From NCBI GenBank assembly GCA_029891345.1, contig CM056994.1, forward strand, positions 220,824,491-220,888,490: a stretch of DNA of 64,000 nt. Direction: 5' to 3'. Position numbers and translations under genes: made by a program. This stretch comes from Dryococelus australis. Lineage: Eukaryota; Arthropoda; Insecta; Phasmatodea; Phasmatidae. Shown here piece by piece: positions 1 to 64,000 of the stretch. The stretch's first letter is position 1. Each line of letters begins with the position of its first letter. The notes under the pieces were generated by a model that was given only the letters and a program-made list of their open reading frames with translations, had not been told where the DNA came from and did no database searches.

Positions 1-1084
1 GATGATTGTAAAATTACATTCTTTTGAATAACAACAAAGTATTTACAGCAATTACAGTTTTGCCTTACAAAACCATTTCTATTTAAATGCTAACCTACTT
101 GGTGTAAAGAATAATACTAATAATTCTTAACTGGTAACCTTTAAATCAATTGTTTGATAATTCTTGGATGTTGTTTGTTATTTATTTCTCATTTTATTTT
201 ACTTATTTAAACAATTGTTGTTTTGAATAAACCAACATATTTTTTTTTTTTTTTTTAATAATATATCTTTCTTGCTAGTATTTAGTAACCCGCCTCTTAT
301 TGCAGCTCTCGACTCTCCCTTCTTCAAGGGAAATTGATAGCTTAGTATACAGGCACCAGGTAAAGGATAGTTTAATTTAAATGAAATACATCAATGCATT
401 GCTTCTTTTTCAAAGTCAGGCCTATGAAGATGTCTCAACAGTTTTCATCGCCATTCGAGTAGAACCCCCACAGTTCCCCCCCTTTTTTTTTGTTTTTGGG
501 TTAATGAGCCTTTTTCTTGTATTCAAATTAATATACTAAGTTTTAGTTGCAGCATGTGGTGGAGACTTCGCAGGTTAGATTTTGGCGTTGGCTCATTCTC
601 CTTTCACTGTAATTCTAAATTTTACTTTTCCCTCTCCCCCTACCTTATAACAATATGTGCTCGGTCGGCCCATGCCTGGGCCGGAGTGGGAGGTGTGACG
701 TCTGCCTGGAGCGAGCAGTGTGGGAGCATCTACCCTTGTGCTTGGCTATATTGCCTCGGGTACTCGGCCCTCTTCAGTAAGCTTCGCTGGTGTGGTGACA
801 CATTGTCTGCCAGGTGCGTCGGGGAGGCTGATGTGTTATTGCCCACTAGGCTGGGAGTGATTCTGTCGCACTCATGAATAATATGTTGGGTTTGACCCTT
901 GCTCTGGTTATGTAGATACTACGTGAGTGTGTGAGAAAGTTGGGTCTAGAACATCAAGAAATACCACGTGTCTGTAACTTTTCCTCCACGGGAAACAATC
1001 CTGTAGCCACTTTGGTTGTGGTTCCTGGTATAATATTAACACATTAGGATGAATCGCAGCCGTTTGGTATAACTCGTGTAAGCA
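1..1084. other. AT-rich non-coding sequence
   Basis: I see no gene here. There is a poly-T run at about 240-256 and smaller T runs near 481-492. A GC-richer patch at about 650-870 has an open frame but no recognisable protein pattern, and may be the edge of an old LTR retrotransposon, since Gypsy RNase H sequence starts just downstream. That link is only positional. Confidence 0.5.
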
Positions 1085-1550
1085 GCATGCTTCAGTCGTC
1101 ACCACCTGTTCTCCATCTCCCTGATTTTACTAAACTTTTGTGATCCAGGTAGAGGCATCTTCCCTGGCTTTCGGAGCTGTCCTGGACCAGACAACTGAAT
1201 GCGGTTTAGCACCTGTAGCCTTTGCAAGTTGCACCTTAACGAAAGTTCAATGGAATTTAGTAGGAATTTACAATATATTTGCCTGCACTTTAGGTCTTGT
1301 GAAATTTGCATCCTATATAGATCACTAGGAGTGTGATTTGTTTACCGATAACCAGGCCTTGAGTTGGGTTTTAAACCATCCACAGGAGCTGGGGAAACTG
1401 GGACAGTAAGTTTTATGTCTCACTAGGTTCCGTTTCAAGGTACATCACATCCACGGGGCGGAAAATCAGGTTGCCGATGCGCTTTCACGGGTGTTTGACG
1501 TGGACGACTTTGAGGCGGGCCAGAATGAGGTTCTCTCGACGCTTCCATAA
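1085..1550 (+). pseudogene. Gypsy-type RNase H domain, decayed
   Basis: This is the RNase H part of a Ty3/Gypsy pol, which removes the RNA strand during reverse transcription. Reading across frames shows the usual entry (PVLHLPDFTK), then the RNase H core beginning QVEASSLAFGAVLDQ, then LFTDNQALSWVL, and the family's closing HIHGAENQVADALSRVF. A stop follows SYIDH at about 1326 and another interrupts the piece near 1408, so it is not translatable as one protein. No reverse transcriptase core was seen upstream, so the copy is truncated at its 5' side. The integrase pieces at 1690-2735 continue the same relic. Confidence 0.8.
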
Positions 1551-1689
1551 ATCTATTACACGGGTTTCCCGAGTTCGTCAAGCTGTGCCAGCCACAGGCA
1601 GGTGATGATTTTTGTTCACGAGTGGTTAACGACTAAAATAAGGGTAAAGTTCTTTCCTACGTCCTGGATAAGGGTGTTCTCTATTACAC

Positions 1690-2440
1690 CGGGAAAAGCA
1701 GGAGTTCTCATAAAATTGTGGTCCCACAGTCATTACGTGTCATGGTAATTACTTATTTCCACGATTCAGTGTTTGGTGGCCATCAAGGTATCTGCAAAAC
1801 ATTCCAAAAATTGCAATTATTTTTCATGGTCAACACTGAGGAGAGATGTAGTGGCCTGTGTGCATTCCTGCAAGGCCTGTCAAAGGTGTAAACAGGCCCT
1901 GAACATGAATGTGGGGCAGAATGTTTGTCAGTTGCCAGAAGTGCCTTGGGAGACCGTTCACTTGGACGTATTCAGTCCCTTGGTTCGTTCTTGTAAAGGG
2001 AACGTCTGCATACTGATTTTGTTGGGTACATTTTCTAAGTTCGTGATCTTGTTACTCCTCAGGAAAAGGAAATCTACAATCGTAAGGGTGCTCAGTGAAC
2101 AGGTATGGAAAGTGTCCAGTGCTCCGGCGGAAATCCTAACTGATAACACCCGGTACTTTACGTCGACAGTATTTGGTGACGTGCTTTAGGTGAGTGATTA
2201 ATCATTTTACATCCAGCCCTTAGTTTCCTAAAGGGAATCAAGTGAATGGTTAAACAAAGACCTTAAGACTTGCCTTTCAATTATTTTTATAATCAAGACC
2301 ACACCCATTGGGACGAAGATCTTGATTTTATCAATGTTTGTTTTAATAAAACTTTACACGGTTCTACGGCGGCCCCTTACCCAACCACTTTTGAACCTTT
2401 GCAACATTCCACCGTTTCCCTTTTCCCTTTCAGAAACTGA
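1690..2440 (+). pseudogene. Gypsy-type integrase, decayed
   Basis: Integrase of the same relic. The N-terminal zinc-binding region shows H..GGHQG before a frame change and then CVHSCKACQRCK, matching the HHCC pattern. The catalytic core shows the first Asp in ETVHLDVFSPLV and the second in EILTDNTRYF. The region of the third catalytic residue survives as SEWLNKDLK at about 2235-2265. A TAG at 2187-2189 interrupts just before it, and further frame changes follow (WDEDLDFINVCFNKT is readable near 2310). It cannot make an active enzyme as it stands. Confidence 0.8.
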
Positions 2441-2472
2441 CCGGGATAGGTTGTTGGGCGAGGTCTGCTGGC

Positions 2473-2735
2473 ATGTGTTCAGCCAAGCAGGCTGTTGATA
2501 ATAGGCTAAATGCATCTCATTCCCCCGCTCTTGTTACTGGTGACCCCATCCTTGTAAAAAGCTATCAACTGGCAGATCTTGCTAATGATGCGACAGTGAA
2601 GTTGTTGCCGAAATATGAAGGGCCTTTTAAAATCAGTAAATATTTTGCCCCTAACACTGTGAAACTCATTTTCCCATCGTTAGGTAGGCTGTACTGAAAA
2701 GCGTGTGTTGCACAGTTGAAGAAATTTATTCCTAG
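2473..2735 (+). pseudogene. Gypsy integrase C-terminal (GPY/F) segment
   Basis: This is the C-terminal end of the same pol. It shows GDPILVKSYQLADLA followed by KLLPKYEGPFKISKYF, which is the GPY/F module of Ty3/Gypsy integrases, and VAQLKKFI after a stop at 2695-2697. It sits where expected, about 200 bp past the end of the catalytic core. Confidence 0.75.
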
Positions 2736-5084
2736 AACTTAGATTGTACCTGATGCTCCTAGCTTAGTGTGTTTATTGGTATTTGTAACAATATTTGTGA
2801 TAGTGCATGCCTTTGGTCCCTTCTTAGATAGTTATGTTTGGTTTATTTCCTTATTCTAACTACCAAACGTTTGTTTTTTGGTTTGAACCCACCTTCTCCT
2901 CGAGTTGTGGAGGCCCTCTGGTTATCACACCTGGAGGAGAGCAGTGTTGCTGTCTGATGTTCGTCAACCCCCCGCAACTATCCATGACTCGAGAAGAAAC
3001 CCAGCTCTTGGCACCTGGAGTGTGTTCGGCTGCCCTATGTGTCTTCCCCAGGGAAGGACCTTCTTCATTAGTCAGTTGTGAAGAGACAAATAAATTTGTT
3101 GAGTGTCCATTTCTATATTGTGCCTGTAAATCTGTACTGATTGTCAGATTGGGGAGACTGCTCCCTTTTTTTACCTCTACAAGACTTCATCTAACTGATG
3201 TGCTTTGTTTGCTATGTAATTGTTTTCGAATATGTGTTTGATGTTGAGTAAGGGTTGTCAGAGTATGGAACTGAACTTGGACTTTTTACAAGTAAAGGTC
3301 ACTTTAGGTGTTGGCTTGCAGCAGTGCTGCGCTCTTAGCGTTTAGTTCTCTCCACCGCTGTCGGCTTGCAGAGACAATTTCCATGGCCAATTTGGCTTAC
3401 CTTCCCTTCTTTCTCTTCCCCCCTGTCACATCATTAATTTTAATTGTGGAGGGGGTCACGTGATCACAGGTGGGTAGGGACATTGGCCCTTCCTATGTTA
3501 TTTCACTTCCAACTGCCGCAACACGACGATCAGAATACCTCGGCAAGGGCATCGTAATTCTTAATCATAGAAACAACGTAATTTTGAAATTGTAATATCA
3601 ATCTTAGTCTATCAGCATTTTTAGTGAAACATTTATTTTAGAGATTGTTAGTTTAGTGAGCCGTGACATGAATTTATTACAGTGAGTGTTAGGCAGTTTA
3701 TGGTTTAGTATGGGCGTAGTTCTGTGTGAGTTTTGCAGAGTAGAGAGTGCATAAGTTAGGTGATGAGTGTCCTTAAGGATAGGGTTTTGATATTTTATAT
3801 TTTAGGCTTGCATGTTCCAAATTTAAATGTTAGTTATATTTCTGAATGGTTTACATGTCACAGTGTTCTGTAGTTCAAACGGTAGCTTTGCTAGATAGCC
3901 TCTGCCCCGTTTGGCTGGCTTGGCCTCAGGGTTAAACAGCTGAGGTAAACTGTTCATGCTGCACTTGTAGGAAGGTATTATTTTTAATGTCTTCGTAATT
4001 GTTATGGTTTTATAACATAATGCTTTGGAAGACCTGTGAAAGCAGAAGGGTGCCGCAGTGTAAATTATGCTGGTTGGCTTTTAATAAATCAATTTTAACG
4101 TGTGCTATTTTATTGCAAATGCCCTTTGGAGGGCCTATTTGGTTGCAGTATTTGCTTTCTATTAATTAATGTTATTTTTGGAGCAATTTAATATATATAT
4201 ATGAATTTTACGTATGCATCATTGCCTGAAAGTGACTCTTACATAAATAAAAAAAATGGATTACGTGAAAGTAAACAGAATATACTCTAGGGAAATAATA
4301 AATGAATGATACTTATGATTTCAACACAAGTAAGATCACCCCTATTTAAGTGTTTGGAAATCCTACAAGGTTATACGTAAAGTTTTGAGTGATACGTAGT
4401 TTGAAATTGAGAAGTTTAGAATGGAATATGTAAATGATTCAGAGGTACAAAATGTGTACACTCATTTTGTTGAAAGTACAGTCAAATTAAATGTTTAGTG
4501 CACGCAAGAGTGTTTGTTTCGTTTTGAGTATTTGTTTCCGTGCTTAAAAAATTGTGGCAAAATATTAAAATTGTGCTAGAGTATTTTAGACCGGAAAGTT
4601 CCAGCCAAATTCTGGTGTATTATGAGTACTGTCCTATGTTATTTATTCATCAAAAGGGCTCCTATTTCACATGTTTTGACATGTGTTTTACATTTGTTCG
4701 CAGATACAATATTGTGAGTTTTATTTTTCATGCCAAATTTTATCTGCCACTACTGTTTTATATGCACGTGGCATCATGTAAATGTGGTGTAATTTTCATT
4801 TGGGCATTTATTAATGATTCATGTGCCCAGAAGGTGTATAGCTTTGAAGAGTCTTTTATTCCATCAATATTATTACCTTGTTTACGTTATTGCAATACAA
4901 CATTACTTTTAGCCACGCTTAAGTTGAAAGTGAAAAGTAAAAAAGTAAAAGAGAAAAAATTTAAAGGATTTATCAAGCTGTCATGTTAATGCTTTCTTTT
5001 GTTGTACGAGGGGTGTTGATTAAAATAAATTGTTAAAATTTGGTCTGGCTGTGTATGTTATTTTATGTAAATGCACTGAGGTGT
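2736..5084. other. Non-coding, possibly Gypsy 3' flank
   Basis: No gene recognised. 2834-3241 is open but has no family pattern. A GC-richer block with a pyrimidine run at about 3290-3560 could be LTR or 3' untranslated sequence of one of the flanking Gypsy relics; I found no second copy within the window to prove it. 3560-5084 is AT-rich. The open frame 4540-4989 is AT-rich with a Lys-rich end and looks like chance. Confidence 0.35.
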
Positions 5085-5500
5085 CAGTGCAGTGACAGAA
5101 TGAAGACCTGGAGGAGAATGCCAGGCGAGGTGCTTCAAGGACAACTGGTTTGGCTGTACAACCCACAGAGACGTAAAGGGTACTTAAAGCTACAGAAATG
5201 TTGGGAAGGCCCCTACAGGATTATGAATAAGATGAATGATGTGTTTGGATTTGTCATCAAGGCTCTCGGGCGAAGCCGAAGGTTGTCCACATTGACCGAC
5301 TGGTACTCTACGATGGTCAAGATGTTGCAGTGTCTGGTTATATTGAGTTTCTGCATTTACCTGAGGAATTTTTTAGTTGTTTACTGCCCTAGATTCTGTC
5401 CGCATGACTCGAGGTGCATTGAACTTTTCAGGTCAAGGCCAACAGAGTATAAATTGTGCAATAGGCCTTCGGGCCGGGGAATTGTTGAATGGATGAGTGA
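5085..5500 (+). pseudogene. Second Gypsy integrase C-terminal fragment
   Basis: A short relic of a different Gypsy family. It reads GQLVWLYNPQRRKGYLKLQ then KCWEGPYRIMNKMNDVFGF, the typical end of integrases of this group (GDLVWLYNP..KG..PKLQ..WEGPY), and after a one-frame change near 5270 it shows AKPKVVHIDRLVLYDG, the expected tail. Nothing of the integrase core was seen upstream, so only the 3' end of this copy remains. Sequence to about 5690 may be its 3' untranslated part. Confidence 0.75.
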
Positions 5501-6070
5501 CTGAGTTTCAGCGATAGACTATGAGTGGCGGGAGAAGTGATCAGCGGAAGGGAAATCTACAAGTATCAAGCAGTAAAGAGTGCAGCTGGCAGGCTGGAGT
5601 ATTGGACTAGATGTGTGAGTGAAAGACATTACAAATGGTGGCAACAGATAGACTGAACATGTGTTGATGAGTATGAGTTAATTGACTATAGCAAAACAGC
5701 GACATTGAGAAGGACATTAATTAGAATTGAAATAGACATTAAATAGAGCATTCACTATGAAATATAATGAATAAGAGTGGAGATGGATACCATAATGCTG
5801 TAAATAACAGTTGTGTGAATAAATTAGAAATCAAATTTAGTTCTTTAATATTATCAAGACCTCCATCCCTCATGAACTCAGATGTGCCCCACAGGCATCA
5901 ATTTAACAATATTGAATAATAATACTAGCTGCAATGTTTAAAAGTAAAATCAACTTCATAAAAAGTTAAGATTAAATGAATAGAATGGATTGATGGACTC
6001 CATAAAATTGTTTGTGAATACAAACCTAGTAAAAGAAAAAAAACTGAAGACCTAAAACTATATGCAAAGA
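5501..6070. other. Non-coding sequence
   Basis: AT-rich, no gene or clear repeat seen; the first 200 bases may be 3' sequence of the Gypsy relic ending at 5500. Confidence 0.4.
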
Positions 6071-6240
6071 ACCAAGCGAGATGGCACAGTGGTAACTCAC
6101 TGGACTCACATTCGGGAGGACCTGAGTTTAATTTCCTGCCTGGCCATCCTGATTTTGGTTTTCCATGGTTTCGCAAAATCATTCCAGGTGAATGCTGGGA
6201 TGGGTCCCTAACAAAGACCATGGCCCTTCCTTCCCTTTTT
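6071..6240 (+). mobile_element. tRNA-derived SINE
   Basis: A short retroposon with a tRNA-like head. The A-box-like motif TGGCACAGTGG lies at 6082-6092 and a decayed B box (GACCTGAGTTTAAT) at about 6119-6132. The body that follows (CTGGCCATCCTGATTTTGG, then TTTTCCATGGTTT) resembles the conserved central region I associate with insect SINEs. It would be transcribed by RNA polymerase III and spread by a partner LINE. It has no intact cloverleaf, so it is not a functional tRNA gene. The insect link is from memory of the pattern, not a search. Confidence 0.75.
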
Positions 6241-7483
6241 AAGACATTTTTAATTCTTTTATAAATTTCACTTTGGTGCTATCAAAACCTAAATTATATG
6301 CAGCATAAAAGATAAAGTCTACAACCTAGAACCGAAGATGCATCTAAGCACATAACAGAAATACATTATACCAATCCATTAGAGATTGTATACAATATAT
6401 CAATGGATCTCTGTGAACAAAAAGAGTTTGAGTGTCCATTTAAACTCGAACCTTGTTTGTACGGCACCCATTTCATACAGACATCTCATTCGTACAGATA
6501 GATTTTCGGAAAATGTGAAAATAAACTATTTTAGTCAAAAAATTAAGGAAAAAAAAAAAAAATCTGTGGAAATATATTAAAACGCATTTTAAAACTGCAA
6601 CGCTAAAAAATAACATAGCTTGTGTGGACTCTACCCTCGTGCGATGCATCTGGCGGGAAAGGAAAAAGATGGGGGGAGGGGAAAAAAAAAAAAAAAAGCA
6701 GAAATTCTTCAAAAATTTACCATCTCTAGTGCACAGCACACGAGCAAGGTTGTTGACCCAACAGCTGTTCTACAGCACCACCTCTGCTGGTGCAGTTCTT
6801 TTTTGCACACTGTACTTGTCTGTTGAGATGCACAGCACGGTACATTTCACGCCCCAAGTCCTGGCAGCAGCTCCAGCCAATTTAAACAATTATGTGCATG
6901 ATTAGCCCGGGGGGGGGGGGGGGGGGGGGCAGCAGAATTCCACCTTTTACACTACTTTTTTTTTACCCATCTTGATCTCACTATTCCCGAGAATTTTGCT
7001 TGCTGTTACCAACGTTTTTGATTGTCTAGTGTTGTAATAAGTTTAATTTTTTTGGCTTTTATTCTCAGACTATGCTTTGGATTTCAATTTATTGGCGATT
7101 CTATGATGCCATTTCTTTGGATTTCTATTTTTGACACTTTTTGTTTTGCTAAAGTTTGTTGACCTCTGCTTTTTGGACACATTTTTTGGACTGCGATTTT
7201 AACATTAGTGAAAGCAAGAGACAGGCCATCACGCTCAAGTAAAAATACAAAAGTAAACAGGAGATGGATGTAGGCATGCACTTGCAATGTTTTTATAAAC
7301 TTCCTCTCCTTCCTTTCCATATGTCATTAAAAGGAAAGTACTTAAATGCCACTGCCAAGTTTTAAAAATTTAGCAGAGAAACTGTCTACAGTTAACAAGT
7401 GTTCCCAAGCAGCATATTCCCTCATTTACGTGTCATGATAGGTGGAAAATAAGTAATGAAACTGCCTGGTGTTAACCAAAATT

Positions 7484-7487
<4 letters not shown>
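6241..7487. other. Non-coding with homopolymer runs
   Basis: No gene seen. Contains A runs near 6550-6561 and 6682-6697 and an uninterrupted G run of 21 at 6909-6929. The short open frames at 6386-6905 owe their length to these runs. Confidence 0.5.

Positions 7488-7523
<36 letters not shown>
7488..7523. repeat. (TA)n microsatellite
   Basis: About 18 uninterrupted TA units, followed by AATGAATGG. Confidence 0.95.
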
Positions 7524-7525
<2 letters not shown>

Positions 7526-7924
7526 GAATGGTAAGTTGTAATGTCTTGTGCTCAATTTATTGTTTACACGTTGTATTGTTTGTACTGCTGCAGTGTTGTT
7601 GTATGCCTACTATCCATTAAAGCCTCTTTATTACACAAAATTATTGTTCTAAACCAGTCTGAGTGTATCACATTTTATTCACAACACGTTTAATAATTAA
7701 AATAACTCTAATACATGGATCTTCTATTTTTCTGTATACTATTAAAAATGTCATTTGCTACTGACATGATGTTTTATTCGAGATTGTAATAGCAGTGGCT
7801 TTTCTTATAAAATATTTTTTGCATCTGTTAGACATAGACATTTTATCTTTAAAACTTTGTATATCTGCTAAAATATTATAGTTTTATTAACTTCAAACCA
7901 CTCATTTGTTCATGGGAAATATAA

Positions 7925-8310
7925 AAATGGGCCATTTTGCAGCTGTTTTTGTTAGGCATATGTGTGGCATTGCTGTCTGCTTTTTTGTTAATTTTTACTA
8001 GCCCAGTTGTCTTATGTATAACTGGGGTACCGTTTTGTGCAGAATGTATCACCCTATTAAATTAATGCATGTTTAATCAATGTAAACAATATACGTTATT
8101 TCCTCATGAGATGCGAACATGGGCTATAGTGCAGATGTCTTTTTTTTAAGCATATGTTTGGCATTGCAGTATTTTTCGTTAATTTTAAATCACTTAGAAA
8201 TCTTTTCTGCATAACTCAGATATCATTTTACTCAGAATACATAACACTCATACATAATTTTCCATTTCATCAATAAAAATGTATAATTTTTGCATCAGAG
8301 ACGTGTGAAC
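7925..8310 (+). repeat. Diverged tandem duplication, about 185-bp unit
   Basis: Two adjacent stretches share an ordered series of blocks. Unit 1 (about 7925-8110) has GGGCCATTTTGCAGCTGT, GCATATGTGTGGCATTGC, TTGTTAATTTT, TAACTGGGGTACC and CAGAATGTATCACC. Unit 2 (about 8118-8310) has GGGCTATAGTGCAGATGT, GCATATGTTTGGCATTGC, TTCGTTAATTTT, ATAACTCAGATATC and CAGAATACATAACAC. The block order and spacing are the same. Confidence 0.7.
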
Positions 8311-8907
8311 ATGACTTCATGTACCCAGTTAGCAAAATAAACTATTTGGATAGAATTGTCACTTTTAGGAGGGCCACATGGGTCAAGATTTGGCAGTTTC
8401 AGTTCACATAGACAACTCTGTTGTACAGGCAAATTTTGGGGAACCGTGAGTGTCTGTACCATTGAGGTTTGACTGTACTCTCATCTTGGTGTCCTTTACT
8501 AAATTTTAAGAAGGGCCATGTACACCCTAATCCCCCTCCCTCTACTTGTGGTGCCACTGATAATCACTACATGTAGAACCTATGTATCTCAAATCATGAC
8601 AACCATAAAAATATGAATCTAATAGCAGGAATCTGTCTCTGGGTGATTTTAGCTCTATTATGAGATCAGTAAGATTTGTTATTGTAGGTGAGAAAGGGAG
8701 CAGGAGTCTTCAAATTTAATGTATCAGATCCACTGTCAGTTTTTAATGCACACAAAATGCAGGATAGTTTGGAAATAAAGGAATACATCATAGTAACACT
8801 TTAAATTTACTTATGGTCACATGGTGATTAAGATGTGTAAAAATAAACAGTTGTCGTTCATGTCAATAAATCATACATGAAATCAGTTTTTCAGTTCATA
8901 ATTTATG
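8311..8907. other. Non-coding, downstream of FOXRED1
   Basis: This lies 3' of the FOXRED1 stop codon on the minus strand and may hold its 3' UTR. I did not find a convincing polyadenylation signal on the minus strand close to the stop. A motif resembling a transposon terminus (TACAGTCAAACCTCAATGG on the minus strand, near 8475) lacks a partner. Confidence 0.35.
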
Positions 8908-9047
8908 CTAAATTATATTCTTCTCTATAAGTGGTTCTTGAGAGAGAAGCCTCTCAAAACCACAGCGAGATAGATCAATAGTCTGGAAGCCTCCATCAAC
9001 GAATATTTCCATGACTGCACGACCAACAGCTGCAGCCTGCTGCAACC
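8908..9047 (-). CDS. FOXRED1: FOXRED1 last coding exon
   Basis: Final coding exon of an FAD-dependent oxidoreductase of the DAO/FOXRED1 family, a mitochondrial protein needed to assemble respiratory complex I. The exon begins after a splice acceptor (TTTTTCCAG) with two bases completing a Gly codon. It then reads LQQAAAVGRAVMEI, FQTIDLSRCGFERLL and ends PLIEKNII before TAG at 8908-8910. This matches the C-terminus of FOXRED1 (GLQQAPxVGRAVxE..., TIDLS..., ENNII in human). Length is 140 bp: 2 bases, 45 codons and the stop. The open frame continues past the acceptor to 9102, but the acceptor and homology place the boundary at 9047. The previous exon (50214-50328) ends in phase 1, which fits. Confidence 0.87.
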
Positions 9048-9299
9048 CTGGAAAAACAATTTCCAACCGTACAGGTGTTTGAAACATACAAAATTTCCTC
9101 ACATTTAAAAAATTTTACAGTGTATCATTTCACTTACCATATACAAAGTGTGGCGTTTTAAAATACATCACTACAGTTTTAAAATATGTCTGCAAGATTT
9201 AGTTATTGTGTTTCTGCTAATTAACTTTGTTTTAACAGTTTTGAGAACATAATTTTCTGTATTCAAGTCATTTTCTCTTTTGCAAATATTTTTGTTATA

Positions 9300-9532
9300 G
9301 GCTGTTCACTGTAAAGTGAGCACTTTTGATGCCCTAGTAACTTTTTTCTTTCAGCCATTTCTTATCCTTTAATCCCAATTTTGAATAGATACTGACATGC
9401 AAGTAATAAACATACTGTGTATATTCCACCGCAGTCGGAATTTTAACATCTAAAACTATAATAGAATTAATTTTTTGACTATTATTCCAATTAAGAGGGC
9501 TTTCAAAAGTGCTCACTTTATCATGAATAGCC
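9300..9532. mobile_element. TA-flanked MITE, copy 1 (family M1)
   Basis: A 233-bp non-autonomous element. The left end GGCTGTTCACTGTAAAGTGA and the right end, read in reverse, GGCTATTCATGATAAAGTGA form terminal inverted repeats that continue through GCACTTTTGA for about 36 bp. TA lies on both sides (9298-9299 and 9533-9534), as for Tc1/mariner-type insertion. No coding capacity. Other copies: 24077-28262 (split), 52684-52894 and 57773-58002. Confidence 0.85.
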
Positions 9533-12152
9533 TATATTGTCTCATTGCCTTTATTATTTTAATTAGTGCTATAATTAATACTCTATGCTCAGTTTGAATT
9601 ATCTGTGATTCATTTAATTAATAATGAAAGTCTATTGCATCAAATTTTTATTTATATCACTTTTCATTTTAATAAATATGATACTTATTTTGAGATTTGA
9701 TATATCTTGCTATTTAAGGAAGTTAATTTAACTGTTTCAGACTATTGTTTATTAATATTTTATTTTTTGAATGATTCTCTTGTAAGTTTCATTTTGAATT
9801 TATTCTGATCAAGATTTGTACTTTCAGTGCTTCACTCTTTAGCTGGTAGGAAAGCTTCCAGGGCCACGTTTCTCGCGCTTGCTTCTAGTTTCACTGGATG
9901 TAAGTCATGGTGTTCGCAAATTCTTGCCATCTGTAATTACCCCCAATGAACAATACTTCCTTTTCTTTTTACTTCACATAGGCCTATTGACTTTTCTTAA
10001 CACACTATACACAACTAAGTTTACTTGTTTACTTCTACTACTTTTGGAAATTATATTTTCGAACAAATACTCATATTTCTATTGTCAGAAGGCTTTACGT
10101 ACACGAGACAAAATAAAAACATGCTATTGGCTTCATGTCTACACGTCAAAGATGTTCCTACACGACACGTTACACAATGACTTTGAACCGTTTTGCTATG
10201 CACATGTTCATTATGTACACGTTTTCCATCAAAAGCGACACTGCTAGTGCTAGGTTCGATGTGACGAGCCATTTTGGGTAGATTGTTGCTTGCATGTCTC
10301 GTATCTTTGACGTCTGAAAAAAGCAATTGTTACGTTACGTTTTCCGTCAATACAAAACCGTCCAAAGTATTTTTAATTCAAAAGAAAAATCACTCTTTTA
10401 TTTACGTTGGAAACTAACACAGTGAAAGGCATTTGTGAAGAATTTGGTGCATTTACGGAAGTTTTTCTCATTTATCGCTAAATCATAACAATTCAGCTTT
10501 TTAAAGTACAAATAGGTAATGCTCACATTTTCTTTCATGTTAGCATAAAAGGTGGCACGAAGCTGTGTGACGAATGTTATAGAGTGCACGTAAAGCGATA
10601 ATAATTCGGTATAAGCACCAAAGGAAAATTCCCAAACTCTGCCCACCATCTGGCCAGTAGTCGTTTATTTTATGATGCATATAAAACAAGGCTTTCTTTC
10701 TTGTATTCTTCAGGACAAAATTGCAATAAGCACTTCGCCCCAAAAAAAACTTGAATTTTTTGAGCTTGAGAAAATGATACAATCTCGAGCCGAGTAATTA
10801 CAAAGCTCAAGATCGTACTTGAAATGTTGAGTACTTGCACATCCCTATCTCAACACTCGCTCCACGCCTCATTCGATACTCTTGAATCTCGTATGTCAAA
10901 AATCAATTCAGTTGCAACTACCGCAATTGATTTCTCCTAACAAATGTTTTCACAAGCACACGTTAATACGTTTCTTTACGAGATATTACGCTAATATTCA
11001 CAATTTTTCACCCTGTAAAGAACCTGATAATTTATTGAACTACTATCATTATAGCAATTAATAAAAAAATTAAGAACTTTCTTGCAAAAAAAAATAAGGA
11101 CTTTTAAGGACCTTACGAATCCTGGAGTGTGAGCGAAAGATCAGAAATCTTTTGTAGTGGCAAATGCAATTTAGCATTAATATTTTGTAAAGAAGCATTG
11201 GCAGTGGAAAATGACAGAAGGGACAGCAATTATAAAAATGAATAAAAATAAATATCAGGTTAACTAACACATTCCTCCTACATATTCATAATTTATACAA
11301 CCTGTATTTATTTTGTGCGATTTCACATTTTTCATATAACAGATAGCATATTTGTTGCTGATAACAGAAACGGCTTGGTTATTTTTTTTTTTTATGGAAA
11401 TGGTACATAATTATAGCACAGGCTTTAAACAGAAATTCATTGTAATTTTTGGAGAAGAAAAAAAAAAGGGGGGGGGGGGGGTTAGACACACACACACACA
11501 GATATATATATATATATATATATATAAATCAGTTCAGAAAAAGTTTTGTTTGTTATGGTAATTTTTAACAGTGGTGTATCCAAAGGGAGCACGTAAAACA
11601 TAAGGTCATTATGAAAGAATTAAAATTAATTCAATTGTACAACTTTTCCAGATAATGGTTGCTTTCCAGTTCGGTTGGTCGGGCCATTTCGGTTTCCCCT
11701 AACTGGATCTGCCACTGCTGTCAATCACAAACATTTTTTATTGTTATTAATCGAAAGTCAGATCAGATTTAATTTATTCATTAAGAAATATTTATTTTGT
11801 ATATACATACAATGCAGCCTGTACATAGAAACTGAATACACTACATTTGTAAATGAAAACTACACAAGTACAGCAACAAACAATATTCATGATGCACAGG
11901 GAGGAAATGAAACAACCAAGTGTTTGGGAAGGAGGAAGAGATAGTCCAAAAAGCTTGTAAAATTATATATATATATATATATATCCATTTAGGGGATGGT
12001 TCTCGGGAAAACCCAGAGCTAAAGGACGGTTCACAGAAATTAAAATTATGGCTAGACGTGGTAACCACATGATCAGAAGCAGTAATAAAAGTAATATCAC
12101 TGTATGTCTCTAGCTAATGAATTCCAAAGTTAAGTTTTAAATTTTTATAGTA
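9533..12152. other. Intronic non-coding with simple repeats
   Basis: No gene recognised. A compound simple repeat lies at about 11456-11526: an A run, 14 G (11468-11481), CA repeats (11486-11500) and TA repeats (11502-11526). A shorter TA run is at about 11964-11984. The open frames near 9879-10782 and 13253-14282 on the minus strand show no family pattern. Confidence 0.5.
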
Positions 12153-12325
12153 CAGTGGAACACCTGTATTATACCTCCTGATTTTACACTTTCCTGCATT
12201 TTACACACACTTTTTTTGTCTCAATGTCTGTTTTAAAAGCATAAACTTCCCTCTCATTAGACTTTCCTGCATTTTGCAACATTTTTTCCCAGTCCCTTGA
12301 AAAGTGTAAAATAGGAGATTCACTG
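12153..12325. mobile_element. 173-bp TIR MITE
   Basis: Terminal inverted repeats CAGTGGAACACCTGTATTAT (left) and CAGTGAATCTCCTATTTTAC (right, reversed), flanked by TA at 12151-12152 and 12326-12327. The CAG start and TA flank fit pogo/Tigger-type elements. No coding capacity. Confidence 0.75.
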
Positions 12326-12644
12326 TATCCTAGATTGAATTATTTTCAACTTTGTTGTAATGTTATTCTAATTTTCCCCAAGGGGGCCGTGACATAGCTG
12401 AGCTCCCACCGTCAGTTCTAGAAATTAACACTGTACGTATCCCTCTGTAATAAACATAATATTCTTGACCTTTTAGTTTTGCTTGTTTTAAAACATTACT
12501 CTTCCATGTCAGGATTGTATCCTTTTCTTCCGTGGTGTGCTTTAGTTTTCATATAACAATGAAGCTTCATCCAGCTTGTTTACAATGAGTTAGATCATTA
12601 CACAGAATATAGTACCCCACTGGTGGTTATATTGACATAGAGTA

Positions 12645-15600
12645 GGGGAAAGTGGGTCACAGTGTAACATTGCTGATTATGTAGTTACTCTATGGCTCTG
12701 AGAACTATTCTTCGGTACACAGTCGCGCCACCAGATGGGCTTGTCTAGCAGTGTTATTGGTTCTGTGGACGACTGTTTTGAATGAGCTAAATGAAACTTA
12801 GTTTCCAGGTATGTGACAATTTGTTAGTGTTGAATGTTTCCTGTAATTTATATGTTGTTTCTTAATGCATGTGGTTCAAAATATTGATATATAATATCTG
12901 TAGTATATGTTAGCAAAATGTAATAGCATTTTTATTAAAAGTCTTACAAGTAAAAAACAATGCGCATTGGAAAACAAAATGGCCTGATGGGGCACACTGT
13001 TACACTGTGCCCCATACTTATTGTAGAAACAAACTGATATATTGTATGCAATATACTGTATGTAATATTACTGACAAAATTATATGTGTGTTCATAATAA
13101 AATATTAATGATTGTATACAGTTGATAATGTAATGTAAATGGCAAATTAAGACTTCCGAACCTTGGGAAAATGTACCTTCACAAAATTTATGAAATTTCG
13201 TTGCTTATTATGTTGAATGGCCACACTGTTGAATAATTTTTTTAAATTTTAACTACTGTACTTTATTATTTGAATAAACCACGCTATCATTTTTTCTTGG
13301 TTTCATTGTAGGATGGTCCGTAACAGAAAAAGGATAACAGATAGGCCTATAGCTGCCTTTACAGAGGATGATATGATAGCAGCTGTTGTGCTGGTATGTG
13401 CTAGAAGGTCCCTTCGAGATGCAGCAAAAGAGAAAAATGTAAACTATGGTACATATTACAGGTAAATTTGCCACTACTAAAGGCTATTGAGTAAACCTTG
13501 GCTGTGGCCTACACTAGGGTCACACTCAACATGTTTTACTTTACAGGCTCTTGTATTGTTGCAGATATGTAAAAAACAAGAAAGCGAACCCTGAGACATG
13601 TACAGATGAGGCCAAAATATGACTGTCATCGTGTGTTCAGTGATGAAGAGGAGGGTCATTTGGTAATGTATCTCTTGGAATGTGCCAAAATGTGCTATGG
13701 GTTGGACACCATTGAAACTTGTTGTCTTGCATATTAAATGGTCATGCACAATGGCAATGAAGTTCCAGAAAATTGGAAAAATAAAAATATGGCTGGAATA
13801 GACTGGTTGTATGCATTTAGGAAACTGCACTCTAACTTAAGTCTAAAAACTCCAGAACCCTGTAGTTTGTCTAGAGTGACGGCTTTCAATAACCATAATG
13901 TTAGTCTTTTCTCTGACAATTTGGAAACTGTTTTGAAACGTGGTCCTCCTCTCTCAGATGGTACATGAATCCTTAACTTAGATGAAATGGGCACATTTAC
14001 AGTGCAGAATCCAAAAAAATTTTCGGCTCCAAAAGGTGTAAAGCAGTTGAATAAAGCTACAAGTGGTGAAAAAGGAACACTTGTCACAACCTGTTGCATT
14101 ATAAGTGCCTCTGAAGTAGCATTGCCACCAGTCATGGTGTTTCCACAGGTACATTTCAAGTAACAAATGCTTAAGGGTGCTCCATCAGGCTGCACAGTCT
14201 GGTTGGATGAACAGTGAACTGTTTGCCAGAGTGATGCAATAATTTGTGAAGGTCTCCCATTCATAAAATGAAAATCCATCATTGCTTATTCTTGACAACC
14301 ACGAAAGCCATCGTTCTATTATTGCACTGGATATTGAAAAGGATAATGGCATAATAGTGTTGACTATTTCACCTCACTGTAGTAATTATGTGCAGCCATT
14401 AGATATTAGTGTCTTCAGGTCATTCCAAATGCACTACAATTTAACAACTGAATCATAGATGTTGCATCATCCAGGATCCCCCCATACCATATATGAAATT
14501 GCTGAATGTGTGGGAATTGCATTCCAACGTAGCATGTCACCTACAAATACATGCTCCGGATTTCGCAAAGAAGGAATATTTCCACTAGACTGTGGTATTT
14601 TTTACAGAAGAAGGTTTCTTGAGCAGTGCTGTCATCAATCGTGCAGTTCCTGGCACATCTAAAGATCCTAATGAAAATGAAGGTGAAGGTAGGCTTGCTA
14701 CTATAACTAGAGAAGAAATTTATTCTAATCTGACACAATTAGGCTCTGTAAATAGAGAAAAAATGGAACCTGAAAAAGTTTCGGCAGAACACTCATATGC
14801 TGCCATTGTCACTCCACAGTCCTTCCGAGGCCATCCAAAAGCTTCTGACAGAAAAGACACAATGAAAAAGAGAAAGAGAAGAAAAAGCTGCATAGCAACT
14901 GATACACCAATTAAACAAGCTTTTGCTGAATGGGCGTGTGTAAAACAGGCTCAGAAACCAAAAAAGGAGAATCTTGCGACAAAAGTTAGTTTTCCTGTGC
15001 AATTGGAAACGTTAAGTGAAGGTGGCATATTGGTATCTCATAAGGACGAAGATTCAAATAGTGAAGGCGAAAAAAGAGGACAGTCATTTTAACACAGAAC
15101 ACCAACCTAGACAAGGTGATTATGTTTTGGTGAAGTTTTCAGGGAATAGTGATGTTCATTATGTCTGGAAAATTTTATAAAATGTAGATGATGGTGACTA
15201 TGAGATTAGCTACCTCAGGAAAAGCTATAACACTGAAAAGAAATAACCTTTTTCCACAGGAACCTGGTGTCGTATCTGTCAATAAAATGGACATTGTTAT
15301 GACTCTGCTATCACTCCAAAAAAATCCCCCAGGCATGAAGAGACAAAATTCTCACCTTTTATTTAGTATCAATTTGGACAATTACAATGTACATTAGCTT
15401 CTATGTAACACACTGAGTTATTTTGTGTGTGTACCATACCATGTTAAACTGTGCCCCATACTGAAGCAGAGTGTAACACTTCTCAGACTAAAGAAAATTA
15501 TATAATTTTTACTAATTAGACTTAGTCAATGGCTACCTAAAAAACTTATAGTCTGGAGTGACGCATGTGCCGGGAAAAATATAATTTGTACAATTTTATT

Positions 15601-15663
15601 AGAAAATATTAGTAATATAAATAGAATAAATTTTTCTGTTACACTGTGGCCCACCCTCCCCTG
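12645..15663 (+). mobile_element. pogo/jerky-like DNA transposon
   Basis: A 3.0-kb transposon. The right end read in reverse is CAGGGGAGGGTGGGCCACAG; the left end is GGGGAAAGTGGGTCACAGTG, apparently having lost its first CA. Both continue with TGTAACA. TA flanks are at 12643-12644 and 15664-15665. Related motifs (TTACACTGTGCCCCATACT near 13001 and ACTGTGCCCCATACTG near 15450) lie subterminally and could be internal transposase-binding repeats. It carries one decayed transposase gene at 13312-15395. Confidence 0.85.
13312..15395 (+). pseudogene. pogo/jerky-like DDE_1 transposase, decayed
   Basis: Transposase that would cut and reinsert the surrounding element. The N-terminus (MVRNRKRITDRPIAAFTEDD, then a helix-turn-helix region ending NYGTYYR) is followed by a likely intron from GTAAAT (about 13462) to TTGCAG (about 13564), which joins in frame to YVKNKKANPE. 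The DDE_1 core shows NLDEMGTFTVQNP (Asp codon 13981-13983), SAPKGVKQLNKATSGEKGTL, LLILDNHESH (Asp 14293-14295) and QPLDISVFRSF (Asp 14402-14404), so all three catalytic Asp are present. The C-terminal part includes FRKEGIFPLD, a Lys/Arg-rich stretch near 14860-14890, and the family tail GDYVLVKFSG near 15118. Several stops and frame changes (e.g. 13615, 13736, 13966, 14160) break it. Confidence 0.85.
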
Positions 15664-16357
15664 TACAACTCTAGCATGTTAACCAACTTTATTTGTGCAT
15701 TCAGAATCCAAGACTCTCTCCATGGAGGTTTAAAGTGATAAAGGAGTGTCTTGTACAATATTATTTCCACTACTGGACTGAAGTCCTTTTTACATTGCCT
15801 TACAAGAAGGACTTCAGTCCTGTACTGAATTCCTTTCTGCTAGGAACAGGAATTATTAGCAGTTCGTTTTGTGCCTTGCAAATATTGTTTTGAAATCCTG
15901 TCTGCACAGAAAGGTAGAACCACCAATAAAAGTATTATTTCTATCAAAATCTCAATTTGGGTAATTTTGTAACTGAAACCCTTTCTGTATGAGGTAATTC
16001 ATTTATTTACTTAACTTCCAAAAAAATTTACAGGTTTTGGAGGCTTCTTTAATGACTTAGTGATAGTACAAATTCACTGTATAAGTATTTTTTTTACTGC
16101 AAGTAATTTGGAGATTTGTACTTTTTAATAAGCAACAAGCTGACTCATTTTCCACTCCTTTTACTATCATACGTTCATATAAAATAAAAAATGGTGCAGG
16201 TCGTCAACAATTTATCACAAAATCAAGTCAAAAGCATTACTATATCAAAATAAGTAGACTGCATTGGTTGTTGACAACTGTCCATTGAATCAAACCAACA
16301 TAAGCAAAAACAAGAGTTCAAAAAACAAAGTGTAGTATATCGTAAACTAACAGTTGC
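15664..16357. other. Intronic non-coding sequence
   Basis: AT-rich and without recognised genes. A short inverted repeat is present near 15775-15820 (AAGTCCTTTTTACA against AGGACTTCAGTCC). Confidence 0.4.
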
Positions 16358-16705
16358 TGCATGACGTATTGTTCATTAATACTAAACGACTGCTACTCAT
16401 CAGCACAACTGCATTCCTGACAGCTTGTCCACGAGTCACACCACCGCCTGCAAGATTGTTTTACCTACCAGGCCAGACAGACGTCCTAATAATAATTTAT
16501 TATTTCGCCCGATGAGCCACCGAGACCATGCAAGAGGTCCGGGGCGAGAACAGCAGTGTGCTGCGAGATGCCACCACATCCAAGATACCTAGATCCCACC
16601 ACTCTCCATTATGCCACATGCACAGAGGATCTAGGCAGTAGGCTTGCACCTGCTATTCCCCTCTCAAGATGCCCTATGCCAGTAGAAGAAGGGATGGTCG
16701 AGGAG

Positions 16706-16713
16706 TATATAAG
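16706..16713 (+). promoter_or_regulatory. TATA box of unit E
   Basis: TATATAAG in a GC-richer context. The same position in unit D carries TATAAAAG, and the downstream sequence (CCCAGCCTCC) is conserved between D and E, marking the likely transcription start region. The AATAAA at 17095-17100 lies about 390 bp downstream. Confidence 0.6.
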
Positions 16714-17220
16714 GAAATGCATCCCAGCCTCCTGATTGTCAGTTCTGCTACAGTTCTCGATCGCCTCTCCTGAGCCCTCATAGCTCCAGCTCTTGGTGCC
16801 AAATCTCAAACCTATCCTTACTTCATCGCTCACCTTGTGGGGCCGAAGATCCTCTCCAGTGCCTAACCGAAAGGAGAACCAGTGGCGTCGACAGCTACAC
16901 ACCTACATATGTTTGGTCCCTTACGGACAGCCTGAGAGTACAGCTCGCCCCGAGGTTCACAGACCAGCTAACTGCATATTCTGCTAGTTTTGCACAGGGT
17001 GTCTTCCCTGCATTACAATATGTTTACCTTCCGCATAGCCCATGAAGAATTAGGGGATACCACCTATGCCATCAGTGTTTATTTCCTTTGGATAAATAAA
17101 CACCGATCTTAGCAGTTCTCTTGATTTTCAATCCGAGCTCCTTCCTTGTGTCATATCGGAGCTGGAGGACTTAGCAGGAGACCGGGTTTTGCTTTTCAAA
17201 CAACACACCAGCTCATCCTT

Positions 17221-17590
17221 GGAAGGCCACCCATTCTCTGCCCCGGAGTGAACGGTAGAGCCATGACACTAGGATGCCATCTCCTGAAAGTTGGCTTGCC
17301 AGCTGAAAGTTGCCCTCCTACCTCACCGCTCACTTTGTGGTGCCGATGAAGGGATATTCTTAAGAGTACGGGGAGATCACTGGACCCTCAACTCACCATT
17401 ATTGGAAGGCCACCGTACTTTGCACCAAGTAGAAGGTCTGGTAGAGTCATGACACTAGGTATGCTCCTGGTGGGATAGACTTGCCGGCCAGGGTGGTCAA
17501 CTCTCACCGCTCTCTGGTGGTGCCGAGAGGGTTGCATTCTGGTACAGGAAAATCTACCCCTGCAGGACAACACAGTGCGATTCCCACAAC
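17221..17590 (+). repeat. 183-bp tandem repeat in unit E
   Basis: Two copies start with GGAAGGCCACC at 17221 and 17404. Both contain TAGAG.CATGACACTAGG, a GGCTTGCC/GACTTGCC block, and C(A/T)CCGCTC followed by GTGGTGCCGA. Unit D has the same duplication starting at 45750 and 45939, so it predates the split of D and E. Confidence 0.75.
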
Positions 17591-18300
17591 CATCATTCCG
17601 CAGCTCATGCCGTCTCTACCTAGTAGAGTCAAGCGTGAGTCGGTGTTGGCGGCAGTAATTTGCACCTTCACGTGGGCACAAACATGTCAATTGCCAACCT
17701 CCTGCAGCCCCGAGTTTTATGCCTATTGCCTTACACCCATAGAGGTGGAGTGGAGAGATGGTCCAAAAAGGCCAGAACTATTGCTAAAATCTCCAGGGGC
17801 TATGTATCCTTCCCAGCGGGTTCGGGTTGACAGTCCAAATGAGCTAGCTGCACTACTGAGACACCTCACCCTACCAGTACCCACCATCACGCCCATGGAC
17901 TTGTTCAAGCCACCCACCACGGGCGCAAAAGGATACCACCCTATAGTGCAATAGCACTATTTGGCATACGACTAACCAGCACGCCAGAACCGCAACCAGC
18001 TACTGTACCAGAGCCTATCATCCTCCAGTTAAGTGCAACTTTGGTAGAGGAAATCGAAAATGTGCAGGCATGCAACAAACCACCTCACCGTCCTATTGCA
18101 CAACCACTTAAGCCTACATCTTGCTGCATAAAGGTTGTAGAGCCAGACTTTGTACCAAGTCACCGACCAACTAGGCCTGTATTGTACACCGGACGGGCCC
18201 CTGTACCCGGATCAGACTATGCCACCTTGAGACGTGACTCGCCTAGCATCGAGTAAGTAATCCAGGGCAGGGACAATCAGACAGCTGGGACTGTCATGCA

Positions 18301-18845
18301 TCACAGTAATCAAAGCCACACGGTATCCTAAATTTGTGCACAAATCCAAATCATAATAAGCAAAGAGCAATAGTAGTACATTCACAAGCAAGATCATACT
18401 GGCAAGAAAAAGACGTGACATACGATAGCCGCATTGTGCATGGAAACACTCAAGGCTGAGAAGGGGGCAGGCAGAGTTAATTGGTATTGGCTAGTGCTGA
18501 TACCCTGCAGACAGGGTGGTGGTAAGGAGGGGATGGTATCTGTTTCTAGATATGGGCTGCTTGCAATATAGTGCTTGTCAAGAGAAACACAATGCTTAGA
18601 GACAAAAAAAAAAGTGCAGCAAACTTATTTTTATACCAATTTTGCTCAAATTTTTCGAACTTTTAATCCAAATTTTTCAAGGTTCCCCAAAAACAAGTTG
18701 TAGAAGAGAGGTGATTTTAATAAAAGAGCTTGCAACAGCGAGGTTCTACTGTAATTTAAATGCTGGGCAATCAAATAGTGTTTCCAATGCTGTTGGGAGC
18801 AACAAATCCATGACAGTATCCACACATGGAGACCCGGCTCAGGAC
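18301..18845. other. Intronic non-coding sequence
   Basis: No gene recognised between unit E and the Tc1-like relic. The first 180 bases are GC-richer and may be unit-E-linked sequence. Confidence 0.35.
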
Positions 18846-19016
18846 GGACAAAGTTGACTACCAGTAGAGAGGATTGACGGATCACACGCAAGGGCATGAA
18901 GGGATCCCATGGTGACCCATTCCTTGATAGTGGCCAGTGCTGAGGCTCCTGTGTGCTCACGAACCATTTCCCAACACCATGCGGAGGCAAACATGCAACA
19001 TCAGTGTCCATCACTG

Positions 19017-21459
19017 TAGGGGTGGGCAAAGCTGGTAATTTAATTTTGAAGCATAATTTGTCAAAATATTTGCAAATTCGAATTGAATATTGAATTGAAC
19101 ATCAATTAAAAGTGTTTTGTTGACAAGTATACATTGCACCAAATATAACTAAAAAAAAATAAATAAATAACTACCTACATACATTTTTACAAGCTAGGTA
19201 AAAGATATAAAAGAAATGTTTTCCACATATTGCCTTTCATGTTAAACATATCTCAATACACTGAAAATTAATCCAGGCATAAGGAATATTTTAGGTTAGG
19301 TGAAGAAGTTTGTGGGTTGCTGTACTAAGTAAATAACATTCTATCTCAGCCAAGTCACATCAGGCAGGTTATGAATGCAACATACTGAATCTTTGTGCTA
19401 ACAAAGCTAATTCCTCTATAGATAACAAAATGAAAAGTAGCTAAGCAAATTAATTATATTTTTCTCATTGGAAATTTGCTACTTTTGGAGTTTGTCAATG
19501 TCTCAATGACTGACCACAGCACACAATAACCAACACACTCCGAATGATAAGCAAAGAAAATTTGTAGGCGTGTTATGGGTAGTTTTAACCAAACACATAT
19601 TAAAAAACACCATGTTAGATATCAGTAAGAGTTAAACCTTTGAAGTCGAATTAAACATTCATTGAGCAATTGATGATTTTTACATGAATGTTTAGGTTAC
19701 GTGTATCGAAACTTGCATCCCACATCAACCAGCAATCGATAATTGCAACTAATAGATGTCGCTTGCATATATGACAAATTCAGTGAGCACAGTTCACGGT
19801 AACTTCATAATAGTGCAAGTTTACAACCAGTTTTAGTTAATGTGTGCAATAAATACAAAGTTTTAATGTTACATAATATATGAAGTACAAAAATGTGTTT
19901 GTTTATGTGATGAACTTTCAATTCTGTCTGTGAACAAGCAGAAAAATTGATATTTCTCGACTAAACTTGAGTCTATACAATACTTCTCGCATGAAACCCG
20001 ACTTGTATTTTACTAACAATTTCCCATTTTTATTAATTGCATTACTGAGAAGTGGGATTTGAATCACATTGGTTTCAGTTTTACACTTCTCACAGCAGTT
20101 AAGTCTGTAAAACTCACAGTTTAATCTATTTATTACACCATAATGCAATACTCTGTTGGACATGAGAAAATAAACATATAATACATATTATAATCTGAAG
20201 AGTCGAATTAAGTTTGGAAAGATACTGAAGTGATTAGTGCCGTATTTACCCGAAAGGAAGACGACCCCTTCCAAAAAAAATATTTTTGAGGGGAAAAATA
20301 TTTAAACCTGAGTTCAAGACTACCCCTGTGAAGTGCTGGAAAAACTATTTAGGTTGAAAGTATTTTTGCATGAATTTATGACAAACCCTTCAACAAGAAA
20401 TACTATTATATGAATAATATGATATATTTTATTTACTTTTAAAGAAAAGTTAATAACAATGAAATAGGTGTGTCTAACATGGCTGTATGGTAGCAGCATC
20501 TTTATTACACAGTAAAACTTTTGTGGGTGTTATATTTGTGATTTGAGTCATTTTGCTTCCCAGCAAAGCACTTCCTCTTTGCAGCCATTTGCAAATTAAT
20601 CGGATTAGGATTAGCCAATTAATCGGATTAGCCATTAATCAGCAGAATCTATTTTTAGATTATCCCCATCAACATGTCATTCCCCTAGTGAATTAGAACA
20701 CACCCCCCCCCCCCCCATCCTGCCGCAGACTTTATGTCTGGGTGACATCAGATAAGGGGACCCTCGTCAAAGTTGACAGGTACAGTCTCAGCACTACAAA
20801 AATACTTCCAACCATAGGACATACTGTATTTAGCCAGGGAAAGCATTTGTCAAAATCCTCTGTGTCATGGCATGCCAATTTTGGAGTATTAACTGCTTCC
20901 TGAGTAAAAAATTATGAATAGAAGCCTGTAGTATTGTTGATGTAACATAAACTTAAATACTGCGCTAGCAGTGTCACACATTTATGGTATTTGTGGTCCT
21001 AAGTTTTGATTTGAAGACGACCCCGAATCGTAGATGAGCCCTTATTTTTTGCATTCCTTTTCTGTCAAAAAAACCTCCTCTTCCTTTAGAGTAAATACGG
21101 TAATATAAATAGGTTTTTATCTCGGTAGTTCCGTTTCGCTATATAGTGAGTAAAATTAGATACTGACAATTATTTTACACCGAATGCAGTTTGGACCAAT
21201 TAGTGGGCATTCCGTTGAGTTGAGGTTATGTTTCCATGTTTCATTAGCCACGTATGTGACAAACGTGGGATAAAAACTTTGATGTTATTAAGAGCACGTT
21301 TTAGTCTTTTGCTTTTTTGGCTAATAATAAATAATTTAAGTTGTCCAAAAGCATTTTTTTGTTTCGAAGTTCGAAGCAAAAGATTTGATTTTGAATATGA
21401 AGCCGAATATTAGAAATATTTGAATTGAATTCGAATTTTTGAAGCTTCGCCCACCCCTA
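19017..21459. mobile_element. hAT-like non-autonomous element, 2.44 kb
   Basis: Left end TAGGGGTGGGCAAAGC and right end, reversed, TAGGGGTGGGCGAAGC give 15 of 16 matching terminal bases; the subterminal parts are also rich in GAATTGAAT/GAATTCGAAT. TAGGGGTG ends are common among hAT elements. The flanks CCATCAC (left) and CCATTAC (right) are similar and could be a decayed 8-bp target duplication, but offset by one base. No transposase gene is visible. It interrupts the Tc1-like relic and holds the 20240-21100 element. Confidence 0.75.
20240..21100. mobile_element. CCGTATTT-type TIR element, 861 bp
   Basis: Left end CCGTATTTACCCGAAAGGAA and right end, reversed, CCGTATTTACTCTAAAGGAA. Both ends continue with a GAAGACGACC-like block, and GAAGACGACCCC recurs inside near 21013. 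No coding capacity seen. A C run of 14 lies at 20703-20716. It is nested inside the 19017-21459 element. Ends of this type also occur at 48638-49401. Confidence 0.75.
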
Positions 21460-22506
21460 CCATTACGTTTGCTGCCATTAACTCTGCAATAGTGATGGCT
21501 CTATTTGCAGTAGTGCCAGGCCAGAGCAATGTGGAACGTGGTGATGTGTGGTGTTTAGTGATGAATGCTGCCTCGTTATGGGGACTGTTGATCATTGAAC
21601 CAGAGTCTGAAGTGCCCCTGGTGAATTCCACAATCCCAACCATACTCTTGAGCGACACACTTCTCCCATGGCAGGCGCTTTGGTATGGGGAGCCATGGAT
21701 TATAAAACCTAATCCTCTCTCAGTGAGTTACATGAAACACTGATGTCCCAGCAGTATGTGGATGAGATCCAGCACCTCCATTTGCACTCATTTCTGGCCG
21801 GGACTGTGCACTGTCGCCCAGGACTGTCTCTCTCATGTCCAAAAACTACCATGACCTGCCAGCTCCCCTGACATGTTCCAAATCAAGTATGTGTGGGACC
21901 AGTTGAAATGCCAACTGCCACCCTGCTACAGTATCTGGGACTTATAAAACGCCATCCAACAATTATGGGACCTGTCCACCTCAGGATAACATCCGGTATC
22001 TGCTGGATTCCATGTCAGACCATGTTGGAGCATGAACTGCAGTGCAAAGGGATGTGACACACTAACAAAGATGACTGCACGGCATACCACAGATCCATAT
22101 ATAATTGTCTTGCTGCTCTGTTTTTGTGGTCATGTGTATTACTTTTCTTTATCACTACCTAGATAAGTTTTCAGTACGATCTGATGCATCCTTCTGTGTG
22201 CATTATTTATATTGTCTGGCAGTGTAGTAGGTTTTAGTTATAGACCACAGTTTGTTTACACTTTTTGAAACAAACTTTAGAAAAATTACCGCAAGAGTAA
22301 CATGTTCGCCTGTTTTTTAAATAACTCAAATACTACGAATATTTTACACTGTGATTAGCTTCAAAGTATTATATTATTGATTAAATGAAACTTTATAGTG
22401 TACCACGTGTTTCTATAACATGGGGACAAACTTTGGCAGGCACTTTCCTCATGAAAATATAAAGACGAAAATGTATGTTCAACTTATCCCCGAAAGTAAT
22501 TATTAA

Positions 22507-22921
22507 GGGAGCTATGTGCCCCCAAACTTTTTAGTTTTAAAATGTGTTTAGTTGAAAATATTAGAAACCCCTTGTGATTAAGCAACAGATAGGTGAATGG
22601 TGTTTTGTAAAAAGGATATCTTACATCTCTAAAAACGTTGTCAGTATTGTCATCCCCCTTCCTTTTGGAAATGGCTTTTGGTATGCTATATTTGCATCAT
22701 ATTTTGCAACACTATGTTCTAAGCAATTTTTAAAGCCAACCTGTGAATCAGCAAGTCTAAACTAACAAAAAAGTTATTCTTGGAAGACTCTCCAGCGAAC
22801 CATTTGTGACATAATTCATGTTGAACATTCAAAATACATCATGTGTTGCATACCAGGTACACAAACCACAACACAGTGTAAGGAAATTAAAACGAGGATT
22901 ATTCAGAGCTGCACAGCTCCC
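22507..22921. mobile_element. TTAA-flanked TIR element, 415 bp
   Basis: Ends GGGAGCTATGTGC (left) and GGGAGCTGTGCAGC (right, reversed) are flanked on both sides by TTAA (22503-22506 and 22922-22925). TTAA duplication is the mark of piggyBac-type insertion, although piggyBac ends normally start CCC. No coding capacity. Confidence 0.7.
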
Positions 22922-22925
22922 TTAA

Positions 22926-23295
22926 TTATCACGTGACGAGAAAAGTGGTATAGTCAACTCCCTATATATATACAATTTTTCAGGGGACCGCCAAAAGATT
23001 TTCATACATGCGGGATTTTAATAGACGAGGGTTCTAACATATACATCAATAATATACAATTGCTGATCTTATTATACTTCTTTTGAGTATAATGAGAGCT
23101 GTACATTATATGTGAATAAAGTTTAGCTACTAAATACAATAAAAATTGGATTAAAAAAGAAGTATTACTCTAAATAATACATTAAAAACATTTCACATAA
23201 ACTCGTTTAGATAAAGACTCTATCATCTCAAAATACTGTATACAATTGATTGCAATCCCACACCAAATGCAAGCCGACCTAAAACAGCACCTTCT
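22926..23295. other. Intronic non-coding sequence
   Basis: AT-rich, no gene. The block around 22965-23035 (CAGGGGACCGCCAAAAG and following) resembles the terminus of a pogo-type element, but I did not find its partner. Confidence 0.35.
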
Positions 23296-23990
23296 GGCTG
23301 CTCCAAAGTGTCATGGCGGAGTCCACACGCGCAAGAACCCTGTTAGACACCCTGCCGATAAAGCCAAATCAGCGAACGATCAGAGGCTCCTTCAGCAAGA
23401 GGGTAGGAATTGTACCAGCGCCTACGTCACCACCTAGTACAACTTCGAAGCCTGAAGTCAAGGTCGTATCTGCTTCAACGAAGTCGACCTCTGGCTCCGA
23501 TGAGAAAGAACCTGCAACGCAGGAACACCCGCCTATCGGGATGTCCAGCTGCCACGTCTGAGGTGCTCTACCTCAAGTACCTGCAACACAGGAACTCCCG
23601 CCATCCTGGACGTCGAGCTCGGACAAGAGTACTCCGTCCCAGCCTCCTGTTACACAGGACACTCTGCTACCCAGGGTGTTGATCTGCAACTGATGTGCTC
23701 TGTCCCCAGGTCCTGCGACGCAGGAATACCCGCAGACCCGGATGTCGAGCTGCCACATTCTATGCGAGAGGCCGCTTTCATAGAGGACGTCAATGCCACC
23801 CAAGGTCTGTAAAAGGGGATATTGGCCCAAGAAGGGCCATATAGTAGAGGGGTCTGGGGGGCGATGAACAGAAGTGTGACGTAGTCTGCAGCCCTCCCAG
23901 GCAGCCCTGCCCTGGCCGCCCGACCTGCACTCCTCGTGGCATTAGTTCCCATGCGAGAAAACTATTTGTTGTTTTGACGATGGCCACGTG
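23296..23990 (+). pseudogene. Fragment of Gypsy third ORF region with 66-bp repeats
   Basis: A GC-rich island in AT-rich sequence. Its start (GCTCCAAAGTGTCATGGCGG) matches 37056-37075 (GCTCCAAAGTGTCATAGTAG) downstream of the main Gypsy pol, and the reading continues as similar Pro/Ser/Thr-rich protein. From about 23511 to 23760 a repeat of about 66 bp (22 codons) occurs four times, each with CCTG..AC.CAGG: readable as EPATQEHPP, VPATQELPP, PPVTQDTLL and GPATQEYPQ. The last part (about 23800-23890) matches 29565-29641 in inverted orientation. A segmental relic, not a gene. Confidence 0.65.
23511..23760 (+). repeat. Four 66-bp coding-type tandem repeats
   Basis: Repeat starts lie near 23511, 23578, 23644 and 23709. 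Each has a short palindrome (CCTGCAACGCAGG in the first) followed by a block like GGATGTC.AGCTGCCA. The period is close to a multiple of three, which suits a protein repeat of 22 residues. Confidence 0.8.
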
Positions 23991-24210
23991 TTTTCTGTTA
24001 TCTTCGGTGTATCTTTTACATTATTTTACAGTGATTTGTGACATGGTAGTCCAAAAATTGCATTATTGTCGTTATAGGCCGTTCACTGTACCGTGAGCAC
24101 TTATGAGGCCTTGGGCCGAATTGGCAGATCTTGTAGACAAAATGATCACGTGACCCGATTTTGTGTACAAAAATGGTGACGTAATTGGTAATATAGTATT
24201 TCGGATTTAT

Positions 24211-25061
24211 TAGGGATGGGTCGGTTCGGTACTTCGGTTCCAATTTATACTGGTTCTTAAGGTTTGACTCGGAACCGGTTTTAGGTTAAAAATGGCTACT
24301 CGATTCTCATTTCTACACAGCAAGTAATTTGATCATATTTTTAGAAATGATATACTTATAACGAAACATTATGAATTAATCTACTCACGGCAAAACTCTG
24401 TCATTACAAAAATAACTGTAACAAGAAACTAACAAAAATTTGTGATGTGGCCAAAATAAATATAGGTTAATTTACCTGTAACAGGCATTTTTTCTTGACT
24501 GAGATATTTCCTTACAGCAAATTAATATTGACGTTGAAAAGCAAATAAATATTAATTTATTTAGTACCAATGCTCGCAAAAGTAGTTTTTAAGGACAAGC
24601 ATTTAATCAATTCCAGTATTCGGTTTAATATATTCTATCAGTTAAATGACACAAAATTTAAACAGCCTCGTGGTGGCAATGTATGTCATAGATAGATATA
24701 TACAGAGAAGACACTACACTCAGTATAGAGTGAAAACAAAATGGCTGATGTTTATGTACAAATGTTTACCCTTGAATCATTTTAATTGTTCTATGTGTAC
24801 ATCTTCTTAATACAGCATTCTAGGGTATAATACGAGAGAGAAAAATGTAAATAAACGGATTAGAGTATGGACGTATATTTTATGACAGCTTTTGAACTTG
24901 ATACGTGAATAATGTTTAGTGTGAGACAGAGCTTTTTTTTAAGTTATTTAGTAAGAAATTATAAAAATGTCATCCAAATACTAGAACCTAATACTGGAAA
25001 ATATATTTAAATGTAGAATCGGTACTGGAACCGGAATTTTTTGTTATTGGACTCATCCCTA
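24211..25061. mobile_element. TAGGGATG-ended TIR element, 851 bp
   Basis: Left end TAGGGATGGGTCGGTTCGG and right end, reversed, TAGGGATGAGTCCAATAAC. The subterminal regions are also complementary in character: CGGTTCCAATTTATACTGG near 24235 against GGTACTGGAACCGG near 25021. Probably hAT-like. No coding capacity and no clear target duplication. A sequence beginning CTAGGGATGGGTCG at 60900 could be another end of this type, without a partner. Confidence 0.65.
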
Positions 25062-25112
25062 ATCTAATGGATGTTAGCAAAAATACAAAATTAGAGACAT
25101 GTTTGTTTTTAC

Positions 25113-27080
25113 TTAAAAAAAACACATCGGCGAATGTGTAAATAATATTACTTTTAAAACAAATAACTGTAAATAAAATATGGACTGCCTACCCCGCTCC
25201 GTTCTCCTCCACACCCTCTGAAGCATCTCATTGTTGTTTCCTCTTCCTCTAAACACCCCCTTACTTAGCTTGCAGTGTAGCCCTCCCCATCCTCCCTCTT
25301 CATTCACCATCCTGTACATCCTGACTAAGCGTTCAACTTTCTTCCTGTCCTTCAATGAGCTCCACCCCATTTCTTTCATCACTAATAGCCTACATATAGT
25401 TCCCATCTTCCTCACCATCTTGCGCCTGCCTTCTCCACCTACCCTTCACCCATCTTGCTGCCTTTCTCTGCAACTTTTCCAGTTCTTGCACCTCCACCTC
25501 CACATACTGGTTCCGTACTACTGCAGCATATTCTAACATTGGCCGTACCATTGTGCCATATGCCTTCTCCTTCACCTTACAGCTGACTCTATTCAGCACC
25601 CTCCCCAGCATACCCAGAGCCCTTATTCCCTTTGCAACCATCCTCTCTACCTGTTTTTCCACCTGAGGTCTCCATGCAGTACAATCCCTAGATACTTATA
25701 TGCTGCTGCTTCTTCTATCTCTTGTCCCTCCCATCTGTACATGTCACTGCTTATATCTTATTCCTTGTGAACCTCGCTACCTTAGTTTTTCTTACATTTA
25801 TCTTCATTTTATTTTTTCTGGTCCACAACCATATCTTATAAATGTCCGCCTGCAAATTTCCGCCCCCCCTCCCTCCGCAGCATATACAACACAATCGTCT
25901 GCAAACAATCTGATTTTTCCCCTACTCCCCAAACCCATGTCATTTACCATTATGGTAAATAACAAATGACCCAGCACGCTTCCCTGTGGTACCCCTGATG
26001 TAACTTACTCTTCCTCCGATATTGCCTCCCCACTTTCACCCTCTGCCTTCGCCCCTGAGAAAGTCCCCTATCCATTCCACTACCCTTCTGTCTGGTACCA
26101 GCACCTACACTTTCCTCATCAATGTCCAATGGGGCACCTTATCGAATGCCTTCTCAAAATCTATGAAGCAGGCATCCACCTGCTTCCCCTCATCAACTAA
26201 CTGCACCAGATCTTCTAATAACCCAGCCAGCTGAGTCTCACATGAGTAACCCCTCTTGAAACCATGCTGAGCTAACTCCAACCAATTCCTATTATTCATA
26301 AACCTCACCACATACTGCACCACCAGCCTCTCCATTACTTTTCCTGTACTTGATGTGAGACTCACTGCTCTGTAGCTGCCAGGCCTCTCCCTATCCTCTC
26401 CCTGTTTGTGTATAGGTACCACCATAGCATCCTTCCAATCTTGTGATAACTTACCCTCTCCTAAGGACTTTTTAAACAGCACTTCTAAATATTTTGCCAA
26501 CTCCCTGCCACCAAACAATACTGCTGCGTTTCCTATCCCATCTGGCCCCCTTGCCTTACAGCTCTCCAAACCCCTAATTATCTTTTCTATCTCCCACTCC
26601 CTCATCTTAAACTCGCTATACACCCCCCAAAATCCTGTTTGTCCTCCTATTCCAACCCTCCTTTGCCTCAAACACTGATAAGTACTGTACTTGCAGCATC
26701 TCCGATTTTTCTTGGTCATTTGTCACATGCCTACCATCCCTTCCTGTTAGCAGAGGGATCCCTTCCTCCCCTCCCCTTAACCTCCACACATACCTAAACA
26801 ATTTTCCCCATTCCTTGTCTTTTCCTTCTTCCACCATGTTCCCCAGAAATACATTCTTTGCCTGTTTGATCTTCCTTTCAAGCTCCCTACCCATTTGTTT
26901 CATCATTTCTTTAGATCTTACCATCCCTTCATTTCTCCACTTGGCATGTAATTTTCTGCACTTCTTCATTTTCAAAATCTCCTGTCCATAATATGGGGGA
27001 TCTCCCCCAGTCCGTAACCTTTTTATTGGCAGAAATTTCTCCAACATACCCTCCATTAATCCTCTAAACTCCCTCCACAA
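25113..27080 (-). pseudogene. LINE reverse transcriptase, decayed
   Basis: Reverse transcriptase that would copy the LINE RNA at a nicked target. In order on the minus strand: a Lys-rich linker with LHAKWRNEGM; LESCKARGPDGIGN; WKDAMVVPIHKQGEDRERPG followed by SYRAVSLTSSTGKVMERLV; QHGFKRGYSCETQL; CFIDFEKAFDKVPH (first catalytic Asp block); VPQGSVLGHLLF at about 25970; LFADDCVVYA at about 25890-25920 (FADD catalytic motif); AYGTMVRPMLEYAAVV; and the tail WSSLKDRKKVERLV..YR. Frame changes occur near 26105, 25662 and 25400. Confidence 0.9.
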
Positions 27081-27154
27081 TCCTCCTCCCTACACCATTT
27101 TTGAAACCTGTCTCTTAGGAATATTTCTGCCCCCTTCTTGTCTCCTCTCCCATA

Positions 27155-27535
27155 CTACCACACCAACCTTTCTGCCATTTGCACTTCCCTCATCCTGCCA
27201 ACCCCAATTTCTACAATCGGAATATGATGGTCGCTTATACCATCCAATACTATTGCATCAACTACAGCATTCCTAGGTCTGACCAACACCACATCCAGCA
27301 CTGACCCAACACCCTCATCATTCCATCTCGTAGGTGTTTCTACTATCTGAACTAATCCTCTGTTGACTAACTGTGCTGCCATTCTCTGCATTATGCTACC
27401 CATTCCTTCTGCACCCTCTACCCATTTCACCCCTGGCATATTCAAATCCCCTGCTACAACACTACATTGCTTGCCTGCTATCTCCACCCCTGCGGCCTCA
27501 TCAATGCTATCCTCTCCATTTCTCTCCCCTTCCAT
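27155..27535 (-). pseudogene. LINE APE-type endonuclease, N-terminally truncated
   Basis: The target-nicking endonuclease. It shows VVAGDLNMPGVKW (the GDFN-type active-site block), SVLDVVLVRP and GISDHHIPIVEI (the SDH active-site block). The family normally has about 130 residues before the GDLN block, containing the N..E metal-binding parts; here only about 30 residues separate it from the esterase end upstream. The N-terminal half of the domain is therefore missing. Confidence 0.85.
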
Positions 27536-27556
27536 TTCCTTGCTTCTAACTGATAG

Positions 27557-27841
27557 CTATTTTAACAACTGCTGCTCTGCCCTGACCCTCTCCATGCAGC
27601 CAGCTACTTCTCTACCTAGCAGATCACCTAGAATCCTCTTTCCTTGTTCTGTCAGGTGAATCTGGTCCCTCCCTACACTTTCCCAGTCTACCCATTTCCT
27701 ACTATCTATAAATGTAGCCCCCAAATCCCTACATACCCTCTCATATACCACACTCGCAGCCACTTGTATGTAAGTGTTGTGCTTTGTGTGTGTGTCTATA
27801 TATGAGTGTGTATGTATAGATATATAATAAATTTTAAACAT
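27557..27841 (-). pseudogene. SGNH/GDSL esterase C-terminus (LINE ORF1)
   Basis: The piece reads FIDSRKWVDW and VGRDQIHLTEQGKRILGDLL. The D..H pair (DQIHL) with the following L..G....L helix is the last conserved block of SGNH hydrolases, carrying the catalytic Asp and His. In CR1-like LINEs such an esterase forms ORF1. The catalytic Ser block is absent because the 5' part is not present. A stop at 27557-27559 separates it from the endonuclease by about 20 bp. Confidence 0.65.
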
Positions 27842-28262
27842 CGTTATTATATAATTTATTACATTCTTATTTATTTAAGTATTCATAGTATTCCAGTGAT
27901 GATTGCAGAAATATTAAGAGTGTTTTAAGCATTAAATTTAGATATAAATATTTTGCAGTGTTAGTGTCGCTGTAAGTGCTAAACAAGTGACTGTCGACAA
28001 CGTCCGAATTGGTACATGCCAAATTATGAATTAACTAAATAATGAAATTTGTCAATTTTGAGACAGCCTCAGTTACTTTATCTTTTCAGCTATTTTTCAT
28101 CCTTTAACCTACTTTACAAATAGATATTGCAATGTAAGTAATAAATACAGTGTATATATTCCACCATACTCATAACATCTACGGCTAAAATAAAACATAT
28201 TTATTTACTATTATTCCAAATGAGGGGGCTTTCAGAAGTGCTCACTTTACCATGAATAGTCT

Positions 28263-29564
28263 AAACGAAGATGTTGCACTGTGTAACAGAAATACATAAA
28301 ATATTTTAAGCCCATGTTGTCCTGAAGCGGGATTTTAACACAAATAAAAATGTTCGTAACCTAGCGCCTTGCTTATCCACCACACTCCTTTCTGGATACT
28401 TCATGAGTGTTGTTAATATTTTCAATAACAGACACATTTTCAATCTTCCGTATGGTTGAAGTGTTTGAAGATGCCATCTGTTACAAAGAGTTTGTGCTAT
28501 CTTGTGATGTTTTAAATTACATCGTTTGATACGGAAATGTTTTAAAAGGCACAGGAACAAACGGTTTTCATTTTACGGTAGTTAAGAAGGCTTCTTGTAT
28601 CCTTGGCATTGTTTTTTCCGGACACACAAAGCTATGACAATCACTGATAGCTTCGTATTTTGTTAAGTACGGAAATTGGTTCCGTTTTCCATTGTAACGT
28701 ATCTTATTTAAACATATAAACTGTAAATTTCTATTAAAATTTCAGTTAAATGACAAACATTTTTAACAGTGCCGTTCTGTAGGTAGATTTTCAGCAAAGT
28801 TGCTGTAAATATAGTAACTGCCCTTGAAATACAAATGCAGAACACAAGAATATTTCATGGAGCCACTGTTACACTATTCTTCGTACATTTCAAAAGTAAC
28901 TTTAAATAAATGTTATGAGTTAACTCAATTGTGCTTTATTACATTTTTATTTAATTAGGACAAACATTCCTTGAGTGTGTATGTCTCTCTGTATGTGTGT
29001 GACTATCTGCTTGAAAAAGCTACATTTTAAATACAATATATTCTTTAAGACATGTTAATATTTCCCTGGAAGGATGTTTGATTTCAACTGAAAGTACCTC
29101 TTCACATTCTGTTACTGTATATGGACGCAATAAAAACAATAATCTTGTAAATGTGCGGCCATAGTTGTCTCGGTTTCCATATTTTTATGTTAGCTCATAA
29201 TATGTCGTGAAATTGGTGCATTATTTTTAAATGAAGAAGCTAGCTCGTTTTTACAAATATGTTAAGTCTAATACTGTTAACTAAGCAAAGTCAATTTTAA
29301 TATTTAGCTGCATTTTATATGCTTACAAAATCTTACCTTATAACTGAAAAACATTTTAACGACAGTAACATGAGCACACAAAACATAGCAATAATTAATT
29401 TTATTGGGAGAGGAGTGGATGAGATAAAATGAAACAAGTTGTCCGGTAATGTTTCTTCCCAAAGACTTAAAGTTTCATGCTATTGTCTTTAATGGTTTGG
29501 TTATAATGACGAGTTTGTTTTTCTTTTATATTCGGAATGCGCGCTGCATGCTCGGTTCAGGGCT
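28263..29564. other. Intronic non-coding sequence
   Basis: AT-rich. No gene or clear repeat boundary recognised. GC content rises abruptly at about 29540, where the next retrotransposon fragment starts. Confidence 0.4.
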
Positions 29565-31149
29565 GCACGCTACATCACAAGCAGGCAGCCACTCAGTACG
29601 CAGCAGGCGATTGAACCAACATCCCCTTTTACAGACCTTGGACGCTACCCACTACTCCTCAACAGGCACATCACCTGCAGTGGAGGTCGACGTGAATCTC
29701 CCTTTCATTGCCTTGCTCCAGGACCTGGCCACTGAGACTATCGATGCCGCCCATGATCTGGTACCACGACAAGCTGTGCTGCCTGCAGTCGGAGTGGAAG
29801 GCTTGACACTACCTAGCACTGCCTCATCGTCCCTTGAACGAGTGCCCTCCCACTTTGTTGCATCAAAAGCAGACACCACGACGGCCCAGGCTGCTCCATG
29901 ACGCCTGATGCCCCCATGTACTGCCAAGGCCACCCACGTGCCTGGCCGGTACCACGAATAGCCATGGAGACCCACAACAGGTATATGTGGCCGTACCCTC
30001 TGCACGCTACCCTTTGTCCATAGGGGAGACTTGTTGAAGGTGAAACCGAAGATCGCCAGTAAATGCGCAAAGTTAAAAAACAGTGCAGTAGCCATAAACC
30101 GCTACTATGTGCATGTGGCAAAAGGACTCGTTATAGACCGGTCATGTGCACCACAGTTAATTTAGCCACAAGCCAAATATAGTGACGTAAGCAGAAAAAT
30201 CACATTTAGGCTAAATTAAAATTCAATAGTATCCAGTACAGTTAAAATATTACGTACTAATGAGGTAAATGAACCAGTAATTAGTCACTCAACTATGTGC
30301 TAATAAATTTTTTTGTCAGCCGTAAAAAGCTGTACGTCAGTAACTTTTGATAAACATTTAAGAACTCATGGTTCAAGTGTTTCAGTGGCAGACAGCCCAC
30401 TTAAGTAGGTAGCATTACAAATGGAAGCTCACCACAGTAACAGTAATAGCTACTAAAAGTGAATTATGTAAAGATGCTCATCACAGTGCCAGTTATTAAG
30501 TTGAAGAAAGAAATTTCGACATTACAATGACAATTTAGTTTTTTCTATTTTTATAATGATCATCCATAAATTTGACTTGATGTAGGTAAATCTAAAAATG
30601 TCACAATACGTTTTGAAAGTGTTTATGTGAAGACCGCTTCCATGAAGAATGCCGTCATGTCACAATGTGTTTCAGCAATTAGAAAAGTGAACATTTCTTA
30701 GGAAATTAACTTAAACATTCCAGCGAAGATACACAGTGTACACATTATATGTTAGCCCTACGATAAAAGATGAACTCCCGCAGGGGATAGTTAGGTTAGT
30801 TCTTTTAAGCTTTTCAGCATTAAAACTGAATTTATGTGTAGTCACACAATTAAATATATTAATACATTTTGAAGGGGTATATGTGAAGATGACCTACAAG
30901 AAAGAATGCATTTTTGTAGGAGGGTATTTTTATGTATATGCTTATAGTTGTATGTGTTTTTGTTTGCAATATCTTGTGCAACTACTCACTAAGTACTCTA
31001 AGTGAAGCTCCCCAAATATGGTGCAATATAGCTTTAACTTAATTGATGGTTTATGTTTATTGTATTCAGTGAACAATGTGCACACAATTTACCGCAACAG
31101 TCATGCATGTAGTGTACTCGCTTTGTATTCGTTTAGCTGGTCAACTCTG
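29565..31149 (+). pseudogene. 3' region of a second Gypsy copy (upstream of unit A)
   Basis: This stretch matches the region downstream of the main pol. Its coding part (29577-29901) reads TSPAVEVDVNLPFIALLQDL and ATETIDAA, like TPAVEVEIPLPHTALPQDL and AKTVNAF at 37430-37510. A block CATGTGGCC/TATGTGGCC followed by GCTGCACAC/TCTGCACGC occurs at 37971 and 29983. The untranslated part repeats GTGAAGATG.CCTACAAGAAAGAATGC (30880) against similar blocks at 38650 and 38888. No matching gag or pol lies upstream, so only this end of the copy remains. Confidence 0.7.
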
Positions 31150-32515
31150 TGCATACTGCTTATACTAATTATCTGCAATGATTACGACTCATCTCACTGC
31201 AACCCTAGTGTACTACTACTACACACGTAGATTCAAACTCCGCGCCATCTCGTATATGGAAGTAATGGTCTGCCACAATTCTGTAGGGCCGGCGAACACA
31301 TGGGTACGAGGGGATGCGAAAGACAGCAAGCAGTGCGTCACCCCTCTCCCCCCGTGCTGAGAGCCTACAAGCAACCAGCTGCTTCGGGACATGCCAGAGC
31401 GCCACCAAAGATATGTGAAGGCCAAGAGATAACTAGAGGGTGCTACCCCCACTCCGGCCTTGCAGCAGAGGGACGACACACGCTACCCTAACTATATAAG
31501 TCAGTGCATGGCAGTCCTCGTCAGTTGTTCCTGCAGTCTTCTCCGAGCACCTGGGTGCTGGAGCTTACTACTACTGCTAAATCTTCAACAGCCTTTCCAG
31601 AGGCTGTTGTCAACGACTCAACAGTCTTCAGCAGGCACCAGAGGCTGCCACCCTTGACGTCGCCATTAGAGCTCTACAGCACAGCTACTGGACACTCCAG
31701 TGCTGCCAATCGCCAATATCCACCAATAACTTTCTGTAGCTACCAGACCTACCACATGTAACTTCTTTGTCTCCTACAGACATGCCACTTAGAGTTAGGT
31801 TTGTATTAAGTAATTTTCGACAGTTTGTATTTCACTTCCCCAACTAGCCTAGGACCAGGTCACCTACACCTGGCTACCGTAGGATTACTACCCAACCACC
31901 GGACTTCTTGGCAGGAGAGCACGTGCCACCATGTTTAATAAGCTCTTAATAAACATGGTTTTGTTTCTCTTAACTGCGAGTCTCATTCATAGAGTACTTT
32001 GTAACCACTGCTGAGAGGACCTCGAGCTGAGTACCGCAGACTTGAAACGGGAAGTTGTTATTATTACTATGAATTAGCTACAACTGGAGAATCCCCCTCG
32101 GGTGGCCTCAAGTTTAATACACACCAATTAGATGGCCATTTGTTATATTCCTACCAAGGAGGAGTAGAATAGAGGAGCCCCGACCACTAGCAACACTTCT
32201 CAACCAAGGAGAGAGAGTACATTTATGTTGTATCATTAATGGAGCACCTGGGTGCTGGCGGGGGTATTTACTTTGGTTCTACGGCCTGGCCTTGGTTGGG
32301 ATCGCACACCCAGTAATAGTCTTGGCAACCCATACTGCTCCAATGCTTCTGATCCGTCCGCAACCGTGGAAGATCTTCTGAAGCACCGGAGTGCGCGTTG
32401 GCAAACTGTCACCAGGCAACACTAATTTAGGGCTATCTGTGTGCAGAAGTAGTACAGTAAGGTTGCAGTGAGATGAGTCGTAATCGTTTATAGTTATTGG
32501 TATAAGCGGCTTGCA
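31150..32515 (+). mobile_element. LTR-like unit A with 55-bp inverted termini
   Basis: 1.37 kb. It begins TGCATACTGCTTATAC and ends GTATAAGCGGCTTGCA. The outer 55 bases at each end are inverted repeats: 25 bases are identical (from GGTTGCAGTGAGATGAGTCG on) and about 43 of 55 match overall. Inside are TATATAAG (31493-31500), two copies of a hairpin (31546-31559 and 32243-32256), and AATAAA (31948-31953). Unit B (39883-41200) is a close copy lacking the right terminus. A may be the 5' LTR plus leader of the gag-pol that follows, or a separate insertion; see findings. Confidence 0.75.
31493..31500 (+). promoter_or_regulatory. TATA box of unit A
   Basis: TATATAAG, conserved in B (40239-40246) and C (42473-42480). 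In each unit a perfect hairpin follows about 50-65 nt downstream, in the likely 5' end of the transcript, and AATAAA follows about 370-460 nt downstream. Confidence 0.7.
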
Positions 32516-33560
32516 TCAAGGAGGCTCATTCAAAACTGAATGCTTGTATTGTTTAAAGTATTTTCATCACCTCTGCATAGGTTGGTCAGACGAAGTACAA
32601 GATACCGCAGGTCTCGAATACCGTTGCGAAATCTGTCGGCAACAGTCAACAAGTTTTTGTAGCAATGTGACTTGCCTTGGCCTGGGCAATAACCGGGTCA
32701 GTTGCACCACATGCAGCGAGCCCTTCCCTAACCTGTACAAAGGATGGCCCGACGAACACATCACTATGCCAGGTATGGCATATCAATGTGAAAGATGTAG
32801 GAAAAATATGTGCCCAACTTCTGTCGATTGAGACCATCCAGGATCTACATACAGCCTGGGACAGCACCCGGCCACCCAGCGAACAGATGCAATGATGACA
32901 TACAGATCACTGACTTCATCAGTCATCCGCACAAAGACCCAGTAGCGTTTACCAACGAGTGTGAGAAATAATTCAGGGACACCCACTTACCTTCGAAACA
33001 ATGGGTAGAGAGAGCCAAACTACACATGAAAGGCGTAGCGTTAACCTGGTGGGAAAAGTATGGGGACTTTCTTACACACTGGAAGCAGTTCTACAATTGC
33101 ATCACATCAGAATTCACAGGCGAGGAGGTGCTTGCATAGTAAATGACCCAGTTGTACAGCCAGACACAGATAGGCGAAGATAAGGCAGAAATTTTCATAC
33201 ACTGCAAAGAACATATGTTCTGGCGCATATTCCCGGAGGTTTTGGAAGCCATGGCCATCTATTTGATTGGATGGATGCTTTTACCCAGCCTGAGGAACGT
33301 CCTCCTTAAAGCCTGACCAATAACTATCGACAAACTAGTTGAGAGAGCACAAGAAACCGAACAGAACTTAGCGGCGCAGGCTAGTATCGAAAAGTCACTA
33401 CCTGTGAAAACCCCGGAACCATGAGCCCCACCCGTCGAGTCACACAGGAATGTGCCTGCACCCCAGACACTAACGACCTTCGTGCCAAACTGTTGATTCA
33501 GTCCCGGTAGTCATTGGAACAAGGACTGCACCCGCAAGCCAGTTGGGTCGGCAGGACCAT
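32516..33560 (+). pseudogene. Gypsy gag with two PHD-like Cys clusters
   Basis: The structural gene of the retrotransposon. The N-terminal part (to 32831) has two similar zinc-finger-like modules: ECLYCLKYFHHLCIGW followed by YRCEICR, and CSNVTCLGLGNNRVSCTTC followed by KGWPDE and YQCERC. The first has the C-x2-C-x4-H-x2-C ... W ... C-x2-C order of a PHD finger; the second has lost the His-Cys pair (NLY instead). A capsid-like segment follows (KQWVERAKLHMKGVALTWWE, about 32995-33055) and a broken CCHC knuckle remnant (SHWNKDC, about 33505-33530). Stops interrupt the frame at 32829, 32968 and 33138. No ATG opens the first module. Confidence 0.75.
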
Positions 33561-33689
33561 CATTTAAATCCAATCAGACGTCAGCCCCACCAGCTACTAG
33601 GACTACCGAAAGACCGACTCTCGCTGTTGTCTGGAAAGGCAGCCACCCGGGTGCGAAATGGGCCGTCACCCCCGGCCCACAAGGGCCCA

Positions 33690-33960
33690 GAGTACAGGGC
33701 TTAAATGAGGATCTGGCACTCCCCATAGCTCCCCACATCGAAGTGGAAATAAATGGAAACAGCATCTTGGCTTTACTTGATTCCGCTGCCACAGCAAACT
33801 TCATTAGAAGCAATATACTCATATCAGAGCAATTAGCCAACATGCGCCCGCAAACCAAACTTGTCAGAATGGCTCAACCAAACGCCACTTACCCGTAGAC
33901 AGCCGTACTACGATACAGGTGAACATACATCGGCTATCAGCTCCCTTTGAGTTTATAGTG
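33690..33960 (+). pseudogene. Gypsy aspartic protease, decayed
   Basis: The protease that would cut the Gag-Pol precursor. IEVEINGNSILALLDSAATA followed by NFIRSNIL shows the catalytic loop as DSA-A rather than DSG/DTG. A stop occurs at about 33896. It lies between gag and reverse transcriptase, the usual Ty3/Gypsy order. Confidence 0.75.
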
Positions 33961-34249
33961 TCATCCACATTGTCAGAAGCAGTTATACTCTGCCGCCCGT
34001 GGCTTAGAGAGCATCAGTGCATTATTGATCATGGACAACGCTGAGCTTACATGGGCGAGCACGAAAGAATAACAGTAAATTGGGACCACAGTCCAGAGGA
34101 CATCATATCCGCACCCATCAATCCCACGAGGGATAATCATGAACTCAACGAATCCAAGTTTAACCAATTGCAGTAGGTACTGAACGAACACACAAATGTA
34201 TTCGGACATGGGGTGGTGTTGCGCCAGACTTGATCCATCCAACACGAGA

Positions 34250-35520
34250 TCTGGATGACAATCCCCTGTTTATAATCGACCGTATCAGGTATCTGCCCAC
34301 AGATGCAACCTGATAATGAACCAGGTAAATAACATGTAGGACCAGGGGATTGCAGAACCCTCTAACTTACCACACAACTCCCACATAGTTCTAGTACCCA
34401 AGAACTATAAACTGCCCTTCTGTGTTAATTACAAGGGTTTAAACGAGATTATGCATCCTATTACTCCCCCACACATCAACCTCACCTATACCCTGCGGGA
34501 CATTGGCAAGGCCACAATCTTCAGCACCTTGGATATGGAATCCGGATACTGGCAAATTGTGGTACATGCTGATAGCAGCAAATATACTGCATTTACCACA
34601 CCAGAGGGCGAAACACTACAATTCAGAGTAATGCAGTTCGTGTTGAAGAATGCCTCAGCCACCTTCCAACGCCTAATGTCCGCAGAGGTATTGACCGGGT
34701 ATGTCAGAGTGTTCTGCTTTGCATACCTCGATGATGTGATTATATACTCAACAGCTGGGAGAAACACCTTGAGTATCTGCAGCGGGTACTAGAATGCCTA
34801 GAACAATATGGGATGACTTGCAAGCTTTCCAAGAGCTACTTCGGCAATTCCTTCATCGATTACCTGGGACATGTGGTGCCACCCGATGGAAACTTCCCAA
34901 AGCAAATTTCCATACGAGCCATTGAAGACGCTGATGAACCGGCCAATAAACGACAACTACGATGGTAACTGGCTATGTGACTTCGTGCCAAACATTGCGC
35001 AACTCCTGGAAAAAGGCACATGTTGGCGATGGGGACCGGAGCAACAGCGAGCCTTCCACGACATGAAAATTAGCTTCAGGAAATATATTGCACAGCTACA
35101 CCGACCCCCAGGAGATCAACCATTTATCCAACAAACTGATGCGTGCCAGAATGGACTGGGAGCCAGCTGGACAACAACAATCAACCCCGTGTAATAGCGT
35201 ATGCCTCCGCCCACCTCAATGAAATGGAGCAACGCCATCACACAAACGACTAGGAATGCCTGGCCGTCATCTGGGCAGTGTGTACGTACATATACTATCT
35301 AGAAGGCCAACACTTCATCTTGCGAATGGACTCGAAAGCCCTCCAATGGCTACATGAGTCACGAAACAGAAAAGCGAAGCTCAGTCGGTGGGATATGTTT
35401 CTCACCGAATTCGACTTTGAGGTACAGCACTGCCCGGGAAAAATGAATGACTTGCCAGATGCCCTGTCCCACTTTCCTACGCTGGAGAAGAATGCCGAGG
35501 AAAAGGAAGGGGAAAAGATG
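34250..35520 (+). pseudogene. Gypsy reverse transcriptase and RNase H, decayed
   Basis: Reverse transcriptase blocks in order: IVLVPKNYKLPFCVNYKGLN; IFSTLDMESGYWQIVV (first Asp); TPEGETLQFRVMQFVLKNAS; CFAYLDDVIIYST (YLDD catalytic motif at about 34720-34750); LEYLQRVLECLEQYGMTCKL; FIDYLGHVV. RNase H follows: WRWGPEQQRAFHDMK, QQTDACQNGLGASW, RVIAYASAHLNEME, LAVIWAVCTYIYYLEGQHF, RMDSKALQWLH and GKMNDLPDALSHFP. Stops and frame changes near 34790, 34966, 35192 and 35253 break it. Confidence 0.92.
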
Positions 35521-35689
35521 TCCCCTCCCCCTTCAAGTAGAACGAAGCCACGATGAGCAGATCCGTCTCCTCCTGTTACAGATTACCCAAAATCAAATCT
35601 CGATAAGCCAACAGAAGGACCCCGATGTACACTAGCTGCTGCAAGAGCATCCACAGTGTTTTGAAGCACGGGATGACGTAGTGTGGACG

Positions 35690-36786
35690 CGAAGTGGTCA
35701 ACCTAATGCTCGGTGGAAAATCTAGGTACCGCAGCAACTGCGAACAGACATTTGCCTTCATCACCATGACCACCCTCAGGCCAGACATCAGGGGACCCGA
35801 GAAACCCTACTAGATATCGGGATTCTCTATCGTTGGGGTGGAATGAGCCGCGACGTCCCGACAGTATGTCAGCAAGTGCGTTATGTGCTGCCGCGGCAAG
35901 CCCTAGCCAGTCCCTCCTCCCACTGCACAACCAAGGAGACCTAAGATGGCGTGGACACATATAGCCTTCGATCTAATAGGACCATACCCAAGGAGCACCA
36001 AGGAAAACCGCTATCTCCTAGTTGTTACCGATCAATTCTCCAGGTGGGTGGAAGTCCTCTCTCTGCCCAGCAAGGAAACAGCATGCATAGAGCGAAAAAT
36101 GGAAGCAGAAATATTTGCATGTTGGGGATACCCGAAGGCGATCCTGACTGACAACGCCAATCAGTTCATGAGTCGCCAATGGCAGTCAGCATACCAGCGA
36201 TGGGGGAGTCAAAACGTGGATGACACCACCATACCACCCCCAGGCCGACCCCACTGAACGTACAAATCAAGAGATCAAGAAATGCCTCCGTATCAGTGTG
36301 GGGAATGATCACAGACACTGGTCTAAACACATTCCCACCATATTGTTTGCCCTACGTTGTCGTTTTAATGAAGTGGTAGACACCAGTCCAAGTACCCTCC
36401 TCTTGGGATAGACCCTATGCCGACCAGGTGACTGGCAGAGGGACAGTGAGCCCACCATCATGCCTGAGCCCGAGTACATCTGGCTAGCCACGTTGGCTTG
36501 CACTACCACTGCCCAGAAAACCTAGGATGAGTATATTCGTAGAAAATAACCACAATGAAAGACAGAGGTACGCGAGTTCAACCTTGGTGAAATTGTGTTA
36601 CTCCGAACACATCCCCTCAGCAAGGCCAGTAATCAGATTAGTCCTGGCCTCGCTGACAAATGGGATGGGCCTTATCGGATTGTAGGCAAACGGGACAATG
36701 TTTACTGGGCCGAAGACGTCAGAGAAAGAATACGGAAGCCCACACGAGGTCAAGTACGTCCGTATCCGGGGACATGCCCCGAGTAG
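35690..36786 (+). pseudogene. Gypsy integrase, decayed
   Basis: The zinc-binding region shows HDHPQARHQGTRETLLDIG and, after a frame change, a Cys pair near 35865-35890. The core shows AFDLIGPYPRSTKENRYLLV (first Asp), AILTDNANQFMSRQW (second Asp) and YHPQADPTERTNQEIKKCLR (Glu). TILFALRCRFNEVVDTSPST and the C-terminal GPYRIVGKRDNVYW (GPY/F-like) follow. All three catalytic residues are present but the frame is interrupted at about 36215-36255, 36410 and 36525. Confidence 0.92.
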
Positions 36787-38010
36787 AGCACACCGATGAC
36801 GTAGGGGAAACACCAGGGGACTCCAGCAGTGAAGATGAACCACAACCCCAAAGGACATCTCCAGAACTCAACTCAGGACTCATGAGCCCGCCTGAAGTAA
36901 GACCCTTTTGCATCAAACGAGCACCCAGCTACGTGCCACCATGTAGACTGGACGGAGAAACATGCCGAGGATGAGTAAGAATAAGATCACTGCCCTCCAC
37001 GCCACGCAGCTACGTGGACAAAATCGCAGCACGACACGACAGAACGATCCAGAACTGCTCCAAAGTGTCATAGTAGAGCCCACGAGACCGTGAAGGCCGC
37101 CAGACCCCCGCTGATCTAGTCGCATCAGTGAAAGGTCGGAAACACCCTTGGTGAGGGGGAGTAGAACCAACCCGGGTGCCTACCCCCTCACCTGGAACAA
37201 CTCTCAAGCTCGAGATCAATAGGCCATTCCACCTTCTAGGAAGGTGACTCGAGCCCCAATGAGGAAGTGTCCACAAACGTCACTAGACCACCTGACAACG
37301 AACTCGCAACGAGCTCACTACCCATCGGCGCCATTGAGGATGACAGGCCCAATCTGCCTCTCACTGAATCAGTCACAGATACAGAAGGCACAGAGACCGT
37401 AGATACCTCAGACTACCCGACACCTGATGCAACTCCCGCAGTTGAGGTCGAGATCCCTCTCCCTCATACTGCCTTGCCACAGGACCTGGATGCCAAGACA
37501 GTCAACGCTTTCAACTACCCGGCCCCACTGCGAGATTCACCACCAATAGCTAAGGTTGAGCGCGGTGATCTACAGCTTTCTGGTGCTACCACTACAGCTG
37601 CAGAGACAGTCGACACCTCCCACTACCCCTCAGCTGGTGCAACCCCCGCAGTGGAGATTGAGAGCCCTCTACCTCCCACTGCCTCGTCGCGGGACCTGGA
37701 CGTCGAGAACATGATGCCCCCAACTACCGAGCCCCATGATGGGATGCTCATGTTGGCAAGGTGGAGAGCGGTCTCCCACCGCAACTCCCTTGCGCTACAA
37801 TAGCAGAGAAACGTCCTGCCCTATGGGTAGGAACCCGTGCTGTCGGGATGGAGGACCTGGGATCACTCCCCCGCACTGCCACTATGTCCCTAGTAGCTGT
37901 GCCCTCACCCTCTGATCCGACTGAAGCATACACCAAGATGCCACGTGCCGAGCCTTGACACCACCTCGTACATGTGGCCATAGCCGCTGCACACCGAGCT
38001 ACGCCCAAGA
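36787..38010 (+). pseudogene. Proline-rich third ORF of the Gypsy element
   Basis: About 400 codons lie between integrase and the 3' untranslated region. I do not recognise a domain. The longest open part (37267-37803) has two copies of a 60-65-residue module, each reading ETVDTS.YP, ATPAVE.E.PLP.TA and a DL block (QDLDAKTVN and RDLDVENMM). The segment is rich in Pro, Thr, Glu and Asp, has no predicted signal peptide or membrane helix by eye, and so does not look like an env. Related pieces at 23296-23990 and 29577-29901 show it belongs to the element rather than to the host. Confidence 0.55.
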
Positions 38011-39180
38011 GAAAGGCCAGCTAAACCTGCACCCACCAAACCAAGTACATGAAAGTGCGATGAAGAAAGTGTACACACGTAAACACAAGACAGGACTCAT
38101 TACAGACCTGCAAAGTGTAATATAAACTAGCCACCAGTTAAAAACAGTGAAACCGGGGAACATTCACAATTTACACTATATTTGAATAAAGTGTGTATCA
38201 GCAAAAGTGGATACCCAAGCTGTCATTAAGCAGGGAAAGCAAAGAAGCCAGTGAGGTAGAAGTAAATAAATAGTTATTCGACACTTGAATAGGTGTGAAC
38301 AGTACTTGTGATAAAAACAGTCACTATGCTATCAGTGATAAAAACAGAACAGTATTATATACACGTCTTTCTCCTTACCAGCGATAAAGGTTCCGAATAA
38401 TTAGCAACCGACATCCCACGTAATTACGTAGACTTACTTAGAGACACTCACCACAATGCCGGTAATTTCTATGAACGTATCACGTATAGACACTCACCAC
38501 AGTGCATGTGACAGGAGAAGACAGAGCCTTGCATAGTTTACATGTTAGATTTAGACTTCGTTCACAGGACTCTTAGCTAATTTTAGATTTTTATAATAAT
38601 GTAATGTGTAGGTACACAACTAAATGATTTCATACATTTTACAGTGCTATGTGAAGATGTAACTACAAGAAGAATGCCATTTCGCAGGGCTGTGTGTTTT
38701 CCTAATACGTTTTCTTCTACCTTTTCTGGTGTATTTGCGTTGAACATTCTATGAACTTATCAATAACTGGTAAGACAGATGGGCTACAGACAGGTACAGG
38801 AGGAAGTTAGCTTTTTAATATTATGTCTGGATGTGTAGGTAAACGTGTATATATAGTTATGAGTTTTTTAAAGAGTATGTGTGAGAGGCACCTACAAGAA
38901 AGAATGCAGTTTTGCAGGACTGTCTCTTTATGCTGTACTTTAGATTTCTCATTATTTGCTAGTGTTTATGTATGTTTGCAATAATTGTGCACCAACAAAG
39001 AATCGAACCTGAACTATGAACCACAGAGCTCCCTTCACTATGGTGATACTCGGTGCCAGGTATATTAAATTCAATTTATTAAAGTGTTTTATGCATGTAT
39101 TTAGCATCACCTCAGTGTGCCAATTGCTGCAATTTTCATGCATGTTATTGAAGGGTACTCACATTGTGTCGTATAACCCA
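38011..39180 (+). other. 3' untranslated region of the Gypsy element
   Basis: No coding sequence. It shares blocks with 30100-31149 (GGACTCATTACAGACC against GGACTCGTTATAGACC; two copies of a CTACAAGAA(A)GAATGC block near 38660 and 38890). It is therefore element sequence rather than unique intron. Confidence 0.6.
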
Positions 39181-39882
39181 CTAACCCAGGTGCTGGAAGG
39201 CCTGAGGTTGGCAAACTTTAAAACCTGTAACACGTAACTGTTCAGCTTGCTGTAAGAACCCAGAGGTTGCTTCAGAAAGATTTTCCTTTACTTTTATAAC
39301 ACTACAGCAACATCCAGGATAGTTAGTGACGTTTTTTCTCCGCCTTCCGCAATTAAGGTTTGATCATACTTTAATATAATCCTGTCGTCATTTTTAGTGT
39401 TTTCTCTTTCAAGTTTTATGTATGTATTCTCTTGTAAATAACCACAACAATATGTTGACTTTTGTGGCGACATGCAGTAAATGAAGTAGGGTGTTCGGAC
39501 ACCCGGTACACTGCATCACTCCCGACACTAATCCTCACCACAGGGGGGTGGGGGAACACCCATTAACACCGTGCAGCGTTCCGCTTCGCCAGGGCAAGGG
39601 GAAGAGAGAGAAAGCCCGCCCGAAGAGAAAGACAGAACAACCGGCCGGCGTGCCACGCGCCCGGCACTTTCCAGCCGCCTCGAAGCACAGAGCAGGCGCT
39701 GATACAGTGGTCAAGCAGCCTGACACCAAGGGTCCCGCCTACCTAATTTCAAATTTATTTCTTCTTCTACATTACTACTCCTGCCTAGAACTTCAAGATA
39801 AGAGGGCCTATGCTATTCTCCGCCGAACCTAAACGATGAGTCTTCATAGCAAAAAAAGGGGAGGGGGGGAAGGCAAATTGAA
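39181..39882 (+). repeat. U3-like block upstream of unit B
   Basis: This block matches 41891-42470 upstream of unit C's TATA box. Shared parts include AACCCAGGTGCTGGAAGGCC/AACCCAGGTATTGAAGGGCC, GTTCAGCTTGCTG/ATTTAGCTTGCTG, GAAAGATTTTCC, CTCCGCCTTCCG/CCCCGCCTTCCG, GGACACCCGGTACAC/GGACACCCGATACAC and AGAGAGAAAG. In C it runs on into a TATA box; here unit B starts instead. Confidence 0.65.
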
Positions 39883-41200
39883 CCATGCCGCTTATACCAA
39901 TTATCTACAACGATTACGAATCATCTCATTACAACCCTAGTGTACTACTTCTACACACGTGAGATTCAAACTCCACGCCATCTCTCATATTTAAGTAACA
40001 GTCTGCCACAAACCTGGAGGGCGGCCGGACACGTGGATACGAGGGGTTGCAATGACAGCAAGTGATCCACCTCCCCCCTCCCCCGCACTGAGAGCCAACA
40101 AGCAATCAACCGCTTCGGAGCATGCCCGAATACCACCGAAGATATGCGAAGGCTGAGAGATAACCTCCACTCCGGCCTTGCAGCAGAGGGACGTTACACG
40201 CATTCCCCCATGGCCGCCGCGACACACGCAACACTGAATATATAAGTCCGCGCACGGCGGACCTCGAGAGTTGTTCCTCCAGTCTTCTCCGAGCACCTGG
40301 GTGCTGGAGCCTAGTACTACTGCTAGATCTTCAACAGCCTATCCAGAGGCTGTCACCAACGACTCAACAGTCTTCAGCAGCCACCAGAGGCTGCCATCCT
40401 TGATGTCAGCGTTAGAGCTCTGCAGCACCGCTACCGGACGCTCCTGCGCCGCCAATCACCAATAGCTACCAGAAGCTTTCTGTACCTACCAGATATACGA
40501 CATGCAACTTCTTTGTCTCCTACAGACACCCCGCTTAGAGTTAGGTTTGTATTAAGTAATTTTCGACAGTTTGTATTTCACTTCCCCAACTAGCCTAGGA
40601 CCAGGTCACCTACACCTGGCTGCCATAGGATTACTACCCAACCACCGGTCTTCTTGGCAGAAGAGCACGTGTCACCATGTTTAATAAGCTCTTAATAAAC
40701 ATGGCTTTGTTTCTCTTACCTGCGAGCCTCATTCATAGAGGACTTTGAAGCCAACTGCTGGGAGGACCTATAGCCGAGTACCGCCGACCGGAAACTGGAA
40801 GTTATTATTACTACGAATTAGCTACAACTGGAGACTCCCCCTCCGGTGGCTCCAAGTTGAATATACACATATTAGACGGCCATCAATTTTATTCCTACCA
40901 AGTATACAGGTACTGGAGGAGTGGAATAGAGGAGCCCCGACCACTAGTAACACTTCTCAACTAGGGAGAGACAGTACATCTGAGTTGTATCCGTACCGGA
41001 GCACCTGGGTGCTGGCGGGGCTATTTGGTAAGGTGCTATGGCCTGGCCTTGGTTGGGATCGCACAACCAGTAATAGTCTTGGCAACCCATACGCCTCCAA
41101 TGCTTCTGATCAATTTGTAATCATGGGGGATCTTCTGAAGCGCCGGAGCGTGCGTTGACAAACTGTTACCAGGCAACACTAATCTAGGGCTATCCGTGTC
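39883..41200 (+). mobile_element. LTR-like unit B
   Basis: Close copy of unit A in the same orientation. It starts ATGCCGCTTATACCAATTAT, has TATATAAG at 40239-40246, hairpins at 40292-40305 and 41000-41013, and AATAAA at 40694-40699. Similarity to A ends at GGGCTATCCGTGT (41200), about 60 bp before A's right inverted terminus, so B is truncated or joined to other sequence there. It lies downstream of the gag-pol and third ORF in the place of a 3' LTR. Confidence 0.75.
40239..40246 (+). promoter_or_regulatory. TATA box of unit B
   Basis: TATATAAG at the same place as in A. The downstream TTGTTCCT.CAGTCTTCTCCG and hairpin are conserved with A. Confidence 0.65.
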
Positions 41201-41890
41201 GGTGGTGCTCGATTCAAGGTCCTCAGTAGCTAAACCCACTCTATGCCATTTATTTATGTTGAGACACGGCACAAGGAGTGTGGAGCTAAGAGTAGTGCGC
41301 CTTGCTGCGAGGCAGCTGGCTGATCTCGTACTATTTATAGCTAGTCGACGAGCCGAACGAGATTGTGCCGCCTTATTCCGATCACTGGCACAACCTACAT
41401 CTATTGTAATCAATCCAGCTTCTTTCCTGTCAGCACCGCTGCGCACACATCCGACCTGCCATCCAATTGTAAGAGGGTTAATTAATTAGACATAGAACCA
41501 GTTGGGCACCTCAAATAGTAACTTCTGGAGCAGAGCCTCAGCGAACTGGAACGGCGATTTCTGTGTTGTATCACGTCGTACCCTCGCTACAGCTCGAGTC
41601 GAAGGCGAATGAATCAATCGGCTGTATCCAGCTACCCCTCCCTCGCAAGACGACAAGTTACCTACCGCTAGCACTTCCCGCCCGTCCTCAACTATGACCA
41701 GCACCGATAGGAGTCGTAAGACTGATCAATCGAAGGTACTCGTGAATCATAAATTAGATAACTTTGTTCTATCGCATAAGGCCACGTGCCTGACCACTAT
41801 ATCTAGCTGCAAATAGGAGTAAGTCAACCTGTAAGCACAACCGACCGAAGTGCAACCAAAGCCACACAACTGTGATCCAACCCTAGCTAA
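41201..41890. other. Unrecognised sequence between units B and C
   Basis: GC content is like that of the LTR units, so it is probably retrotransposon sequence. The open frame 41196-41489 has LDSRSSV near its start, faintly like a protease loop, but nothing else supports this. No second copy in the window. Confidence 0.35.
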
Positions 41891-43340
41891 TCGGACATGT
41901 GTCAACCCAGGTATTGAAGGGCCTGTGGTCGGACACCTCACAATCTGTCACACGTGTAACTATTTAGCTTGCTGACAGACACAAAGGTTCCCTGGAAAGA
42001 TTTTCCCTTTTCTTTCTTAACTCACTGCAGCAAGCTTCAGGATAGTAGTGGCTTTTCCCCGCCTTCCGTGAGTAAGGCTTGTACATATTATAATTATTCT
42101 CACTTTATTCAACTCGTTTTGACGTGCTATTATTTTCAGTAATTTTTTTTTCAGGTTTTATGTACGATTTCCTTGTAATACCCACCAGCACTATGCTGGT
42201 TTTTGACAATGGCACACATACAAAATGTAGGCCAGTGGGACACCCGATACACGCGGCTTCCTAACCCAGTAATCTTTGCATACGGGGGAAATACACACAC
42301 TCGTCGTATCAGCAAAGCCAGACAACCAGGGTGAGGGGCAGAGAAGGACGCCCACCAGCAAGAGAGAGAAAGACTCAAGGTCACCAGCCGGTCGACATCA
42401 CTCCATGTCTCTCATGTTTTGCTTCACTGGCCGGCCGCCCAGAAACTGCGCTGGTAGCCTACAAGCTTCCACTATATAAGTCCGGATGCCGCCGGGCACA
42501 AGCAGTCATTCTTGTTCCATCTCTTGCATTATCCCACAGCACTGCTGCCAGTGCTGGGACCGCTTGAGATCTTCGAAGCATTGAGTACGCCCTCTGTAGC
42601 TACTTCACCATCGACAATTAGTCAACCCGACAACCAGCAAACATGCTTACCAACATGTTAAATTCATTTTGTCTCCTAAAGACATAATCTTTAGACAGTT
42701 TAGTAGTATTATATATTTTCTCGTTAAGCTCTTTCTTTCCCATTCTCCATTAGAATCAGGTTGCCTACACCTTGCAGCGTAGTAATCTTCAGCACTTAAT
42801 TGCCTGGAAAGAGGTAGCATGCATCGCATGTTTATAGACATTTTAATAAACATACTGTTGTTTCCTATTTCTCAGCTTTTCTTTATTAGAGTATGTCTGT
42901 TTACCCACTAAATACAGGTTGCTACGTACACCTTTGACGAGAACTGGAGAATTTATAACTACCGAATTAACTTCAGCCACGGGCGCCCTTCAGGGGTCCG
43001 CCATATTTTCACACACCCATTAGACGGCCATCTGTTGCTGCCCAAACTACCACAGCATTGCTTCCAGTGCCGGTGTGGAGGATCAGAGGAGCCATGACCA
43101 CTAGCAACACCTTCACCCAGAGAGGGGCGATAGTCTCAAGTTATTGCCTTATTCCACAGCACTGCTTCCAGTGCCGGGATATACTGTGGCTTGAGATCTG
43201 CCATCCATTCCTGTGTGGACGCACATCCAGTGGCTGCATTGGTGACCCAAACAGCTCCACATCTCTGATCAGCCCACATAGCATGGGGGATCAGAACAGA
43301 CTTTATAAACTGGTCAGCAAGTTAAAACTGCACATACACT
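41891..43340 (+). mobile_element. LTR-like unit C, diverged
   Basis: A diverged relative of A and B. The upstream U3-like part matches 39181-39882. TATATAAG is at 42473-42480, a perfect 8-bp hairpin with a 4-nt loop at 42537-42556, TTTGTCTCCTAAAGACAT near 42670 (A has CTTTGTCTCCTACAGACAT), AATAAA at 42845-42850, and GAGGAGCCATGACCACTAGC near 43085 (A has GAGGAGCCCCGACCACTAGC). Two more hairpins lie at 43055-43070 and 43159-43174. Boundaries are approximate. Confidence 0.65.
42473..42480 (+). promoter_or_regulatory. TATA box of unit C
   Basis: ACTATATAAGTC here equals ACTATATAAGTC in unit A, although the sequences on either side have diverged. Confidence 0.65.
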
Positions 43341-44844
43341 ATAACTTGTGTTCAGTATTTGAGTCAAGATGTACCCAGTAACCTGTGAGTGGAGGCTTAA
43401 TGCTTTTCAGCCAAAGGCACAGCCACAGGCATATGAAGTGACACACAGCGTTTCTTGCCACCAGACAGTTGAGTGCATTTCCTTAGCCTACACCGGAAAG
43501 GCAGGCGGAAGGGAACAGCACCGCCCAACTCAGGCACCAGTCAGTATTGACTGCTCCAGTTGTGGTGTTATTCCTTTCTCCGTGCATACGAATTCACATG
43601 TCATGCCATCCTGTGTTAAGAGGATTGTTGACTGGTACTGAAGTGAGATTCGGTTGAGATAACCTCCACTTCTAGACAAACGAATCTCATCAGTGGAACC
43701 GCAACCACTGCGTGAACCCGGCTCGTTACGACTGGACCAAGTACACCACCAACACTGCACCAAAGAAGTAGGAGTAATTGAGTACTAGCCAACACTCCTC
43801 ACCTCTCGTCGGCTAGCTAACTCAATCACCCCCTAATTGGTCTAGCGGACAGAGTCCTCGACTGTTGTGACTATTAACTTAGCCAGCCATGCATCAAGAG
43901 GTAATACCTTTCCTATTGCTAGGATACTAAGACCCTGGTGTGGAGCAAGCAGGAGACCTGGTTTTACTAACTGTACAAACCATAGAGTAGGACATCAGAT
44001 CCCCTTCTGTAATCTGTACATTGTGTACTTTCGACGGCCACTATGGACTTCAGTGTATAGAAAGGTAGAGCCATAACTACTAGGTACACAGCCAAGAGGG
44101 GCAGGATAGCCATGCAAGGTTTTAATGTTGCTGGAGTGCCGACGGTACTGGCAGGAGTACTTGCCTGGGATTGGAGACCCGACCATTGTTGGATCACACC
44201 CAGCAGTAGTAGGAAGATGGCCCATACAACTCACTGCTCCAGGTTCGTGCGCCAGTGGTGCAGGACTTATTAGAGCTCAAGGTTCGCTCCGTCCACTACT
44301 GCTGGTTTTACACTTACCTAGGGCACATAACCAGAGATATTTAAGTATCAACTCTGTCTCTATACCATTTGGGAAAGGCACGGTGCTCGAAGGGAGGAGC
44401 AAAAGACCAAGTTCATTGCTGCTAAGCAAGTGGATGCCAGTAACCATTGCTTGTGCCCTGGTAACAGGTACGGATGGATACTAGGCCAGGAATAACCAAC
44501 CCATTCATAGGCAGCAGCGAAGCCGCAGAGTGGAGTCGAAGTATCATACCATCCTGTATGGTAATTCATCGTCCAGCACTGCGAAGGAGACAACTGGTAT
44601 CAGATGATCCACTGCTTCATTGGAGCCAAAGAAGCAGGTACGTCAATATCTTGGTAAGTCTGTGCTACTGAAATGGGCTAGAGTAACAGTAAGGCATATT
44701 GTGGTACCATCCACGCCCGATTTTGTGTCAAGTCGCCTATATGACCAGTGTTAACATCCAGTAGGAAACCACCTCAGAGTAAATAATCTGTTATAACTAG
44801 AGCGCGCCTGACCTAGCACTAATCAAAACCGCATTGACCAACGA
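43341..44844. other. Retrotransposon-like sequence without clear genes
   Basis: No gene recognised. 43920-44110 shares blocks with units D and E (AGCAGGAGACCTGGTTTT against AGCAGGAGACCGGGTTTT at 17174; GTAGAGCCATAACTACTAGG against GTAGAGCCATGACACTAGG), so part is a rearranged D/E relative. The open frame 43369-43641 has several Cys and His but no known spacing. Confidence 0.4.
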
Positions 44845-46545
44845 TGCATGACATTTTTCATAAATATTAATAAACAACTGCTACTCATCTGTGCAACTAC
44901 ATCACTAGCAGCTGTCTACAGAGTTGAGTTATACCCAGCGCCGACTGCAAGATTGTTGTATCTACTGGTCCGGGACAGACGTCCCAATAATAAAGATAAT
45001 TTCGCCTGATGAGCCACCGGAACCATGCAAGAAGTCCGGGGCTAGTACAGCAGATTGCTGCGGGATGCAGTCACAAGCAAGATGCCTAGATCCCACCGCT
45101 CTTCACTATGCCACTTGCACCAAGGATCTAGGCACTGGGCTTAGACCTGCTAACTCTCTCACCAGATGCCCTATGCCCGTGAAGGAAGGGATGGCCAAGG
45201 AGTATAAAAGGAGATGCACCCCAGCCTCCGGATCATTAATTTTGCTTCAGTTCTCGATCAAGTCTTCAATTTCTCTCCTATGCTCTAACTGTGCAAGCAA
45301 TTGGTGCCCAGGCCCACACCTCTCCAGTATAATTCACCACTTCCTCATGGGGTGAAGATCCTCTCCTACCTGCACCTAAGGAAGACTCTGCGGTGTCCAC
45401 AGCAGCACACTGAAATACGTTCTGTCCCTTATGGATAACAGAGTGGAGCTCATCCCAAGGAATTAACATGTTACATGTACCAGCTACTGCCTACTCCCGT
45501 AGCTTTACACAGGGCGCCTACCCCTGTTAACGCTAGGGTGTTACCTTCTGCCAAGCCCGAGTAGATTATGAGGTAGTACTTCCACCATCTTTGTTTATTT
45601 CCTTCTCTGTAAATAAACACTGATCTTAACTGACCTTTTGAGTATCATGCCGACATCCTTCCTCTTGTAATCATCGGAGCTGATGGAACCAGCAGGAAAC
45701 CAGGTTTAATCATACCGAACATACACTTACAACACACTAGAACATCCTTGGAGGGCCATCCATTCTCTGCCCTGTGCAGTGAACATTAGAGCCACGATAC
45801 TAGGATACCGTCCCCTGGAAGTTGGCTTGCTGCCTTGAAGTTGCCCCCACCTCACCACTCACTTAGTTGTGCTCAGGAGGGGAATTTCTTAGAGTCTAGG
45901 GGGACTAGTCACCACTGGACACTCACCTCACCAATATTGAAGGGCCACCTGTTCCTTACAACTAGGTGGGAGGAATGGTAGAGCCACGACACTAGGTACG
46001 CTCCTGGTGGGATTGACTTGTCGGCTAGGGTGAACTTCTCTCACTGCTCCCTTCATGGTGCCGAGAGGGTTACACTCTGGTGCAGCAGATACCAACCCCA
46101 TTGGCACAACACCGTGCGGTTCCTACAACCAAAACTTGCAGCTCGAGTCTCCCATCTCTGGTGGGGAAGTTACGAGTGTGGTGCGGTGTTGGCTGTAGCA
46201 ATTGGCACCTACACTGTACTCTTAACACATTGACTGCCTAACTCTAGCAGACCCGATATAAGGATAGAACGAGAATGCCACCAGGGCAGTGGGAACCGGG
46301 TCAGGAAAACTACCCGCAGGATAGGCACACCGTCCCACTGTACCACCACCTAAGCCTGCACCTCGTAGGGTGAAACTATCCGCGCTAGACTTTGTGCCAA
46401 GTCGATGGCCTACTAGGCCAGTACTGTACTCCAGTCGACCACCAGTGCCTCAAGATGAGTAACCACCCAGAGACGTGACTCGCCTAGAGTCGAGTAAGTA
46501 ACCCAGAGACAAGGGCAGCTAATCAGCCGGGTCTGTCACGTGTCA
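44845..46545 (+). mobile_element. LTR-like unit D (about 1.70 kb)
   Basis: Diverged copy of unit E in the same orientation. It starts TGCATGAC and ends near GTCACGTGTCA. Shared landmarks include CGACTGCAAGATTGTTGTATC (cf. E), CTGATGAGCCACCG, AGATCC/TAGATCCCACC, TATAAAAG (45203-45210), AATAAA (45612-45617), and a two-copy repeat starting at 45750 and 45939. No gag or pol neighbours it. Confidence 0.65.
45203..45210 (+). promoter_or_regulatory. TATA box of unit D
   Basis: TATAAAAG, aligned with TATATAAG of unit E; CACCCCAGCCTCC follows in D and CATCCCAGCCTCC in E. Confidence 0.6.
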
Positions 46546-46596
46546 ATCCAAACTATCACTACCAGCAACCGCAGTTTCCATTAATCTAAATTAGTA

Positions 46597-48458
46597 CAGC
46601 AGAACTCCACTATAATAAACCTCAAGGGACCAAAAATATGGCTAGTTTGTTATAGTGAAGTTCTTTATAGGGAAGCGCACAAAAAAATTTCTTGAGGTAA
46701 AATTAGATGCTGCGAAATGTTACTGAAGTGAAGTTAGCTTCAAATCTTTATTGCCAACCTCTGGCCAAGAAAGTAACTGTGACTTACGCCGCATATGAGA
46801 GGATAACATGTCATGCTCAGCGGGAGAACCACACATGTGCAACACGGATGCATTCGGAATGCTCGAAAGTAGAATGTCCCGAAGCTTATAAAATGAAAAC
46901 TAAACAATATAAGTCAATAAAACACACCACATGTAGGTCAAAAGTGCCATTAGTGTCAAGATATGCAGAAAAGTCCAGATTCCAAGATTTCATTTTTATG
47001 CTGTGAGCCTTTGAATTTCGCAATTTGAACACACATCTCGATCAAAGTCCCAGTTCATAGGCAAATATTTAAAAATTCTGCCACTGTAGGTAATACATAC
47101 CATATGCATGTTGCTCACAAGTGCCTTTAGTATCAAGATATGCAGAAAAGTCCAGGTTCCAAGATTTCATTATTATTCTGCAAGCCTTTGAAGTTTGCAA
47201 TTTGAACACACACCTCGAACAAAGTGCAGAGTTCAGAGGCAAATATTTATAAATCAAGCTACTTAAGGTAATACAAACAATAAACACGTTGCTTTCACAT
47301 GCCTATAGTATAAAGATATGTAGATAAGTCCGGGGACCGAACCTCCATTTTTTTACAATGAGCCATTGAATTTCGCACTTTGTTCAAGTTGTGTATTCAA
47401 ATTGTGAAATTCAAGGGCTCGCAGCATAAGAATGAAATCTCGGAACCCTGACTTTTCTGCATTTCTTTATACTATAGGCACATGTTAGCAACAAGTTTAT
47501 TGTTGGTATTACCTTAAGTGGCTTGATTTTTTAATATTTGCCTATTAACTCTGCACTTTGTTCGAGGTGTGTGTTCAAATTGCAAACTTCAAAGGCTCGC
47601 AGAATAAAAATGAAATCTCGGAACTCGGACTTTTCTGCATATATTGATACTAAAGGCACTTTTGAGCAACATGCATATGGTATGTTCTACCTACAGTGGC
47701 AGGATTTTTAAATATTTGCCTATGAACTCGTCACTTTGTTTGAAGTGTGTCACGTATTTGGTTTGGGTGATAAAAAATTGATTTTCTCTATTTCAGAATA
47801 TTGACCTATTATCGTTGACAATGTAGATTTCACTATGCCGAATTCCGCGACGATTTATTTATTTTCCTTCCATTATCTACTGCATTAATTATAGCAAATA
47901 ATCAAGAACAAACTTGTTAAAAGATGGTAAAATTTATTTGCAATTCAGTGAAAATACGTTTAGAGTTTAAGGTAACCTCATTTGCAATTCACGGTAAAAT
48001 ACGCCGATGTGAGAACAGACCAGAGATATAGTGACAGCATTTTGTTGTACGTAAAACTTCGGCAAAGTCTGTGCCTACACAATGATGTAGCGAATTAGTT
48101 GCAGCGATAAACACTAGTAGCGCTGCGCTTTATGATTTTTGTGTCGTATTGCCACACTAATGTATTGTATCATCTACGACTGAGTTATCTACCAAAAAAA
48201 CAGTCGCGATTTGTTTATGTTTTTAACATCGAAAAATTAAAAAATTAATGTAATTTTGTCGTTTTTTACATTTCATTCCGATTACAAAGTGTTCGTTAAC
48301 ATGAATATTGGTGAAACTTCCCGTTAATTTTTACCAAAAATTTCGTATAACTGAAAGTTATTTGCATATAAATGTTTGGTGTTTTGGCGGGACCAAATAA
48401 TAAGTTCATTATGGCGAAGTGTTCGTAAAAGTAAGTTCGTTAAAGTGGTGCTCTACTG
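46597..48458. mobile_element. pogo/Tigger-like non-autonomous element, 1.86 kb
   Basis: Left end CAGCAGAACTCCACTATAAT and right end, reversed, CAGTAGAGCACCACTTTAAC, with TA on both sides (46595-46596 and 48459-48460). The CAG start and TA flank are those of pogo/Tigger elements. No transposase is visible. Most of the left half is an inverted array of about 175-bp repeats (46940-47760). Confidence 0.8.
46940..47760. repeat. Palindromic array of about 175-bp repeats
   Basis: On the left arm (46940 to about 47390) a unit containing AGATATGCAGAAAAGTCCAG, CCAAGATTTCAT and AATTTGAACACAC repeats at about 46955, 47135 and, partly, 47310. On the right arm (about 47396 to 47760) the same unit runs in reverse: GACTTTTCTGCAT, ATGAAATCTCGGAAC and GTGTGTTCAAATTGCAAA. 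The two arms could fold into a hairpin of more than 300 bp. The centre is near 47393. Confidence 0.8.
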
Positions 48459-48637
48459 TAATAACCTACAATTGGGCTACACTCACATTCAATAGTCTTG
48501 TCATTAAACGACTATGCATCCTACTGAAAGCACTTCAGATATATCTATATATATTTAACAGGCTCCAGAACTTCTCATTTTCTGTGGTGCTGTCATAGAC
48601 AGACCCGTCATTATTGCAATAAGTAAATATTCATATA

Positions 48638-49401
48638 CCGTATTTTGGCATGTACAGGCCACATGCGTGTATAAGCCGCACCAGAAGTTTTTGATGAAAA
48701 ATTAGGGATCATTAATATTCCAAGTATAGGCCGCACTGAATTTTTGTATTTCAGTAAATATTTTTAAGTCACAATTCCGTACAAACATAGTAAATTACGT
48801 CTTAATTTCTCCTTTACAAAACATTTTAAACATAAAATTTGTGTTATGTTGCAATGTTTACGAATATACATTGCGCAATTACTATTCCACAGATGGCAAC
48901 GTAACTTGAAAAAGCATACCACAACAACATATTACAGAAAATGGCATCTTATCAACGTGCATTTGTTGCAGAGCCACGGCGGGTGTGCAAACTTCATAAG
49001 ATCTCTTTCTCTTGTACAGTAGAGAAATTATTTTCTCATGTACGAAATCTATGGGCGAGCTCCATCATGTTTACATTTTACACTTGTGAGATGAAGGTTA
49101 TTTTGTTTATGAATGCGAGTGAACAAATAACTGCACAAGTGTAGCGAATTGGGGAGGGAGGGGTGTATATCTGTGTGTGTGTTTTTTTATTATTAATTAT
49201 TTTCCTTCACTTCCTTCCTACCTTTAAGAATTGAAACATTAAAATGTACTGTATATTAAAAAATTTCTATAACATGTATTGGGGAAAAAATTTTCCAAAA
49301 AAAAAATGTTATGCCAATATCTCATATATAAGGCATACCCCACTTTTTGAAGTCATTTTTTTTTCTGGAAAAATGTCCAGCCTATACATGCTGAAATAGG
49401 G
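48638..49401. mobile_element. TIR element, 764 bp
   Basis: Left end CCGTATTTTGGCATGTACAG and right end, reversed, CCCTATTTCAGCATGTATAG, flanked by TA (48636-48637 and 49402-49403). The arms continue with a GTATAAG.CGCAC-like block. No coding capacity: the open frame 48941-49144 has no pattern. Confidence 0.75.
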
Positions 49402-50213
49402 TAATTCGTAATGAATTTTATCATTACAAACATGTTATTGCATGAATAAATAATATATTCTACAGACTGAAATATAGGTAATCTGTTAAAAATGAGTAAA
49501 TATGAACATCATTCTACATTTCTGTACTTGAGTAGAAATAACACCGGGCTAAGTTTATAAACTTTGCACAAAATGCAAGAATGCAGTGATACAACATGTA
49601 ACTTAACTAGTGAAATAAAGTCACTGCCATTTATGAACATTTTAAAATTCAAGACAATGCCAACACTACAATTTAATTATAAACCTACGAAACAAAAATT
49701 TATTTCCAGTATGATTTCATTTTGTTATTATTTCCAAGGCGTTTGTTTTGATTTAGATATTTCTTTAATTTTTAACTTGAAAAAGTTAATATAAATCAGT
49801 TTTTAAAAGCATGAATATAAAATTTTTTTCAAATCGCAGTTGAATTTTACAGGCAAAATTCTGGTACAAAGATATCATAATACAACATTTTAAGATTTGT
49901 TTCTGATTAAATTAAAATTAACTTGGTGTACAACATATGTGTAAAAATGTGCTCACTTGCCAACTGAAAAGTTAACAGAACCACCTTTTCATTGAGCCCC
50001 TGAAACCATTTATATTCTCAATAATTTTTACAATCCAGAAAAGTACTTTTAAAGTAAAAATGAGTATTCTGGAAAATACAAAATACTACACAAAAGTTGG
50101 CTACTTAATACAAAATACAAAAAATATGTATCTCAGATACTTGTATTTTCGATACTGCTCATCTCTGTCTACATGTACAATAAACATTCATTTTGAAATA
50201 AGAAACAACACAC
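49402..50213. other. Intronic non-coding sequence
   Basis: AT-rich sequence at the 5' end of the large FOXRED1 intron. No gene or repeat recognised. Confidence 0.5.
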
Positions 50214-50328
50214 CATGACCACTAAATCCAGTTGCAATGTAGAGGTTGTGATATGCTGGATGAGGGCCAATGATACCATTTTCATCAAATTCATTGAAGT
50301 CATAATATCCTGCCCATGCACTCTTCAA
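50214..50328 (-). CDS. FOXRED1: FOXRED1 penultimate coding exon
   Basis: Internal exon of the complex I assembly factor FOXRED1. It follows a good acceptor (TGTGCTTTCAG) and reads [38 protein letters not shown] plus one base of the next Gly codon, then a GTGTGTTG donor. The family has WAGYYD.N..D.NG..GPHP and [12 protein letters not shown] at this place, in the C-terminal part of the FAD-binding domain. 115 bp: 38 codons plus one base. The next exon, 41 kb away at 8908-9047, supplies GG and continues LQQA, so the phase fits. Upstream exons were not found between here and 64000. Confidence 0.9.
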
Positions 50329-52683
50329 CTGAAAGCACAGACACACTGACATTACACTGAGGATCTATGTGGACGTAAACATTAACCTAAAATAAAGTGT
50401 AAATACCAAACAATAATAAATTAATCCAAAATAATGTGTAAATACGATACAAAAATTAATTAATCCCGCATCCTAATCATACAAATAACAGATGTAAGGC
50501 CATGTGTACCTTCATATTTAAATTTTCTTTCCATTCTACATTCAAGGTTTCTGATGAACACACATTGGCAGTGACAATACACAGCAGCAGTTAATAAATC
50601 ACCTAAGTCTATAATAAGCTGATACACCTTATACAGGTTTTTACAAAAAAATATGCATAACTTTTCAGAGATATAAAAACATTAAATATAATTTCAAAAA
50701 TTACAAACATTAATTTTGAAAACTTGAAAATGTTACAAAAGTATAAGTAAATTACAAAACATATACATTTTTAACAGTATGATTGATGTAAGAATCTATA
50801 CTACATTAAAGGGTTACATATTATGAAATTATGTAACAAGAAGCAACTTTCATATAATGTTCCTGTTAAAACTTTATTGAGTTTATCACTAGGGTTAGCT
50901 CACAGCTGCCAGAGCCTTGTCTCAGAGCTAGAACTGGAAGTTATGACAATTGTAATAATGATCTCAGCACTATTTCTATGTGGTTCTGGTCTCCCTCCCT
51001 TTCTCACTTCAGACTCAGGGTGTAAACTTAAGTGTCCTGCCTTGGAGCTACTTATATCAAGCTCTCCCTTCGGACAAATGTGGGACTGAGGGAAGATCAG
51101 ATTGCCTTAATGGACTAACTCAGTAGTGTATGAAGAGCCCTTATTCTATCATCTCTCTGGAGGGAATATGGTTCATGCCCTTTCTAAAATGATTTTCCTA
51201 CTGATGCTGCTCCAGTTGCTGCTTGACCTGCCAAACGGACTATGGTATTGGTAAGAACAACCGGAAGTAACCTCAGATGTGATAAATGGGGTACAGGAAG
51301 CTCTAGCCCAAATACTGTTGCAAGTCTGAGAAACAGGAGATGGATCATTCTCTTGGGTTAGTGAAATGCTGACAGGATGGGTCAATGTAAGCTTGACAAT
51401 GTTTCCAGTGATTATGGTCACATCAATGTCACCATCATTTTGGCAGAAGTCTCTCCTCTGACCATTGGGAGCCTGATTATAGTCTATTTCATTTAAGTGA
51501 GGTAAAATCTGACAATGTGACCAATCTACAAATTATGTAAACAGTAAATTCTCTCGTTTGTAAAGTATTGTATCATCTGATGAATTGCTGCGAGATGAGT
51601 GTTGATAAGTTGGCAATTTTGATGATAGCTTTGGAAGAAAACAGTACTCAGAACTAAAAGTCGTAATTAAAAATTTTAATTATATGTACTTACAACATTT
51701 ACGGTTTAAATTATGTTTTTAAAGCAATATTAATTTTTTTTGGCTTTTAGTAAATGAACTTTTAAAACATGTTTAGAAATTATGACAGAACATGTCGACA
51801 CATACCAACAGTAAACATCTTCAGCCATTGTCTAGCCATGTTTATGTTTCCAGTTTCCAGCCCGGTGAATGTTGTTGTGCGTGTGCTTTTTTCTTTTCAG
51901 TCATTGTGTTTATATGAGTATCTTGATGGTGTTGTCGGAATTATTTTGTCGGTAGTTAATTACTTTTTTTATTTGCTTTCTTTAAGCATAGTTGGTTGTA
52001 GGAACCATTGCAGTACATTTTCTTGAGTGAAATGTAAATGGGCTATAGTCATGAGTATAGTGTTGCCATGTGCTGTGCCCTCTCCCTTGCACTAGTTCAT
52101 TATGACATCCATTACAGGGAGCGCACTCACCCCACGTGCTCGTCAGACACCCATGTCATCACTTGGTAACCTAGGGTTTGCCCTTCGGGCACTTGTAAGG
52201 TTGCAGTGCAGACTGAGTGTTGTGTGTGTGAATTGGCCTGCCAATAAAATGTTCACACCCATATGTGGCATTTTCTTGCCCTCAGCTCATTGTGCTTTGA
52301 ACACCTTATTCTGCTTCATATCTTTTTGGCCTAAACTCTGAAACAATACTTCTCGGTTTAGGTATGATCCTTGCCCTTTGCCCTGAAGGCTTGTTTCTTC
52401 ATCCAGCACTCCAGCTCATCAATGGGAATCAGGGTACTGGCAGTAGTGCTGCCTTGCCAGTCACCAAGAGGATGAAGTGTGGAGCCCTGGCTGTTCCCAA
52501 CAGTAGAGCAATTGGTTGTTGGTGGAGAGCGGAGAGGTTTGTACGGCTCTTAACACTGGGGTTTTGAGAGTTGGTTGTTTGTGGTAGTGCCACTCCTCTT
52601 GGGTGCTCCATGGGAGGAAAGTGTAGGAGGCCTTGGTAGGGAAGTGAGCTCACAAACATTCCCATGGGACTCAGTATGCTATA
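50329..52683. other. Non-coding, probably FOXRED1 intron
   Basis: No gene recognised. The stretch 50880-51430 and the GC-richer stretch 52090-52570 have open frames on both strands without a family pattern. The latter could be a decayed retroelement. Confidence 0.4.
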
Positions 52684-52894
52684 GGCCATTCATGGCAAAG
52701 AGAGCTCTTTTGAAAGCCCTCTCATTTGGAATAATAGTCAATAAATATGTCTTATTTAAGCCTTAGACGTAAACTTCCGAGTGTGGTGGAATACACCCAC
52801 TGTGTTTATAACTTACATGGCAATATTTATTTTAAAAAAGGTGGCTGAAGGGGAAAAAATGGCTGAAAAAGTGCTTACTTTTTCGTGAACACCC
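52684..52894. mobile_element. MITE family M1, copy 3
   Basis: Ends GGCCATTCATGGCAAAGAGA (left) and GGGTGTTCACGAAAAAGTAA (right, reversed), with TA flanks (52682-52683 and 52895-52896). The interior (GTGGAATACACCCACTGTG, CTTACATGGCAATATTTATT) matches the reverse complement of copy 1. Confidence 0.8.
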
Positions 52895-55800
52895 TATAAG
52901 TGAGGAGGCTACAAGGCTGCGAGATGCTGCTACAAATGAACCAACTTGAATCAGCCATGTGATCTGGCAAAGAGGGATACCTGTCAGGGTGCTTTGCCAT
53001 TACTAGAACTTTTTCCCTGCTAACCCCAACCCCTCCCAAACCTCAGCATCCAGCACCTCATCCAGCTATTCTAGCATGCCATCCAGCATGCACCATTTTT
53101 TTTACCAATCATTAAAATGGGCTTTTTTGCACCATTCAGGGCCTCAACCAGTCCTACTCTGAAACCATCACTCCCAAAAGCATACAGACAAATCACAAAC
53201 CTAACCACGGGATCAGTATACATAACAGGCTATGGTAACAAAAAAACCCTGTCAAAGGAGCATCAACTTCGCAGCTCTAAGGGAGGGAAGAGAGGTAGAC
53301 ATTGACATCAACCTACTAAATGACAGAGTTCCGATCGTAGATCACCTGATCTCGGTTCAAAACTAGAATTGAGATGAAACACTGTTTGTGATTGACTCTC
53401 ATTTCATGACGTCATGATGCAACTGTTTATTTTGAGGTTTGGAGACAATTAATACGTTTTTGTGGACATTATCTCTTAAGACTACAATGTTTTACAATAT
53501 AATTTAGTTGAATGCACTGAAAAAACTGTGTTTCAGTTGTTTTGCTTGATTGGAAACACTTTGCACATATTTTGTCATTATTTTTAATACCAATATTATT
53601 GAAGAAGGTAGAGTACACAGAACTAGATGGTATGATGTTTAATTTGTTTTAAGTAAAATAATGGTTGTACGATCTTTACTGAATAATATTCAAGTGTGTA
53701 TAATGTTGTTTTGAATTCCCAAAAATAAATTTGTTCTTAGTGGTTGTTGGTGTATTTTCAAACTACCTCTGCCGGCTATGGATGCTCTTTCGTGAGCAAT
53801 AAATTTGACATGAGATTTTGCTCGTGTGGAAAATTAGGACAGTTTCTGATATTCTGAATGGCTTTTCCAGTTTTCCGTTTTGTTTGATCGGAGGGAATAG
53901 CATGAATTTCTTCTTCTCTTTACAAATATTAATAACATCTTTAATTCAACAAGTGCACTGCATCTTAAGTTTTTGTAAAAGTTCTCAATTTACATTCTAC
54001 AACAGTAAAAACAACCAAATCCATTCTAAAACTATTTAAATATTACCAAGTTTATTTCTAGTAAATAATATTTTACAGTGTTTTTATTTTCACATTAATT
54101 ACATTCAACACAAAAAACTTTTATTCTTCTCTGTTCACTTTATAAATAATTACTAAAATGTATCTTTAAGTGCCAAACAGAGCTTAAATACGGAATATTT
54201 GAATGTTTATGTCATTTAAAACAAAATTGCTTTTCGATATATCTTCGACATTTTAAAATAAAGCACTCGTATTTACTTGATCCAAGATCATTCTACTGAA
54301 CCGCCAAAAGGCACGGTTCAAGGCGAGGTTCAAATTGATCTTAGTTCTGCATGCAGATCGCAATGGTGCAACAGCCAAATGCACTGAACCAGGATCAAAC
54401 TGGTATTTAAACCTAGATCATTGCTGAACCTGAATGGTGCAACCGGGCATAAGAATCAGCCCCGGTGAAGCATCACCCTTACCCTTAACTCAACTGCAAA
54501 TTACTCCTCAGTCTGGTGTTGGGATATATAGGTTGTCATCCAAGAAATCAGCATTCTTTTAGGATCTCCATATAGGTTCATGGTCACTGCCCATTGAAAA
54601 CATAATCACCCATAAGTAAGAGTGATTCGCCGGGTGGCAGTTCCAAGATTAACACTCCCCTGATCTTTTCCTTAGATCATTCCCTGGGGGGTCAGTAACT
54701 CACTGTCCCTTGTTCAAGCCTTAACACAATTTCTTAGGATGCGTTGGCTCACAGGCAAGTTTGTTGCTGGCTTGGGAAGTGGTGGGCCATGCAGTTAAAA
54801 CATAGGAGATAAACATACAAGATAGTCATGAGGATATGAGCATCATTTTTCCCAGGCGACAATTTACAAATCCACCCTTTCCAATTCTTGCTGTACATGT
54901 ATTGTGTGTGATGCTCGGACAGTAAAGGTGGATCACAAAAGATGGTTTCCCAACATCATGTAATGACTACACCATTTCCATCAGTTACAAACTGAGTCTT
55001 TGGGGTGGCTCAGTGGTGGATGGCAGTTGAAACAAGCCCCATGCTACTGATGTAGCCAGCTTCAACCCCCCTCACCATGTTTTTTTTTCCAGCATGTGGG
55101 TAAGTAGAGATCACTCCACCCCTCCCCAAAAATATGAGATTTAGCGGGCTACAATATAGTCATCGACATATATTTTGTGAAAAATATTTGTACACCCAGC
55201 TGTCTTCTTAGTAAAACTACACTATCAACCCCAAATTAATCTCATAAACTTTACGGTACGTCCGATAGTTACCTTTACAAAAACAATATCTTTCTATTGA
55301 ATGTCTTATCATATAATTGGTTTCTTTTTGCAACTTTACAACTATTCAAAGTTATTATTAAAAAAAAAAAAAAACTCCTATGCGACTCATTCTCACCCAT
55401 AACATATTGCAATATCATTCTATCCATCTTTTATTTAATTGTGATCAGACAAACTGGCAGAGTAGCCATAGAGATAAAGCCCAGTGTCATTATAAAAACT
55501 GACTGGTTTATGAGAAGCTGGAAAACATATTTTGACCAGTACTATATGTCAGATGTCAGCACTGATAAGAGCACTTTCATACTCTGCCACCAAATTCAAT
55601 ACCTGTTTACACATAGAAGATGTAGAACTGAAAATTATCAGAACTCACACCACACTGTTTTTCTTCCAAAGATATAAGAGTATGCACAATAATAGAACTT
55701 CATTAGTTGAATGCAATGGAAATAAATAAATTTTAAATGCAAACCAGAATTTGAGCATTATTTTTAATCAACATTACTAAGAGCGATAGTAAATGTTTTT

Positions 55801-57772
55801 TGTAACCTCAGCAATATTCTTCAGCCATTTCTCAGGACACCTAGCAGCAGTAATCAAATAATAATTACATAATTTGCTAACAGTTATGAATTCTATAGAT
55901 ATGTTAATACTAATCCTTTTCTTTTATGGTTATTCACTCTACTAATATTCTGCAAGTACGTCTAATGGTTTAATATTTTATAAAAGCTAATTTTCATTGA
56001 ATGATTTTTACAAAGTTAGTAGCCATGTATGTAACTTAAAAGTAAATAATGTACAACTACAAGCACTGTAACTATAATTAAATTCTGAACTAGAGTTCCA
56101 CTAATTATAGACATTTGTTTCATTACAGAACATAGGCCTAAGCTACAGTTTGGGTTTGATATTTCTGAACCTAAGTCTGGTAGCAATATCAATACTGCTG
56201 AGTTTGTTGGGGTTATACATGAAAATTGAGAAAAGTTTTTCAGTCTATGTAACAGAAATGGAAAATTTTAAGAGACACAATGTTTATAAATGACTATGAA
56301 TGTTTATAAATGACAACATATATCTCAAACTATGACATACCCAAACTTTGTGAACTGTGAATTGTAAATATGATTGGATGAGACAAGTGTAACTTGGAAA
56401 TGACAGTAACGCGTGTATTGTCATAACAAAATATACTTAGGTACTCTGTCTTCTTTGTGATTCTTGCTGTTAATAATAATATTTTCTACAGAGTTAATGT
56501 TTGTTAATTAATGATTAGCAATTAATTAGCAGTTAATTAATAACTAGGCAATATTATTTTAATCCTATGCAGATACAGTATCAAAGAAGTGAAATGAAGA
56601 TAACAGAAAGCATGAAGTTCATAGCTGCTGCTCTCATGTACAGTTAAAATATTTTTGAAGTCCTACACACCATAACAAGGAAATCACGAAAGGTGATGGT
56701 TTAAGAGGGGCATACATATAAATTTTGCTATTTATTTTTCATTTTATACGCATCTCAACCATTTATCTCTTAAAACAAAAAAGTTTCTTGCTTGCCACTT
56801 TTTTTTCCTGTGCACACCTAGAAAAATAATCAAAAAAGAGCATTGTTTTGCCATTTTTAATGTAGACAATATACTCAGTAAAGAAAATATTATGATTGCA
56901 TCTTAGTTAAGTAAATATCAGTGATATGGCAGTAAAATTTTGAGATTGAATGGATAGTTCTCGAGTGACAATCAGCTTAGTTTGAACGTTTTTCAGCTGC
57001 GTGAAGCGAGCGCACACAGCACTGTTGAGTTGCCTACGCGCAGAAGCTCAAGGGAGCATTGAGGAGGCACAAATAAGGGTGAGATTCCCATGTTTCTTTG
57101 AGGCTCCGGCCAGCGCGAGGGACTTGCTGGAGGATGGGCAGCAGTGCACAGCTACAGTAGAGCACAATGCTAAAATCCTGCAAATAATTATCTCTGCCAA
57201 CAAAATTGAGCTCTAACCAAGTAATACTGCATTATTAAAGGAAAATAGCATTAATTTTCAGTTCAATTTTAGTCAATAATACTTCACATTTGAAACTTTG
57301 ACTGAATAAAATATCCAGCAAAAAAAATGGAAATTTGGTCAGTGCTACGGCCCAAGAGCAAAGCCTCATGCACCGCCACTGCGGTGGCTATAATTCTACT
57401 TGCTGCTAAACCTTCTCCAAATTATTTTACTTTGGCAGCCCTGGTACATATAACTAACCAAACACAGACCCCTACTTATATTTTAAAGTGTAAAGGTATT
57501 CCTGACTTGGAGAATAGCTTTCACTATCGCAGAGCTATTGAATGGAGAAATTAATGAATCTGTACTTTGTAGCCCTCTAGACTTGACTAGTCTACTGGTT
57601 GTTATTGCTGGGAGCCTAAGTGAAACCAGTGTCAACAGTGGCAGACAATGCACATCTCAAATTGTCACCATGCAGCACGTTCACTTTGTGTTTGATACAT
57701 AACTCTATCTATCTCTCTTATTATATGGCGGTGAACTACTGGGTGTTGGTGGCATACCATGAAGGCTCTCTA
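52895..57772. other. Non-coding, no recognised genes
   Basis: AT-rich with scattered GC-richer patches. About 54300-54450 ends in TGAATGGTGCAACCGGGCAT; its reverse (GCCCGGTTGCACCATTCA) resembles the terminus of a Harbinger-type MITE common in insects, and internal CGGTTCA motifs support a repeat, but I found no second end. 57001-57216 is open and GC-richer without a known pattern. Confidence 0.4.
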
Positions 57773-58002
57773 GGCTGTTCATGGTAAAGTGAGCACTTTT
57801 GAGGTCCTAGTTACTTTCTTCCTATAAGCTTTTTTTTAATTCTTCCACATCTTTTTAAAATAGACATTGCCATTTAGGTAATAAACACAGTGTCTTTATT
57901 TCATTGTACTCTATAGTTAACGTCTAAAGTTACAATAAAATATATTGAGTATTATTCCAAATGAGAGGGCTTCCAAAAGTGCTCACTTTACAGTGAATAG
58001 TA
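57773..58002. mobile_element. MITE family M1, copy 4
   Basis: Left end GGCTGTTCATGGTAAAGTGA after TA (57771-57772); right side GTGCTCACTTTACAGTGAAT then AGTA. It matches copy 1 along its length (AATAAACACAGTGT; TTATTCCAAATGAGAGGGCT). About 230 bp. Confidence 0.85.
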
Positions 58003-61000
58003 TTTTTTTATAGTAAGGATATTAGCACTACCGCTAGGTGAAAAGAAGTGAGTTGCTCACCCCCACACCCTTCCATGACCCACAAACCCTCTCTGGAGTT
58101 TAGGTATGTGGCCTTGAACTTTGTTTTCACACCCATATTCTTGAGTTCCGCATTGCAAATACTTTTAACAGCTTTAGCCATGGTCTATCTGAGCTATTCA
58201 TCTTCAGCAGGTTTTCCCGGTAATAGTATGACTGTTTTCAGTTTGAGAAGGCAGCACAATACACAGTCCAACCCACAGTGGCACATCAGCCAAGCAGAAT
58301 GTGGTCATTTGTGGTGCCTGTGACCACTTAACTCTTTTGAAACAACCAAGACTTCCCTTTCTTTCTCCATCTCAGGTTGACTGAAAGCTATGTCGCTGCA
58401 TTTTCTTATTTCCCTTCCGATTCTACTGAATAATCAATGCCTTCATAAATGTTCTTGGGTTATTTTCCTCTGCAACTTTCTGGAGCTTAAATCTCACTAT
58501 TAAGTTGTAGTGTAATTTCTCACTTGACCTCCTGTTATATCCACTCAAAACACATCCCTACGATTATTTGAAATTTTAAGGTGGCCCTCCCATGCAAGAG
58601 CAAATCCAGTACTATAACTTATGGTTGCCTAGCAAATGGAGTGTCTTCACATTTATAGAATCCCTCCTTTTGTTATACCAACTCCTGGGATTCCTTAGGG
58701 CATGTTTGCTCATAATATCTCTTTGGCAATCTGCACAGATTTGAGGGGTCTGCAGTGGCAATTTGTTTGACATAATTTATAGTTTTCTTTTCTCATGTCC
58801 TGACCTCAATATCTGTTTTATGGAGAAGACAGCTTCTTTTTTCTTTGGATGCAATGCAAACAGTATGACAAGCAAGTGATGATCCACAAAATTTTGATCC
58901 TTGTTAAGGGGCGATGGCTTTAAGTTATTTGGTGAATGACCCCCACCCCCGCCATAATTCTTGCATTATCCTCACCGCATCCTGCCAATAAACTGGGTTC
59001 CACTGCTTATTAATATGTTATTAAAATAATCTCAACACAGAAACACATTTTAATTTAGGTGAATATGTGCTTCGTTTTTATATTTCTATGCATCATGGCC
59101 TCCACCAACCACGAGAGTAAATTGGAAATCACTACAATGTGATGGTGTTTGCAATACATACATGATAAGGTCCTTGTCTCAACTGCTTCCAGAATGTAGG
59201 TGTTTTAATTTGGAAAACAGCTGAGAGCCCCCCAATGATGTTAAAAAGGAATTTGAGTTGGTTCCAGTGAAAAGGTTTGAAAATTATTCGTTGCCTTGGT
59301 TTTTGTATCAAAACATAACAATTTACATATATTTTCCCCAAAATTTTACAATCAATTAACTTTATATAAAAATATAGTTTTCCCACTGATTACATTTAGT
59401 AAAAAAAGGGTATCAAAAATAATTATGTTTACAACCTACCCCAAAATCTACATTTTTACAAGATTACATCTCTTTCCAGCTATGTATATGCAGGTTACAT
59501 ATAATTATTTTGCTTTAAACCATACTTAACTAAAATGGCAGCAAGGCCCCCAAAATGTTTAGGGAACAGCAGTTCCTGCCCAAGTGAAAACCCTGTGCTG
59601 TCTCCCCAAATCTGGGCAAGACACCTGTATTTATATTTTATTTGAAATCATCTAGAACATTACAAAATGATCTTCACTCTGTCAATATCCAGAAGTCCTG
59701 GAGGTTACCCTGGTGGTATGTGACTGGCTGGCTGGCTGGCATCACGTGGTCCAGGTGACGTACAAGGGAAGGGAAGGCAGTCATAGATTTTGTAGGTGGC
59801 AGCAACCCCAAGGCACCAACACTTGCAGACCAGCAGGCCCACCCAGCGGACGTGAGGCATGGAGCTCGTCAAACACACACCCATCGCAGCGAAGGTAAAG
59901 TGTCCCAAACGGCCAACATTTTCTCAACTTCATATTGCACCATCGGTTTGACTTTCGTTCAATGTGCAGGAATAGCCATCACAATAATATACTGTGTTAC
60001 TCTTGCTGAATGGGGGTGTGGCCCCATTAAATTAGAAGTGATATCTCTCCAGAGCACTTTCAGTATTCTGACTACTGGGCTATGGTGAAAAGTTCAGTAC
60101 AGCTAAGTAGTTCTGCAGAACTTGTATTGAGTGACATACTGTTTTAGGTTTTGGCCAACTTCTGGCCATCAATAATTTAACGAGATTTCCCTCAATGTCT
60201 CTTTCACTGTTGAGTGGCTGACATACTTGGGATTAATAATTTAATAAATGAACAATTAAAATTAATCGTTAAAAATGTGTAATTTTTAATTTATTAGTTA
60301 ATTTTAAAACTAATTAACTCCTACCTTTTAATTGTTAAAATATCTGGTTAATGATTTAACCTAACGTTAGTTAACTTTGCAATTGCCTGTAGGCCGAAGA
60401 AGACAGCAAAATATATGCAAATGCCAGTAATATCTTAAACTTCTTAAAAATACGCAACGTATTTGACGGTCGACAAGTTGCACACCACAACATACAGATA
60501 GATACACTGACATTATGTACTGAATTGAAGATCATCGTTAGTCGCATGCAATGCAATTGTGAGGTAAGTGAGATGCAACCATCACAAATTTATCTATACA
60601 ATCTCCCACTACGCAAAAATAACAGTTGCACAATTGATGATCCTTGTGCGGCATGCATATTTTGATTGTTTTTGTAGTCGGTGTACTGGTTTGGTTTTGT
60701 GCTAAGTTGTGCTATAAGAGTTTATTTTAGAAGTTTTATTTCAAATTTTTTTTTGTAGAAGATTTTTAATTAATCATTTTGATAAGTAGGCCTATCTGAT
60801 TCGACATTCAGCAACGATATTGAAATTTTTTTTCTGGGACTGTAAATTGTGATTTTTTAAAAATGTCCTACGAAATACTTCTTTGCGACTTTATTTTAAC
60901 TAGGGATGGGTCGCTGTTGATACAGATGAACCGGCAGATATCACGATCATCAGCATCGCGGTATCTTAACATTATTTTCCAATTATTATTCACCGATTAG

Positions 61001-61041
61001 TAGGACTTAGATTACTAAAGTAGCATGTATGTAGCACTTAC
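58003..61041. other. Non-coding, one doubtful plus-strand exon
   Basis: No recognised gene. A GC-richer stretch at 59690-59905 ends with ATGGAGCTCGTCAAACACAC and a possible donor AAGGTAAAG at 59893, which could be a first coding exon of about 12 codons, but this is weak. 60900 starts with CTAGGGATGGGTCG, like the end of the 24211-25061 element. Confidence 0.35.
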
Positions 61042-61139
61042 CAATGCCATATCATGAACGGGAGACTGTTCACTGTTAGAGGGCTCGCAGTACTGTGGAA
61101 CCACATTCTCATTATCCAGATCCCGTTTATTCAGTTTTC
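61042..61139 (-). CDS. Candidate internal exon, gene unknown
   Basis: On the minus strand, TTGTACAG precedes 98 bp without a stop in one frame: two bases, then KLNKRDLDNENVVPQYCEPS and NSEQSPVHDMAL, followed by GTAAGTGC, a strong donor. The exon ends in phase 0, as the acceptor of the FOXRED1 exon at 50328 requires, and it is on the same strand upstream of it. However, the sequence does not match the FOXRED1 segment expected there (which should end near RVPAFE). It may be from another gene, an alternative exon or chance. Confidence 0.25.
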
Positions 61140-61382
61140 CTGTACAAGTTTTTTTTATGGTCCTGACAAATAGCCCATATAAACAATGTTAAATAAACCT
61201 GCATTCTACATCTCGTAAAGCATTAATTTACAGCATCCATCTATCAGATATTTTGTCTGAAACCCAAAATATATTTGGAACAATTGTTTTTCGATGATTT
61301 GTTTCTGTCCTTTATATTTTTCTGTGTATTTCCTGTCGGTACATTTACCAAAGATTGTGTGATCATTTGTATTTCAACACTA

Positions 61383-61385
<3 letters not shown>
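61140..61385. other. Non-coding sequence
   Basis: AT-rich sequence before the TG repeat; nothing recognised. Confidence 0.5.
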
Positions 61386-61445
<60 letters not shown>

Positions 61446-61470
61446 GTGCATGTGTGTGTGCGCATGCGTG
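61386..61470. repeat. (TG)n microsatellite
   Basis: About 27 uninterrupted GT units (61386-61440) followed by an impure tail with CG and CA steps. It lies about 50 bp outside the left end of the Polinton-like sequence. Confidence 0.95.
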
Positions 61471-61518
61471 TATTTAAATCAAAAATTGATGCTATCGATA
61501 GTATTGAGTTGTATAGAG

Positions 61519-61760
61519 ATGCCGATCTGAGCGCAACCGCAAAAAAGTGACTCAAAAAGTTGCGTTTGGGAGCACTTGCAAAAAAAAAAATAAAAAGTTG
61601 CATTTGAGCACAACCGCAAAAAAAGCGACTCAAAAAGAAAAGTTGCATTTGGTTAGATCATAGTCTTTAGAAAAAAAGTCGTGTTAAACTTTGCATTTGA
61701 GTGCATCTGCAAAAATATGCGTAAAAAGTTGCGTTTGGGCGCAGTTGCAAATAAAGAAGG
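61519..61760 (+). repeat. Polinton subterminal repeat array
   Basis: Five or six imperfect units of 38-48 bp, each starting TTTG(A/G)G and holding a GCA(A)CCGCAAAAAA block and AAAAAGTTGC(G/A). The junction AGTTGCGTTTG.GCGCA..TGC can fold as a small hairpin (GTTGCG against CGCAAC). The position just outside the first ORF fits the terminal inverted repeat of a Polinton, which often carries tandem repeats; the other terminus is not in the window. Confidence 0.65.
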
Positions 61761-62065
61761 ATCAGTTGCTAAATGTATTAAACGGAACCAAACAATTTAA
61801 GAAACTTTATGAACTTACAATTGGACAGTCCTATCCCATAAACCATGCTGAAATAAATGATACACTGTATGGACAGAAAGTGGTAATTACTTCTGGAAAT
61901 TTTTAAATAACCTTACCAGACAGATATGTTCAGATTTTCAGTGAAAAAGTTTTAAATGATGTTAATTGTGGAGGTATAAGTTGTGTACATGATGGAATGG
62001 TGGATTGTGGTGTTAAACAAATGCATTCTATTCAGTATTTTAAAGAAAAAATGATCGTCGTATAA
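61691..62065 (+). pseudogene. Small Polinton-linked ORF with one in-frame stop
   Basis: A single frame runs from the repeat array to TAA at 62063-62065, with one TAA at 61904-61906. The protein-like part starts near 61765 and includes KLYELTIGQSYPINHAEIND, TLYGQKVVITSGNF and, after the stop, LPDRYVQIF. The pattern (short, ..YPI..., YG..V..., LP.RY) resembles small proteins I associate with insect mobile elements, perhaps an OB-fold DNA-binding protein, but I cannot name it. The first codons may be repeat-derived. It converges on the penton-like gene; a palindrome lies 44 nt after its stop. Confidence 0.5.
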
Positions 62066-62108
62066 TTAGATATCAGTTGATTTTTATTTGTGTCCATATC
62101 TCTATAAA

Positions 62109-62136
62109 GTTTTAATGGTTATCCAATCATTAAAAC
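62109..62136. terminator. Gene-end palindrome 1
   Basis: GTTTTAATGGTT, loop ATCC, AATCATTAAAAC: a 12-bp stem (one G-T pair) with a 4-nt loop. It starts 44 nt past the stop of the 61691-62065 ORF. It shares TTTAATGG and the 4-nt loop with palindromes 2 and 3. Confidence 0.6.
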
Positions 62137-62302
62137 ACAATTATCACTCTGACTTCGGTAATGTGCTACAACATAGTCTAATTTAAAATTTAGATACACA
62201 TATCCAAATTCGACATATTAAAGTAGCCGAAACATTGAATTTTTTTTTTTTAAATCTTTCATTGCACTTTCTATAGAAATATTATTCATCTTTATCGCAT
62301 GA

Positions 62303-62332
62303 AACTTTAATGGTTTTTAAACTATTAAAGTT
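62303..62332. terminator. Gene-end palindrome 2
   Basis: AACTTTAATGGTT, loop TTTA, AACTATTAAAGTT: a 13-bp stem (one G-T pair) with a 4-nt loop. It lies 41 nt past the stop of the minus-strand penton-like gene (62373). Confidence 0.6.
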
Positions 62333-62372
62333 ATTATATATAGAATATGACTACTTCCAACCCAAAAAATAT

Positions 62373-63098
62373 CTATGGTCTCATCTCTAATACCACTCTT
62401 CTTTTGGACAAATCAAAGTTAATTAACTTACCTTTTTCATCCTTAATTTCAACTATTATTTCATTAACTTGATTTGTTTGCACTGGAAAAAATTATGGAT
62501 AAGCTGGTTCGTAATAGATCTTGTCGCCAAATCCAAATGTTGTTTTGGTTTAAAAGTGGTAATTATGTTAGTTTCTCTATGATTATATTCATCATGTTTT
62601 AATATCATACCATTTACTATATTACAGTGTATATTTAATGCTTCAAATGGAGCAAATTTTGGAATTGTATAGCCATAATGATCCACATTTGCTTTGAGAG
62701 TTTTATTTTCTACGAAACCCAAAAGTTTTACTACTGAACCCCGTTTTCCAAACTGTAATTTAAGCGTACATTTTACTTTCACTCTGTTCGTTATTTTATC
62801 TAGCTCGAAAGCTATATCATTTTCTTACCCATCCATTGAATCTACACTAAATGAAAAAATTGCTTTTATAGTTTTTTCAAGATCTTTTAAGCTATATTGG
62901 CCAACTGGAATATCAATTGCTGATTCTATATCATTCTGACCCACAAAATATAGCTTATTTTTCCCGAGATAATGTTATGCGTTAGATAAGTAGTATAGAC
63001 TGAACTAAACCCAATGAGTGCCCCTCTATCTCTAAAGGGTAATGCAGTCTTTTCTTCAACACTGATTTGTTATCTGTTAGTTTGAATACTTCACTCAT
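62373..63098 (-). pseudogene. Polinton penton-like (minor capsid) gene, broken
   Basis: From ATG at 63098 to TAG at 62373 the region codes about 240 residues, near the size expected of the Polinton penton (single jelly-roll) protein that forms the capsid vertices. The middle (62456-62827) is the clearest: FGKRGSVVKLLGFVENKTL, FAPFEALNIHCNIVNGMI and a polar tail. After the last break the end carries an EIKDEKGKLINF block, which is characteristic of penton C-termini. Breaks: a frameshift near 63055, an in-frame stop at 62825-62827, and a frameshift near 62455. It is transcribed divergently from the ATPase, 32 bp away. The family assignment is by pattern and position. Confidence 0.6.
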
Positions 63099-63130
63099 TT
63101 ATTATATTATTTAAAAAAATCTATTAATAA
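63099..63130. promoter_or_regulatory. Shared divergent promoter region
   Basis: Only 32 bp, all but two of them A or T, separate the start codons of the penton-like gene (minus) and the ATPase (plus). It contains TATATTATTTAAAAAAA and must hold both promoters unless they lie inside the genes. Confidence 0.5.
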
Positions 63131-63828
63131 ATGAGCAAGAAAAACATGAAAAATGTAAACTGGGATATTAAAATAAGAATACCGGACAAGACTGTATCGA
63201 CAAAACATCACGGAGAATTATTACCTAATAATATTAGATGTTTGATAGTGGGTCCTAGTCACTGTGGAAAAACTACACGTATGATAGATAATTTTATATA
63301 TGCTCAGGGATGGTTGGACTTTGGTACTGTCTATGTTTGTTCAAAAAGTCTGGCCCAACCAAAATATATCAATTTAAAGAAAGATATAGATGCAGCACCA
63401 AAATTATTTAATAAACCGATAGCATACTTCTTTCCATCAAATGAAGAAATGGTTGATGTAAATGAATGTCATAAAGAGTCTATAGTTGTTTTCGATGATA
63501 TCATACTTGAAAATCAAAATATGGTAAGGGATTACTTTACTTGCGGTAGACACAAAGATATTGTTTCTATTTAGCCCAGACATACTCAAAAGTACCAAAG
63601 CAGCTTATAAGAGACAATGCCAAATTTCTTTGTATATTCAAACAAGATGATACAAATCTTAAACATATTCATAGTGATTTTGTTGGCGGTGATATGTCGT
63701 TTGAGAAATTTAGGGAGACTTGTTCAAAATGTTGGAATAATGAATATGGTTTTGTTACAATAGATATGACTCATAAGTTAAATAATGGTAAGTACTGTAA
63801 CAAAATTAAAGACTTTTTAAATTCTTAG
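63131..63828 (+). pseudogene. Polinton packaging ATPase (FtsK/HerA type), one frameshift
   Basis: The ATPase that would pump DNA into capsids. The first frame (63131-63574) shows the Walker A motif GPSHCGKTT (63250-63276), the Walker B motif IVVFDDII (63483-63506), and YFTCGRHKD near 63535, where the family has a sensor region. The frame then ends at 63572-63574, but an adjacent frame continues the same family pattern (QTYSKVPKQLIRDNA, IFKQDDTNLKHI, CSKCWNNEYGFVTID) to TAG at 63826-63828. A single-base change near 63570 explains this. The total of about 230 codons fits the family's usual size. I chose ATG 63131 because it follows the AT-rich spacer and precedes the conserved start. Confidence 0.85.
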
Positions 63829-63844
63829 ATTATAAGAAAGTTTT

Positions 63845-63874
63845 GTTTTTAATGGAAGTGTTTCCATTAAAAAC
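63845..63874. terminator. Gene-end palindrome 3
   Basis: GTTTTTAATGGAA, loop GTGT, TTCCATTAAAAAC: a perfect 13-bp stem with a 4-nt loop. It sits between two convergent stops, 17 nt after the ATPase stop and 19 nt from that of the minus-strand ORF, so one palindrome could serve both. Confidence 0.7.
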
Positions 63875-63892
63875 TAACATAATCTGATCTTT

Positions 63893-64000
63893 TTAAATGT
63901 ATTCATATATCATAACTATTTCAATAAACACAATTGTACCTTCGGGTACGTTGTAGGCTTTTGGTATTTTAAAATATACCATATCATCAGGGTATTCTTC
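63893..64000 (-). CDS. Partial unknown Polinton ORF (C-terminal end)
   Basis: The last 35 codons of an ORF that enters from beyond the window, reading YPDDMVYFKIPKAYNVPEGT and ending IVMIYEYI before TAA at 63893-63895. It has no stop over this length and lies convergent to the ATPase. I do not recognise it; in Polintons a capsid gene often lies near the ATPase, but nothing here proves that. Confidence 0.55.
   Translation of the reverse strand, partial: EEYPDDMVYFKIPKAYNVPEGTIVFIEIVMIYEYI

Follow-up and report, generated by a model that had tools for sequence, protein, structure and literature searches.

The last 2.4 kb of a 64,000-nucleotide stretch of Dryococelus australis DNA (the window) are part of a decayed Polinton, within which three short palindromes lie shortly past stop codons. 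The question raised by this locus is whether these palindromes end the transcripts of the element's genes and, if they do, whether their shape or their sequence would be read.

Four genes of the element are visible in the window. Gene 1 is a small ORF on the plus strand (61804..62065, defined like g4 by stop-to-stop frames) with an in-frame stop in the window copy; it was spanned by a blastn match in 25 of the 29 other copies of the window's family (family A), and its best comparison to PHROGs reached only an E value of about 0.1. A penton-like gene on the minus strand (62373..63098) is broken in the window copy. Its label follows the original prediction. The window piece had no Pfam or PHROG family, two candidate relatives (none at E 0.001), one PDB match (E 0.16) and a predicted fold of no use (mean pLDDT 31.5), and a 243-aa penton-like open frame in three loci of a second family (family B) with printed ORFs was without a Pfam or PDB match, so the name is tentative. 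An A32-like packaging ATPase of Polintons follows on the plus strand (63131..63828); it is broken near 63562-63574, with the frame running from 63131 to 63574 and then in another frame up to 63828. The divergent gap between the penton-like gene and the ATPase holds an 11-bp dyad (63094..63135), in which TAATAAATGAG is the mirrored start context of both genes. The fourth gene, g4, is represented by its 3' end on the minus strand (63893..64000), runs beyond the window and has a 197-aa frame in the same three family B loci.

Assignment to the Polinton/Maverick (adintovirus-like) elements was made through relatives of the ATPase, many of which carried PF04665 (closest from the first search 50-54% identical); the window's broken ATPase piece had no Pfam family above the cut-off. 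An ATPase search of the same genome returned at least 150 places, the window's included (best 150 of 18,537 first-look candidates scored). ATPase alignments against viral_contigs/genome_contigs gave 68, 61 and 588 pattern-matching stretches, none of which was confirmed as a relative, and tblastn against phages and plasmids gave no relatives. Two ATPases of Polinton type that are listed as Bacillus cereus and Staphylococcus aureus proteins (P0016 and P0117) are probably animal DNA inside bacterial assemblies. When the window's own locus was extended by the next 4 kb (L151), a run of minus-strand genes (g4, protease-like, phospholipase A2) and plus-strand genes were seen. The phospholipase A2 piece matched PF08398 (E 1.8e-11) and is of a kind known from Polintons; the protease-like pieces were recognised by eye and had no match in the Pfam search, and neither had two pieces that we take to be integrase. 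At the element's left edge (61525-61758), diverged tandem repeats lie beside a long GT run, and blastn matches to other copies mostly began at 61581-61750.

The three palindromes were found as the original prediction had described them, with stems of 12-13 positions, 4-nt loops and a location just past stop codons. The first (hp1, 62109..62136) has 12 positions and the loop ATCC, and the second (hp2, 62303..62332) has 13 positions and the loop TTTA; each includes one G.T position, which becomes a wobble when the RNA is plus-strand and an A.C mismatch when it is minus-strand. The third (hp3, 63845..63874) is a perfect 13-bp stem with the loop GTGT, centred in the 64-nt convergent gap between the ATPase and g4, and it can be extended to 16 positions with one mismatch (63842-63877). 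Unpaired gaps of 43 nt and 40 nt separate the palindromes from the stops of gene 1 (which ends at 62065) and the minus-strand penton-like gene (which begins at 62373), and gaps of 16 nt and 18 nt separate hp3 from the stops of the ATPase (ends at 63828) and g4 (begins at 63893). Each of the element's four gene ends that fall within the window thus has a palindrome shortly past its stop codon. Both hp1 and hp2 lie in one convergent gap, between gene 1 and the penton-like gene, and the window therefore holds two junctions rather than three independent ones.

The number and shared register of the palindromes are more than chance. Three palindromes were present in 2.43 kb, compared to a mean of 0.335 in dinucleotide shuffles (three reached in 0 of 200) and of 0.37 in a second shuffle test (16 of 2,000), and none of 293 overlapping 2.43-kb stretches in the rest of the window held three. 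Two nearly identical palindromes at 31928-31959 and 40675-40704, far from the Polinton, are likely a dispersed repeat. The arms of hp1, hp2 and hp3 have an 8-base run in common in the same register to the loop; among 200,000 triples drawn at random from chance palindromes, none matched this. The common core that had been proposed from this run was retained only in shortened form, as the TTTAATGG of hp2 is private to the window copy: the pair 62312/62323 was A-T in 27 of the 29 other copies, A.G in one and gapped in one, with G at 62312 in none. With the family form of hp2 (TTTAATAG), the common run would be six bases, a length that 13 of the 200,000 triples reached. The core that did not vary in seven hand-picked hairpins is TTTAAT/ATTAAA. 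RNA folding gave about -14 kcal/mol for hp3 on both strands; for hp1 and hp2, values were -8.8 and -10.6 kcal/mol on the plus strand and -5.3 and -6.3 kcal/mol on the minus strand, where the folds are weaker because of the one G.T position in each. Folds of the surrounding 100 nt were only modestly better than those of shuffles (z -0.93 to -2.71).

Other family A copies were scanned for palindromes with a stem ≥ 11, a loop of 3-8 and ≤ 1 mismatch. In the 29 other copies, the two convergent gaps made up 10,565 of the 68,701 bp scanned (15%) and contained 57 of the 59 palindromes, with 31 in the first gap and 26 in the second. The other two were in the penton-like gene; gene 1, the ATPase, the divergent gap, g4 as far as it is visible and the left flank had none, the flank including 5,350 bp left of gene 1. 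Palindromes are thus present in other copies and rare inside genes (2 of 59), both of which had been proposed as checks. Adding 20 more copies gave 49, in which hairpin loci found by similarity numbered 46 for hp1 (of which that of L148 is probably false), 45 for hp2 and 47 for hp3. Counting pairs on the plus strand only, and including G.U, stems were fully paired in 23 of 46, 11 of 45 and 24 of 47 loci, respectively, and had ≤ 1 bad pair in 42, 29 and 36. In this decayed family the core was intact in both arms in 34 of 46 (hp1), 13 of 45 (hp2) and 36 of 47 (hp3) loci. Stem divergence among copies was 0.035-0.071 versus 0.052-0.064 for the surroundings, so no constraint after insertion is visible, as expected for dead copies. 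Ten further copies, chosen for unusual frame length or lower identity, had hp1 in nine, hp3 in ten and hp2 in two. Seven of them and L127 have a common short form without hp2; hp2 can therefore be absent from a junction that still has hp1. The hp2 of L128 contains 11 extra bases that repeat its own arm and loop sequence, a trace that template switching might leave.

Family B (L154-L163) consists of ten loci with 232-aa ATPase frames without stops. Their longest matches to L154 were 97-99% identical, which makes this the younger family, and they were 81-83% identical to the window at the DNA level over 1.6-1.8 kb. All ten carry hp3; six have ≤ 1 bad pair on the plus strand, none is perfect there, and the flaw in L155 is a wobble in minus-strand RNA. 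Nine carry hp2, whose loop here is 8 nt long and whose stem has 13 matching pairs; in seven of the ten loci it stands alone as a stretch of 44-80 bp that resembles family A, in two it lies inside a longer match, and in one it is missing. Although the finder reported ten hp1 loci in this family, eight of these are hp2, and hp1 was truly seen in two, with arms that are the reverse complement of those in family A. To the left, the family B loci are mostly unlike family A, and 6,470 bp of this part contain 21 palindromes, of which two are hp1 and the others differ in sequence; this argues against a plain restriction of palindromes to gene ends outside the element core. The proposed comparison with flanking DNA thus came out as expected in family A and the opposite way in the left part of family B. 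In g4 and the protease of family B, one palindrome was found in 13,740 bp, inside the protease frame. A hairpin-like stretch beyond g4 in L154 (12 positions, one mismatch) was rejected as a gene-end hairpin because it is inside the protease-like frame; at that cut-off it was present in L154 only.

The stems of seven hairpins from the window, family A and family B were compared; these were picked by hand and are mostly intact, so the percentages lean high. The six core pairs (TTTAAT with ATTAAA) were invariant in all seven, and the seven other pairs had changed on both sides and were still paired except in one cell (98.9% of cells paired). The covariation score was 0.476 versus 0.194 in shuffles, none of which (0 of 500) scored as high. 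Genome-wide, exact TTTAATGG-N8-CCATTAAA occurred at 1,775 sites versus four for the reversed control, and this pattern is element-specific. Among 50 sites listed, 26 were hp3-like, 21 belonged to a fourth hairpin with the inner bases ATGGTTAT and three were others; in nine listed cases the fourth hairpin lay 4.2-5.3 kb from an hp3-like site (for example, C1:71067053 and C1:71072009 in the same genome). A scan of IMG/VR for TTTAATGG palindromes gave at least 120 loci; among the matches listed, 96 of 120 were within ORFs and 100 of 120 had 8-9-bp stems, so they were regarded as mostly chance.

In the stretch seen, hairpins mark convergent junctions and not every gene end. Across 5 kb of L151, hp3 is the sole short-loop palindrome, the other inverted repeats being a 30-nt-spaced one within the ATPase and the divergent dyad, and the run of same-direction genes has none. 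In L154 the protease-like frame extends past the start of g4. Both observations fit one shared 3' end per unit, and nested transcripts perhaps share one 3' end at convergent units. A diverse set of ATPases from the same genome (group D, 12 loci, L204-L215, G+C 0.37-0.46) belongs to Polintons with another gene order. These loci contained nine other palindromes, none with the TTTAAT/ATTAAA core; among the five with printed ORFs, the ATPase of four is followed by an ORF in the same direction or by read-through and L208 is ambiguous, and with this layout group D does not test the convergent-junction rule.

On either strand, the invariant core reads as a poly(A) hexamer of animals. In the window, the first ATTAAA downstream of every one of the four stops belongs to a hairpin's 3' arm; exceptions that count against a role for it are a TATAAA at +38 past gene 1 and a later AATAAA at +95 past the ATPase. 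The five family B loci compared, out of ten, had no AATAAA within 160 nt past three stop codons. In these, the only ATTAAA in that interval past the ATPase was the hairpin 3' arm (5/5), and the same was seen past g4 in four of the five, the fifth having none; past the penton-like gene, an earlier ATTAAA at +15 lies outside the hairpin (5/5), which again counts against it. When the genome was searched for copies with a poly(A) tail past the ATPase stop, one match was returned, unrelated by eye.

The placement of the hexamer in the 3' arms favours a bidirectional poly(A)-type signal in a hairpin. We regard the palindromes, with roughly even confidence, as putative 3'-end signals common to converging Polinton transcripts, with AUUAAA in the 3' arm; recurrence at junctions in two families, kept pairing and the invariant core support this. 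A palindrome would be placed where two transcription units converge, and transcription of either strand would give nearly the same 12-13-bp RNA hairpin shortly past the stop codon, each with AUUAAA, a common animal poly(A) hexamer, in its 3' arm. One element would end both messages, probably via the host cleavage and polyadenylation machinery, and would keep them out of each other's coding sequence. We infer from sequence that RNA 3' ends may form at the palindromes and that the hexamer, rather than shape alone, may be what is read. Further points count against this: a hexamer within a stem should be hard for the host machinery to reach, hp2 is missing in eight of the ten further copies, no constraint after insertion is visible in family A, and the window's hp1 and hp2 fold much less well on the minus strand. 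A wider claim, that animal Polintons end convergent units with orientation-free, flip-flopping hairpins in place of the ordinary AAUAAA arrangement, as a structure-assisted 3'-end code in a nuclear animal host akin in kind to that of giant viruses and virophages, seems doubtful as yet.

The loops bear on each of the alternatives. For hp2, 45 family A loci had TAAA in 23 and TTTA in 17; for hp3, 47 had GTGT in 35 and ACAC in two, and ten further copies had GTGT in six and ACAC in three. The hp1 loop was GGAT rather than ATCC in one of nine further copies and in none of 46 family A copies. The alternative loops of each hairpin are reverse complements, and both orientations were seen in hp1, hp2 and hp3. 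TTTA and TAAA differ at two bases, which substitutions could explain, whereas the loops of hp3 and hp1 differ at all four. The loop is unlikely to be a signal that is read, given both orientations in all three hairpins and the 8-nt loop in family B, and base pairing between the arms probably occurs at some point at the DNA level.

The main rival is that a nuclease or polymerase recognises the hairpin itself and the core is merely inherited, which was in essence the original prediction of a mimivirus-like signal. Gene-end position and recurrence in two families supported that prediction; the restriction to convergent junctions, the conserved core, the sublineage without hp2 and the core itself being a poly(A) hexamer did not. 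We consider recognition of structure alone possible but rather unlikely. Pairing kept with changes on both sides, loops in both orientations and loop lengths of 4, 6 and 8 nt are all what it would expect, and it has precedents in mimivirus, Sputnik, marseillevirus and yeast linear plasmids (PMC4402537, PMC6723459, PMC5413956, PMC6211774). For mimivirus, a hairpin signal not conserved in sequence and cytoplasmic transcription by a viral apparatus are reported (PMC4402537), whereas TTTAAT/ATTAAA is invariant in the seven hairpins compared; Sputnik has the signal at the end of 16 genes (PMC6723459). AT-rich palindromes past stop codons, usable in both directions, are the likeness to these two systems, and the conserved core, the restriction to convergent junctions in the stretch seen and the animal host are the differences. 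Palindromes of marseilleviruses are reported at gene ends irrespective of how the next gene is oriented (PMC5413956), and the same-direction run of L151 shows no such pattern. The mimivirus hairpin rule is thus an analogy only.

Intergenic concentration is also comparable to that in marseilleviruses (Noumeavirus, Melbournevirus): 66.8% of Noumeavirus palindromes lie in 10% of the genome, between ORFs, and one 3' end was validated by experiment (PMC5413956), whereas the Polinton hairpins are known from their sequence alone. Yeast cytoplasmic linear plasmids (pGKL) likewise place a stem loop a few tens of nucleotides from the stop codon (median 26 nt); these stem loops have no common motif, a median of -7.5 kcal/mol, a U-enriched end and RNAs without a poly(A) tail (PMC6211774). 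The Polinton hairpins range from -5.3 to -14.2 kcal/mol depending on the hairpin and the strand, have a common core and, unlike the plasmid stem loops, are without a U-run, which argues against a purely structural signal. In a literature search, mostly of open-access papers, no recognised account of how animal Polintons end their transcripts was found among the matches listed; PMC11071296 contained none of the searched terms.

Functionless palindromes could also perpetuate themselves, if replicative template switching between the arms mended mismatches and flipped the loop, and would then persist and covary through mutation alone. Small inversions in hairpin loops between close relatives occur in chloroplast intergenic DNA, where a loop between matching arms likewise inverts; here, the inversions are in a Polinton family of an animal, and copies of the one family differ in loop state. 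Besides the presence of both orientations in all three hairpins, the hp1 of L233 has a flipped loop alongside perfect arms, and hp2 loop states were unclustered over a mostly unresolved tree (13 changes versus a shuffled mean of 12.5, with three of 28 inner branches well supported). A process that flips loops could also mend arms, and the covariation is therefore weaker evidence for function than it looks. Mutation alone leaves unexplained both the position at convergent ends in two families at 81-83% DNA identity and the in-register common core, and we judge it distinctly unlikely as a full account.

A DNA-level element (a dyad binding site, a replication or packaging signal, or a recombination hot spot) is quite improbable. 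Inverted loops do suggest that the arms pair as DNA, and TTTAATGG half-sites with a spacer resemble a dimer site, but the non-core bases change in pairs, which two half-sites do not need, and palindrome location tracks gene ends. A histone-type 3' stem-loop and a bacterial-type intrinsic terminator were rejected, the former since an Rfam cmscan of 61800-64000 with an E cut-off of 5 returned three hits, each below its gathering score and all of small nucleolar/Cajal-body types, and the latter for want of a U-run, the stems being followed in gene direction by ACAAUU, UCAUGC, UAACAU and AAAACU.

In the inverted loops, an amplifying element has kept a record of hairpins formed in its DNA. Should the palindromes prove to be 3'-end signals, they would mark Polinton transcription units without RNA data, would connect Polintons with virophages and giant viruses through their hairpin signals, and would suggest how tightly packed convergent genes escape antisense overlap.
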